From a virus: 45,345 nt of DNA. Positions 1 through 45,345 of this stretch are shown here, piece by piece. Within the stretch, counting starts at the first letter, position 1. Each line of letters starts with the position of its first letter. The stretch lies in IMG/VR virus record IMGVR_UViG_3300017963_000098, positions 1 through 45,345 of that record; one strand, written 5' to 3'. Below the pieces are notes generated by a model that was not told the DNA's origin, ran no database searches, and saw only the letters and a list, made by a program, of their open reading frames with translations. Both the position numbers and the translations under genes were made by a program.

Positions 1-34
1 ATGGCATGCAAGAGGTCGTGGGTTCGAATCCCAT
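1..34 (+). repeat. attL: attL core, direct repeat with right end
   Basis: The first 34 bases are identical to the last 34 bases of the window (45312-45345). The repeat starts in the anticodon loop of a tRNA-Ala gene and runs through the variable loop and T arm. The integrase gene begins about 120 bases away, the usual position of attL next to int. The true repeat may be longer on the right, because the window stops there. Confidence 0.9.
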
Positions 35-42
35 AGGCTCCA
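1..42 (+). tRNA. 3' part of tRNA-Ala(GGC), integration target
   Basis: Read as a tRNA, bases 1-7 form the anticodon loop ATGGCAT with anticodon GGC. They are followed by stem strand GCAAG, variable loop AGGTC, T arm GTGGG-TTCGAAT-CCCAT, acceptor strand AGGCTCC and discriminator A at base 42. U70 in the acceptor strand would form the G3-U70 identity pair of tRNA-Ala. The A32-U38 loop pair is a known trait of bacterial tRNA-Ala(GGC). CCA is not encoded. The 5' half lies outside the window, so the gene is only seen in part; the integrated phage would restore an intact tRNA here. Confidence 0.85.
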
Positions 43-46
43 TTGC

Positions 47-71
47 TAAAGCTTTGCGTAACAAAGCTTTA
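47..71 (+). terminator. Hairpin directly after tRNA-Ala
   Basis: TAAAGCTTTG and CAAAGCTTTA form a perfect 10-bp inverted repeat with a 5-base loop, starting 5 bases after the tRNA 3' end. There is no clear T-run, so it may be a weak terminator, a processing signal, or a pair of integrase-binding sites. Because it lies inside attL it is phage DNA, meaning the phage supplies a new 3' flank for the host tRNA. Confidence 0.5.
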
Positions 72-156
72 CACTTCAAACACTTTTTGCTGCTTATACT
101 TGAAAATGGTTTTATAACCAAAATTGCGGAATCGAGTTATAAAAAGGAGTATAAGC

Positions 157-1338
157 ATGGACAATTATCAAGGCACTATCTATCTAAATCATGGTCGATA
201 TTGGTGGAAGGTTCGACTGCCCGGACAATCAAAGTGCAGCTATATAGCACTGCGACCTAAAGGCTCAAGGTTTGCTACAAAGGATAAAAAACTCGCGGAG
301 ATGCTCGCTTCTGAAATATGGGATAAGCACTTGAGAGAGCGAAAGCCAGAAACATGGGACGGAAGATTAACAACGCTTGTTCAACTGTACAATCAACATA
401 ATCAAGAATACTACCTATCACCATCGAAAGAAGCTGTTAATATCGGATATGCGATATTTGCACTCGCTGATTATTATCAGGAATTACTTGCAGATGACCT
501 GACACCTCTCCAACTGAAAGAATTCAGAGAGCACATTATTGACAACCACTCTTTGAGCAGGTCTGTAATCAATCGCAGGATTGGCATGATTAAGCGAATG
601 TATAAATGGGCGGCTTCTGAAATGTTGGTCTCAATACATACTTACCGTGCTTTAGAGACAGTCGAGGGACTTCGTAGAGGCCGCACGGTAGCCAGAGAAG
701 GTCGAACGGTTAGACCGATTAGTATTGAGGCCATAGAGGCTGTTCTGGGCGTTGTAACGCCTATCATAGCGGATATGATAAAGATTCAGCTATTAACTGG
801 TATGCGGCCGGGAGAACTTGTCCAGATGCGACCTTGCGATATAGACCGTAGCGGTCCAACAATCTGGGTCTATAAACCAGAACATCACAAGACAGCTTTT
901 CACGGACACCAAAGATTTATTCCCATGGGACCGAAAGCTCAGGCTATACTTGCACCATATCTGCTTAGGATAAAAACTGATTATTGTTTTAAGCCTACTG
1001 TCTCAAACATACAGGCACGCCAGAGAAGGCACAAGAAGCGAAAAACTCCTCTGTCCTGTGGAAACAGACCTGGCACCAACAATAGAGGCATACAACAGTT
1101 TAATGAATGTTTCGATACTAATAGTTATCGCAAGGCGATTACAAGAGCTTGTAAAGCAGCTAAGGTTGAGAGGTGGTACCCTCATCAGCTAAGACATACG
1201 GCAGCGACAGATATTCGCAGAGAATTCGGCCTTGACGCAGCAAGAGCAGTCCTCGGCCATAGGTCTCCGGCCATAACAGAAGTATATGCAGAATTGGACT
1301 TGGCAAAGGCTGAAAAAGTAGCTAAAATGATGGGGTAG
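157..1338 (+). CDS. int: Tyrosine recombinase / phage integrase
   Basis: This 393-residue site-specific recombinase catalyses integration and excision at the tRNA-Ala att site. The C-terminal catalytic domain shows the family residues: R217 in LLTGMRPGE, a probable K245, H343 and R346 in PHQLRH, H368 in LGHRS and the nucleophile Y377 in TEVYAE. Residues 1-60 resemble an arm-binding domain and about 75-175 a core-binding SAM-like domain. I chose the ATG at 157 because AAAAAGGAG lies 8 bases upstream; an in-frame ATG at 124 has no ribosome-binding site. It lies beside attL and is transcribed away from it. The length is normal and the gene looks intact. Confidence 0.95.
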   Translation: MDNYQGTIYLNHGRYWWKVRLPGQSKCSYIALRPKGSRFATKDKKLAEMLASEIWDKHLRERKPETWDGRLTTLVQLYNQHNQEYYLSPSKEAVNIGYAIFALADYYQELLADDLTPLQLKEFREHIIDNHSLSRSVINRRIGMIKRMYKWAASEMLVSIHTYRALETVEGLRRGRTVAREGRTVRPISIEAIEAVLGVVTPIIADMIKIQLLTGMRPGELVQMRPCDIDRSGPTIWVYKPEHHKTAFHGHQRFIPMGPKAQAILAPYLLRIKTDYCFKPTVSNIQARQRRHKKRKTPLSCGNRPGTNNRGIQQFNECFDTNSYRKAITRACKAAKVERWYPHQLRHTAATDIRREFGLDAARAVLGHRSPAITEVYAELDLAKAEKVAKMMG

Positions 1339-1362
1339 TGTACTTTTTTGGGGATTCTAATT

Positions 1363-1524
1363 ATGTCAGAAACAAAAGAAGAAATGATTTCAGATATTAT
1401 AGAATTGCTTAACGAACTCCCAGCCGAAATTATTACGAAAATGCTTAATATCTTGGAAACCTATGGTTGCACGCAAGAGTCTATGAAAAAAATAGACGAG
1501 CTCCTTACAAACAATGAACGCTGA
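1363..1524 (+). CDS. Small acidic helical protein, 53 aa
   Basis: This unrecognised 53-residue protein is rich in E, L, I and K, with two predicted amphipathic helices and no membrane segment. Its stop codon lies inside the start of the next gene (11-base overlap, ATGAACGCTGA), which suggests translational coupling. The pair follows the integrase in the same direction. The acidic helical nature and the coupling would suit a partner or inhibitor of the 229-residue protein, but no family is recognised. Confidence 0.6.
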   Translation: MSETKEEMISDIIELLNELPAEIITKMLNILETYGCTQESMKKIDELLTNNER

Positions 1525-2203
1525 AATAAAACTACAATTTTACCGAACGTCCAGAAACGCTCGCAAACTGAAGCGTATAGTTCAAGGTTTCAGCATTAAG
1601 CATTTACCTGAAGAGCTTGATGAACCTTGTCATATCATCATCAACAACCAGTCCAGTATTGAAGATTTCAAGTCGCTGGTTTACTTCTGGGGTATCATCA
1701 AGAAGTACAAAGACACAGTGATGTTTGCCAACAATCGAATGCTGACCAGAGAACAGACCGAGGGTATATTCAATTGGATAAGATGCTATTGCAACCACGA
1801 ATATTTCCCAGACCAGCAGGACTATTGCTGTATAAGTCCGGGCTTTAAGGATATTCACGGTTGGGGGTGCAAGTGGCTCCATTCAATTATGCGACACGGC
1901 AGATTTGGCAGGCACAAAGGCGTTCATTGGTACAGAGTAGGCCCCTTTGACGGCCAAGTGCAGTTTATAGATAAGCAGGACATCAAGGATAAGCTCACAG
2001 CTGAAGCCGATTCCAAGTGCTTACAGCTATGCCCTTTCTTTTCGCTTCAAAAGGCCTTTCGATATATTGACCAGCTCCCAGACCAGATAGACCCCAAAGT
2101 CGATATGGAATGGGAATACGACTCATCTGAAGAGCCCGAAAGCAAGTTCGAAATTATTGGGGTAAGACCCAAGCAAACAGGTATATTTGACCTGATGTTT
2201 TAG
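1514..2203 (+). CDS. Unknown 229-aa protein beside integrase
   Basis: I do not recognise this protein. It has a basic N-terminus, a Cys/His/Trp-rich centre (about residues 85-135, with CNHEYF, DYCC, GWGCKWLHSIMRHGRFGRH) and an acidic tail. The central residues could bind metal. It is translationally coupled to the 53-residue gene upstream and is the last gene before the insertion sequence. Genes in this position, between int and the end of the structural operon, are often accessory (superinfection exclusion, defence or host-modifying), but nothing in the sequence proves such a role. Confidence 0.65.
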   Translation: MNAEIKLQFYRTSRNARKLKRIVQGFSIKHLPEELDEPCHIIINNQSSIEDFKSLVYFWGIIKKYKDTVMFANNRMLTREQTEGIFNWIRCYCNHEYFPDQQDYCCISPGFKDIHGWGCKWLHSIMRHGRFGRHKGVHWYRVGPFDGQVQFIDKQDIKDKLTAEADSKCLQLCPFFSLQKAFRYIDQLPDQIDPKVDMEWEYDSSEEPESKFEIIGVRPKQTGIFDLMF

Positions 2204-2209
2204 TTCTTA

Positions 2210-2216
2210 TCTATAT
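2210..2216. repeat. 7-bp target site duplication, left copy
   Basis: TCTATAT lies directly before the left inverted repeat of the insertion sequence and recurs at 3286-3292 directly after the right inverted repeat. Confidence 0.8.
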
Positions 2217-2266
2217 GAGCCTGTCCGATGAGAAACGGTGAAAATTGCATATAATAGCATAAAAAC

Positions 2267-2313
2267 GGCCGAAGACCTCCAAAGAACAAGGTTTTTATTG
2301 GAGGATTTCGGCC
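2267..2313 (+). promoter_or_regulatory. Hairpin hiding the transposase ribosome-binding site
   Basis: Two 7-bp stems, GGCCGAA/TTCGGCC (2267-2273 with 2307-2313) and CCTCCAA/TTGGAGG (2276-2282 with 2298-2304), form a bipartite hairpin ending right before the ATG at 2314. The Shine-Dalgarno GGAGG (2300-2304) is inside the stem. This is the known arrangement by which some insertion sequences prevent transposase translation from read-through transcripts. Confidence 0.75.
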
Positions 2314-3259
2314 ATGTACGAACTGATAGTTATTATCGACAAAATGTTGCGTAGACTCAAAAATCGAGAAGGAAAAAGGGCGGAATGTGAGCCGGATTCT
2401 GTGTACAGTGACTGGTTGATCATCAAACTCTGGCTGATTTGTGCATTGGAAGGCTGGACGGTTAACGTATTGTATGCCAAACTGCGGCGGGAAAAAAATC
2501 TTTTGCGTCGTCGCTATCACCTGCCCAACCGTCTGCCATCTCGCAGTACGGTTTATCATCGGCTGCGGCAGCGAAGTCTGCGGTATCGCCTGTGTGAGTT
2601 TTTTCATGAAAGCACGCGTTATGCGTTGGGCTTGTCTGGGCAGGAAGAAACCCACATAATGGCTATAGACCTGACAGCGTTGAACGCTTCTGCAAGTGAT
2701 CCCGGAGCGGCATGGGGCTATCGGGCCGCAAACGAGGTTTTCTGGGGTTATAAGCTGGGTTTGGTGGTAACCCAAAGCGGCATCCCGCTGGCCTTTAGAC
2801 TGGTCCCGGCTAACCTCGTCGAAAGTCATGTCAGTGTGCCGTTGTTGACTGAATCGGCACAGCGTTTGAAAGAAACATCTCGTTCGTGTGATTATATTCC
2901 GGCGGATAAAGGCTTCGATGCGGAGAAGAATTATCGAACCGCGTCGAAAAAACTGCATGCTCTGCTGGTTTGCCCAGGACGCAGGAAGAAGAAAAAACGG
3001 GTAAAACAATCGTACAAAGGCTGTCGCCTTTGCGCAAACTAAACTCGGCACCTCCATCTTTGGCCGACGCACCATTGTAGAACAAGTCAACGGTCAATTG
3101 AAAGACTCCTTTGGTATGGAAAAAATTCCCAGGTATATTTCAGGTCGGCGTTGTGTGCAGCGATGGTGTATGGGCAAGCTGATATTTTACAGCCTGGCTC
3201 TGATCGCCAACCGTCTGAAAGGCTACTATAACCGTCAATTAAAGGCATTAGCCGCATGA
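2314..3259 (+). pseudogene. Frameshifted DDE transposase
   Basis: The first open frame runs 2314-3042 and ends with a stop. The C-terminal part continues in the +1 frame from about 3005 to the stop at 3259. Catalytic D119 lies in AIDLTALNAS, D198 in ADKGFD and the third acid in RRTIVEQVNGQLK, which fits the R(3)E(6)K part of the IS4-type signature. The break falls between the second D and the E, so neither frame alone holds the full triad. The frame change needed is +1, so the A6 run at 2992-2997 would not repair it by usual -1 slippage. Inactivation is the simplest reading. Confidence 0.82.
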
Positions 3260-3285
3260 ATTACGTCTCTTTATCGGACAGGCTC

Positions 3286-3292
3286 TCTATAT
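3286..3292. repeat. 7-bp target site duplication, right copy
   Basis: TCTATAT, identical to 2210-2216, directly flanks the right inverted repeat of the insertion sequence. Confidence 0.8.
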
Positions 3293-3316
3293 ATCAAGCT
3301 AAGTTATTAACCTTGG

Positions 3317-3718
3317 TTAAGCATCACGCTCTTTGCCAATCAATTCCATTGTGCATGTAAGGGCTGAACCCTCTGCAGTGGTTATTTCGTATGCAAATTC
3401 ATCGCCCGCATCAAAGGTCACACCCTTGGCAGGCGTAGCACTTGGTATTGGCATACAGGTGCAAAAATCACCGGCAGCAGAGATATTTGTTAATGTTTGG
3501 TTACCCAAAAATTCATCGCAGGAACCGCCGCTTTTTCCGAATGTTATTACCGCTGCACTACATCCAGCAGAGAAAGAATGCAAAATAACCATAGCAGGTT
3601 CCATCTTCTTGCCGGTTGGTGTAGCGTATAATACACCTTCTGTATCAGCCGCTGCATTAAGGTCGCAGTTTTCAACACTTGCAAGCATTGATAATGTTTT
3701 TTCTTTTGCTCTTGCCAT
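3317..3718 (-). CDS. Phage protein of unknown function, 133 aa (tail end of structural operon)
   Basis: This is the last gene of the leftward structural block. It is a 133-residue, Cys-containing, beta-rich protein with Ala/Gly/Thr-rich composition and no signal peptide. An AAAGGAG sequence lies about 9 bases before the ATG. Its place after the tail-tip gene suggests a small virion or tail-tip accessory protein, for example a decoration protein. No family is recognised. It ends 31 bases from the insertion sequence, so the operon's natural terminator may have been separated from it. Confidence 0.65.
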   Translation of the reverse strand: MARAKEKTLSMLASVENCDLNAAADTEGVLYATPTGKKMEPAMVILHSFSAGCSAAVITFGKSGGSCDEFLGNQTLTNISAAGDFCTCMPIPSATPAKGVTFDAGDEFAYEITTAEGSALTCTMELIGKERDA

Positions 3719-3732
3719 TTTTTCATACTCCT

Positions 3733-3966
3733 TTAAGCATAAAGTAGAACTTCACCATTATAAGTTAAAACTTCCGTTGTCGTTTTATTCACTGATAAAC
3801 CATCCAATAGATAATCACCGCCATCATCGTCCCAGATTAAGGGGTCACGAGCTTCGGCCAGTAATCGGTCAATATCATCTGCTATGCCATTCCAGATAGC
3901 CATCCAGTTTTCACAACCGTCATCTGCTTTGGGGAAATTAAAATTAGTCGTATAACTTACAGTCAT
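3733..3966 (-). CDS. Small tail-associated protein, 77 aa
   Basis: This 77-residue protein starts MTVSYTTNFNFPK and contains a WDDDGGDYLLDG segment. A short protein with a YTTN-F-KP-type start next to the tail-tip or fibre gene is common in siphoviruses, where it may connect or decorate the tail tip. AAAGGA lies 9 bases before the start. Role inferred from position only. Confidence 0.65.
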   Translation of the reverse strand: MTVSYTTNFNFPKADDGCENWMAIWNGIADDIDRLLAEARDPLIWDDDGGDYLLDGLSVNKTTTEVLTYNGEVLLYA

Positions 3967-3979
3967 AATTGCTGTTCCT

Positions 3980-6900
3980 TTAATTATTAGTTACTGTTAT
4001 TTGATGCTCGCTCCATGTCCTTAAAGTGCGTCTTGGTAATACTTTTATCACAGCTGATGTTTCACCGGCCAAGTCAGTTGCTTTGTCAATAGTTGCTAAT
4101 TGTGCGGTTGCTGCAATGCTCCGTTGACCTATATGTGTACCGTCCGTCTTTTCAAAAACCAAATCTATAGCTTGCAGCTCACTATCAGCCAGCCAGTTAC
4201 CTGCAGGCACACCATTACCACCGACAAGCTCAGCTTCATCATCACCGTATCGCCATTCCGGATAATCTTCATTAAGGTCAGCTCCACCTTGATTAGCACC
4301 GGAGCCTTTCTGTCCTGGCAGATTCCAATACAGCATAAAACTCGAACCGTTGTAAGTAGTAATTTCTCGGCCATAATCATTTTCGCCACTCGTTAATCTA
4401 AGCAGTGAGACTCCCATCGGTCTTTGATACCAACCTTCGATTAAATGCGAATAGGTAGTTACGCTGCTTATGTTCTGAATCTGGCCGCCATAGAAAGCAA
4501 CTGCTTTGAAATATAGTGTTTTGCCAATATCTTCCGGCCTGTAAACATAGGTAAAATTGTTGTCGAGTGTAACGAATGTTTCTCCACTTGCATGTGCAAC
4601 CGGATCGGTACCGAATAGCCCTCTAATAAGCCCTGTAATTCGCCACACGCCCTCTGTAGAGGTTTCTTCACAGGTTTTGTATGCTATTATCTCATCGCCG
4701 ATTTTAGCCAGTTTGAGATTGTTGAAAAACTGCTGGTCTGTGATAGCTGTATCCAAATCAGTTACCGTATCAATATCAACAAGGAAAGATTCGCCAGCTG
4801 AATGAGTAACTGCCGTATGGGCTGGTAAATTGCTCTGTAACGTTCCCGCTGAATTAGCATCACCACCTGTAATCCCGTCAATGCCACATCTGCCAACAAG
4901 GTCATAGCTGCTACCATCATAACTTCTGTAAATATCCCAGCCATTGACATATTGATTACCGGGTGTGATTGATAGATACAACCTTGATTCGTTTACATCC
5001 TCACGGAATGCAATTTGAGAATTCGCTAAAGTTGGAGCTTCGCTTTGTGTATGAGTAGTTTGCTGTGTGCTCCATGTTATATCAGGGTATAATTCGCTGC
5101 CATCCTCGACTGCCTCAATATCCAGCCAGCGTCCATTTGGATGGTCATTGATAGATGTGATGCGAACTTTCTGGCTATCAAGTCCCAAATCCTCATCGGT
5201 GAGTGTTACAACATCGCCACGCTCAAGCGGCATGTATTCGTAGCTCAAGGCAAAACTGAAAGTGCGTTTGCGATATAGTGAATCGATTAGCAGTCTGTAA
5301 GCCATCTTCTGAGCAAGGTCGGCATTGGTTATACCTTCAAGATTGACCGTCTTTTTTCGTTCACCTGTTCTTCTAATGTCAGCTTCGGCCTTGGCAACTG
5401 CTACGGCACAATCATAATTATTATCCCTGTCTGTCCATGTAACCTCAATGCGATTATATGTATCGGCATATTTTCTCACCTGAACCTTTAACGGCGGTGC
5501 CGGATTTTCTTCATCGCCAACAGCAAAATCGTCTGTTGTTAGATTGACAGGAGTGCCATTGATTTCAACAACATCTTCATCTCTGAATACGCCAAGTTTG
5601 AGACTGCCAGCATCCGTCCATCGAAAACCTGCGAAATGAGAGTTGACATAGTCCACACAGTCAAGCCAAGATTTCTGCTGACTAAAGTTGATACTTAATT
5701 TTATATCTTGCTCGATACAATAATTGAGAACCGAGTTATATTTGTCCTCGTTAAGAATGCTATCCTTACCGAGTCTTTCCATAACGGTTTTTACGATGTC
5801 AGGTGGATACATATCGTAGGCAGGCGATATGAAATATGATATGGGTACAGCTGCTGCTCTACATGGCAATTCAGCCCAATAGCTAATCGGAAATGCGGTG
5901 CCTGTAGTAACTGTTCTTTTTTGAGTCAAATCGCTTAGCCAGTGTTCTCTAACATTACCTGCTTTATTACTTGCGTAGCAAACAAGCAAAACGCTCCCCG
6001 CTATCATTATGGTGCTCATTTGGGAATCAGGATATACCCAAGATTCATGCCTGGCATCACCCCGAGCTACTTCGGTTACTTCTAACTCAGCACCAAGTAT
6101 TCCACTTGTGATGGCAACTGAATACTTTGATATGTTAGTTCCATCTGAGCGAGTATCGCCAGCGACATACAGATACGTGCCATCAGTACAGATTGCATAA
6201 GCCTTTTTGCTGGTGTCCGAATCCCATTTTACACCTGCCCACGCTTCCGTACTCAGATTAAAAACAGAAATAGTACAACCGCTGGCCGAAGGCCATGTTC
6301 TGTTTATGGCAGCAAAACATCCTATCTCACCTGCATAACATGAGTTGTCTATTCCTTGAAAATATTCTGTTTCAGGATCGCCAGAAAATCCAGTACCACC
6401 CACATAACCTAAACGGTCACCATCGAAATTCTCTACTCCCCAAGTTTTAGAGGTTTGTAGTTCAGGAGGAACATGCCAAGCATTCATCGCTACAGCTTCC
6501 TGAATTGTGAACTCCTCATTATCGTTGACGATATACTCATGATAAGAGTAAGGTGCATTAGCCCCGGATAAAAGCTCCATATCAACCAGCTCGCCGGTGT
6601 GAGAGTTCCATTTGACATAGTATCTCAGATTATTTGGATATGAACATAACACATTTGCATAGATATAATTGCCGTCTTTTGAAAATTGACAGCTATGAAC
6701 ATACCAAGTACTTGTATCCAAAGCCAAAAGCGGGGCTATATCGCATACTACTTCGGTATCAGTCCCGTCATAATTATAAATCTTAACGCAAGTTGAATCT
6801 CCACCCCCAAAGGTGAAAACACAGGCATATCTGCCATCTCTTGCAACATCGCAGGATTGGCAGCCAGTATTAGGCAAAGTATGAGTTCGTATGGTCGAAC

Positions 6901-7549
6901 CATCCCTATCCTTTACAACTAAACTGCCATTGCTGGGTATGTACAGATAATCACTGTCTACCTCACCGCTGCTTAACTCAAAAACAAAGTTTGGTATTTG
7001 CTCTGTATTGCCGAGTTCGTAATTATCGAACCATGCACAGGCATAGTTTTTGTACTCAGCATAATCCTTGCCGATGATAGTGCTTATTCCTGAATTGTCG
7101 TTGCCGTCAAACCATGTAAAATCAGTTAGGCTTATTTCAGTTTTACCCGCCCATGCCCTGCGGATATTAGCTGGTCCTTCGCAGACGCAAATTAGAAAAG
7201 ACCTGCGATAACGAGTTTCATAAGTTTTTGATTCACCGCCTCCACCGCCCTTACCACCACCTCCACCAGACGAATGTGCTACGACATAAGGCACTGCATC
7301 GGCAGCATAGATAATGTTACCTGCAGTTCGTATAGTACCCCTTATATACGATATAGGTGTTCCTTTCTGTGCGGTTTGCACAGGATACTTGGCAAGCTCT
7401 GGCATTTCGACTTTCGACTTCTGGGGGAAAATCATATTACCAAGAATCGAACCACCCATGAAACCAATTGCCCCGCCAATACCGGGCAGTATGGCATTGC
7501 CAATTAACGCTCCACCTATTGATACAGCTAATCTGCCCCAGCTACTCAT
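3980..7549 (-). CDS. Tail-tip / central fibre protein (GTA host-specificity type) with propeller-like insertion
   Basis: At 1189 residues this is probably the tail hub and receptor-contact protein. Residues 8-40 form a Gly/Ile-rich hydrophobic segment typical of lambda J and GTA tail-tip proteins, followed by a PVQTAQKGTPISYIRGT motif and a Gly-rich linker at about 94-105. About residues 195-570 do not look like the hub. They hold repeated beta-strand units (DVARDGRYACVFTF, CQFSKDGNYIYANV, DGTYLYVAGDTRSDGT) like a WD/YVTN beta-propeller. The hub resumes at about 575 with a phage-tail domain (SWLDCVDYVNSHFAGFRWT, YMPLERGDVVTL) and ends in fibronectin-like segments. It follows the NlpC/P60 gene by 8-base overlap, the standard order. 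Confidence 0.85.
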   Translation of the reverse strand: MSSWGRLAVSIGGALIGNAILPGIGGAIGFMGGSILGNMIFPQKSKVEMPELAKYPVQTAQKGTPISYIRGTIRTAGNIIYAADAVPYVVAHSSGGGGGKGGGGGESKTYETRYRRSFLICVCEGPANIRRAWAGKTEISLTDFTWFDGNDNSGISTIIGKDYAEYKNYACAWFDNYELGNTEQIPNFVFELSSGEVDSDYLYIPSNGSLVVKDRDGSTIRTHTLPNTGCQSCDVARDGRYACVFTFGGGDSTCVKIYNYDGTDTEVVCDIAPLLALDTSTWYVHSCQFSKDGNYIYANVLCSYPNNLRYYVKWNSHTGELVDMELLSGANAPYSYHEYIVNDNEEFTIQEAVAMNAWHVPPELQTSKTWGVENFDGDRLGYVGGTGFSGDPETEYFQGIDNSCYAGEIGCFAAINRTWPSASGCTISVFNLSTEAWAGVKWDSDTSKKAYAICTDGTYLYVAGDTRSDGTNISKYSVAITSGILGAELEVTEVARGDARHESWVYPDSQMSTIMIAGSVLLVCYASNKAGNVREHWLSDLTQKRTVTTGTAFPISYWAELPCRAAAVPISYFISPAYDMYPPDIVKTVMERLGKDSILNEDKYNSVLNYCIEQDIKLSINFSQQKSWLDCVDYVNSHFAGFRWTDAGSLKLGVFRDEDVVEINGTPVNLTTDDFAVGDEENPAPPLKVQVRKYADTYNRIEVTWTDRDNNYDCAVAVAKAEADIRRTGERKKTVNLEGITNADLAQKMAYRLLIDSLYRKRTFSFALSYEYMPLERGDVVTLTDEDLGLDSQKVRITSINDHPNGRWLDIEAVEDGSELYPDITWSTQQTTHTQSEAPTLANSQIAFREDVNESRLYLSITPGNQYVNGWDIYRSYDGSSYDLVGRCGIDGITGGDANSAGTLQSNLPAHTAVTHSAGESFLVDIDTVTDLDTAITDQQFFNNLKLAKIGDEIIAYKTCEETSTEGVWRITGLIRGLFGTDPVAHASGETFVTLDNNFTYVYRPEDIGKTLYFKAVAFYGGQIQNISSVTTYSHLIEGWYQRPMGVSLLRLTSGENDYGREITTYNGSSFMLYWNLPGQKGSGANQGGADLNEDYPEWRYGDDEAELVGGNGVPAGNWLADSELQAIDLVFEKTDGTHIGQRSIAATAQLATIDKATDLAGETSAVIKVLPRRTLRTWSEHQITVTNN

Positions 7550-7985
7550 AACACCTCAACTTTTGTTCATTGAATCTGTAAACAGCTTTACTTTTTTTTG
7601 CCCAAGGCCGAAATGAACTTATCTGCACATGGCCGGATTTTTTCCAGCAGTGAATAAACATTTGATTTTCGAGAACTATTCCGATATGAGCCGGATATTC
7701 TTGTTCTTCATATTGAAACAAAACAATATCACCAGCCATGGCAGGGCCGGTGATTTTATCAGCTACCCTTGAGATTTCTTCCTCGATGTGATTATCAGCC
7801 ATGCCATGCATGTTCCAGTCTTTAGGATACAGTCGCATCTTGTAACTTTTCATGTAGCCTAAAGCCTGCATGACCCCGATAATCAAACCAGTACAGTCAC
7901 AGCCGAATTTGCTTTTGCTGCGATGCTGATATGGCACGCCCAGCCATCGCTTGGATTCTTCAACTATTTTTTCGTTAAGCGTCAT
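7542..7985 (-). CDS. NlpC/P60 tail peptidase
   Basis: This 147-residue cysteine peptidase of the NlpC/P60 family probably cuts peptidoglycan cross-links during DNA entry, at the tail tip. The catalytic Cys31 is in FGCDCTGL, the His100 in YPAHIGIVL and a third polar residue is H112 in FIHCW. The ATG at 7985 starts 1 base after the stop of the DUF2163 gene and gives the usual family length; longer in-frame starts would overlap that gene. The context (DUF2460, DUF2163, NlpC, tail tip) is the canonical GTA/siphovirus tail-tip module. It is a virion component, not a typical lysis endolysin. Confidence 0.92.
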   Translation of the reverse strand: MTLNEKIVEESKRWLGVPYQHRSKSKFGCDCTGLIIGVMQALGYMKSYKMRLYPKDWNMHGMADNHIEEEISRVADKITGPAMAGDIVLFQYEEQEYPAHIGIVLENQMFIHCWKKSGHVQISSFRPWAKKSKAVYRFNEQKLRCYE

Positions 7986-7986
7986 A

Positions 7987-9051
7987 TCACATTGCCGTTT
8001 CTTCATATTGCGGTGTATGCAGAAAGCCCGAAAAGTTATCAGAATTATTAAATGTATTGTCACAAGTTTCAGCCTTGTAATCGCATCCGGGATAAAGCTT
8101 ATAAGTATCACCTGATTCTACAGCATAAGGAAACGAGCCGAATATAGTTATCGTATTGGCTGAATCTGAAAGTACCTCAACCTTGAGGCCAGCATTATCG
8201 CCACTTGTCATTTCCAGCTCACCTTTTTGATACAACGCAGTATCAGCAGCAGGCATGCCGTTGACTATTATCGAATCAGCTCCGGCATTCTGAATTTCTT
8301 CATCATCGATAAATTGAGCTCCCGACTGCTCGACATACCATATCGTCCCTGTAGTCGCAGTCAGGTAAACGATATTAACTATTTTAGCCGTTCCAAGTCC
8401 TGTCTGTCCCTCGATAGAGTCACCTATTTCAATAGGATTGCTTGAATCACCACCGTCAAAATCTACCTTGTAAACTGAACCTCTTGTCGTATCTATCAAT
8501 GTTGTTGCACTTCCACCTGTAGCTGTCCCGCTGTATTCATAATCTGATTTCGTCAACTCACACCGTTCATCAAACAGGGTATGATTACAGGGCTCCTGAT
8601 ATGTATGCGGTGGAAATTTTATCGCAAGCGATTCCTCTTGTGGTATTACTTCGAATGTTGCTTCTTTGCGGTCATAAGTTACACTGATTGAACCTACAAA
8701 GATGGTAATTTCTTTATCTGCTGCATAAGTATCGTTCCATCGAATTCGTTTAATTGTCAGCGTAGCACCGTCAAGCATGTTCTTCTTAATTTTGGTAGCC
8801 AAGTCACCAATGATATTAGCTAAAGCAATTTGTACTGAATCAGCCCCTGAATCAATGCCTAACTGTGCAGCGTCCCTGCTGATAGGCCATGTACTGTAAT
8901 AGGTATTACTGGCAGCGTCCCATGTAAGATTCTGGTCATGCGTGGTATATCGGTATATATCACCAGTGGCAAGCTCGATAGTAAACAACTCAGTTATCTT
9001 AACACTGCCAGAGGCAATAGCTGCTATAAAACTTGGGTCTAAGTCTCTCAT
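7987..9051 (-). CDS. DUF2163/BR0599 tail-tip assembly protein
   Basis: This 354-residue protein has the two parts expected of the family. The N-terminal DUF2163 part has MRDLDPSFIAAI and TELFTIELATGDIYRYT. The C-terminal phage BR0599 part has YKLYPGCDYKAETC and FNNSDNFSGFLHTP, whose cysteines are conserved in this family. A Thr/Gly-rich central part (about 165-290) is longer than I would expect. It contacts the DUF2460 protein at the tail tip. Its ATG overlaps the DUF2460 stop as ATGA. Confidence 0.9.
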   Translation of the reverse strand: MRDLDPSFIAAIASGSVKITELFTIELATGDIYRYTTHDQNLTWDAASNTYYSTWPISRDAAQLGIDSGADSVQIALANIIGDLATKIKKNMLDGATLTIKRIRWNDTYAADKEITIFVGSISVTYDRKEATFEVIPQEESLAIKFPPHTYQEPCNHTLFDERCELTKSDYEYSGTATGGSATTLIDTTRGSVYKVDFDGGDSSNPIEIGDSIEGQTGLGTAKIVNIVYLTATTGTIWYVEQSGAQFIDDEEIQNAGADSIIVNGMPAADTALYQKGELEMTSGDNAGLKVEVLSDSANTITIFGSFPYAVESGDTYKLYPGCDYKAETCDNTFNNSDNFSGFLHTPQYEETAM

Positions 9052-9698
9052 TCTTTCACCTGAATCAATTCAAGGCTTCGTAGATTCCACAAATTATAAA
9101 AATCCATACTGTCCTTATAGATGTCCTCATTGAACCGAACAGGATAATAAAACTTATAATCAGCTGTCACTATCTTGCCTGCTCCAAGCGAGCCAACTGG
9201 AGAGCTACCACCAGTCCAGTCAATAATCCCCATATCATCATCAAGGGTAAAATGCGTGTCTTCAGTTTTGGTAGCACCGTCAATTTTTATAGTTGGTGCA
9301 TAGATAGTACCTGGCACGATTCGTGTTTTATTCTCTGTCCATTCTTCAGTTTCACCTTTGGAATATGTTTTTTGGAGTTGAGTCGTTGTTTCACCGCCGA
9401 CAGCAGTATAAGACCAGTCGGTTAGCTCGCAGAGATTGTCTTGAGAATTTCCAAAATTATGTTCCAATAAAAATATCCTATATTTGCCCGCAGCACGGCC
9501 GAATAGTTGAAGAATTTCTTGCCTATCGGAATTTTCCATCAAGAGTAGGTTAATAACCCAATGACGAACTGGTGATGACCATAGTTGATTACGCTGTTCA
9601 AAACCATTGTCTTTAGTCACAATTTCAGTAGCCCATTGTTGCCAATGTTCAAGCGGATAAGAAAACCCATTTGTCAAATATTCATTTATAACTTCCAT
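9048..9698 (-). CDS. DUF2460 distal tail protein
   Basis: This 216-residue protein has DUF2460 features: RHWVINLLLMENSDRQEILQLF near the N-terminus, ready beta-strand modules, and a C-terminal YYPVRFNEDIYKDSMDFYNLW segment. Proteins of this family form the distal-tail ring between tube and hub. It follows the tape measure gene by 3 bases and overlaps the DUF2163 gene, which suits a translationally coupled tail-tip module. Confidence 0.88.
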   Translation of the reverse strand: MEVINEYLTNGFSYPLEHWQQWATEIVTKDNGFEQRNQLWSSPVRHWVINLLLMENSDRQEILQLFGRAAGKYRIFLLEHNFGNSQDNLCELTDWSYTAVGGETTTQLQKTYSKGETEEWTENKTRIVPGTIYAPTIKIDGATKTEDTHFTLDDDMGIIDWTGGSSPVGSLGAGKIVTADYKFYYPVRFNEDIYKDSMDFYNLWNLRSLELIQVKE

Positions 9699-9701
9699 TT
9701 G

Positions 9702-12158
9702 TTAGCCCCAGTCATCATACTTTCGCATTGAGTGACCTTCCTCCATTGCTTTCTTGACAGCCGATGCTATCAGTTTATTGTTTCTGCTGAAAAACTGCCC
9801 CACGCCGGCTGCATCAATTGCACTGACGTTAAAGGATACATGAACATCACCGCCACGTGGTATATTTGAATCCTGTCTACTATCTTCTACTCTAACTCCA
9901 AGTTTGCCAGTAGTGGTTCTGGTTAGAGGCATAACAGCCTCTGGTCCTGCTTCACCCATAAGACCGACTTTACCACCAGCCATAGGAAAGTAAGTCGGGC
10001 CATTGATAAGCTCACCAGCAGCCATAGGTACAAGCCTGCCTGTAGAAAAAACACCGCCTTTATCAAAAAATGGGATCATACCTAATATTCCACTGATACC
10101 ATTTCCAATGATATTGCCAACACCACTTAATAATCCACCAGCGGCATTGCCAAGCCCACCAAGGATATTCCCAAACATGCCTCCGAGATTACTTAGTAAA
10201 CCACCAAGCCCTTCGCCGAAATTTGATAGACTGTTAGATATGCCGCCAGCCAGCTTATCTGTGGAATTCGTTACGGCACTTGCATGTTTGTCAAGAGTTT
10301 GCTCAGTTCTGTTAGCGAAATTGTCAAGAACACCAGATGTAGCTGCCCCACCAACTGCTTGCTGCGTTTGCTGAGTAGCAGTTTTAGTTGGTGTGAATAA
10401 TTGCGTCAGTTTCGTCATTAATGGCTCGGTAACCATTTGCCGAAACATAATGCGTTGAATATCAGTAGCCAAACTGTTTATAACATCTTTAAGCTTTTCA
10501 CCTTCAAATATCGCCCTCTCAAAATGGGATTCTATTGGACTGAGTACCTGTCGTATATTTTCACTGGCTTTTTTGCTGGATTCAGCAATACCATTGAATT
10601 GGTTTTGCATATTATTAGCTAAGTCATCTCCGCTTGCATCAAGTTTATTACGCCAATCCTCAATGAGTTTTTCACCCTCTTTGAGATGTTTTTCCATACC
10701 CTGATTGAATTCTGCCAACACATCGACAGGCTCTTGACCAGCTGCATTAGCAATTTTATTCTCAAAATCTTGAAGAGCTGTAACTGCCTCCGTACCAAGC
10801 TCTTTAACTTCCCTGACAAGAGTGTCTTTAGAGTCTTGAATACTTTTAGCGATTGTTGAAGCTGGGTCAAACTCTGCATATTCAAGCTGTTCTTCGATGG
10901 ATAGCTTTCCGATTTCTTTTGTTATTGCTTTAAGAAGTGCTTCCTGTTTGCTCTCATAACGAACAACTGGGGTTACTGTTATAAGAGGCCCTTTCATTTC
11001 TTTATAACCAGCAGAGTACTCGTTTGGATCTATCCCAAATTTTTCAGCAATAGGAACCAAATCGCCATATTCTTTACTGCCTAATGTTTTGCCGATAGCA
11101 CGTGCTCTCAGTCTATCGGTAAATGGTAAACCTGATTGATAGAGTGCATTCAAAACACCTTGGCCAAGAATAGTCCCTATTGTTTTCCATAAAGGCAGCG
11201 AAATTTCAAAGGCGGTAAATATAGCTTTTCCGAGCAAAGTAGCTCCAAGCTCAAGTGCTGCAAGAACGACTTGGCCAATTCCACCTTCCTGTTTCATAAC
11301 GTCCTTTATCTGGCCCGCCATTTTAAGGGCTATATCAAAACCAGATAAGATCGCAGCTCTGGCATGCATCATTTCATCACCAAAAGCTTCACCAGCTTCT
11401 TTGGCGTATTCTCTTAACTGTGCAGCGGCGTTGATAATATCGTTCACGAATAATTTAGCTTCATCGAGAAATCCCTTCCCAAAAGCAGCCCTTAGCCTCT
11501 TGACATTATCCCCCATCGTAGATACCAGACCTCTCCATGTTATTGATAATTCAGCAGTAGTCCCTTTGTACATTTCAAAAATGTCTAATAACGCTAATCT
11601 CGCCTCTTTTGTCCCTTTCGATTTTAATGCGGTAATTTTATCCAGCATTTCATCTGTAAGGCCTAAATTCCGTAGAGGCTCTCTTTCAAGAGACCTAACA
11701 GCAGCAACCACATCCATAACATCTCGTCCCATTGCAGCTGCCATATCTGCTACATCAGTAACGGCATTGCTACCTGAAATCCCCATTTGTTCAAGTGCAA
11801 TTCTTAATTCTACGATTTTGTCGATTGTGTACGGAGTTGCACTTGAAAATTCGAGGCTTTCTTTAAAAGCACGATCGGCTTCCTTTTTAGAGCCGATAAC
11901 TTTCTTCAATCTTAATTCAAGTACCTCATAATCAGCAGCTGCACCAATAGAAGCTGCCCCAGCTGCAAGCATAGCAGCTTTGAGCGAAGCGGTAACTGCA
12001 ACCATAGCTTTCAAAGGTCCCAGAGCTATGTTTGCTGCCCGTTTGACCGCATTAAAGGTAGTCTCTGCCGAACGTTTTATACCCTTAATAGCAGTAGTAG
12101 CTTTTTCAGCATTATGAATCAGATTTCTGGCATCTATAGCAAGTTTTAATGTTGCCAT
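9702..12158 (-). CDS. Tail tape measure protein
   Basis: This 818-residue protein sets tail length. Long alpha-helical segments (1-70 and 400-560) flank hydrophobic Ala-rich segments (about 50-75). The C-terminal Gly/Leu/Ile-rich stretch ends in FFDKGGVF, FPMAGGKVGLMGEAGPEAVMPL, a hallmark of lambda gpH-like tape measures. The ATG shares its A with the TAA stop of the GT frame (TAATG). At about 1.5 angstroms per residue it would fit a tail of roughly 110-120 nm, an estimate from the family rule only. Confidence 0.93.
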   Translation of the reverse strand: MATLKLAIDARNLIHNAEKATTAIKGIKRSAETTFNAVKRAANIALGPLKAMVAVTASLKAAMLAAGAASIGAAADYEVLELRLKKVIGSKKEADRAFKESLEFSSATPYTIDKIVELRIALEQMGISGSNAVTDVADMAAAMGRDVMDVVAAVRSLEREPLRNLGLTDEMLDKITALKSKGTKEARLALLDIFEMYKGTTAELSITWRGLVSTMGDNVKRLRAAFGKGFLDEAKLFVNDIINAAAQLREYAKEAGEAFGDEMMHARAAILSGFDIALKMAGQIKDVMKQEGGIGQVVLAALELGATLLGKAIFTAFEISLPLWKTIGTILGQGVLNALYQSGLPFTDRLRARAIGKTLGSKEYGDLVPIAEKFGIDPNEYSAGYKEMKGPLITVTPVVRYESKQEALLKAITKEIGKLSIEEQLEYAEFDPASTIAKSIQDSKDTLVREVKELGTEAVTALQDFENKIANAAGQEPVDVLAEFNQGMEKHLKEGEKLIEDWRNKLDASGDDLANNMQNQFNGIAESSKKASENIRQVLSPIESHFERAIFEGEKLKDVINSLATDIQRIMFRQMVTEPLMTKLTQLFTPTKTATQQTQQAVGGAATSGVLDNFANRTEQTLDKHASAVTNSTDKLAGGISNSLSNFGEGLGGLLSNLGGMFGNILGGLGNAAGGLLSGVGNIIGNGISGILGMIPFFDKGGVFSTGRLVPMAAGELINGPTYFPMAGGKVGLMGEAGPEAVMPLTRTTTGKLGVRVEDSRQDSNIPRGGDVHVSFNVSAIDAAGVGQFFSRNNKLIASAVKKAMEEGHSMRKYDDWG

Positions 12159-12927
12159 TATTTTTTGCCCTTCTTTTTCTTTTTAGCTTCAGCTTCTTGT
12201 TGTTCTTTTTGTTTTTGCTTCGACCAAGTCAACCAGATACTATCTAACGACTTAATCAACCGATAACATTCAACTCTATTTTCAACCTCTGTAATTCCAT
12301 AAATTCTTAGCCAAGCCTCAATTTCGCTGACTTGTATCGGATTAACACAAAAACCAACCGTTCGACTATTACTCAAGTCCTGAAATGCCTGCCATGTTTC
12401 GACTAAATCCGGATGTACTTCCGGCTGGCTTTCAAGAGCAGGAACGCTTTTTCCTTTTGAGGCCAATTTTTCAAGAAACTCAATATGAGGTCCCCACTCA
12501 AGCTGCCATTTCAGAACTTCTACGAGTTTCCCTCAGCGTCCTCAACAAGCTCTTGACGGTACACTTCATTTTCGCCAGCTGTTTCGAGAACAAAATTGTA
12601 AAGGTCCGACAGTGCAGGTTCTTTGAAGAATTCGAGGGCTTTTTCGTAGCTGTATTCGACAAGATTGCCTTCCTCATCTTCGATATTTTTCCAGTCAATA
12701 AGCAAGTATTTTGCTGCTGCAGGTTTGAGAATATCAAGTATCTCTTCAGCATTCATAGCTTTAGCCCTTACTTGCCTGAGATAAGGTTTCAAAAGCCTGC
12801 TACGAGCTTTTTTGTATTGGGTATTGTTGATACTCGCAATGCACAGCTTAATACCAGCGGCATAGTCAACCCATACGCCTTTTTCTACCTTTTCCATGTC
12901 AGACATAATCTCTGTTATTTTTGCCAT
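12158..12927 (-). CDS. Tail assembly chaperone GT fusion made by -1 frameshift
   Basis: The upstream frame (G) reads to its TAG at 12520. Four codons... more precisely, the heptamer GGGAAAC at 12532-12526 lies in the correct phase (G GGA AAC), two codons before the stop. A -1 slip there continues at CTC and stays open to the stop at 12158, giving a 256-residue GT protein (134 + 122). The T part ends in a Lys-rich tail. Lambda uses GGGAAAG at the same place. An internal TTG at 12466 could start a 102-residue T alone, but no good ribosome-binding site is seen. GT binds the tape measure and recruits tube subunits during tail assembly. Confidence 0.88.
12520..12927 (-). CDS. Tail assembly chaperone G
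   Basis: This 135-residue acidic helical protein is the unshifted product between tail tube and tape measure genes. It coats the tape measure during assembly and is absent from the mature virion in related phages. The C-terminus is EDAEGNS, with the slippery site covering the codons for GN. Frameshift stimulators such as a downstream pseudoknot were not identified. Confidence 0.87.
   Translation of the reverse strand: MAKITEIMSDMEKVEKGVWVDYAAGIKLCIASINNTQYKKARSRLLKPYLRQVRAKAMNAEEILDILKPAAAKYLLIDWKNIEDEEGNLVEYSYEKALEFFKEPALSDLYNFVLETAGENEVYRQELVEDAEGNS
12526..12532 (-). promoter_or_regulatory. GGGAAAC -1 programmed frameshift site
   Basis: The minus strand reads G GGA AAC TCG TAG. It fits the X XXY YYZ pattern, with re-pairing to GGG AAA. 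It sits two codons before the G stop and opens the T frame, exactly where tail-chaperone frameshifts occur. Confidence 0.87.
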
Positions 12928-12985
12928 TTAACAAATCTCCTATAATTCAATTCAGACCATTTTCGTAAAGTCAGTAAAAAGCTGC

Positions 12986-14149
12986 TTATGCAGCAAACTT
13001 GGCAATTCTGATTGTTATACCTTCCGTTGCATCGAGAAACGCTTGCCATTGTAAGTCAGCTATGATGTCCTGATTCTGTCCACCTGCTTGCCTCTGGCCG
13101 TCTGTAAAATTCACATTCGGCAAATCGATGATATAAGCATTTCCGGCACCATCTTCGAGTTTGATAGCAAGACTTGTCGCTGTGAAATTCAGGTATTTGT
13201 CGAAAAGCGTTTTACTTTGGAAATAAGCCTGAAGTGAACCTGTAACATTCACAATGCCTGTACCAACATCAAATGCACCTAATTCGCCAAGTTTATTCCT
13301 TGCTCGAAGGTTATTATTAAGACTCAACGAGAAGGTAGTGGAATCTACTGCAACCTGATTTTCAAACAATGCCAGAATATCATCAACGCAGTTCATAACC
13401 TCGGTTGTTGAAGCTGCATCATAACCAGAGCCTCCACTTGCTGTCAGAGATTGCTCTTTTTTCCCGATGATTCCGAAATTACCGGTAATCATACTGTCAA
13501 GAGCTACATTGAGCCCCAGTTCGTTAATCATGCAACCAAGAAACAGAGACAGTTCATTGGACAGGTCCTGATATTCCCGCTCAATATTGAATGAGGTCTT
13601 GGTTGTTCCATTGACAATTTGAGGTCCCATTGTAACTGTTACGCTATCACCAGCAGCCTCAGTTACAACCGTTCCACCACTAAGAACCATCTTGCCTGCA
13701 GCAACCGAAACAATTTTGAAATAACCATTGTTTGCTGATTCAGTAAAACCGGAAATTTTCACCCATTGACTGGCCTGATAACCAGCGGTAACAAATCCAC
13801 TGGCTGAGTCGTTAATTGAGTTATCTACATCTGACATAGAATAGGTGATTTCTGTTTCCTCAACCTCAGATGACCAACCAGCACTCATTAAAGCTGCTGC
13901 AAGCAAATCGTCATAAGTTCCATAGGTCATTTCAGCGTTGACTTGGCCTGATACTCCAATTCCAGTCCGAGCTATATCGGCAACCTGCCTATCGGAACGA
14001 ATCTCAGCAGATTGCTGAATGCCCGTATCCTGTTTTAATGTTTCGCCTGTATGGCGAAGGATTTGGAGATTAGAGCCGGTTTCCTGAACACCATATTCAC
14101 TTTCTGCAACGTAGGCCAATTGCACCCGACTACTATCACTTACGCTCAT
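12986..14149 (-). CDS. Major tail tube protein
   Basis: This 387-residue protein begins VQLAYVAESEYGVQE and has repeated beta-strand segments with SADIR-type turns (QSAEIRSDRQVADI), which match siphovirus tail tube proteins. A QWVKISGFTESANNGYFKIV segment at about 130-150 is a typical inserted domain. AAAGGA lies 9 bases before the ATG. It sits between the tail terminator protein and the G/GT chaperones, the normal place for the tube gene. Confidence 0.9.
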   Translation of the reverse strand: MSVSDSSRVQLAYVAESEYGVQETGSNLQILRHTGETLKQDTGIQQSAEIRSDRQVADIARTGIGVSGQVNAEMTYGTYDDLLAAALMSAGWSSEVEETEITYSMSDVDNSINDSASGFVTAGYQASQWVKISGFTESANNGYFKIVSVAAGKMVLSGGTVVTEAAGDSVTVTMGPQIVNGTTKTSFNIEREYQDLSNELSLFLGCMINELGLNVALDSMITGNFGIIGKKEQSLTASGGSGYDAASTTEVMNCVDDILALFENQVAVDSTTFSLSLNNNLRARNKLGELGAFDVGTGIVNVTGSLQAYFQSKTLFDKYLNFTATSLAIKLEDGAGNAYIIDLPNVNFTDGQRQAGGQNQDIIADLQWQAFLDATEGITIRIAKFAA

Positions 14150-14177
14150 TTTACATTCCTTTCAAATAAAGATTTTT

Positions 14178-14582
14178 TTAACCAATTTCATCAGCATAAA
14201 ATGGACAACTGACATTAACCTGCCAGAAGTTCTCACTCCTGCCGACACGCTTAACCGAGGGAGTTCTGAAAACAACTCCGCTAACTGAAACACTCTTAAA
14301 AGCTGTTTTTATATAACCTGCGGTTTGATAAAGCTGCTTATCACCCTTACCAAGAGGCAAGAATAGCTGAGCAACCACAACTCCGGTATCTCTATAACGA
14401 TTACTTGATGGAGCTCCTATCGAAGCCTGAAAGCTATCACCAAAAAGAATAGATAACCTACACCACAAGTCAGTCTGTTTTGTCTCATTCTCGTTGTCAT
14501 ATTGAGTCGGCAAACTATGCGGCGTCGCAATTAGCGTTTTGAATCTTGACCTAATTGTGCTTGCTATAGTTTGAGTACTCAT
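14178..14582 (-). CDS. Tail terminator-like protein (DUF4128 type)
   Basis: This 134-residue protein resembles DUF4128/tail terminator proteins: an N-terminal helix (IASTIRSRFKTLI), PTQYDNEN, and VVVAQLFLPLGKGDKQLYQTAGYI before a C-terminal strand ending in NVSCPFYADE. It would cap the tail tube and join it to the head. The start overlaps the gp10-like gene stop as ATGA. Confidence 0.85.
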   Translation of the reverse strand: MSTQTIASTIRSRFKTLIATPHSLPTQYDNENETKQTDLWCRLSILFGDSFQASIGAPSSNRYRDTGVVVAQLFLPLGKGDKQLYQTAGYIKTAFKSVSVSGVVFRTPSVKRVGRSENFWQVNVSCPFYADEIG

Positions 14583-14968
14583 TTGAATATCTGCCTTAAT
14601 TCTTCAACTGTCGTTTTGACCATTCCATCCGCTGCCTGCTTACTTGAACCCTCTTCAAGAAATTCTATGTATTCAACATTGTTTGCAATATATACAACTT
14701 GGTAAGGCGGTAACTCTTTAATGGCTGTAAGACCTTTGGCAATCGTCTCATCGCCTTGCTTATCTACAACATCCAGCTGATTAGTGGCTGCCTTTGCAAT
14801 AGTCGTTTGCCAGTTACCTCTCGCTCGGCCTGTATCAACCGGAGTCTTGAGGGCAATCCGTCTCAAGGCTTCCAAGACAATCTTCTTTTGAAGTTCCACA
14901 ACTTTATTGGGTATAGACTTTCCAAAGTCGTCTATCTCTCTATTGAAATTGTCCAAATCGTCATTCAT
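14579..14968 (-). CDS. HK97 gp10-like neck/tail completion protein
   Basis: This 129-residue protein has the gp10 pattern: an N-terminal helix, LKTPVDTGRARGNW, and a C-terminal VVYIANNVEYIEFLEEGSS followed by a helix. Such proteins join head and tail. Both ends overlap neighbours as ATGA, so translation is coupled from 15129 to 14178. Confidence 0.9.
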   Translation of the reverse strand: MNDDLDNFNREIDDFGKSIPNKVVELQKKIVLEALRRIALKTPVDTGRARGNWQTTIAKAATNQLDVVDKQGDETIAKGLTAIKELPPYQVVYIANNVEYIEFLEEGSSKQAADGMVKTTVEELRQIFK

Positions 14969-15129
14969 TCTCTGTGTCCCTGAGCATAAGCAGCTTGAGC
15001 CTGCTTGCCAGCTTTCTCAATTGCTTTTCGTTTTTCGTTCTCGTCATCGCATTTGTAATAGTACTTCTTTCCATGCTTGCCCCATTGCACAAAACAACCT
15101 TTATCATCTTTTCCTAACCAAATAGGCAT
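14965..15129 (-). CDS. Small neck-region protein, 54 aa
   Basis: This 54-residue basic protein starts MPIWLGKDDKGCFVQWG, with a GKKYYYKCDDENEK segment and an Ala/Gln-rich tail. It overlaps the next gene as ATGA, and its start follows the 248-aa gene stop at once. Small proteins of the form YYY...K...A occur at this place in siphoviruses with gp10-like neck genes. Function unknown. It is shorter than usual annotation cut-offs. Confidence 0.7.
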   Translation of the reverse strand: MPIWLGKDDKGCFVQWGKHGKKYYYKCDDENEKRKAIEKAGKQAQAAYAQGHRE

Positions 15130-15876
15130 TTATTTTCTCAACTGCAATAAAAACAAAGCTATTTGTTCGCCACTGTAAAGCGGCATCATATTGACAATAT
15201 TCCACGTCTGCTCATCTATGATTACTTCCACAAGTCCCGGCTCTGGGGTGAATTCCAAACCCTGACCGGCAATACCTGTCTGCATGTCACCAACTTTAAT
15301 TACTTCACCATCGATATATTTCTGGTCATAGTTAAACGGAGGTATAATCTTCTTTGTATAGCTGACTACATCTCCGAGGTCTGTTTCACCCTCCACCTCA
15401 TCATAAGCAGCATCCGGGTAAGTTTTGAAAACAACCGTCTTACCCATTTCGTCAATCAGCTCCGTAGCAAGAGGTACGAAGTCTTGGTCAAGTTCAGTCA
15501 TATAGCCTGAAACCACACCAGATACGGAACCGCCAGCTACAAGATTCTGAACCTGTACAGATGGTACTGAAGCTATGACATTAAAGCTGTAAACGTATAA
15601 TGTAGGCACTCCGTCAATCGTAGCACTTGCCCTTATAGTGTAGGTTTTGCCCGATTGGAATCCATTATCAACGCTCGCTTCGATTTCACTGCCATAAAAA
15701 CCTGTCTGGCCGTCAATCTTCGAAAGCGTCCCTGAAACTTCTGGACTCATAGGCTCATTGCCCTCATAAACAATGAATGTGGGAGTTCCAGTCGGATCTA
15801 TAGCCTGGCCTTCACCGTCAAGAGCCTGAAAGTTAAAAGTTATGGTACATCCTAATTTGTGTTCACCAATATACAT
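15130..15876 (-). CDS. Ig-like plus head-closure-like protein, 248 aa
   Basis: Residues 1-105 form beta-rich repeats of Ig-like type (GCTITFNFQALDGEGQAIDPTGTP, TYTIRASATIDGVPTLY). Residues 120-248 resemble phage head-closure (stopper) proteins, with YIDGEVIKVGDMQTGIAGQGLEF, VEVIIDEQTWNIVNM and a LLQLRK end. The gene lies between connector genes and the gp10-like gene, which is where the stopper belongs. The Ig-like addition to the stopper is inferred by eye. Confidence 0.65.
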   Translation of the reverse strand: MYIGEHKLGCTITFNFQALDGEGQAIDPTGTPTFIVYEGNEPMSPEVSGTLSKIDGQTGFYGSEIEASVDNGFQSGKTYTIRASATIDGVPTLYVYSFNVIASVPSVQVQNLVAGGSVSGVVSGYMTELDQDFVPLATELIDEMGKTVVFKTYPDAAYDEVEGETDLGDVVSYTKKIIPPFNYDQKYIDGEVIKVGDMQTGIAGQGLEFTPEPGLVEVIIDEQTWNIVNMMPLYSGEQIALFLLQLRK

Positions 15877-16362
15877 TTATACCTCAACGCTTACTCTGCT
15901 TGGTTTAGTTGGAATATTACTGACATCGGCCTTGAAATCATCGATTGACTTCGCTGCTCCATTCACTTGAACTATATCTGCCTGCAGCTTATCACTGCCG
16001 AACATCGAATCGTAAACATTGGCTGGCATAACCATGAAATCTTCAACGAATGCAAGAATTGTTTCGGTTGGGAAATTATCAACAATCGCATCTGTAAAAG
16101 ACAATCGCAACTGTCCGAGAGTGTCCACATTTGCTGCTGTAAGTTCTAAAGTCGCAAGCCCCTTGCCAGTAAGGTTAATGTCATTATCACCACCTGTTTT
16201 TGAAAGCGTTAATTCACTGCTGCTATTACCCTTGATAAGCTCACAAACAATATCTGTCGGGTCAAATTCGTCATTATCCCGCAATAGCGTTTTGCCATCG
16301 GAATAATCAACGAATAACCCGACTACAATCGTAACCGCTGTATTTTGCCTTAAATACCTCAT
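15877..16362 (-). CDS. Phage structural protein of unknown function, 161 aa
   Basis: This 161-residue protein has a beta-rich N-terminal half and a C-terminal MVMPANVYDSMFGSDKLQADIVQVNG, the same kind of LPANVYDSL/VNG segment found in phage proteins that precede a collar or trimeric assembly. Its ATG overlaps the stop of the dockerin gene as ATGA, and its stop directly precedes the next ATG. Function unknown; probably part of the virion or its surface display. Confidence 0.65.
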   Translation of the reverse strand: MRYLRQNTAVTIVVGLFVDYSDGKTLLRDNDEFDPTDIVCELIKGNSSSELTLSKTGGDNDINLTGKGLATLELTAANVDTLGQLRLSFTDAIVDNFPTETILAFVEDFMVMPANVYDSMFGSDKLQADIVQVNGAAKSIDDFKADVSNIPTKPSRVSVEV

Positions 16363-17975
16363 TGGTTACCTCTGTAATGTCGCTGAACAGATACATCTGC
16401 AAATCCACGATTGAATGGTATCCAGCGAACAAGATTAGGGTCATTTAGCGAACCAGTAAGTCCAAGTTTGCTGTCAGTTACAGTTGTTCCAGACCCCTCA
16501 TCAAACATGAATAAGACGTTTGACGCTTTACCCATACCAAGAATAACTTCGTTACCGGCTTCCGTTCGCTCACTAAACCCCTGAATGATGTCCCCGAATC
16601 CAGCTATAACTGGTATGCCACTGAAAAAGCGTATTTTGTCAATGTCACCTCGATAAGGCTTTTTAGAGTTTTCCCCTGCGATTAAATTGTCGGAGTTACC
16701 AAAGGCAGGAAACGTACCTGACACCTCAAAGTATTCTGATTCTGTATCAATCTGAATAGTAACCCATATGCCGCCTGTGATTGTATTAAATATAAAAGCA
16801 ACTTCATGCCACTGGCCATCGTTGATACGGGTATTGCTCCTAACCTCTGCAGTAAAAGAACCACCTGAATCAAACAGATACATTTTCGGCTTACCAGATG
16901 AGAGCCCAATTTCATAACCAACACCGGAATCTTTTTTATCAATCAATCCGATAAACGATTCTCTTGTCTTGACCCAGAAGTCAATCGCCCAGCCGTTTGT
17001 AATATCGTAATAGCTGTTATCCGCAAAAGTAACGTAGCCCTTGCCGTCAAAAGATAAAGAATCCTGCGGATGGTCTATAACGGTAACAGTTACAGTTGCG
17101 ATATTGGAATCACCGCTATTTGCATCCGTTCCACCGTCATTAGCCTTAAACTGAAATGTTCGAATGCCATTTGTGTCGGCTGTAAACCAAATATCACTAC
17201 CGAATGAGCTTAGGGTATAAGGCAAATCGTTTGTATCTATGACACTGGCTCCGCTTTTTGGATCTTGGAGTATTGCGTCATTCGGATACGAAGTGATTAT
17301 ATACATCAACTTTCCGGGTACACTCGGCGAACCATCATCAGTAGCGACCATTGTTATAGTAGTGGTCTGGTGAGTATAAATCGAAACATTGACATCGCTC
17401 GCAATAGGTGGAGCGGGAATGGCGGTTACTGTTATGCTGGCCGTCCCGATAGATTTACCGCCACAAGGTGGATTCATGCCTGTGCCATCATCGGCACCAT
17501 AAGTAAAACTATCCGAACCAACATAATTCGAATCTGCCGTGTATTTGACCTGATTATCCGGTAAAATATAAGGTACAGATGAAACCTGTGTATCGTTGGA
17601 ATCGTGAACCGTACCATGACTTGGTAATGATTCCACACTATAAGTCAAAGATTGACTATCTGTCGCTGTAATGCCAAACGTATGACTTAAACCTTGAACA
17701 ACGGTAAAGGATTCGTCCTCTACTACAGGTGAACGGTCGAGAGTTTCGTAAGCAAGCCACTGGTCTGCTAAAATGGCAAGGTCATTTATATCAACAACTC
17801 CACTGTTGTCAAAATCAGTGTTCGGGTCTGATATATTGGGTTCTGAAGTTTGCCAGTCCGCAGCAAATATAGCAAAATCAAAAAAATTGACTATACAATC
17901 CCCGTTAAGATTTGCCTCTAACGCAAACACAGGGCAAGTAAGCAAAAATAGTATTATAACGACTAATCGCTTCAT
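16359..17975 (-). CDS. Secreted dockerin / Ig-like / LamG protein inside the head-tail operon
   Basis: This 538-residue protein begins with a signal peptide (MKRLVVIILFLLTCPVFA). It is followed at about 19-79 by a dockerin type I domain with two calcium-binding repeats (NGDCIVNFFDFAIFAADW and DFDNSGVVDINDLAILADQW). Two cadherin-like/Ig-like repeats follow (about 80-305), then a concanavalin/LamG-like domain (about 310-470; DGKGYVTFADNSYYDITNGWAIDFWVK). The ATG at 17975 overlaps the upstream stop as ATGA; a GTG 12 bases earlier is less likely. This design is typical of planctomycete cell-surface proteins, not of virions, yet the gene is coupled on both sides to phage genes. It may be surface cargo or a virion adhesin. 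Confidence 0.85.
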   Translation of the reverse strand: MKRLVVIILFLLTCPVFALEANLNGDCIVNFFDFAIFAADWQTSEPNISDPNTDFDNSGVVDINDLAILADQWLAYETLDRSPVVEDESFTVVQGLSHTFGITATDSQSLTYSVESLPSHGTVHDSNDTQVSSVPYILPDNQVKYTADSNYVGSDSFTYGADDGTGMNPPCGGKSIGTASITVTAIPAPPIASDVNVSIYTHQTTTITMVATDDGSPSVPGKLMYIITSYPNDAILQDPKSGASVIDTNDLPYTLSSFGSDIWFTADTNGIRTFQFKANDGGTDANSGDSNIATVTVTVIDHPQDSLSFDGKGYVTFADNSYYDITNGWAIDFWVKTRESFIGLIDKKDSGVGYEIGLSSGKPKMYLFDSGGSFTAEVRSNTRINDGQWHEVAFIFNTITGGIWVTIQIDTESEYFEVSGTFPAFGNSDNLIAGENSKKPYRGDIDKIRFFSGIPVIAGFGDIIQGFSERTEAGNEVILGMGKASNVLFMFDEGSGTTVTDSKLGLTGSLNDPNLVRWIPFNRGFADVSVQRHYRGNQ

Positions 17976-18481
17976 CTCGGCTCGCACAGCTCCATCACGG
18001 CAAGGATAAATCCCTGATTCAATTCCACTTCATAGGCATAGTTGGGGTCATTCGGCTCAGGCAATACATTCGGGTCATTGATGATGATGTGTACTGCCTT
18101 GATAATCTCACTGTTGCGTTTCTTTTCTTCGAGCTTTTCCTTTTTCTGGTCGAGGATTTTTTTGACAGCCTCCTGCTTAGTAACTTTCAGTCCCATATCC
18201 TCGCAGACTTTGACTGCTTTTTCGTTAAGTTCCTTTGCGTATTGATAGACTGTGTTTACATCCACTACACGCTGCTCTAAAACTTCCTCGATTGTCCCTG
18301 TGTATATTTTGCTTTTGAGTACATCCTCTTTAACAGGGAGTTCCTTAACCATACCCTCAATTTCTGTTTTGCGAACTTCAATATCGTTCACATCGTTAGG
18401 CTCAACAGGCGTTTTCGCTGAAGATGCAATCACCACGCCCAGTACCGCAGCGATAATCGCTATCAGATAATAAACTTTCAT
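17972..18481 (-). CDS. Membrane-anchored coiled-coil protein, 169 aa
   Basis: Residues 1-22 are a signal peptide or membrane anchor (MKVYYLIAIIAAVLGVVIASS). The rest is charged and helical, with a coiled-coil stretch at about 105-130 rich in K and E, and PN-rich segments (VEPNDVND, NDPNVLPEPNDPNY) of a style common in planctomycete exported proteins. It is coupled by ATGA to the dockerin gene, so the two exported proteins are probably made together. No family recognised. A role in anchoring the dockerin protein or shielding the lysogen is conjecture. Confidence 0.7.
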   Translation of the reverse strand: MKVYYLIAIIAAVLGVVIASSAKTPVEPNDVNDIEVRKTEIEGMVKELPVKEDVLKSKIYTGTIEEVLEQRVVDVNTVYQYAKELNEKAVKVCEDMGLKVTKQEAVKKILDQKKEKLEEKKRNSEIIKAVHIIINDPNVLPEPNDPNYAYEVELNQGFILAVMELCEPR

Positions 18482-18483
18482 AA

Positions 18484-18999
18484 TTAACCTCTTGAAATAG
18501 TGTCCACAGAGTCAAGTATTGGCCTTAACAAAGCTCTGATTTTCGGATACGCTTTAGCCGGAGCTTTACCGCCAACATATTCAACCTCTTTTTCCATGAC
18601 ACCTATCTTTTTTCTTTCACTTTTGATTGTTCCGGGATTATTCAATACGCCAAGCAAATCATCGCCAGCCAAATGCCTCAGAGCAGCTTCAACAACGGCA
18701 TATTTTAAGCAGGTAGGAATCTCATCAGAGTCATAGATATAGCCGTTAACATCAACCACGGCCGAGCGAGGCCAATCTAAGGCTTGGTCTCTGCTACCTC
18801 TGACACCAACGAATCTATTGCCATATTTCAAGTCAATATATTGTGTGCCAAGCCTGAGAGCTTCCTCTTTTTCATCATCCGTAGCATCTGACCACGATGA
18901 GGGATCGCCGTGGTCAGACACATACGAATTTGCATCAGTAAGTGAAATATAGCTATCAGCATTAGTTAATCCCGAACCTGTTTCGACTACTAAAGCCAT
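18484..18999 (-). CDS. Head-tail connector, DnaT-like family
   Basis: This 171-residue protein matches the phage family often labelled 'putative DnaT-like ssDNA-binding protein': ADSYISLTDANSYVSDHGD at the N-terminus, a helix with ALRLGTQYID, then DWPRS.VVDVNGY and EIPTCLKYAVVEAAL. The name is historical; position and pattern suggest a head completion adaptor that binds the portal. It lies two genes after the coat protein, as expected. Confidence 0.85.
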   Translation of the reverse strand: MALVVETGSGLTNADSYISLTDANSYVSDHGDPSSWSDATDDEKEEALRLGTQYIDLKYGNRFVGVRGSRDQALDWPRSAVVDVNGYIYDSDEIPTCLKYAVVEAALRHLAGDDLLGVLNNPGTIKSERKKIGVMEKEVEYVGGKAPAKAYPKIRALLRPILDSVDTISRG

Positions 19000-19011
19000 A
19001 ATTTACCTCGC

Positions 19012-19299
19012 TTATTCGCTTCCTTCGTCGCCGGTTTCAGTTTCGGACTCTGCAGCTTCAATAGCTGCAACAATATCAGCCTTCTTGGTTGCATCGCCAA
19101 GGTCGATGTTCTTTTCCTCAGCATAGGCTTTTAGTTTAGCGATAGTCATATCACCAAGCCCGCTTCCTTCGTCGCCGGTTTTTGCAGGCTCACTACCAAC
19201 CACCTTATAGCCTTTTTGCTCCCACATCTTACGGTCGGACTCGTTGACTATCCTGCGTCCGGCAGGGCCAACCATTTCAATTGTTGGTAAACTTGCCAT
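19012..19299 (-). CDS. HeH/SAP-like small head-region protein, 95 aa
   Basis: The N-terminal half (MVGPAGRRIVNESDRKMWEQKG) is a short phage motif. The C-terminal half (DMTIAKLKAYAEEKNIDL... KKADIVAAIE) is a helix-extended-helix/SAP-like segment often attached to small phage head proteins. AGGAG lies 8 bases before the start. It sits between the coat protein terminator and the connector gene. Role in capsid or DNA contact is inferred. Confidence 0.75.
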   Translation of the reverse strand: MASLPTIEMVGPAGRRIVNESDRKMWEQKGYKVVGSEPAKTGDEGSGLGDMTIAKLKAYAEEKNIDLGDATKKADIVAAIEAAESETETGDEGSE

Positions 19300-19334
19300 T
19301 TTGATTACTCCTATTAAAATTCAATTTCCAGTTT

Positions 19335-19370
19335 CAAAAATACCCGCCCGCCACAAAGACAGGCGGGTAT
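19335..19370 (-). terminator. Rho-independent terminator after coat protein gene
   Basis: On the minus strand ATACCCGCC and GGCGGGTAT form a 9-bp stem with a 13-base loop (stem arms at 19362-19370 and 19340-19348) followed by TTTTTG. It lies just downstream of the coat gene, where partial termination would give the coat transcript higher abundance than downstream genes. Its T-run and following GAAACT also occur in the terminator at 31053. Confidence 0.85.
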
Positions 19371-19391
19371 CACCATCAATAAAAAGCTCTA

Positions 19392-20537
19392 TTAACCACA
19401 AGCTCTGCAGGCCAAGTTGCCATCCAGAATCTTATAGCCATAGAGAACATCAAGTGCTACGTGAACCTCTGAAGAGTTGCCGACATAGTACAAACGTGAC
19501 CTTATAGACAGACCAGTAATCGGGTCTGTGATGGTCGCAATCTTTGCACCAAGTTCATTACCCAACTCTGAAAGCGGAGCCATTGCCAAAGCAGCAAAGT
19601 TACGATGGAACGCAAGGTTAGCTACATGTGAATCCACACGAATTGTAACAACCGCATCTGCAGCAGCATCTGCTACCAAGGCCGGATAAATTCCAATGTT
19701 GGTAAGAGCATTGGAAGCTACCGTTCCATCCTCAGTAAACACATATCGCTGAGTATTTCCGGCAATCACAAAACTATCACCAGCTTTAACTGTCTGTGTG
19801 TCGGTCAAATCATCGATGCTAATTGCAGTAGCACCTGCACTAAAACCACCAGCAAGAATAGCTCCAGCCGCATCAGCCATTGCACCGGCTGTATGAGACG
19901 GAGTATTCTGATTAGCAAAGCATTCCATTCCGTACTTTCTGCCAAGCGTGCCTCTCTGTTGAGTCTGGACACCTGCGTCACCAGCTCCCTGATACTGACT
20001 GAAGGCAGCCAAGCCCATAAGAGAATGAGATAGACCGCCATTCATCATAAAGTGCATATTTACTTCATCGTGGACAGGAGCATTGATGTCGAACAATACC
20101 TGACGAGGACCTGTAACATCAGCAACAACCGGAGTGCCTGACAAATCGTAATACCAAGGCACATATTTATACAAACTTGCCAGTGCCTGGTCGATGTTAT
20201 CAGCCAGTGCATAGGCCGCTGGGCGAATATGGTCTTGGATTATCCGCTCTCCAGTGTATGCCAATTCCTTATCGGTCAAAGCAAATTTGACCTCTTTCCA
20301 CTGGTCAAGTGTAATGTCAACATAACTCGTTGTGACGTTTTGAGCACTCGATGGTGCATTATCAGCTGTGAAAGTTGACGGCCTGCGAATGCTTATAGTT
20401 TGTCCTTTGTTGAATGTTCTTCTTTCTTCATCGTAACCTCGATGAATACGCCCAGCTAAACCCAGAGCTTTTTCAAGCTGGATTAATGCTTCCTGAGCGT
20501 AAAAAATCGGGTTATAAACACCAAGTGTATTAGCCAT
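19392..20537 (-). CDS. Major capsid protein, P22 coat-like
   Basis: This 381-residue protein fits the P22 coat protein family. It starts MANTLGVYNPIFYAQEALIQLEKALGLAGRI-like, has RRPSTFTADN, SYVDITLDQWKEVKFALTDKE, a central region with QGTLGRKYGMECFANQNTP, and a C-terminal LSIRSRLYYVG plus DVLYGYKIL. The VKAGDSFVIAG-R-YVFTEDGTV stretch (about 255-285) is the inserted domain. AAAGG lies before the ATG. A scaffold gene lies directly upstream and a terminator directly downstream. Confidence 0.93.
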   Translation of the reverse strand: MANTLGVYNPIFYAQEALIQLEKALGLAGRIHRGYDEERRTFNKGQTISIRRPSTFTADNAPSSAQNVTTSYVDITLDQWKEVKFALTDKELAYTGERIIQDHIRPAAYALADNIDQALASLYKYVPWYYDLSGTPVVADVTGPRQVLFDINAPVHDEVNMHFMMNGGLSHSLMGLAAFSQYQGAGDAGVQTQQRGTLGRKYGMECFANQNTPSHTAGAMADAAGAILAGGFSAGATAISIDDLTDTQTVKAGDSFVIAGNTQRYVFTEDGTVASNALTNIGIYPALVADAAADAVVTIRVDSHVANLAFHRNFAALAMAPLSELGNELGAKIATITDPITGLSIRSRLYYVGNSSEVHVALDVLYGYKILDGNLACRACG

Positions 20538-20586
20538 TTTTATTACCTTTCAATGTCATTTTTTGTTTATGACAATTAACCACACA

Positions 20587-21393
20587 TTAACTGTCAGCTA
20601 TTTGTAATTTACTCCCAGCCTTTTCAGATGCCTCTTTAGCAGCACGGTACTTATGAGGGTCCTTGGCGTCGGCTTGGGAAATAATATGAACGCCGTTTTT
20701 AACCTGAGTTCCGCTTGACCCTGATGCACCACTCCCTGATGCTCCAGAACCCTCGAAAGCGGGGGCGAAAGTTTCTTGAGTTTTCATCTCAGCAACCAAT
20801 TCAGTAATGCTCATCGGAGCGGTAGAGCCCGTAGCTGGGCTGATTCGGGCATTTCCGTCCTCACCAACTACTTCAACCATAAACTCTCCCTTATCTGTTT
20901 GACGCATCCTTGTTGCTGATTTGACATGCGGTAAAAGCAATGCCGATGAACCTTTGTTCTCTGCAATCGCTTTTATAGCAGCGGCCTCAATCATCACTTT
21001 CTCAAGCTGGCCTGTCAGCTTTTTCATAGATTCTTCTTTTTTACCAAGCTCCCCTTGGTGCTTTTCGGTAAGCTGATTTTTGATAGCCTCAATTTGTTCT
21101 TTGACTTTATCCTCTGGCTTCCAGTTCGCCATTTCCTCGACTTTAGCCAGAGCAGCTTTTGCCTTGTCAATATCAAGTCCATCAAAAGCCTTAAGTTTCT
21201 TGTCAGCCTCAGTGTGAGCTGCACGTTCAGAACCCAAAGCATCTTTCAGTCCCTTAACATCTTCTAATGCGAAATTGTTAGTTGGAGTAACATCAAGAAT
21301 GAACGTCCCGTCATCTCGTTTTTTGTACTCCGCCTTGATTTCGTCCTTCAGACCGTCAAATATTTCCTGTTTGATAATCGCTGCCAGTGCCAT
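20587..21393 (-). CDS. Capsid scaffold protein
   Basis: This 268-residue, highly charged protein has a long coiled coil (about 45-135, rich in E, K and A) and a flexible Ser/Gly-rich segment (SGASGSGASGSSGT) before a basic C-terminal helix, as in phage scaffolds that bind coat protein through the C-terminus. The N-terminus carries MALAAIIKQEIFDGL. AAAGGAG precedes the ATG. Its place directly before the coat gene supports the call. Confidence 0.85.
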   Translation of the reverse strand: MALAAIIKQEIFDGLKDEIKAEYKKRDDGTFILDVTPTNNFALEDVKGLKDALGSERAAHTEADKKLKAFDGLDIDKAKAALAKVEEMANWKPEDKVKEQIEAIKNQLTEKHQGELGKKEESMKKLTGQLEKVMIEAAAIKAIAENKGSSALLLPHVKSATRMRQTDKGEFMVEVVGEDGNARISPATGSTAPMSITELVAEMKTQETFAPAFEGSGASGSGASGSSGTQVKNGVHIISQADAKDPHKYRAAKEASEKAGSKLQIADS

Positions 21394-21459
21394 AATAAAA
21401 CTCCTTTCGGCTTCCCGCCATTTAACAGGACATCTCGTCCTGCGGGCTTCCTGCCCTTA
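21394..21459 (-). other. Structured leader before scaffold gene
   Basis: The minus strand between the minor head gene and the scaffold gene contains AGGAC-GAGAT-GTCCT (5-bp hairpin) enclosed by CCCGC/GCGGG. It ends in AAAGGAG before the scaffold ATG. It may regulate scaffold/coat translation or partly terminate transcription. There is no T-run. Confidence 0.4.
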
Positions 21460-22539
21460 CTAACTTGCTTTCTTTCGATTAACACTAATGTCCCTATACG
21501 AGAGACCTTCACGCTTACGTAATTCTTCCAGATTCAACAAACGGCCGTCTCTGGTGAAGTTGTCGATTCTGACTTTGCCACTTCTGAAAAGGTTCGCTCT
21601 TGTTGGTCCTAAAACTTCGTTTTGGAATTCTGGCTTTTGTTCTTTCAGCCAAGTACCATAAGTTTTTTTAGCTGATACCTGACCGTCCATCGATGCACGT
21701 GTTCCTTCCGGAGCTTCTTTTAGTTTGATGCCCATTTCCTTCCAAGACTTGAGTACAGGAATAGTCCTTGTCCTGCATTGATAATGAAATGGTGGTCTGG
21801 GGCCTTCATCAATTCCAAACACCTTGCCGTCATAGCCCATGCAAATTTCAGTTGTTCTTGAATCAAGTGTAGCAACCATCTGAACACCTTTGACAATATC
21901 AGAATTGGCTTTATACAGTTCTTCACTTGAGTTGGTGACAGTTTGAGTTACTGCCGTCCTGACAACCGATTCAATGTTTCGCCTGCTTTCTTGAAGTATT
22001 CCATCAGCAAAACCAGCTGCCCGGGTTCCTCTTATTCTTCGAGTTATGTGATAAATACTTTCACCATTGGCAATGCCTATATTGATTTGCTGTGTGATTC
22101 TTGAAGCTGTTTGCCTGCCCAAATCATCAAACCAGTCTTTGAGTAGCTTGCCGTGAACATACGAATTCGATACAGCCGACTTTAAGGTCGCAAGATGTGG
22201 AGTTACGAAATCGAAGTCTATCGGAACTACCTGCTTGAGCATTAAGGCATTCCACTGAGCCTCTGTGATTCCGATTTCTTTCAGTTCTTTAGTAAAATCC
22301 TTTTCAAGATTTTTATAACCAGTTGCTATTACAGCTTGATTTGCTTTCGACAATTCAGCAAGCCGCTTTTCAGTGAATGTGCCTCGACCGATATGTTTTT
22401 CGATTAAAGCCATAACATCCGGTTCAATATCATTATTGAATAACCTGATAAGCCGTCTTACCTCAGAGTTTTTAAGCTGCTCAAGGTAAACCGCATGCCT
22501 TATCGCTCTCATCAGGATTTCATTACTCACTGGTTTCAT
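21460..22539 (-). CDS. Minor head protein, SPP1 gp7 / Mu F-like
   Basis: This 359-residue protein has the Mu F-like/gp7 core: ESVVRTAVTQTVTNSSEELYKAN, VQMVATLDSRTTEICMGYDGKVF and a PPFHYQCRTRTIPV segment, where the conserved Cys-His-Cys residues occur. It is packaged in the head with the portal and is thought to help DNA ejection. Its start overlaps the portal stop by 17 bases, which is the normal portal-gp7 linkage. Confidence 0.93.
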   Translation of the reverse strand: MKPVSNEILMRAIRHAVYLEQLKNSEVRRLIRLFNNDIEPDVMALIEKHIGRGTFTEKRLAELSKANQAVIATGYKNLEKDFTKELKEIGITEAQWNALMLKQVVPIDFDFVTPHLATLKSAVSNSYVHGKLLKDWFDDLGRQTASRITQQINIGIANGESIYHITRRIRGTRAAGFADGILQESRRNIESVVRTAVTQTVTNSSEELYKANSDIVKGVQMVATLDSRTTEICMGYDGKVFGIDEGPRPPFHYQCRTRTIPVLKSWKEMGIKLKEAPEGTRASMDGQVSAKKTYGTWLKEQKPEFQNEVLGPTRANLFRSGKVRIDNFTRDGRLLNLEELRKREGLSYRDISVNRKKAS

Positions 22540-23950
22540 CTTCGTCCCTTAAAAGTCCCAAAGAAGGTCCCTCGGCTTCAATTCTTGATATGACCTCTTC
22601 GATGTCAGTCGCTTCAGATAACAAAGCCCGCCTCTTTACTTCACGCAGGAATGTTTCACGGTCAATTTCACCGGCCTGCCTCATCTTAATGAGGGCTTCA
22701 ATATCAGCTGTAGCTCTGATGCTCACACCAAAGTCGTTATAAATATCAATCGTGAAGTCATCAGATAGCGTTTCACCTGTCCACTTTGCAGCGATTACAA
22801 TTGCGTTATATAAAGCAAGCTCAAGAGACCGAATCCAGGCCTGAATTGATGATTGGCTTTTAGCTTCATCTATGGATTGACCTGTAGCGGTTTGATTACC
22901 CGGCCGGCTCAATAAAGGTTCAAGGCCAAGAACTGTCATTCGTTCTTCAAGGTCAAGTAAATCCTGACGGCCTGCTTCAATCGCCTTGCCAGTATGCTCG
23001 ACAAACTTCATATCCGCTTCACTGTTAGTGCTTCTGAACATGCGGGAAGGACCAAGAACTACTTCTTTTTCCATTTCCTCATCAGTAAGTCCCTTGGCAA
23101 ACAGCAAGGCGGCACGTGCGAAACGTAGAATATTACGCTGGTCGGAATAGCTCTGCCAGTGAGCAAGATTAAGCCAAGCCAAACCCTCAAGCGGAGGCTG
23201 TGCCGTCATAAACCCATCTTTATTGACATAGCAGGTAACCAAAGGAATGCCGTCAGGGTAGGTATGAGTACCTTCCTCAGTCAGAACATACTCTTTATCA
23301 TTTTTTGTATGGATCTGCCAGCCATCGGTTGTATAGACCCTGATTGTTTCAACTTCTTTAGTGCCAAATTCGCCATCGGGTTCAGAGTGTGTTTCTTTCC
23401 AGCGAATCTGAATTAGCTTTGGCTTGCCATCAAGGCCTTTTTCATATCTCCAACCGATAAGCTGTTGAGGTCTGATATGAACAAATATAGGCCTCACGCC
23501 TGTTTGTTTCTCTTGTGCAAGCGTCAACTTCTTACCGTCTTCACGGGTTGTTTTCGGATAATCTATAAGCACATGAGTCAACCCACGGCTTAAGCAGGTA
23601 TAGAATAACTCTCTTGCAAACTGAGTGAAGTCGGTACCTTGACCATCGCAATTATCTTCAAGGCTTGCAAGTTGCTCAGGCAACTTACCCTGAATTGTTA
23701 CTGGCTTTGAGAATGGCCTGCCAACAAGGTCATCTACTGTATCAGAGTAGGCACCGTAAAGAATTGAGCGGTCAAGTCTGTTTTGCCAGGCTTGGTTTTC
23801 TTCTTTCGGCTCTTTAGGAAGCCACTTTTCGCCCGCTGCCCGCATCGCAAGCGTTCCACCGAGAAGGTCATCAATCAAATCCCAGTGAGACTGCATTGCG
23901 GTATAAGCACTGCAAGGGCTATCAACTGTGTTTTTATTTTCTTTAGCCAT
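22523..23950 (-). CDS. Portal protein, DUF4055 family
   Basis: This 475-residue protein matches DUF4055 portals: NRLDRSILYGAYSDTVDDLVGRPFSKPV, a GLTHVLIDYPKT segment, LNLAHWQSYSDQRNILRFARAA (about 260-285) and a C-terminal RQAGEIDRETFLREVKRR. It forms the dodecameric ring at one vertex for DNA passage and terminase docking. It lies between TerL and the minor head gene with a one-gene interval. Confidence 0.92.
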   Translation of the reverse strand: MAKENKNTVDSPCSAYTAMQSHWDLIDDLLGGTLAMRAAGEKWLPKEPKEENQAWQNRLDRSILYGAYSDTVDDLVGRPFSKPVTIQGKLPEQLASLEDNCDGQGTDFTQFARELFYTCLSRGLTHVLIDYPKTTREDGKKLTLAQEKQTGVRPIFVHIRPQQLIGWRYEKGLDGKPKLIQIRWKETHSEPDGEFGTKEVETIRVYTTDGWQIHTKNDKEYVLTEEGTHTYPDGIPLVTCYVNKDGFMTAQPPLEGLAWLNLAHWQSYSDQRNILRFARAALLFAKGLTDEEMEKEVVLGPSRMFRSTNSEADMKFVEHTGKAIEAGRQDLLDLEERMTVLGLEPLLSRPGNQTATGQSIDEAKSQSSIQAWIRSLELALYNAIVIAAKWTGETLSDDFTIDIYNDFGVSIRATADIEALIKMRQAGEIDRETFLREVKRRALLSEATDIEEVISRIEAEGPSLGLLRDEDETSE

Positions 23951-23952
23951 TA

Positions 23953-24168
23953 TTATTTGCCTGAAAACTTAATAATCATCCCCGCAAACGTTAATGCACT
24001 GCCCGTCAAGCCGCTCATAACCATAAGAACAACAGTCATCCAAACAGGGATGTATTTCCTAAACAAACCATCGTGTTCATTGAGTTTGTCCCATTGTTTG
24101 CTATCACTCGACTGTAACTGTTTAATCTGTTCGCTGTGGACATCGCACTTAGGTTTATCTTCTGGCAT
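23953..24168 (-). CDS. Single-span membrane protein, 71 aa (holin/XhlA-like)
   Basis: This 71-residue protein has a charged N-terminal half with a coiled-coil look (HSEQIKQLQSSDSKQWDKLNEHDG) and one membrane span near the C-terminus (WMTVVLMVMSGLTGSALTFAGMII). The shape is that of XhlA/holin-accessory proteins, but its place between TerL and portal is unusual for lysis. AAAGGA lies 7 bases before the ATG. It could also be a head-region membrane protein. Confidence 0.7.
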   Translation of the reverse strand: MPEDKPKCDVHSEQIKQLQSSDSKQWDKLNEHDGLFRKYIPVWMTVVLMVMSGLTGSALTFAGMIIKFSGK

Positions 24169-24180
24169 TCCTCTATCCTT

Positions 24181-25596
24181 TCAACCAATAGAATCACTCT
24201 TAAACTTGTAGACCTTAGTAGAAATTCTGTATCTGGTTTCATCTGCTATATGGTCCTCAACAGAAGAATCCACATCATCTGTCTTATTTTTATCTCTCGG
24301 CAAAACCGGCACGGTACGAATGAACTGTCGACATGTATCAAAAATAAAAAGGCCGGGGCCTTCCTTGGTAATTGAATTCTTTAGACGTTCCCTCATCAAC
24401 TCCCAGCCATTCTTACGACTTCCGGGGCTTTTATCTGCTTTTCGCCAGCCAACCCCCATACGCTCCATTTCACTGGCAATACTTTTACCATCAGTGACAT
24501 CGTAGATAGAGGAATCTGCAGGCCCTGCATTTACATTCCTGCAAAGAGCTTTTTCAAACTCTTTAATTTTTCTGGCTATTTCTGTTGATAGTTCTTTAGT
24601 TCCCTCATTTGGTTTGCCTGTCCAGCCGTAAAGTTCAGCGATACGATACAAGCTGCCTTTTTGTGTGCTTATGGCAGTTCCGTCATTAAGTTTAATATCA
24701 GAGCCGTCACTCTCAGCCCACCATCCGACCGAATAAGGCTTTGAACTTCCCCAGTCAAACGAACGGTCAATTCGCCATGTCTTTGGAACTTCAAAAGGAT
24801 TGATAACGTGTATGTCTGAATCCCATACATCATCGAACATGCCGCCAGCGATTATATCCCAATCACCATCAAGCCAAGCCTTACGGATATGTTTTGGCTG
24901 TGCCTCTAAGTTTTTGAGATAGTCTGGGTCATTTTTCAGCAGCTTTTTGTTTTCCCATATCGAGCCGTGAATACAAACCCTTTCTCTGCCCTCATCATCA
25001 GCGTGAACAATGCCTCTTGGTACTGGGTCGATAAATCGGGCTTTTACCCAGTTATGACCAACGCCATGCGGATTACAAGTTGACCTGTAATGCCTCGGCA
25101 TTCCGGGATATGCTGACCTGCAAACCGACATCATTTTGATGTAAAGCTTATCATCAGGCCAGTTTGTCAATTCGTCCCATCCAATCCAAGGATAAGAATG
25201 GCCGTGAAATTTCCAATAATCAACTTCTTTTTTGGCATATCGGAAATACAGCTTTTCACCAGTAGCGAACTCCCAAACGCTTCTGGATATGTTATAAACA
25301 GCATCCGGGAATATCTGTGAAAAATACTCGATGGACTTTTCAATCAGTTCTTCAAGCCGTTCGAATTCTTCACGGAAAAGTAACCCACGCCAATGCCTGC
25401 CATACCCCTTACCTACGAACTGAGCAAAATCCATCAATAAAGCATCGGACTTACCCGGCCCACGTGTCCCTTCGTAAAGACACTCAAATATCGGACAGCA
25501 CAGAAATAGTTCCTGTGAGCTTCCCGGATAGGGCTGCCAAATAACATTCACTTCTTTTTGCTTTGGCTCTGATTTTTTTTCGCAAACTGCGACCAT
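24181..25596 (-). CDS. Terminase large subunit
   Basis: The packaging motor has an ATPase part with Walker A in CLYEGTRGPGKSDALL, Walker B in SYPWIGWDELTNWP and a coupling motif in STCNPHG. The nuclease part has acidic residues in DRSFDWGSSKPYS, AGPADSSIYD and VDSSVEDHIADE. The start is uncertain. The ATG at 25596 overlaps TerS by 49 bases; a GTG at 25551 overlaps the TerS stop as GTGA; an ATG at 25638 has no ribosome-binding site. The protein is about 455-470 residues, normal for the family. Confidence 0.93.
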   Translation of the reverse strand: MVAVCEKKSEPKQKEVNVIWQPYPGSSQELFLCCPIFECLYEGTRGPGKSDALLMDFAQFVGKGYGRHWRGLLFREEFERLEELIEKSIEYFSQIFPDAVYNISRSVWEFATGEKLYFRYAKKEVDYWKFHGHSYPWIGWDELTNWPDDKLYIKMMSVCRSAYPGMPRHYRSTCNPHGVGHNWVKARFIDPVPRGIVHADDEGRERVCIHGSIWENKKLLKNDPDYLKNLEAQPKHIRKAWLDGDWDIIAGGMFDDVWDSDIHVINPFEVPKTWRIDRSFDWGSSKPYSVGWWAESDGSDIKLNDGTAISTQKGSLYRIAELYGWTGKPNEGTKELSTEIARKIKEFEKALCRNVNAGPADSSIYDVTDGKSIASEMERMGVGWRKADKSPGSRKNGWELMRERLKNSITKEGPGLFIFDTCRQFIRTVPVLPRDKNKTDDVDSSVEDHIADETRYRISTKVYKFKSDSIG

Positions 25597-26324
25597 TGTT
25601 TTTTGTCCATTCCTACTGGTACAGCTAAAACCCCACAACCTTCGGGGAATCTATGATTTATGTTCTCGGCAAACAGGTTTAATGTGTTGGTTTTACCTAA
25701 AAGCTCTAATGCTTTGACTTTGTCGTGTAACTTGAATTTATATCGTTTAAGGCCGGTTACTGTCTCATATTCCGTTATTTCTGATATGCAGGCAGTCAGC
25801 TCTCGTGGTAAATTCTCTAATAACTCAAGCGAAATACCGTTTTCACCCTGCATTCTTAAAAAGTCTGTTATGTCGCTGAAACCTATCTTGGCAAGCTCAT
25901 CTATAACCCTCTCAGCAGTTACCTCTGCCTTTTTAATAGCAGGTTTTTCGAGTTCTTTAATTCTTTCCTGAACCTTAGCATTCCTTAGCAATCTGCTACC
26001 ACCAGACTCAGCCGCTTTGAGCGAACATTTATACACATCTTTGTAGGCACGAGTCCTATTGCTATCGATGATATATTCATGACAAAACTTCTCGTGTTGT
26101 CCATTCTGCAGAGGCTCCCCGGGCTTCCTACCGACATTCTCAGCAGTTTCTTTCGGTGTTGTTTTTTTAGGCTTCTTAGCCATCTTTTCGTAACTCTCTA
26201 ACTCTCGAATTTCCGAAGAGTTAAGTTGTTTTGACTGCTTAACCTTGCCAAGCAGATACAAGTACCGCTGTTTTTTTGCGATTTCTGTAATATTTGCCGG
26301 TTTTTCCTGCAAGGCCGCATCCAC
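25548..26324 (-). CDS. Terminase small subunit
   Basis: This 258-residue protein recognises phage DNA for packaging. It has NGQHEKFCHEYIIDSNRTRAYKDVY and SGGSRLLRNAKVQERIKEL, the DNA-binding pattern of Terminase_2-type small subunits, and EVTAERVIDELAKIGFSDITDFLR in the oligomerisation part. An extra Lys-rich N-terminal 80 residues (KKPKKTTPKE) may bind DNA. The start is GTG with GGAG four bases upstream. It is translationally linked with TerL. Confidence 0.92.
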   Translation of the reverse strand: MDAALQEKPANITEIAKKQRYLYLLGKVKQSKQLNSSEIRELESYEKMAKKPKKTTPKETAENVGRKPGEPLQNGQHEKFCHEYIIDSNRTRAYKDVYKCSLKAAESGGSRLLRNAKVQERIKELEKPAIKKAEVTAERVIDELAKIGFSDITDFLRMQGENGISLELLENLPRELTACISEITEYETVTGLKRYKFKLHDKVKALELLGKTNTLNLFAENINHRFPEGCGVLAVPVGMDKKQWSQFAKKNQSQSKKK

Positions 26325-26441
26325 ATTTCTCCGATATTCACTAATAGCTTTGAAACTACCGATGCGAAAAAATGCCTTAGCAGGTGCAAGCTGCTTTGGC
26401 AGGCGGTTATTCCGATATTCGCCGCCCGCATCGGCTTGTTT
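26325..26441. other. Gap between methyltransferase and TerS
   Basis: This 117-base gap holds no gene I can support. It contains the TerS ribosome-binding site and may hold the pac or cos recognition site, as often found just upstream of TerS, but no repeat or nick site can be picked out by eye. Confidence 0.3.
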
Positions 26442-27740
26442 TTATGCCTCGATTCTCTCTGCTTTACTTCCAGTCCATTGCTCCCAACGTTTTACCGCTA
26501 CGTCTACAAAAACCGGCTCAAGCTCCATCGCATAGCATTTACGACTTAACTTCTCAGCTGCTATGATTTGAGAACCCGAACCGCAGAATGGCTCATAACA
26601 AATATCCGATGGCTGAGTATGCACCCTCATCGGGATTGCAAATACTTCAACAGGCTTGCTTGTGGGATGGTCGAATCCTACAGGACGCTTTTTGCCGTCC
26701 CAGTCCAACTCCCATACATCCGTGTAATACTCCGGTGTGTTCGGATCGCCTGACTTTATGAAACCAACAGGCCATACACTGCCGATAGATTTGTCTTTAG
26801 GTCTATATGGAGGCCTCTGACCACGCTTCCACATAAGCAGACAGGGTTCATGCCTCCAACTGAAAAACGAATAGGCCAATACCACACATGGCTTGACCCA
26901 GATAATCTGCTGATGGATTAAAATGTCCAATTCGTTGCAAACGTCCTCAATTTCCCGCCTACGTTTGCTTGCATGCCACAAATACAATGCCGTGTGTGGC
27001 TTGACTACCTTAAGCCCTACCTCATAAAATGCCCTTATAAACGCCGTGGCACTCGGTATATCCACTTCGTGATACACGTCTGACCAGTCCTTACCGCCAT
27101 TAGGTCTATCAGCTCCCGTGTAATCAACGCAATATGGCGGGTCCGTAGCGAATAGTGAAGCCAGCTTACCATCCATAAGCCTTGCGACATGCTCTGGATT
27201 AGTGCTATCCCCGCACAAAAGTCGATGCTCCCCCAAAATCCACAAATCACCCAGTTGGGTAATCGTCTCTTTTGGCGGTTCAGGGATGTCATCATCCTCG
27301 ATATTGCCAGTCTTTTCAGGAACCTCATCGATTTCGCTCTTGAGCCTGTCAATCTGCAAATCGAGATAATCCTTATCGTCCGGCAATTCACTTCGAAGCT
27401 GGTCGATGTATTCGTCCAGATTTTCAACGAAATCGCCTTGGATATGCGGATTATTGAGAGCAATGTTCAAGAGCTTTTCATCAGTAGTGTCAAGGTCAAC
27501 GACTACGCAAGTAGCTTCACAGTCCTTGCCATGCAGTTTAATCAGAGCCTTTTGCCTCTGATGCCCTCCCACAATGACATTCCGGCCGTCCCGGACATTT
27601 ACTACGATTGGCTCGATACAACCATACTTAGCCAAGCAATTCTTGAGACCTTCCAGATTCTCATCTGAAATGACTCTCGGATTATAGACTGCTGGGTTAA
27701 GAGCACTTAGCTGAAATTTCCTGAATTCAGGTTCTGTCAT
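26442..27740 (-). CDS. ParB-like domain plus DNA methyltransferase
   Basis: This 432-residue protein joins a ParB-like N-terminal domain (LNPAVYNPRVIS; CIEPIVVNVRDGRNVIVGGHQRQKAL) to a C-terminal N6/N4 methyltransferase with DPPYCVDY and CYEPFCGSGSQIIAAEKLSRKCYAMEL. Motif IV comes before motif I, the beta-class order. It probably methylates phage DNA, often to evade host restriction. No restriction endonuclease gene lies nearby. The ATG at 27740 was chosen because it lies just before the ParB domain; one at 27764 is possible. It overlaps the upstream gene by 14 bases. Confidence 0.92.
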   Translation of the reverse strand: MTEPEFRKFQLSALNPAVYNPRVISDENLEGLKNCLAKYGCIEPIVVNVRDGRNVIVGGHQRQKALIKLHGKDCEATCVVVDLDTTDEKLLNIALNNPHIQGDFVENLDEYIDQLRSELPDDKDYLDLQIDRLKSEIDEVPEKTGNIEDDDIPEPPKETITQLGDLWILGEHRLLCGDSTNPEHVARLMDGKLASLFATDPPYCVDYTGADRPNGGKDWSDVYHEVDIPSATAFIRAFYEVGLKVVKPHTALYLWHASKRRREIEDVCNELDILIHQQIIWVKPCVVLAYSFFSWRHEPCLLMWKRGQRPPYRPKDKSIGSVWPVGFIKSGDPNTPEYYTDVWELDWDGKKRPVGFDHPTSKPVEVFAIPMRVHTQPSDICYEPFCGSGSQIIAAEKLSRKCYAMELEPVFVDVAVKRWEQWTGSKAERIEA

Positions 27741-27921
27741 TTTCAAAAAGTTTCCATATTTCATGCATGTGAGTAGCTTCCCACTGAGCTAAACTTTTTT
27801 GAGCTTCATACAAAACGTGCAGTTTTTTAGGACCGCAACTTTCCATAAGAAGCAAAATCTTCCTATGAATTTCCCTTACTTCATCTCTCATATCTCCCAA
27901 ATTAGTTCCGTGGTAAACCAT
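27727..27921 (-). CDS. Small helical protein, 64 aa
   Basis: This 64-residue helical protein starts MVYHGTNLGDMRDEVREIH with GGTGA 5 bases upstream. Its C-terminus overlaps the start of the ParB-methyltransferase. No family recognised. The 14-base overlap suggests coupling with the methyltransferase. Confidence 0.6.
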   Translation of the reverse strand: MVYHGTNLGDMRDEVREIHRKILLLMESCGPKKLHVLYEAQKSLAQWEATHMHEIWKLFENDRT

Positions 27922-27993
27922 AAGTCACCACAATTAACAGACAGATTCCATAAGTGAATTATCGACTACGGTATGATGAAAAGGAAATGTCCT

Positions 27994-28010
27994 ATTCCAG
28001 ATTCTGGAAT
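27994..28010. repeat. 17-base dyad ATTCCAGA-T-TCTGGAAT
   Basis: A perfect 8-bp inverted repeat around one base lies 5 bases after the stop of the zinc-ribbon gene. It could be an operator or a weak hairpin. No T-run follows. Confidence 0.4.
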
Positions 28011-28014
28011 AATG

Positions 28015-28179
28015 TTAAACTTTTTGCTCAACAGATTTGAAAGTATGACCACACTTTCGACATTTGTGATAACGAACAGGTAATTTTGTGCCAGTAACGG
28101 GAACTTTCTTGCTCCCACATTCAGGGCACCTTATTGAACGCCACAAAACAACTTTATGTTTTTTCGTTTTTGCCTTCAT
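28015..28179 (-). CDS. Zinc-ribbon protein, 54 aa
   Basis: This 54-residue basic protein contains IRCPECGSKKV and YHKCRKCGHTFKS, a Cys4 zinc ribbon. It begins with a Lys-rich segment (MKAKTKKHKVV). It follows the MazG gene by 20 bases. Such short ribbons are frequent in phages, where they may bind DNA or RNA polymerase. Below normal ORF cut-offs. Confidence 0.75.
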   Translation of the reverse strand: MKAKTKKHKVVLWRSIRCPECGSKKVPVTGTKLPVRYHKCRKCGHTFKSVEQKV

Positions 28180-28199
28180 CCGTGAAGAACACCTTTAAA

Positions 28200-28742
28200 T
28201 TATTTTTCCAGAATCTTCCTTTCCAACTTCAGGTCACGATTCAGGGCTTTATCAGTATCGAATTTATCAGGGTATCTTGCCTTGAGCTTGGCAATGTTAG
28301 TATCGAGTATATCTCCAAGTGAAAAAGATTTGACTTCGCAGATAGTAAAAATACTCCCCATTATATCTGATAGAGCATTGACAACGGCTACCTCGTTATG
28401 AACAAAAACCAAACAATTCGCAGAGACATGAACTATTGAAATAACTTGACAGAACACATCAGCACTGCCACGTATGACTGCCTCTGGTGTTATATTCAGA
28501 ACATCACTGGCCAAAGCTACATACCAACACAAATCGCCGATTTCTTCCTGCATATTCACCCTGTCAAGTTGCTTGCCATAGAAGATATGCTTTTTTATCG
28601 CATCGAGCAGCTCACCCACTTCAGTAACCATCCCGATAGCGGCATGCAATAACCTCTCATCTCTCGTGAAACCAACACCTGTTTTAGGGTTTATTCTCGA
28701 TTCCGTCCTTACGGCCAGTTTTATGTATTCGTCAAATCTCAT
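28200..28742 (-). CDS. MazG-like nucleotide pyrophosphohydrolase
   Basis: This 180-residue protein carries MazG-type metal-binding residues in MVTEVGELLDAIKK and EEIGDLCWYVALASDVL, which hydrolyse (d)NTPs or ppGpp-like alarmones. A C-terminal SLGDILDTNIAKLKARYPDKFD segment is typical of phage MazG-like proteins. Between the second helix and this tail there is an added hydrophobic stretch (about 100-145) not usual for the family. It overlaps the zincin gene stop as ATGA. Confidence 0.88.
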   Translation of the reverse strand: MRFDEYIKLAVRTESRINPKTGVGFTRDERLLHAAIGMVTEVGELLDAIKKHIFYGKQLDRVNMQEEIGDLCWYVALASDVLNITPEAVIRGSADVFCQVISIVHVSANCLVFVHNEVAVVNALSDIMGSIFTICEVKSFSLGDILDTNIAKLKARYPDKFDTDKALNRDLKLERKILEK

Positions 28743-29089
28743 TTGGATTCCTTTCTTAATTTACGGTCTAAAAATTCTGTTAAATATGCGTATGCCTCTT
28801 CACTACTATTTGTCAGCCATAAACCTTTTGAGTGCATTATCCAGTGAACACAATGAAATATCTCGTGAGCAAGAAACTCCCAGTCTGTAATCCATATTAC
28901 ACATATTTCTTGACCATCTTTCTCATAGACCTCAAACTTGCCGGCACTGTTTTTGGTATCTGAAGGCGATTTAGCTTCAAACTCGTGGCGAATTTTACGC
29001 TCATAGTGTTCGCTGCTGCATAGAATGAAATATACATTGACTCGATATAGCTCTATGTAAATATGTCTATAGTTACGCATTGCTCTCAT
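28739..29089 (-). CDS. Zincin-like protein with HEIFH motif
   Basis: This 116-residue protein has the HExxH metallopeptidase motif in WEFLAHEIFHCVHW and a downstream Glu in NSSEEAYAYL. Small single-domain zincins with this pattern occur in many phages and prophages with unknown substrates. AAAGG lies 11 bases before the start. An alternative ATG is at 29080. Coupled to the MazG gene. Confidence 0.75.
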   Translation of the reverse strand: MRAMRNYRHIYIELYRVNVYFILCSSEHYERKIRHEFEAKSPSDTKNSAGKFEVYEKDGQEICVIWITDWEFLAHEIFHCVHWIMHSKGLWLTNSSEEAYAYLTEFLDRKLRKESK

Positions 29090-29184
29090 CTTATTGGTGA
29101 CCTTTCTTATTGAACATTTCTAACTTGGATTATAAAAGACAACCAAAATATAGATGCCGCAATCTGTTGACCTGTCATTTGTTT

Positions 29185-29496
29185 TCATCTTGAAAACCTT
29201 CCGTGACACTTCTTAAATTTTAGCCCAGAACCACAAGAACAAGATTGATTACGGCCGATTTTGCCACGATAAGGCCTCATCTGCCTTAGCCTGCGTTGTT
29301 TTTTCAAATAGTCCTCAACTTCCTCAGTTTTGATACCATGTCGCTCTGCTACAAGTACTTTGAGATTCTCGGAGTGTTTTTTAAGCTCATCTTCTGAGGG
29401 CTTATACCCACCGAAACACTTTTGGGCGAAAGCCTTGGTTTCTGCCATTGTAGGAGTTGCTTCAATAACTTCACCTATTTTTGTTTCTTCATTCAT
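29185..29496 (-). CDS. SEC-C motif protein
   Basis: This 103-residue protein ends in IGRNQSCSCGSGLKFKKCHG, a SEC-C zinc-binding motif, preceded by a helical region with many charged residues. ATG at 29496 was chosen: GAGG lies 9 bases upstream and it overlaps the preceding stop. An ATG at 29505 has the GAGG too close. SEC-C motifs bind zinc and often mediate protein contacts. Function here unknown. Confidence 0.8.
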   Translation of the reverse strand: MNEETKIGEVIEATPTMAETKAFAQKCFGGYKPSEDELKKHSENLKVLVAERHGIKTEEVEDYLKKQRRLRQMRPYRGKIGRNQSCSCGSGLKFKKCHGRFSR

Positions 29497-30010
29497 TAGC
29501 GTCATCCTCTACAAAATGTAGGAAGCTAAGCATCTGTTTGTGAGGCATTGAAACGTATCTGCCATTGTCAAGTTGTATCTCTGTTATTCGCCTGCCATTT
29601 CCATCTTCAACATTCCACTTGGTGACAATGCAGTTAGCCCTACACGGATTACTTGCACTATTTGAGAATTGACCAGTACCATCAAAAAAGGTTCTTCTGG
29701 ATTGCAGATTTTTTACATGGTCTTGCAAATCCTCTCCCAGTTTCAAAGTCTTATCTATTTGCTGCTGTGTTTCTGGAGAGAATGGGCTCTCTGAAAAAGG
29801 ACTATCAACCTCTAAACAAACTGGCTGAATACAGCAACGATTCGACCAGATAAGATGCCACAGCTTGCCAGTGAAAAGCAGCTTAACACGTTCCTTCAGT
29901 GACAGTTTCCAACAGAAAACTATATTCTTGCCGTCAAAGCAGACTGGTAAATCATGACATCCGTCTGCCTTGAGAACTTTGTTTACGTGTTCAAAGTTAA
30001 TTGCTTCCAA
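29489..30010 (-). CDS. Unknown early protein, 173 aa
   Basis: This 173-residue protein contains WKLSLKERVKLLFTGKLWHLIW, a pattern common in phage hypothetical proteins, and a Cys-containing middle. The C-terminus has ITEIQLDNGRYVSMPHKQM. The start is probably TTG, with GAGG six bases upstream. It is coupled to the SEC-C gene by 8-base overlap. Not recognised at family level. Confidence 0.7.
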   Translation of the reverse strand: MEAINFEHVNKVLKADGCHDLPVCFDGKNIVFCWKLSLKERVKLLFTGKLWHLIWSNRCCIQPVCLEVDSPFSESPFSPETQQQIDKTLKLGEDLQDHVKNLQSRRTFFDGTGQFSNSASNPCRANCIVTKWNVEDGNGRRITEIQLDNGRYVSMPHKQMLSFLHFVEDDANE

Positions 30011-30026
30011 AACTTACCTCGCTTTC

Positions 30027-30194
30027 TTAAAAATGCTTATTCCAAAGCTCTTCGATTTTATTTGCCATGTTTGGCGTGAACAAATCAGCTCGTTTGCTCA
30101 TATCATCGATGAAATTAACTTCCCATTCGCTTAGCCCACTATCGAGGTTAAGCAAATCCAATAACATCTCTTGTAAATCAGCTTGACTTCTCAT
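30027..30194 (-). CDS. Small acidic protein, 55 aa
   Basis: This 55-residue helical protein (MRSQADLQEMLLDLLNLDSG) is not recognised. Its start lies within the end of the DUF4326 gene (17-base overlap), which suggests coupling. Below normal ORF cut-offs. Confidence 0.6.
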   Translation of the reverse strand: MRSQADLQEMLLDLLNLDSGLSEWEVNFIDDMSKRADLFTPNMANKIEELWNKHF

Positions 30195-30495
30195 TGTTCG
30201 CTATCTCCAATAAAACGTTAGCATGACACGGTTTATCTAATGGACACCAGCAAGCAAGGTTTTTGCCCTTGAGTTCGTCTAAATAGTGCGAATTGAAATA
30301 TAATCTGCCATTTACATACGCACGATATGCACGTATCACTCCTTTTATTGTTACAATTTTAATTCCACCGAATTCGAATGGCGGTTCGCCAACTCTAAAC
30401 GGATTTCCCCACTTACTTGGCCTACCAACATAGACAGTATTCGGTGGCATACGCCAGCCCTTAGTGCGTTTTCTCTGGATTCGTTTAGGCTTCAT
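30178..30495 (-). CDS. DUF4326 protein
   Basis: This 105-residue protein matches DUF4326: YVGRPSKWGNPFRVG near the N-terminus and LKGKNLACWCPLDKPCHANVLL at the end. The family is widespread in phages; its enzymatic role is unproven, but the Cys-rich CWCP..CHA end is conserved. GGTGG lies 4 bases before the start, and it overlaps the upstream gene by 11 bases. Confidence 0.9.
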   Translation of the reverse strand: MKPKRIQRKRTKGWRMPPNTVYVGRPSKWGNPFRVGEPPFEFGGIKIVTIKGVIRAYRAYVNGRLYFNSHYLDELKGKNLACWCPLDKPCHANVLLEIANNEKSS

Positions 30496-30910
30496 AGTCC
30501 ACCTTACCTTTAGGCAGGATTATTGGTTTCCAGTAACCTATAAGAAACTTTTCATACGAAAACACACCTGTATATATTGAAAAATGACTTACCCATGCCG
30601 TGATGTTATCCGTTACCCAATACCTACCATTCTTTTCCGGCAATCTCTCTGACACAGGTATCCAGCGATGCTTATTCAGTTCGGCTTGAAGTTTGCCCAC
30701 TTCAGATTCGAGGTATTTATTTTTCTTTTCCAAATCTTCAATGGATGCCGATGCTTCAATTGCATTATCCTTAAGGCATATAGGGCAATTCAAAAAGAGC
30801 CCTCTATGTCCGGCCTTTTCGCAATCTGGACAAATATTAGTTACGCAATCGCCACAAATATATTCTTTACCACAATGAAAACATTTTTCTATTCGATTGC
30901 CGTATACCAT
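30485..30910 (-). CDS. Zinc-finger plus DUF551-like protein, 141 aa
   Basis: Residues 8-45 hold Cys pairs (KCFHCGKEYICGDCVTNICPDC... FLNCPICL), like a double zinc finger. Residues 52-78 form a coiled coil. The end (WIPVSERLPEKNGRYWVTDN... IGYWKPI) is the DUF551 motif. I place the start at ATG 30910 with AGGTGG 7 bases upstream; a longer TTG-started frame to 31027 covers the radical-SAM fragment in another frame and looks spurious. Confidence 0.78.
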   Translation of the reverse strand: MVYGNRIEKCFHCGKEYICGDCVTNICPDCEKAGHRGLFLNCPICLKDNAIEASASIEDLEKKNKYLESEVGKLQAELNKHRWIPVSERLPEKNGRYWVTDNITAWVSHFSIYTGVFSYEKFLIGYWKPIILPKGKVDYEA

Positions 30911-30926
30911 TAGGACACCACCTCTC

Positions 30927-31034
30927 TTAACGATAAACATCTTCATATCGGGCGTAGCAATACCTACAACCGTTAGAGCATCCAAGTTGAATATTCTGAC
31001 TATACTTTGACCATTCACGAGTTCCAATTGTCAT
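30927..31034 (-). pseudogene. 35-aa N-terminal fragment of a radical SAM protein
   Basis: This open frame starts at ATG with AAGGTG upstream and reads MTIGTREWSKYSQNI, then GCSNGCRYCYARYEDVYR, then stop. CSNGCRYC is the CX3CX2C iron-sulfur motif of radical SAM enzymes, in the context (GTxEW...N...GC...C.YCYA) seen at the N-terminus of full-length phage and bacterial radical SAM proteins. The enzyme core is absent. It is either a remnant left by deletion or a short cluster-binding peptide. It lies directly after a terminator. Confidence 0.6.
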
Positions 31035-31052
31035 TTTTCACCTTTTTAGTTT

Positions 31053-31085
31053 CAAAAACTCCGCCCGCATCCGTTCAGGCGGAGT
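31053..31085 (-). terminator. Rho-independent terminator after membrane cassette
   Basis: On the minus strand ACTCCGCC pairs with GGCGGAGT (31078-31085 and 31058-31065) around a 12-base loop, followed by TTTTTG. It ends the transcript of the three membrane-protein genes. Genes further on need read-through or another promoter. Confidence 0.85.
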
Positions 31086-31102
31086 CGACAAAGAAAAAAG
31101 TT

Positions 31103-31477
31103 TTAATCCCTGTTCTCATTGAAGTGGTCATTCAGAAACCCGTGCATGTAAAACAGAGCATACAAAGGACCTGCTAACCACCACACTACACCTATGAAAC
31201 CGAACATAATCACATTGTCTGCTTTTTTGGGTAAAAGGTTACGAATCCAACGAGTGATAGTAACGGTTTGAATATCTTTTTGTTTCGCTTCACGGATTAT
31301 GTAAAGGTCAAGAATGCCAATTACAGCTAACACAATCCACGCAGTATATGCGAGGTTAATGTTTCCACTTCTGGCTGCAATAACAGCCAATGCGAACGCC
31401 GGAATCAATAACCCAGCACCTACAATCTGGACAGTATATAGTTGCCATTGGCTTTTGAAAAAATCTTTAATTTTCAT
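31103..31477 (-). CDS. Membrane protein, 124 aa
   Basis: Three membrane spans are likely: about 16-35 (VQIVGAGLLIPAFALAVIAA), 42-60 (LAYTAWIVLAVIGILDLYII) and 90-112 (IMFGFIGVVWWLAGPLYALF). Unrecognised. It overlaps the lipoprotein gene by 11 bases and ends before a terminator. May be part of a lysis or membrane-protection cassette; no signature proves this. Confidence 0.68.
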   Translation of the reverse strand: MKIKDFFKSQWQLYTVQIVGAGLLIPAFALAVIAARSGNINLAYTAWIVLAVIGILDLYIIREAKQKDIQTVTITRWIRNLLPKKADNVIMFGFIGVVWWLAGPLYALFYMHGFLNDHFNENRD

Positions 31478-31922
31478 AATTTGAGTCTCCTAATCTTTGT
31501 TTAAAAATTTCATTACGTTCTCTTTGATATTCGACTGATTTCCAAATCAATAATCCTAAACCTATAACCAATACACCCAATGCAATCCATTCAGCAAACT
31601 TGGCAAAGGCGGTTATCAATCCTAAGCCCACAGCACAAGACGCAGGTATCACAAAACCGTAGCGACTGCGAGTAAAGCCCCAAAAAACAAGACCTCCGAC
31701 AAACGCTATCACTAAGCCAGCATACAACCAGGCATTATGCTTTTGGGTCTCAGCCACTCTGGCAGTAGCGGTCTTTTGATTATCCGCAATCTGTTCAGCA
31801 ATCGTATCAGCAGCTTTACCACGATATTCAATTGGTATATTTGGGTCATTCTCTGAAAAACGAATCATAGACTGCTGACAACCAGCAATCAGCAGAATTG
31901 TGAAGATAAGTAATCGTTTCAT
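31467..31922 (-). CDS. Lipoprotein with membrane spans, 151 aa
   Basis: A lipobox (LLIAGC, Cys15) follows a short signal sequence, so the N-terminus is lipid-linked. After a charged region come three membrane spans (about 66-82, 92-106, 112-128). Such a lipoprotein just after a two-span holin-like protein is reminiscent of spanin/holin cassettes, but the extra spans are atypical. Start overlaps the upstream stop as ATGA. Confidence 0.7.
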   Translation of the reverse strand: MKRLLIFTILLIAGCQQSMIRFSENDPNIPIEYRGKAADTIAEQIADNQKTATARVAETQKHNAWLYAGLVIAFVGGLVFWGFTRSRYGFVIPASCAVGLGLITAFAKFAEWIALGVLVIGLGLLIWKSVEYQRERNEIFKQRLGDSNYEN

Positions 31923-32125
31923 TTGTCAACCCCCTTAGTGTCCAATTCTTTCTGGTCGATTACGGCCTGAAAAATGATAGCCACTAAAGCGACAACGCCA
32001 GCAGCTATTATTGCAGCCAGCTCTACTCTCCAGTCATTAGTAGCTGTGCCTACCAAGCCAAAACAACCAGCTGCGGTCATTGCCACATTTGTTTTTTTGC
32101 TCAATCCTGTTTTGTTCTCGGTCAT
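31919..32125 (-). CDS. Small holin-like membrane protein, 68 aa
   Basis: This 68-residue protein has two hydrophobic segments (TNVAMTAAGCFGLVGTA and LAAIIAAGVVALVAIIFQAVI) and a charged end (DQKELDTKGVDK), as in class II holins. ATG at 32125 has AAAGGA 6 bases upstream. It leads the three-gene membrane cassette that ends in the terminator at 31053. Holin function is inferred from shape only. Confidence 0.7.
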   Translation of the reverse strand: MTENKTGLSKKTNVAMTAAGCFGLVGTATNDWRVELAAIIAAGVVALVAIIFQAVIDQKELDTKGVDK

Positions 32126-32141
32126 AACTAATCCTTTCAAA

Positions 32142-32375
32142 TTACTTCAATTTTTCTTCAAGCTTCCTGTGCCTTCTCACTGCTTCAGCTACTACTGGGT
32201 CAACTTCCTCAAATTCCAATTCATCAAGTAACTGCACGCCTTCAATCAAATTGTCCGGTTCAAACGTAAAATACTCAGAGGCCTTTTTTGCCATAGGCAG
32301 CAATTTTCTAAGCGTTAGAACAGTTCTGAATTTCTGCCCTTCTGTAAGCCGGTTTTTTGTTTCTGCTATCTTCAT
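32142..32375 (-). CDS. Small charged protein, 77 aa
   Basis: This unrecognised 77-residue helical protein with an acidic middle (FEPDNLIEGVQLLDELEFEEVDPV) follows a stable hairpin. It directly precedes the holin-like gene. No domain seen. Confidence 0.6.
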   Translation of the reverse strand: MKIAETKNRLTEGQKFRTVLTLRKLLPMAKKASEYFTFEPDNLIEGVQLLDELEFEEVDPVVAEAVRRHRKLEEKLK

Positions 32376-32385
32376 TTTTTTTATT

Positions 32386-32425
32386 CGTGGGCTGGGCTGG
32401 CTTCCATACCAGCCCTAAACCCACG
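32386..32425. other. Stable stem-loop between genes
   Basis: CGTGGG/CCCACG (32386-32391 with 32420-32425) and GGGCTGG/CCAGCCC (32394-32400 with 32409-32415) give a two-part stem around an 8-base loop. No T-run follows on the minus strand; an A-run leads to the next ATG. It may be an attenuator or a structured leader. Confidence 0.55.
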
Positions 32426-32448
32426 GCCAAGAAACCTTCACGTCCTTG

Positions 32449-32871
32449 TTAAGAACCAACCATTTCCTCATTCAGCACTTCACCCGTGTCGGGGTCTATT
32501 GAATGTCCATCTTCTGTACAAAGAACCCTCTGAACAGGTGAATCTTTACCGGTACCTGAAGCTCGGGCAAAAAGCCTCGGCTTGTTGTTTTCCGCACTGG
32601 CTGCCATAGCAAGTGTAAGTTTCGCAGGCGGTGATGGCAGGCTCTGTTTGACTTGAGTGCCAAATGCAAACGCACCATCTTCAGGTGCTATACAGCCAAT
32701 TACGACTTCGATGGTCAATTTGGCCTTGGCGTTTTTGGCTTTTATTCCGTGTTTGTCACTGAATGCGATAATGTGCTCCTGTAGATTTTCAAGAGCCTCG
32801 TTAATGTCCTGCATAAACCTGCCTTCATCGATTGACTCAACAGTAACTTGTTTCAAATTATTTTTACTCAT
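32449..32871 (-). CDS. Unknown protein, 140 aa, beside DUF2303
   Basis: This 140-residue protein starts MSKNNLKQVTVESIDEGRF with AAAGGAA 6 bases upstream. It has a helix (FMQDINEALENLQEHIIAFSD), a strand (AKLTIEVVIG) and a C-terminal segment HSIDPDTGEVL. It regularly neighbours DUF2303-type genes in phages as I recall, but no function is known. Confidence 0.68.
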   Translation of the reverse strand: MSKNNLKQVTVESIDEGRFMQDINEALENLQEHIIAFSDKHGIKAKNAKAKLTIEVVIGCIAPEDGAFAFGTQVKQSLPSPPAKLTLAMAASAENNKPRLFARASGTGKDSPVQRVLCTEDGHSIDPDTGEVLNEEMVGS

Positions 32872-32918
32872 ACGATTCCTTTCCATTGTGAGTTAATAGC
32901 TTCGGGTTCGAATATCCG

Positions 32919-33770
32919 TTATCTCAGATATTCCCATTCTTCGGTATCCACAGAGCCAAAGCCGACAACGAGTCCCTCAACTTCACGAACTTTGGAAATC
33001 ATACCCTCGAAGGCTTTAACTTTATGGACGTCAAGTCCTGAGCTGCTGCAACAAACTAACACTTCGGTATTGCTTGCAGCCAGGATTATGTCAACGTCAA
33101 TTTCTTGCTCTGGTGTGTCGATATAAACCGGAACATTCAGCTTAATGGTTTCAGGCAACTCAACTTCCTGATTCTCATGTTTGCCCATGATGGTCAATTC
33201 GCACGTTAGGCCATTTATCGAACCATTGCCGATACCTTTGTGCATATTGATTTTTTGAGAAGCCCTTATCTGACTAAAAAACATTGTCAGTTCTTTTGCA
33301 TCCGGTGACAGAATCGTTTTTTTGTTCTGCTGCAAAAACAAAGCAAATCCTTTAATCTCAAGTTCTTTGCCAATTATCCTGTGTTGCCATGGAGCAAATA
33401 GAGGGTGGATCTGCGGTTGAAACTCAATGACCTCAAAACCCTTATCTGCCTTTTCATCAAGGACGGCCGCTATGGTGTTCTTTTCGACATCGGCAAGTAC
33501 TACAGTGTTTTGTGTTTTATACTTCAAAAGATAATCAACAAAACTTCCCACACTGTAAAACTTGTGTGCTCTTTTCGGGCTTTCTTTCCGAACAAGTGGC
33601 TTGGGCTGTTCAGGCTGAAGCTGCCGTTTCTGCATGGCAAAAGTCAACTTATCACCTTTGCCCTCTCCTAAGGTTTCACGAGCAATATCAATGATATGTT
33701 CGCTGCCTTCTTGGACATGGCTAATGAACTCATTAACGATGTCCTTTCCAGTTACTTTTAATTCTTGCAT
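32919..33770 (-). CDS. DUF2303 (YfdQ-like) protein
   Basis: This 283-residue protein fits DUF2303: FYSVGSFVDYLLKYKT, TVVLADVEKNTIAAVLDE, FAPWQHRIIGKELEIKGFALFLQQN, and SGLDVHKVKAFEGMI. The family is common in phage early regions; its role is unproven. AAGGAG lies 8 bases before the ATG. Confidence 0.88.
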   Translation of the reverse strand: MQELKVTGKDIVNEFISHVQEGSEHIIDIARETLGEGKGDKLTFAMQKRQLQPEQPKPLVRKESPKRAHKFYSVGSFVDYLLKYKTQNTVVLADVEKNTIAAVLDEKADKGFEVIEFQPQIHPLFAPWQHRIIGKELEIKGFALFLQQNKKTILSPDAKELTMFFSQIRASQKINMHKGIGNGSINGLTCELTIMGKHENQEVELPETIKLNVPVYIDTPEQEIDVDIILAASNTEVLVCCSSSGLDVHKVKAFEGMISKVREVEGLVVGFGSVDTEEWEYLR

Positions 33771-33796
33771 TTTTAATCTCCTTGTAAAAAAATGAT

Positions 33797-34327
33797 TTAT
33801 AGTTCCCTCAACTTTGAAACATCAAAGTTGATAACGCCTTTGAGTTGGTTGAAAATTACCGAAGCATCTATAATCCTGTGTGTGTATTTTTCAGCGACCC
33901 GCCTGCGATTAACTCCCTTCGTTTTGTTGAACCTCGGGAGCCTCTGAAGGACCAGCTCCATTATTACGTCTGGGAAATGCTTGGCCATTCTCTGAAGCTT
34001 CGCATTTGCTGAGCCGTCATGATAACCCTTACACTCCTGATAAACTGTGATGCCATCCGGAAACATCCCGTCCATAGTGTCAATAACTTTGAAGTCTGGC
34101 CGATACTGAACAGGTGCGGTTATTTCACCCTTAAATATGAACAGGTCAGGCTCATAGAACCAATCCAATATCTTGCTGCATTTAAGCAGGAACTGTAGAT
34201 ACAATGCCCAGTGATATTCGAACTTTGAGCGGAAATAGCACTTGCGGCCATTGAACACAGCGGTTACACGCTGATTATTCATGACCTTAACTATTCGCTT
34301 ATTTGTCTCAAAGCCCATCTTAGTCAC
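33797..34327 (-). CDS. PD-(D/E)XK nuclease-like protein (DUF1064 type)
   Basis: This 176-residue protein has FRSKFEYHWALYLQFL, WFYEPDLFIFKG, YRPDFKV and YQECKGYHDG, giving the E...PD...ExK pattern of PD-(D/E)XK nucleases in the DUF1064 context. It may resolve recombination or replication intermediates, as RusA-like genes do in other phages. The start is GTG at 34327, with GAGG seven bases upstream. Confidence 0.8.
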   Translation of the reverse strand: MTKMGFETNKRIVKVMNNQRVTAVFNGRKCYFRSKFEYHWALYLQFLLKCSKILDWFYEPDLFIFKGEITAPVQYRPDFKVIDTMDGMFPDGITVYQECKGYHDGSANAKLQRMAKHFPDVIMELVLQRLPRFNKTKGVNRRRVAEKYTHRIIDASVIFNQLKGVINFDVSKLREL

Positions 34328-34496
34328 TGTATTTCCTCACTAACTCACGTAGATACAATCCGAATTTCAAAAAGATATAATCTTTCACACTGATTCTTTT
34401 ATGTCCCTTACCGCCGCATGAAGAGCAATCTCTTGCGGTGTGCGGGTAAGTCCCCTCGTATCCATACCCAAGGCATATTTCACATCTAATTTTCAT
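34320..34496 (-). CDS. DnaJ-type zinc-finger small protein, 58 aa
   Basis: This 58-residue protein has CEICLGYGYEG and CSSCGGKGH, a DnaJ-like CxxCxGxG pair, then a basic C-terminus. It overlaps its neighbours on both sides (ATGA upstream, 8-base overlap downstream). Function unknown; likely binds zinc. Confidence 0.75.
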   Translation of the reverse strand: MKIRCEICLGYGYEGTYPHTARDCSSCGGKGHKRISVKDYIFLKFGLYLRELVRKYSD

Positions 34497-34570
34497 TTAC
34501 TCATTCTCAAAATCGCAATGACAAGAAACATCAGGATACCGCCACACCAAAAACCGATTAAAAAACTCAT
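34493..34570 (-). CDS. Mini membrane protein, 25 aa
   Basis: This 25-residue peptide, MSFLIGFWCGGILMFLVIAI then LRMSK, is one membrane span. It resembles the very short phage proteins labelled DUF3789. It is translationally linked on both sides by ATGA overlaps, which supports that it is real. Confidence 0.6.
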   Translation of the reverse strand: MSFLIGFWCGGILMFLVIAILRMSK

Positions 34571-35343
34571 CTATCAATACTCCGCTTATCGCTCCCAGAT
34601 ACTTCCAGCACTTTGAAATAATGCAGCCTGCTTGCGACACGCTCATCGAAACTTATCCCCAGACTTTCCACGCTCTTGTTAGTTGTGATGAATGTGGGCC
34701 TGCAAGCCTCAAGCCTGCTGTCAAGCAAAACCAGAAAAGTACGCAAACTAAAATCACTTTCCTGCTGACCAACCGACACAGTAGTTCCAAGGTCCTCAAG
34801 GAAAAGGCAATCACAATCAACCAAAGGTTTGATAACATCGAGTTCAGTCTTTTTGGAACTCGGTTTGTAAGTGTCTCTGATTTGCAGGCAGAGATTTTCA
34901 TAGCTTATGCGTTTGCATTTTTTCTTACGTAAAATATAAAATCTTGCTAACGCAGCCATAGCATAAGTCTTACCAACGCCCGGGCTTCCCCAAAGCAGCA
35001 AGCCTTGATAATCTCTATGCTCAAAAACTTTCACTAAAAACGGATTGCTTAAATCTCTGATATGAGCAGCTGCAAACAAAGGTGGGATTACATCACTTAA
35101 GGCACGCCGCATCCGTGCGGCTTTAGTCTTCCTTGCTTGGCGTAATGATTGTTTCGCCTGCTGTGCCTTATGAATCTCTGCACATGCTTCGCATTTATCA
35201 TGGACAAACCATCTACCAGCAATTTCAGTAGGTTTAATCAATGCACCACACTGACATCTGCCAGCTTTAGGCTTCGACTGTTTCGCCAATCTGGGATTTT
35301 TGCTGGTTAAAATTTGTCCGATTGTTTGAACTTCGTCCACCAT
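34567..35343 (-). CDS. DnaC-like helicase loader, AAA+ ATPase
   Basis: This 258-residue protein has a Cys4 zinc finger (CQCGALI...CEAC) near the N-terminus, Walker A in GLLLWGSPGVGKTYAMAAL, Walker B in DCLFLEDLGTT and sensor I in PTFITTNKSVESL. It would load a replicative helicase on phage DNA; the phage has no DnaB gene here, so the host helicase is the likely client. Its start lies about 75 bases inside the DUF1376 gene, a long overlap. Confidence 0.88.
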   Translation of the reverse strand: MVDEVQTIGQILTSKNPRLAKQSKPKAGRCQCGALIKPTEIAGRWFVHDKCEACAEIHKAQQAKQSLRQARKTKAARMRRALSDVIPPLFAAAHIRDLSNPFLVKVFEHRDYQGLLLWGSPGVGKTYAMAALARFYILRKKKCKRISYENLCLQIRDTYKPSSKKTELDVIKPLVDCDCLFLEDLGTTVSVGQQESDFSLRTFLVLLDSRLEACRPTFITTNKSVESLGISFDERVASRLHYFKVLEVSGSDKRSIDR

Positions 35344-36025
35344 TTCTATTTCCACCTCGCTCTTGAGTTCTCTTGAGCCAATTAGTTAAAAATCTTCCCC
35401 AGTTACTTTTCCGTTTCGCAGGATTATCCGAAGCCCACAAAGCAGCACGCTTAAGCTCCAAGTCAATGTCAACAGCTGGGAAGGCGACTGCCCACTGGGT
35501 CTTTTTGTCGTTACCGATTCCTTCAAATTGAGCTGTTTCAAAATTAAAAAAAACCCCTGACTTTGGGGGGGATATAGGGGGGGTATTATTATTACCATTT
35601 ATATTACCATTACCATTGGCATTGCTTACGCTATCCGTATGCAATGCTTGTGCAGTACTTGAGCTATCCTCTAAATCCTCAAAATCGCCGTTTTTGCCCC
35701 ATCTGGCCGCACTCGCTTTCTTTGCTCGCTCTGTTTTGAGTGCAACTCTACGCTCCGCTTCTTGTAACTCTTGTGTTACACGTTTTTGAACAATTGATGC
35801 TCCGTTAACCTGAAATTTATGTTTAATGTTGTTCCAGATCGAGTCGAAATTTCGAGGATTGCCACAGATTTGCTTAATGACATTTGGGTCGTTTTTGCAC
35901 TGACCTTTATTGTTATAAAGATACAAAACCAGCCTTGCATAAGCACCACTTTCGACCGTAGTCATTGCTATCAGGTCAGCTAAAAATGCTTTGGGTTCTA
36001 ATTGAACATAATCTATTTTAGCCAT
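35267..36025 (-). CDS. DUF1376 replication-initiation-like protein
   Basis: The N-terminal 110 residues match DUF1376: MTTVESGAYARLVLYLYNNKGQC and WNNIKHKFQV, then ERAKKASAARWG. The middle is low-complexity, with Asn/Gly repeats (NANGNGNINGNNN). The C-terminus has a helix (WAVAFPAVDIDLELKRAALWASD) followed by WGRFLTNWLKRTQERGG. It is paired with the helicase loader, as in phages using a DnaA/DnaD-like initiator. Two C7 tracts lie in the middle (35565-35571 and 35577-35583). Confidence 0.82.
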   Translation of the reverse strand: MAKIDYVQLEPKAFLADLIAMTTVESGAYARLVLYLYNNKGQCKNDPNVIKQICGNPRNFDSIWNNIKHKFQVNGASIVQKRVTQELQEAERRVALKTERAKKASAARWGKNGDFEDLEDSSSTAQALHTDSVSNANGNGNINGNNNTPPISPPKSGVFFNFETAQFEGIGNDKKTQWAVAFPAVDIDLELKRAALWASDNPAKRKSNWGRFLTNWLKRTQERGGNRNGGRSSNNRTNFNQQKSQIGETVEA

Positions 36026-36241
36026 TTATTTTTTGCTCCACTTCATGACACCCTCGAAAGCCAGCACAAGGAAAATCAAGTCCCTGACTAATAGGCTATA
36101 AATCTCTGCGTCAAAGTGCAGGTAAGCCGAAATGAGGTTGCTAACAATCCACACGTAGAAACAACTAATCATTTTGCGGTTATTGAGTAAAACACCAACG
36201 ACCGCTAATATCATCGAGATTGTTCCAAACACTTCGTTCAT
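36026..36241 (-). CDS. PnuC-like small membrane protein, 71 aa
   Basis: This 71-residue protein has two or three hydrophobic spans and the pattern GVLLNNRKMISCFYVWIVSNL, as in small phage proteins related to the NMN transporter PnuC. Overlaps the helicase-methyltransferase stop as ATGA. A full PnuC is about 200 residues, so transport activity is doubtful; it may act as a pore subunit. Confidence 0.75.
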   Translation of the reverse strand: MNEVFGTISMILAVVGVLLNNRKMISCFYVWIVSNLISAYLHFDAEIYSLLVRDLIFLVLAFEGVMKWSKK

Positions 36242-38388
36242 AGCATTTCACCAAACAGCGTATTTTCGTTAACTTCATTACAGGCCTGGCGAATGTTCTT
36301 CACGGCCTGTTCGAAGTATGAATCCTTAAGTTCAATCCCTACAAATTTCCGGCCAGTTTTAATCGAAATGTAACCCTCTGAACCGATGCCTAAAAAAGGA
36401 CTGAATACAGTATCACCCTCATTGCTCCAGAGTTTGACCGCATGTTCAATAACATCGAGCTGAAGTGGACAGATATGCTTTTCGTCTTTGTCATCACGAG
36501 CTGCCCGAATGTTAAGAACGTTTGTCTGCTGAATATCAAACCACACCGGACTTGCGTATCGTTGCCATACGTGGATTGAGTAGCCTCTTTTATCACTATT
36601 GCTGCCGATAGCTTCCTTTCTGCCCTTCGGAGCTCCAGCGACCGCCAGACCCATCCTTACAACACTCTCATCGCCCACATAAGAGTCAAACCTCTCCCCA
36701 CCTGTTGTTACTGGTGAATCGTTCTCATCAGCCCACTTGCGGAAAACAACGAGATAATCAGGGCATCCCTGCCGTGAGTATGTACTGTCCTTGCACAGTT
36801 GTTTATACAGCAGACCATGAGATTTAGTCCGCTGCATTTCGATAACGGGGTCCTTCCAGATAGTTACTCTTGAATGATAGGACCAGCCGTATTTCTCAAA
36901 CAGTCTGATTATCTCGCCGGGAAAATCCTTTAACCCTGCAACACCATCCCTGTTTTTGTATTTCATCAGGTCCTTACAATGAACCACACACAGACGGCCG
37001 TTCATTGTGATTCGATAAATCTCGGGTATGAGATATTCGAAATTCTGTAAGAATTCCTCATCACTTTTACAATTGCCCATATCCCGATACGAATCGCTGT
37101 AGATATAAAGATTACTAAATGGTGGACTGAAAATTGAAAAGCCGATGGATCTGTCTGGTATCTCTTTGATTTCCTCAACACAATCACCCCTGAGAAGCCT
37201 TGCATCCCCGATGTTCACCTCATCAGGCTCATAGTCCATCTTGAATCTAATATCCTTATTGGCTGTTTGATAGTTTTTGGCAATGGCAATCATTCTTTTT
37301 TTCATTGCCCTGTGTTGTGATTCCTTGCCGTTGACAATGTCTATGATTTGCTTTTCTGTTTCGCCGATAATACGATTGACGTTGACTTGATTTGGCTGGC
37401 CATATCGATAGAACCTACGGATGGCCTGATAATAATTCTCATCAGCTTCTTGGTTCGTCTCACACCAGACAACATGCTGACCATTCGACTCCCGTACTAA
37501 GTCTGCTGTTTTTTCGGCTCGTGATTTAGCAGTGAGGCGTTTTTCTTTATGATAAGATGTCGCACTTAATTCCGGTTGTCTGAACAAAAGACCTTCAGTC
37601 GGCTCTGACCAGTCAACGGGAACGATAAAATCTTCGACCTGTAGTGGCGGTAATTCGTATCCATCGTCGCTATATCCAATATCGCTTGGCTTTGTAATAC
37701 ATACCGCCCAAGTCGATACCCATCGCCAAAAGTCCTGCTCGGCGTGTTTTTTCAAACGATAAGTGCCGGCTGACATCGAATCGTTGATAAACCATATCAA
37801 CAGTGCCTCATGACTCTGCATAACCTGTAAATATGCGGCATGGTTAAGCAGCTCCATATAATCATTCGGAGCTGGTGTTGCGGTACCTGCCAGCTTAAAC
37901 GGAATCCCCTCGGCAAAATCAACTATCTGCTTTTTGACCTTGCCCGTATAACTCTTGAGTATAGAGCTTTCATCAACCACGATTCCGGCATAATCATCAG
38001 GACAGAAATTACCGAGCATTTCGTAATTGGTAACTGTAATACCTGTTTGTGACCGCTGGCCGTCTCTGCGATACTCCGACTCAATACCACAAAGCTCTTG
38101 CTCCATTTCAACGGTTTGGGGAGCAACTGACAACGGTGTGACGATTAGAACATGCCCACGGTGCCTTAGAACCTCATAAGCCCAAGCCAACTCTTGAGGT
38201 GTTTTGCCAAGCCCACAATCCTCAAACAGACAAAAGACCTGCCTGTTCAAAGCCCTGATAGTTACATCTGCCTGCCAGTCAAATAATGACTTATTAACAG
38301 AATCAACCTTCAAACCTTCAGGCTCAAAATCTATCGCCTTGCTTTGCAGGAAGTCTTGATATTCAATAGTTTCCGTACTTACAGTCAT
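36238..38388 (-). CDS. SNF2-type helicase fused to DNA methyltransferase, with missing helicase segment
   Basis: This 716-residue protein combines an SF2 helicase (Walker A GLGKT at 59-63, DES at 139-141, LAGTATPAPNDYMELLN) with an adenine/cytosine-N4 methyltransferase. Motif IV is SPPF at 421-424; motif I is FSPFLGIGSEG near 667. At about residues 309-325 the text passes from VVWCETNQEAD straight to ENYYQAIRRFYRYGQ. In related proteins, as I recall, about 70-75 residues with helicase motifs IV-V lie between these. The reading frame stays open, so this looks like an in-frame deletion. The methyltransferase part is intact. Confidence 0.88.
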   Translation of the reverse strand: MTVSTETIEYQDFLQSKAIDFEPEGLKVDSVNKSLFDWQADVTIRALNRQVFCLFEDCGLGKTPQELAWAYEVLRHRGHVLIVTPLSVAPQTVEMEQELCGIESEYRRDGQRSQTGITVTNYEMLGNFCPDDYAGIVVDESSILKSYTGKVKKQIVDFAEGIPFKLAGTATPAPNDYMELLNHAAYLQVMQSHEALLIWFINDSMSAGTYRLKKHAEQDFWRWVSTWAVCITKPSDIGYSDDGYELPPLQVEDFIVPVDWSEPTEGLLFRQPELSATSYHKEKRLTAKSRAEKTADLVRESNGQHVVWCETNQEADENYYQAIRRFYRYGQPNQVNVNRIIGETEKQIIDIVNGKESQHRAMKKRMIAIAKNYQTANKDIRFKMDYEPDEVNIGDARLLRGDCVEEIKEIPDRSIGFSIFSPPFSNLYIYSDSYRDMGNCKSDEEFLQNFEYLIPEIYRITMNGRLCVVHCKDLMKYKNRDGVAGLKDFPGEIIRLFEKYGWSYHSRVTIWKDPVIEMQRTKSHGLLYKQLCKDSTYSRQGCPDYLVVFRKWADENDSPVTTGGERFDSYVGDESVVRMGLAVAGAPKGRKEAIGSNSDKRGYSIHVWQRYASPVWFDIQQTNVLNIRAARDDKDEKHICPLQLDVIEHAVKLWSNEGDTVFSPFLGIGSEGYISIKTGRKFVGIELKDSYFEQAVKNIRQACNEVNENTLFGEML

Positions 38389-38521
38389 TACCAGTCGTCC
38401 TTGACCCGCAATCGGGTCAATCCATTCAATTCAGTTTTCAAAGTTGCAGCCTCTGGCTGCCGTCAAGCCTACTTTTCGGAGGGAAGCGGGCTTTCACTTC
38501 CTGTCCCTTCACAGGGAATTG
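38389..38521 (-). other. Gap with three hairpins between ssb and helicase gene
   Basis: On the minus strand this gap has GCAGCC-AGA-GGCTGC (38446-38460), a TCCC/GGGA hairpin near 38505-38518, and TTGACCCG-ATTG-CGGGTCAA (38401-38420). The last lies just before AAGGA and the ATG at 38388. They may control translation or partly terminate the ssb transcript. Confidence 0.5.
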
Positions 38522-38938
38522 CTAAAAAGGTATATCATCATCTGGAGGCACATAGTTTTCGTCATAGTCCGGATTAACTCCACCGCCTTGAGACTGCTGT
38601 TGATTATTACCACTTGGAAGGAACTGAAAACTCTCGACAAGTACGCTTAATTTGTTTCGCTTAGTACCATCTTGTGCAGTCCAACTATCAAATTTAAGCC
38701 TACCTTCAATAAACAATGGGCTGCCTTTGCCCACATATTTATTAAGAGTCTCCGCTGACCTGCCGAAAGCAACACAATCGATAAAACAAACTTCTTCACC
38801 AGTTGAATCATCCTTCTTTTTGAATTTGCGGTTGGTCGCTAATCCGAAACTTGCAACCGCAGTTTGGTTAGGTGTATATGCAAGCTGGATGTCTCTGGTT
38901 AAATTGCCAATCAGAAAAACTTTATTAAAATTAGCCAT
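38522..38938 (-). CDS. ssb: Single-stranded DNA-binding protein
   Basis: This 138-residue OB-fold protein begins MANFNKVFLIGNLTRDIQLAYTP, has FIDCVAFGRSAETLNKYVGKG and LFIEGRLKFDSWTAQDG, then a flexible Gln/Gly-rich segment, and ends in DDDIPF, the partner-binding tip. ATG at 38938 has GGGAG 9 bases upstream and overlaps the previous gene. It follows the recombination genes. Confidence 0.95.
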   Translation of the reverse strand: MANFNKVFLIGNLTRDIQLAYTPNQTAVASFGLATNRKFKKKDDSTGEEVCFIDCVAFGRSAETLNKYVGKGSPLFIEGRLKFDSWTAQDGTKRNKLSVLVESFQFLPSGNNQQQSQGGGVNPDYDENYVPPDDDIPF

Positions 38939-39488
38939 GTACCAACTCCCTTTCTTTTTCTTTTGATTGATTAATTCGCCATTGAGGGTCCGGAGGCGGA
39001 CAATGACAATCGATGCTCTCCATGAAATCCCAAGTGTTCTGCAAGACCTGAGTAAAATCATTTACACTCAATTCGGTTTTACTCAGCATGAAGAACATCC
39101 GGATATTTGTTGAATGACAATCTCGACATACGTATTTGCCACGCAGTTTGCCTGGCAGTAAAAACAACTGTCTGCATTGTGGATTTTGACACTCAAACAT
39201 GATTTGACCACGCTTAGTGCATTCCTCCTCGACCTCCAACATGAACCACTGAGCACCGCATTCACGTTTGAGCCATTGCTCTGACTTCCAAAGCGTATAT
39301 CCAGTGTGCTCTGAAAAGAGCTTTATTGGCATGCAATGCCAATAGGCCATCTGGGCCATGCTGATTTCAGCCTCTTGGCTATACTCTCGAACCTCTATAA
39401 TAAATTGATGATACTTTCGGCATTGTGCATAAATCTTTTTCCAGTTGGTCAATGGATTTCCATTATCAGTATGCCCCTTGAACTTCAT
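38931..39488 (-). CDS. Unknown protein with zinc finger, 185 aa
   Basis: The N-terminal half has QFIIEVREYSQEAEISMAQMAYWHCMP-like text; the middle has CQNPQCRQLF and CRDCHS, a zinc finger; the end is NDFTQVLQNTWDFMESID. The gene lies between RecT and SSB and overlaps the ssb start. The first half resembles phage proteins of recombination regions of the kind sometimes labelled NinB-like, but I cannot confirm it. Confidence 0.65.
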   Translation of the reverse strand: MKFKGHTDNGNPLTNWKKIYAQCRKYHQFIIEVREYSQEAEISMAQMAYWHCMPIKLFSEHTGYTLWKSEQWLKRECGAQWFMLEVEEECTKRGQIMFECQNPQCRQLFLLPGKLRGKYVCRDCHSTNIRMFFMLSKTELSVNDFTQVLQNTWDFMESIDCHCPPPDPQWRINQSKEKERELVHG

Positions 39489-39514
39489 TTCGAGACTCCA
39501 TTCCCTGAATCAGC

Positions 39515-40555
39515 TTAGGTTTTTAAGTTGCTACTTGTTCCTGCCAGTTCCTTTTCAACAGCTTCAAACTTCGATGAAGAGCATCTTGGGCATAAAGCTA
39601 CTCCACCCTTCCCCTGCTTTGGCTCATCAAATTCAGCCTTACAACTTTTGCAAACATAGACAAACTGTGGTTCTTGTTTATCTGTTTCCTGTAGTTTCTT
39701 TCTTTGTTCTTCAACCTTAGCTTTTGTTTCTGCGTCCTGTTCATCGCCTAAATTTTCTGTGGTTGGGACTTCTTTTGAGTCTATATGCTTTTTGCCATTC
39801 TGTTGATTAAGACGGTCCTTAAGACCATCGACGCCAGCATTCATATTTTCAGCTATAGCTTGAGCATTTAAGTCATACATCTGATTATCAGCTTCAAGTG
39901 CTGTGTCAATTTCGGGGGTTTTAGGAATGTACTTAAACGCTCTGCGTACTACTGTTTTACGCATCATTTCCGGCTCATCAGTCTTCCACGGCCCGTTATT
40001 AGCAGCCTTACTGCGACCCTTAACAGCCATAAGCTGTTTGTAGGTCATTAGCTCAACCTTTGGGTATTCAGAGCCTTTGAGCCTTACAATAGCAAATGCG
40101 CATACTGGTTTTCCTCTGTCATCTTCAAGTAAATTAGGCTTGAATGAAATAAACGGCTTATCGCCCAAGTCATAATCAAATTTGTCTTTTGCATAGACTA
40201 TTTGGGCATCTATGTAGCTAACCTGACCACTACGATAAGCTAACTCAAGTAAGCCTTGATAGCCCGGAATAAACTGGCATTCGCTGCCATAAGGAATTAA
40301 ATAACCCTGCCCTGTTTGGCCCGCAAAATCGAGTCCTAACTCAGCCGCTTTAATTGCAGACTGGATAAAACTCTGCTTTGTACAATTAAACAGCTTAGGT
40401 TGCCTGCTCGCAGCCAATAAAGCAATTTTGACTACCTTATCGGCGGTCATATATTTTGTCGCTATATTGCTAAGAGCTTCTTTGAATGTATCATTAGACA
40501 GTAGTTCCTTAAGAGTATTTTTGTCTTTGATAATAGCTAATTTTTGGTTTGCCAT
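39515..40555 (-). CDS. recT: RecT-type single-strand annealing protein with zinc ribbon
   Basis: This 346-residue protein fits RecT: FIQSAIKAAELGLDFAGQTGQGYLIPYG, CQFIPGYQGLLELAYRSG, RSKAANNGPWKTDEPEMMRKTVVRRAFKYIP. RecT is usually under 300 residues; here a C-terminal zinc ribbon (CKSCKAEF...LCPRCSS) follows a Lys/Gln-rich linker. ATG at 40555 has GGAGG 7 bases upstream. It pairs with the YqaJ exonuclease to recombine phage DNA. Confidence 0.94.
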   Translation of the reverse strand: MANQKLAIIKDKNTLKELLSNDTFKEALSNIATKYMTADKVVKIALLAASRQPKLFNCTKQSFIQSAIKAAELGLDFAGQTGQGYLIPYGSECQFIPGYQGLLELAYRSGQVSYIDAQIVYAKDKFDYDLGDKPFISFKPNLLEDDRGKPVCAFAIVRLKGSEYPKVELMTYKQLMAVKGRSKAANNGPWKTDEPEMMRKTVVRRAFKYIPKTPEIDTALEADNQMYDLNAQAIAENMNAGVDGLKDRLNQQNGKKHIDSKEVPTTENLGDEQDAETKAKVEEQRKKLQETDKQEPQFVYVCKSCKAEFDEPKQGKGGVALCPRCSSSKFEAVEKELAGTSSNLKT

Positions 40556-40580
40556 TACAAACCTCCTTTGCAAAAAAATG

Positions 40581-41510
40581 TTAGTTGGTAGGTATTGCCC
40601 AATCTTTTTTAGGCTTCTTAACTCTTGGTACTCGAAAAACACTTACCTTTTCATACATCTTGTACAAATCAGGGTAGTCCTCTTTTAGCTTTTTCGAATC
40701 CACATATCGCCGAGATTGCTCAAAGAATGTAAGTGTCATCTGCAGTCCATCTCGTTCAAAAGTACCGGCCTCTGCCTCGCCCAAAGCCGCAAGCATTTCA
40801 GTTTTAGCACCTTCTTCGATTTCTTGTGCCAACTTTAGACTTGCTTTTGCGTTTTCCCAATTCTGGATTAATATAGGGTCAATCTCTGTGACCTTATTAG
40901 GTTCACGCTTCATTCTTTTGATTAGCGGCATGGACGGCATACAATTCGGCGGTGGACAATCGTTTTCGACATAACCCCAGAATTCAATTGACTGGTCCAT
41001 GATGATGTTCATAATTTCATCATCTTTTTTGACCATGAACATATTAAAACCTTTGCCGCCAATGAATGCTGGAATATGGCAAATATCTTTGTCGGTGCAT
41101 AGCATATGAACATGAACTTGAATAATAACCCTATCTGGTATCTGGTCGGTTCCCCCATCTCCCCATTCTTCAGTAACCGGTCCGAATAAACCTGCTGTTT
41201 TAGCTTCAACTGGTTCGCCACTTTCTTTTACGATAGCGTCAATATTAGCAGCGATAGGAAATCCAATTGCAGACCTATATTGATTGCGTATAAGTTTACC
41301 AAGCTGCCCTTCCGCATACTTTAATATGCCATCCTCAAACATCGTTCCGGCATACATCACTTCAGTTTCTTTTGAGTCTTCAACTCGACCGGTTTTCTCA
41401 AGCCAGACATCATAGGCGTTTCGCCAAGGGTCAACTCCGAGAATAGCTGCAACATCGGAACTGCCTAAATGCTGTTTTCTTAGTTCCTTTTGCTTTTCGG
41501 TAATTGGCAT
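40581..41510 (-). CDS. YqaJ-type exonuclease
   Basis: This 309-residue PD-(D/E)XK recombination nuclease has LRKQHLGSSDVAAILGVDPWRNAYDVWLEK, MFEDGILKYAE, IDAIV and VEAKTA, then a QVHVHMLCTDKDICHIPAFIGG segment, all of the YqaJ family. It makes single strands for RecT. AAAGGA lies 8 bases before the ATG. Confidence 0.94.
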   Translation of the reverse strand: MPITEKQKELRKQHLGSSDVAAILGVDPWRNAYDVWLEKTGRVEDSKETEVMYAGTMFEDGILKYAEGQLGKLIRNQYRSAIGFPIAANIDAIVKESGEPVEAKTAGLFGPVTEEWGDGGTDQIPDRVIIQVHVHMLCTDKDICHIPAFIGGKGFNMFMVKKDDEIMNIIMDQSIEFWGYVENDCPPPNCMPSMPLIKRMKREPNKVTEIDPILIQNWENAKASLKLAQEIEEGAKTEMLAALGEAEAGTFERDGLQMTLTFFEQSRRYVDSKKLKEDYPDLYKMYEKVSVFRVPRVKKPKKDWAIPTN

Positions 41511-41529
41511 ATCAACTTCCTTTCAATCT

Positions 41530-41826
41530 CTAACAATAGTAAGGACTACAAGTATTAGAACTGCCACAAACAGCACATTTAACCTGCCTTCGTGATGTAG
41601 GCATAATCGCACAACAAACCGTACACATGGTTTCAAGGTTGTATTTCTTAAACAGTTTTGTTAGTAGGCTTTCATGCCTGTAAAGTGCTTCATTTCTTCT
41701 GGGCCATCCGTTGAAGCGTTCCATAATATCTCTTGCCTGATTGCTCATATTTTCAGTAGACACTTGAGCAATCTGCCTGTCGCACTCACCACAACAAACA
41801 CCGTGCTCTCTTAAATAGTCACACAT
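41530..41826 (-). CDS. Cys-rich zinc-binding protein, 98 aa
   Basis: This 98-residue protein has Cys pairs CCGECD, CTVCCAIMP and CAVCGSSNTC, which look like two zinc sites. AAAGG lies 8 bases before the ATG. Between YqaJ and small early genes; unrecognised. Confidence 0.7.
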   Translation of the reverse strand: MCDYLREHGVCCGECDRQIAQVSTENMSNQARDIMERFNGWPRRNEALYRHESLLTKLFKKYNLETMCTVCCAIMPTSRRQVKCAVCGSSNTCSPYYC

Positions 41827-41836
41827 AACAAAACCT

Positions 41837-41947
41837 TTACATCATTGAGCCAACACCGAGAGCGTGTTCATCTTCATAGGCATTAGGCTCATTATTAGTT
41901 GGATAATAATTTTCACCGCGACAGTGGTATTTCTTGTTATTACTCAT
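41837..41947 (-). CDS. Very small protein, 36 aa
   Basis: This 36-residue peptide begins MSNNKKYHCRGENYYPTN. It overlaps the upstream stop as ATGA. Function unknown. Below normal ORF cut-offs. Confidence 0.55.
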   Translation of the reverse strand: MSNNKKYHCRGENYYPTNNEPNAYEDEHALGVGSMM

Positions 41948-42153
41948 TTCAAAAAAATCACCTGCTTAAATGTCTTTCCTATAGATGGATGTTGCTTAAT
42001 GCTGCTGATTACAATGCTGCGAAATTTAGCTTCAAGCTTTTCAATAGCCTCTCGGCTAACATATTTGCATTCCCATCCCGGCCTAAGTGATTCTGCTTTT
42101 TGCTTGATAAATTTCTTTAAGTGTGATTCGCAGATAATGCTATTGCTCATCAT
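41944..42153 (-). CDS. Small basic protein, 69 aa
   Basis: This 69-residue protein has MMSNSIICESHLKKFIKQKAE and WECKYVSREAIEKLEAKF. Basic and helical. Both ends overlap neighbours (ATGA), supporting that it is translated. Unrecognised. Confidence 0.65.
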   Translation of the reverse strand: MMSNSIICESHLKKFIKQKAESLRPGWECKYVSREAIEKLEAKFRSIVISSIKQHPSIGKTFKQVIFLK

Positions 42154-42434
42154 TCCCTCCCCTCTGCTTTGGAGATCGCTTTTTTGACTATTTCTTCGAT
42201 TCGCAGGGTTAGCGGTATAGTTGAGTTGTATTTGAGAAATTCATTTACCTGCTTAAGGGCAAACAAAATTCCATCAAAACGCTTACATCGATGAACGATT
42301 TCTTTGCTAATCTGCTCTCGGAGTTCAGGGCTATTAGCCAAGTCCACAAAAGCCAAAAAGTCTGTTTCATCATTAGGGATAATATGCAGGCATCCCTCAT
42401 CCTCTCGTTTGATTGTTAGCTCTGGTAATTCCAT
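42150..42434 (-). CDS. Small early protein, 94 aa
   Basis: This 94-residue protein starts MELPELTIKREDEGCLHIIP, with AGGAG 9 bases upstream. Mostly helical, acidic. Unrecognised. Confidence 0.65.
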   Translation of the reverse strand: MELPELTIKREDEGCLHIIPNDETDFLAFVDLANSPELREQISKEIVHRCKRFDGILFALKQVNEFLKYNSTIPLTLRIEEIVKKAISKAEGRE

Positions 42435-42458
42435 GTGAAGGTCTCCTAAAAATTTATT

Positions 42459-42764
42459 TCAAAACAATGTTTCTCCGAAAAACTTAGCTCTCCAAAATTC
42501 ACTGTTAATGCCAGTCGTTTCACTCTTTCGTTTGTCAACGAAAACCAGAAGGCCTTTTCTGTCGGGGTGATTATCATCTGGGGGTTTGAGCGTATTCATT
42601 CGAGCAGCTACAGTTGATTTTTCCCAGCCGAGATAAGCAGCTACATCAGCAATGCAAGTTTCACCCAAAACCTTGATTGCAGTAAGCACCTCTTGTTCTT
42701 GTTGATTAAGATTCTCAATGCTGTGATAGGCATCTATGCTGGTTTGCCTGACGGCTGTTTTCAT
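42459..42764 (-). CDS. Winged-helix DNA-binding protein
   Basis: This 101-residue protein has a helix-turn-helix: NQQEQEVLTAIKVLGETCIADVAAYLGWEKSTVAARMNTL, followed by a wing with GLLVFVDKRKS. It probably is an early regulator. Start overlaps the upstream stop as ATGA. Confidence 0.8.
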   Translation of the reverse strand: MKTAVRQTSIDAYHSIENLNQQEQEVLTAIKVLGETCIADVAAYLGWEKSTVAARMNTLKPPDDNHPDRKGLLVFVDKRKSETTGINSEFWRAKFFGETLF

Positions 42765-42886
42765 AACGAATGCTCCCCCTCTTTAAGTTCAGCAGGTGCA
42801 GTATCGTTTTGTTGGTCCCGCCAAGCTGCAAAAAGCAACCGAGCCAAAAACCACACATCAACAATAAGTCTCCAAATCTTTTTCAT
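42761..42886 (-). CDS. Small protein with one hydrophobic segment, 41 aa
   Basis: MKKIWRLIVDVWFLARLLFAAW is amphipathic to hydrophobic, followed by an acidic end. It is coupled with the winged-helix gene by ATGA. A membrane peptide is possible. Below normal ORF cut-offs. Confidence 0.5.
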   Translation of the reverse strand: MKKIWRLIVDVWFLARLLFAAWRDQQNDTAPAELKEGEHSL

Positions 42887-42916
42887 AGCTACATCCACTT
42901 AATTATTAAACCTTTT

Positions 42917-42970
42917 GTGGGGTTGGCGGCTGAGCTTTTGAGGGGAGCACGAACCAAATACCAACCCCAC
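42917..42970 (-). other. 10-bp stem directly after the tRNA
   Basis: GTGGGGTTGG and CCAACCCCAC form a perfect 10-bp inverted repeat around 34 bases, beginning 3 bases after the tRNA 3' end. AAAAGG follows, not a T-run. It may be a processing or stabilising element, or a degenerate tRNA-like hairpin. Confidence 0.5.
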
Positions 42971-42973
42971 CAA

Positions 42974-43047
42974 TTGCGGGGACAGGATTCGAACCTGCGA
43001 CCTGCTGGTTATGGGCCAGCTGAGCTACCTGACTGCTCTACCCCGCG
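42974..43047 (-). tRNA. Initiator-like tRNA-Met(CAT) with C33
   Basis: The 74-base cloverleaf has acceptor CGCGGGG/CCCCGCA, with the C1-A72 mismatch that marks bacterial initiator tRNAs. The D stem GAGC/GCTC gives A11-U24, a second initiator mark. The anticodon loop is CCCATAA with anticodon CAT and C33 in place of the near-universal U33. The anticodon stem GCTGG/CCAGC has G30-C40 and G31-C39, but U29-A41 in place of the third G-C pair. The variable loop is AGGTC and the T arm GCAGG-TTCGAAT-CCTGT. CCA is not encoded. It is transcribed with the early genes. Confidence 0.92.
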
Positions 43048-43051
43048 ATAT

Positions 43052-43162
43052 TTACTTTTCAATCATCCGGCAACATCGATAACAATAAGACCGCTTCTCA
43101 TCGAAATACCTAAGCCTGTGTCTTTTTGTGAAAGAACAAATTATTTTGCCTATAAATCTCAT
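43052..43162 (-). CDS. Possible Cys-rich small protein, 36 aa
   Basis: A 36-residue frame (MRFIGKIICSFTKRHRLRYF, then YCYRCCRMIEK) ends 4 bases before the tRNA. The C...HR...CxxC pattern is common in phage small zinc proteins. No clear ribosome-binding site, so tentative. Confidence 0.45.
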   Translation of the reverse strand: MRFIGKIICSFTKRHRLRYFDEKRSYCYRCCRMIEK

Positions 43163-43169
43163 AAAACAT

Positions 43170-43191
43170 GCCGGTGATAACCCGCACCGGC
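43170..43191 (-). terminator. Weak terminator-like hairpin
   Basis: GCCGGTG and CACCGGC form a 7-bp stem with an 8-base loop after the 65-aa regulator. On the minus strand it is followed by ATGTTTTATG, a weak T-rich tail. May attenuate transcription of the leftward operon. Confidence 0.45.
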
Positions 43192-43208
43192 AACGGGCTT
43201 CAAACACT

Positions 43209-43406
43209 TCAGACGAGGGGTTCTTCCCTCGCCGCTGCTTTCAAAAGAACCTTATCAAGCGATGACTCTATAATTCTTGGAAAGTGACCGACCTTAACTA
43301 CCTTCAAACCCTTAGCCCTCATAGCAGGCATTCTTCTCTGTACTGTTCGCTTGCTCACTTGCAGGATTTTTGCAACATCGTTTACTGTCAAATACTGCTC
43401 AGGCAT
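43209..43406 (-). CDS. Excisionase-like helix-turn-helix protein, 65 aa
   Basis: This 65-residue protein starts MPEQYLTVNDVAKILQVSKRTVQRRM, a MerR/excisionase-type helix-turn-helix, then VVKVGHFPRIIESSLD. It begins right after the stop of the ribbon-helix-helix gene. It could direct excision or regulate early genes. The size and fold fit Xis-like proteins. Confidence 0.82.
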   Translation of the reverse strand: MPEQYLTVNDVAKILQVSKRTVQRRMPAMRAKGLKVVKVGHFPRIIESSLDKVLLKAAAREEPLV

Positions 43407-43610
43407 TTAAGATACCTCGCTGTTAATTTGGGTAGTTTGTTCTTGACAAAGTCCGTCTGATTCGATAGCTTTTTTTAAGGCGGCACGGATGCCTTCGGAA
43501 TCTGTGTTGCATTCACGTCTAATGCGGGATGCCAGAAACCGCTGGTAAAGCTCCAATGGAATGTCAATTAGCAATTTTTTAGTTTCGATTTTTGCTGTTT
43601 GTGTTGCCAT
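43407..43610 (-). CDS. Small ribbon-helix-helix-like regulator, 67 aa
   Basis: This 67-residue protein has KIETKKLLIDIPLELYQRFL and RRECNTDSEGIRAALKKAIE, a strand followed by two helices as in MetJ/Arc-type regulators. First gene of the leftward operon, directly downstream of the early promoter. Likely an early repressor or antirepressor. Confidence 0.72.
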   Translation of the reverse strand: MATQTAKIETKKLLIDIPLELYQRFLASRIRRECNTDSEGIRAALKKAIESDGLCQEQTTQINSEVS

Positions 43611-43629
43611 TGTTTAACCTTAAAAGTAA

Positions 43630-43664
43630 TAGCTTAATCTATCTTTAGTATAGCTAAATCTATA
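43630..43664. promoter_or_regulatory. Direct-repeat operator over early promoter
   Basis: TAGCTTAATCTATC (43630-43643) and TAGCTAAATCTATA (43651-43664) start 21 bases apart, two helical turns, and cover the -10 and start region of the leftward promoter. They fit sites for cooperative binding by a ribbon-helix-helix repressor. Confidence 0.65.
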
Positions 43665-43675
43665 TCGACTGTCAA
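43647..43675 (-). promoter_or_regulatory. Early leftward sigma70 promoter
   Basis: On the minus strand TTGACA (43675-43670) and TATACT (43652-43647) are 17 bases apart, close to the sigma70 consensus. Transcription starts near 43640 and reads into the ribbon-helix-helix gene and the 40-kb block. Confidence 0.85.
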
Positions 43676-43720
43676 TAGAAAAAACTAAAATAAATATAAA
43701 TTTTTTATAGTTTTTTCTAT
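43675..43720. promoter_or_regulatory. Inverted-repeat operator
   Basis: ATAGAAAAAACTA (43675-43687) and TAGTTTTTTCTAT (43708-43720) are perfect 13-bp inverted copies. The first overlaps the -35 of the leftward promoter. A third near copy, TAGAAAAACCTA, lies at 43750-43761. Different in sequence from the direct repeats, so a second regulator may bind here. Confidence 0.65.
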
Positions 43721-43793
43721 CTTGCTATTATGTAAGGAGTTACGTAAGGTAGAAAAACCTAAGAAATAATACAGTTAATGAGGCATGGTGAAA

Positions 43794-44066
43794 ATGAGTG
43801 ATAAAACACAGTTAGGATGGAAAGTGCCTGTTGCAGTTGTCGACAGGTTTAAGACATACTGCGATGAGGTTGGAAGTAATTATAGCGACAGTATTGCAGC
43901 CGCTATGGTGATTTGGCAATATCTCCCCGCTTCTGTTCAACGTCAAGCCCACCTCGAAGTTTCCGGCAAGCCTTCTGTTGACAAGAAGTTTTGGGAAGAA
44001 TTTCGGAAGGGATTAGACGACGCAATTTTAGGCCAAGTTTATAGCCCGCCTCATAGGAAGAAGTAA
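43794..44066 (+). CDS. Ribbon-helix-helix-like regulator, 90 aa
   Basis: This 90-residue protein starts MSDKTQLGWKVPVAVVDRF, followed by a helix and SDSIAAAMVIWQYLP, as in CopG/Arc-type proteins, then a basic Pro-rich tail. It is divergent from the leftward operon across the operator region, so it is the best candidate for the lysogeny repressor. An ATG at 43785 is in frame but lacks good spacing. Confidence 0.7.
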   Translation: MSDKTQLGWKVPVAVVDRFKTYCDEVGSNYSDSIAAAMVIWQYLPASVQRQAHLEVSGKPSVDKKFWEEFRKGLDDAILGQVYSPPHRKK

Positions 44067-44070
44067 CTCT

Positions 44071-44148
44071 ATGTTTCATTTTGCAAAATCCTTTTTACGA
44101 AGATTTGCATGTTGCCTTGTAGCGGTTTCCGCTCTTTGCTTCGTTTGA
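44071..44148 (+). CDS. Possible hydrophobic peptide, 25 aa
   Basis: This short frame, MFHFAKSFLRRFACCLVAVS then ALCFV, starts 4 bases after the regulator stop with GGAAGAAG upstream. It has one membrane span. May be chance. No partner antitoxin is seen. Confidence 0.3.
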   Translation: MFHFAKSFLRRFACCLVAVSALCFV

Positions 44149-44221
44149 ATCGCCACTGGTAACTGAGCGGAATTATATAACCCGAACAAAAACCTGACAA
44201 GAAAAATTTAGATAAATCATT

Positions 44222-44863
44222 ATGAAAAAAATAGTGTTATCTGCAATTATTTTTTTTGGGATGGGTTGCGATTTTTTTGTTGATTTTGCATCAGCGTCTC
44301 TTATCAACTACAACAACGGACAAACAAACGAGATTGATTTTAACTGGACAGACTGGGCAGAAGATAACTTGTCCGGTACTATCGAACTGGTAGGCCCTCC
44401 GGGACGCGTTGTTGTTAGTGTTTCAGATTTGGACATATACCAACAATATCGCCCAGTTGATGGTTGCATCGAAATTACGGATAGTCCGAGCAGTATCTCT
44501 ACAATCGCAAATTTTACTTTTCCCTGCCGAATCTCGGATATATCAGTTTATGGCGATAGCTGTGCAAACATCCAAGGGGGGACTGTGGTTCCTTGGGTGA
44601 TGAGGTCAACATCTGAATTCTATGAGATTAAGGCATATGACAGCAGTAATATCTATATATATGGTACAAATTTCAATCTGCCTTTGGGTGAAATTGTTAG
44701 TACGCAGGGTTTATTAACAGGAACATTAGAAGGCGGGCAAGACATTGATGTTCAATTTTATCGTGAGTCGGGAGCTTCAATTATCCTTGTTCCAGAGCCA
44801 TCGACGCTTCTGTTATTTAGCTTGTGTTTTTATTTGTTAAGAAAATCAGAAGGTGTTAAATGA
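44222..44863 (+). CDS. Secreted PEP-CTERM protein, 213 aa
   Basis: An N-terminal signal peptide (MKKIVLSAIIFFGMGCDFF) is followed by a beta-rich domain. The C-terminus has VPEPSTLLLFSLCFYLLRKS, the PEP-CTERM signal: PEP motif, hydrophobic span, basic tail. An exosortase of the host would cut and anchor or release it. The gene is cargo on the rightward end of the prophage, coupled to the lipoprotein by ATGA. Its exported domain is not recognised. Confidence 0.88.
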   Translation: MKKIVLSAIIFFGMGCDFFVDFASASLINYNNGQTNEIDFNWTDWAEDNLSGTIELVGPPGRVVVSVSDLDIYQQYRPVDGCIEITDSPSSISTIANFTFPCRISDISVYGDSCANIQGGTVVPWVMRSTSEFYEIKAYDSSNIYIYGTNFNLPLGEIVSTQGLLTGTLEGGQDIDVQFYRESGASIILVPEPSTLLLFSLCFYLLRKSEGVK

Positions 44864-45138
44864 AAAAAACTATTTGCTGTTTAATTTTGCTATCTATAGT
44901 TGGATGTAATACTAATGATGTACGCACTCAAATGATAAATCGAGGGTTTTCAGCCTCTTATTCTGATGGTTATGCTGATGGATGTGCAAGTGGTTATGTC
45001 GCAGCGGGACATCCTTATTATACATTTACAAAAGACACTTATAGATTTGAAACGGATAGTCAATATCAACAGGGTTGGACAGATGGCTTTAATGTTGCTA
45101 AGGGGAGTTATGAATCAATACAGAGGGGTATGAGATAA
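44860..45138 (+). CDS. Small lipoprotein, 92 aa
   Basis: A lipobox (LLSIVGC, Cys16) ends the signal sequence. The mature part has YSDGYADGCASGYVAAG and YQQGWTDGFNVAKG, two repeats of a Y-x-x-G-[YF/W]-x-D-G type. It would sit on a membrane facing outward. Overlaps the PEP-CTERM gene stop as ATGA. It may alter the lysogen surface, but no role is proven. Confidence 0.82.
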   Translation: MKKTICCLILLSIVGCNTNDVRTQMINRGFSASYSDGYADGCASGYVAAGHPYYTFTKDTYRFETDSQYQQGWTDGFNVAKGSYESIQRGMR

Positions 45139-45311
45139 ATAAGATGGTATGGTAAGTTGTTTTTATAACCGGCATTATAATTTTTGTGTCATTTACTGGC
45201 GTTGGCAATCGTTCATTGACACAGCTTTTTGAATCATAAGTAATTTGCTAACAAAAAATTAAGTTGTAAATCTATAGAGTATAGGCGGTTAGAGAATTAT
45301 GCCAGTTCAAT
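45139..45311. other. Right end, no gene seen
   Basis: This 173-base A/T-rich stretch before attR has no supported gene. GTGTCA and TGACAC (near 45187 and 45224) form a 6-bp inverted repeat that could be part of an integrase or excisionase binding region. Confidence 0.35.
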
Positions 45312-45345
45312 ATGGCATGCAAGAGGTCGTGGGTTCGAATCCCAT
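45312..45345 (+). repeat. attR: attR core, direct repeat
   Basis: Identical to bases 1-34. The bases just upstream (GCCAGTTCAAT) do not form a tRNA-Ala 5' half, so this copy is the non-functional tRNA fragment, and the copy at base 1 is the functional one. The repeat may continue beyond the window. Confidence 0.9.

Follow-up and report, generated by a model that had tools for sequence, protein, structure and literature searches.

The analyzed window is the linear IMG/VR record IMGVR_UViG_3300017963_000098 (45,345 bases) of a temperate siphophage. A cassette of three genes, named here CC, DOCK, and RYL, separates its head-tail adaptor gene from its head-closure gene, and the cassette is accompanied by an Ig-like domain (IgN) that is fused to the head-closure protein. 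The integrase, cassette and bordering genes are as follows:

124-1338: integrase.
15130..15495, minus strand: Hc1 part of the head-closure protein, encoded by the same gene as IgN (residues 127-248; phrog_161, E 2.7e-14); downstream phage border.
15577..15876, minus strand: IgN, an Ig-like domain at residues 1-100 of the 248-aa head-closure protein.
15877..16362, minus strand: RYL, a 161-aa Ig-like protein (MRYLRQNTAV...); cassette gene 3.
16359..17975, minus strand: DOCK, a 538-aa protein predicted to be exported, described by Pfam and AlphaFold2 (AF2); cassette gene 2.
17766..17909, minus strand: dockerin-type stretch within DOCK, two Ca-binding loops with a helix after each.
17972..18481, minus strand: CC, a 169-aa protein whose hydrophobic N-terminus is an export signal or an anchor, with a charged helical region; cassette gene 1.
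18484..18999, minus strand: head-tail adaptor Ad1 of the DnaT_2 family (phrog_477, E 7e-46; PF20557, 132.5 bits); upstream phage border.

CC and DOCK overlap by 4 nt (ATGA, 17972-17975), as do DOCK and RYL (ATGA, 16359-16362), and the gap between Ad1 and CC is 2 nt. These coordinates and phrog matches confirm the preliminary description of two ORFs of 169 and 538 residues with ATGA overlaps, flanked by adaptor and closure genes. That description treated the pair as the unit; the coupling of CC to DOCK stands, but the unit is larger and also comprises RYL and the Ig domain of the closure protein.

DOCK is composed of a signal peptide (residues 1-20), a dockerin (21-76), two Ig-like domains (80-187 and 188-302), a LamG domain (303-455), and a conserved C-terminal part (456-538). 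The LamG, or concanavalin-like lectin, domain was identified by PF13385 (49.2 bits vs. the cut-off of 27.6, E 8e-13) and one Ig domain by Big_9 (E 3e-7), while a second Ig-like domain is modeled by AF2 with fair to good confidence. The dockerin alone stays below the Pfam gathering cut-off of 22.9 bits, with 16.7 bits and, in a second profile search, 20.6 bits. It contains two Ca-loops, NLNGDCIVNFFD at residue 22 and DFDNSGVVDIND at residue 54, and paired strict loops of this kind occurred in 0/20,000 shuffles of DOCK. Both loops are kept in 7/7 homologues that span the domain, a count that leaves out an eighth homologue, L007, cut by the contig end after loop 1. In the most distant homologue, L173, the dockerin is above the cut-off (35.2 bits, E 1.4e-8). 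Moreover, residues 18-72 of DOCK match 2y3n_B, a solved cellulosomal dockerin chain (E 0.007), and the AF2 model has the loop-plus-helix arrangement of dockerins, with helices at residues 31-43 and 63-79, at low pLDDT. The dockerin-type nature of this stretch is thus supported beyond chance, and a chance motif was rejected on account of the shuffles and of the loops kept in homologues. The mean pLDDT of the AF2 model is 61, with the dockerin below 50 and a weak LamG, so that its Foldseek matches say no more than Ig/LamG-like. The previously noticed combination of signal peptide, dockerin, Ig-like and LamG domains in DOCK is therefore real, with LamG above the cut-off and the dockerin, at 16.7-20.6 bits, backed by the Ca-loops and by L173.

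The N-termini of DOCK and CC are the most hydrophobic ones among the late-operon genes (KD 3.47 and 3.31, respectively). In DOCK, the n-, h-, and c-regions of a signal peptide were recognized by a rule-based scan, for which lambda Lom served as the positive control and which flagged RYL too, probably wrongly. A signal-peptide-like N-terminus is present on every DOCK and CC homologue with a readable N-terminus; in DOCK homologues it is kept down to 24% identity, though the N-terminus is the more variable part of the protein. CC and DOCK are presumably exported by the Sec route, and the hydrophobic N-terminus of CC may be either a cleaved signal or a retained anchor. The heptad periodicity of CC was matched by 94/5000 shuffles for residues 75-130 and by 327/5000 for residues 35-130. 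Hence, from the earlier notion of two exported proteins, one of them a coiled coil, the export signals hold for both proteins, whereas the coiled coil of CC is moderately supported. Searches with CC found no match in the PDB or among protein families. In the planctomycete late operons, 13/138 ORFs carry signal peptides vs. 14/680 in unselected relatives; because several loci of the former set were picked for carrying the cassette, and because part of the signal-peptide calls are uncertain, no enrichment is claimed.

Homologues of DOCK were identified among the searched viral contigs and genomes at loci L002/L003 (83% identity), L004, L007, L005, L034, L059, L010 (the same as L033/L067), L173, and L188. 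The identity of CC homologues to the window protein is 72% in L002, 54% in L004, 53% in L007, 43-45% in L010, 41% in L188, and 23% in L173. The closest whole-phage relative of the window is the phage carrying L010, which is located on contig MHXU01000101 (C101) of the MAG Planctomycetes bacterium GWC2_45_44. It shares with the window terL (74% identity), portal (68%), and MCP (64%), as well as the cassette genes DOCK (49%), CC (43%), and RYL (56%). The C101 phage extends to an integrase with host genes beyond it (the names of the host genes are our reading of the sequences), which makes it a prophage integrated in a planctomycete genome. The window is accordingly very probably a planctomycete phage, as had been assumed, its host being deduced from the C101 relative alone. 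L173 is a phage contig in genome G036 from the same class as GWC2_45_44, with the gene order terminase, portal, protease, capsid, adaptor, and tail (the adaptor was assigned by phrog_442 and most others were read from sequence). A search of DOCK, RYL, and CC against 50,697 annotated phage records gave no match. The statement of the preliminary description that no such phage system was known to it agrees with our search of the open-access literature, where none was found; mentions of phage dockerins were there limited to a BLAST remark on gene 40 of a Vibrio phage and to a coliphage tailspike with a structural resemblance.

The core gene order in 80 loci found via the major capsid protein is capsid, small protein, adaptor, closure, neck, terminator, and tube. 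In L061, L062, L066, L068, and L070 the adaptor, closure and neck genes are arranged with no genes between adaptor and closure. The cassette thus resembles a moron in being a set of extra genes absent from collinear relatives, but not in having its own promoter and terminator: no promoter-like excess, gap or terminator of its own was found around CC-DOCK in the window. Given the 2-nt gap, the overlaps, and no excess of signals, it is a cargo cassette and not a classical moron. The same layout argues for late co-expression with the structural genes in the window and makes expression of CC-DOCK in lysogens doubtful. In C101, a 195-nt gap precedes CC and could hold a promoter. The DOCK genes of L005 and L059 occupy a different slot, after the neck gene, and LamG proteins without signal peptide adjoin the adaptor in L057, L058, and L060. 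In closer relatives of the window phage, other cargo genes beside the adaptor also encode exported proteins. Beta-barrel-type proteins (TDKVVWRG) with weak matches to TorF/TDE1717 families are encoded directly after the head-tail adaptor at L057:2994-3677 and L055:4343-5029. Signal-peptide proteins with a weak major-tail/sheath-type domain are encoded between the capsid and adaptor genes at L010:6027-6797, L055:2551-3648, L056, and L064:2894-3691.

Five phage backbones with no other detectable protein in common were observed to carry CC-DOCK, usually with RYL. For instance, L002 and the window share DOCK (83%), CC (72%), RYL (70%), and no other protein. In an all-against-all blastp comparison (E<=1e-4), the P22-coat group, L002, L004, L173, and L188 have only cassette genes in common, apart from one additional CBM-like protein that L173 and L188 both encode; L002, L004, and L188 are partial contigs, whose unseen genes could be common. 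At least five otherwise unrelated phages have evidently exchanged the cassette as a unit. The set is not indivisible, since CC is missing beside DOCK in L005 and L059, and RYL is missing from the CC-DOCK locus of L173; the overlap linkage of DOCK and RYL is present in all loci except L173. At L188:2287-3030, a reverse-strand ORF with an HTH-like sequence is inserted between CC and DOCK. The dN/dS ratios of 0.115 for CC (against L002), 0.081 for DOCK, and 0.158 for RYL, those of CC and DOCK being approximate as their dS is near or beyond saturation, indicate purifying selection on all three genes. As the pair is conserved and under purifying selection, a phage function is supported. The GC content and codon use of DOCK are within the range of the phage itself, while CC deviates somewhat in composition (GC3 0.49, codon score -0.02). 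A recent insertion of a host gene was rejected, because DOCK fits the phage in GC content and codon use and its homologues recur in other phages. Neither of the two observations named in advance as refuting a phage system was thus made: the pair is found in related and unrelated phages rather than being absent from relatives, and DOCK is phage-like in composition.

RYL is a phage-type protein. It was modeled by AF2 with an Ig-like fold (pLDDT 77), has no clear signal peptide in the window, and gives moderate Foldseek matches (TMq about 0.35-0.5) to BppU and to tail and adaptor proteins of phages. In the prophage-like regions L174, L175, L177, L179, and L180 from genomes of the class, RYL directly follows a LamG gene of 255-272 aa without signal peptide. 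Most of the RYL family lacks a signal peptide; homologues with one were observed at L010:9566-10516 of C101 and in the RYL-containing frame of L178. IgN has 55% identity to residues 1-100 of a 239-aa protein of L188 that sits after RYL and before a gpZ-type Neck1, and the rest of both proteins differs; thus, two unrelated necks have the same domain beside the cassette. The genomes of the host class match DOCK in pieces only, namely in the dockerin, in the Ig region, or mostly at model positions about 181-296, the latter being taken to be largely an FN3-like insert of L004/L005/L034. Several host proteins start with a signal peptide and a dockerin, and one in genome G147 then has an Ig domain, as DOCK does. 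Together with the pairs of signal-peptide-less LamG and RYL genes in prophages, this suggests that DOCK is a host front end (signal peptide, dockerin and Ig) joined to the phage LamG partner of RYL. A putative second case of such a graft is offered by L188:763-1389, where a signal peptide and a single dockerin repeat are found on a CBM-like protein, a homologue of which without signal peptide comes after DOCK in L173.

In the MAG hosting the C101 prophage, searches returned 41 matches for dockerin (E up to 1) but no match for cohesin (PF00963). Within its class, dockerins were identified in 121/150 genomes and cohesins in 21/150 (E<=0.001). With many dockerins and few cohesins, a standard dockerin-cohesin dock is not the default expectation, and the suggested docking of virions on a cohesin-bearing surface is unsupported; a divergent partner would escape this search. 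In freshwater planctomycetes, a dockerin/cohesin complex termed 'planctosome' has been proposed, with an adapter containing a signal peptide, dockerin, HYR and cohesin (PMC6461901). The abundance of dockerins without cohesins is an open puzzle in planctomycetes, for which a phage-borne dockerin provides a small, testable system to find partners.

We propose, tentatively and with a chance a little short of even, that the locus is a mobile three-gene cassette with an associated Ig domain, co-expressed late, whose exported lectin works where the virion neck meets the host surface. CC and DOCK would leave the cytoplasm by the Sec route, and the Ca-dependent dockerin stretch would attach DOCK to some component of the planctomycete surface that binds dockerins or is ordered by calcium, maybe the same role that it has in the many host proteins carrying dockerin. 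The LamG domain would bind a glycan or pair with the Ig-like RYL; many LamG domains bind protein, not glycan. The exported lectin would then either be picked up by virions at cell opening and used for docking, or stay on the cell covering receptors; the data do not separate both, and we lean slightly toward the pick-up by particles. Action at the neck and surface is argued by the position of the RYL family elsewhere, after LamG genes without signal peptide, and by the Ig domain fused to the head-closure ring. Since RYL and the closure protein have no clear signal peptide in the window, they would meet DOCK only after lysis. If exported DOCK does reach virions, this would be an unusual particle-decoration route for a tailed phage.

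A somewhat unlikely but serious alternative is surface masking or superinfection exclusion only. CC and DOCK would then form a coat on the infected or lysogenic cell, hide its receptors, and shield the cell or the progeny, and RYL and IgN would be separate neck decorations. This alternative is consistent with the signal peptides, seen on all DOCK and CC proteins whose N-terminus is readable, with the beta-barrel proteins of outer-membrane type that occupy the same slot in L055 and L057, and with lambda Lom and the HK97 morons as known examples of tail-operon cargo; however, DOCK and RYL are linked by overlap in all loci but L173, and the genes have no own promoter in the window. We consider distinctly unlikely the further scenario that planctomycete phages graft the exportable host signal peptide-dockerin tag onto their lectin fibre proteins, and that these are exported and then attached to Ig modules of the neck at cell opening; the particles would in that case carry a host-type surface protein whose assembly takes place outside the cytoplasm. 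Less probable again is an ordinary neck or tail lectin, built into particles in the cytoplasm, the hydrophobic N-terminus being unused or a host leftover: the position in the structural operon and the signal-peptide-less LamG genes that are common beside the adaptor (L057, L058, L060) and before RYL would fit, but all homologues down to 24% identity have a signal-peptide-like N-terminus and DOCK has host-type secreted domains. There is little probability that the cassette serves lysogenic conversion to the benefit of the host, as a prophage-borne adhesion or biofilm factor. The integrase, the integrated relative, and the adhesin-like architecture point in that direction; however, the cassette is embedded in a late operon, and among 298 genomes of the class full-length DOCK was found only in a G001 phage contig, with no host-borne copies seen (the divergent G036 copy is below the cut-off). 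A lysis accessory, in which CC would resemble the inner-membrane subunit of a spanin and DOCK would be the partner of CC, is very improbable. CC does have an N-terminal hydrophobic segment, a helical domain and an overlap with the next gene, but DOCK lacks the lipobox of an o-spanin and has 538 aa of Ig/LamG, L005 and L059 are without CC, and a separate overlapping pair at 31103-31922 of the window (lipobox, TM) fits better.

The proposed cassette, which would act at the virion neck and host surface, has partial counterparts in known systems. The dockerin type I proteins of Planctomycetota and the 'planctosome' adapter (PMC6461901) share with DOCK the signal peptide, N-terminal dockerin, and Ig-like repeats, and the lineage-typical D..DFAxLAxxW loops are those of planctomycetal dockerin proteins; unlike the adapter of the planctosome, itself a hypothesis of its authors, DOCK is encoded by a phage within a structural operon, has LamG instead of cohesin at its end, and lacks a peptidase. 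Lambda Lom is likewise a signal-peptide protein inside a siphophage structural operon, and the sole such match in the lambda late region by the same scan, but it is of the beta-barrel type, whereas DOCK has several domains, resembles a lectin, and is exchanged together with its partners as a cassette. The HK97 morons gp15, gp22, and gp23 are also cargo genes in a tail operon; they are single genes annotated with terminators, whereas the cassette is coupled into its operon by overlaps. RYL resembles BppU-type Ig-like baseplate/adaptor proteins in its predicted fold, which matches BppU and other tail proteins, yet it has no sequence-family match and the fold matches are moderate. The dockerin of the cellulosomal dockerin-cohesin pair has the same two Ca-loop/helix repeats (match to 2y3n_B), but the host MAG has no cohesin match and DOCK is without an enzyme. 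Planctomycete phages are little studied, and the cassette, apparently exchanged as a unit across unrelated tailed phages of this group, combines parts of host surface proteins with phage lectin and neck modules.

Several other genes of the window were noted. A signal-peptide protein is encoded near the integrase end in both the window (44222-44863, plus strand) and the L048 region of C101 (26279-26983, minus strand); the window protein has a PEP-CTERM sorting motif at the detection edge (NCBIfam 16.5 vs. the cut-off of 16) and is a possible lysogenic-conversion gene. The early region (31103-31922, minus strand) encodes overlapping proteins of 151 aa, with a lipobox-like LIAGC start, and of 124 aa, with a TM segment, which are possible lysis or envelope genes. 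Two DNA-methyltransferase genes are located at 26442-27764 and 36238-38388 on the minus strand, one with a ParB-like N-terminus and one matching phage helicase and methyltransferase families.
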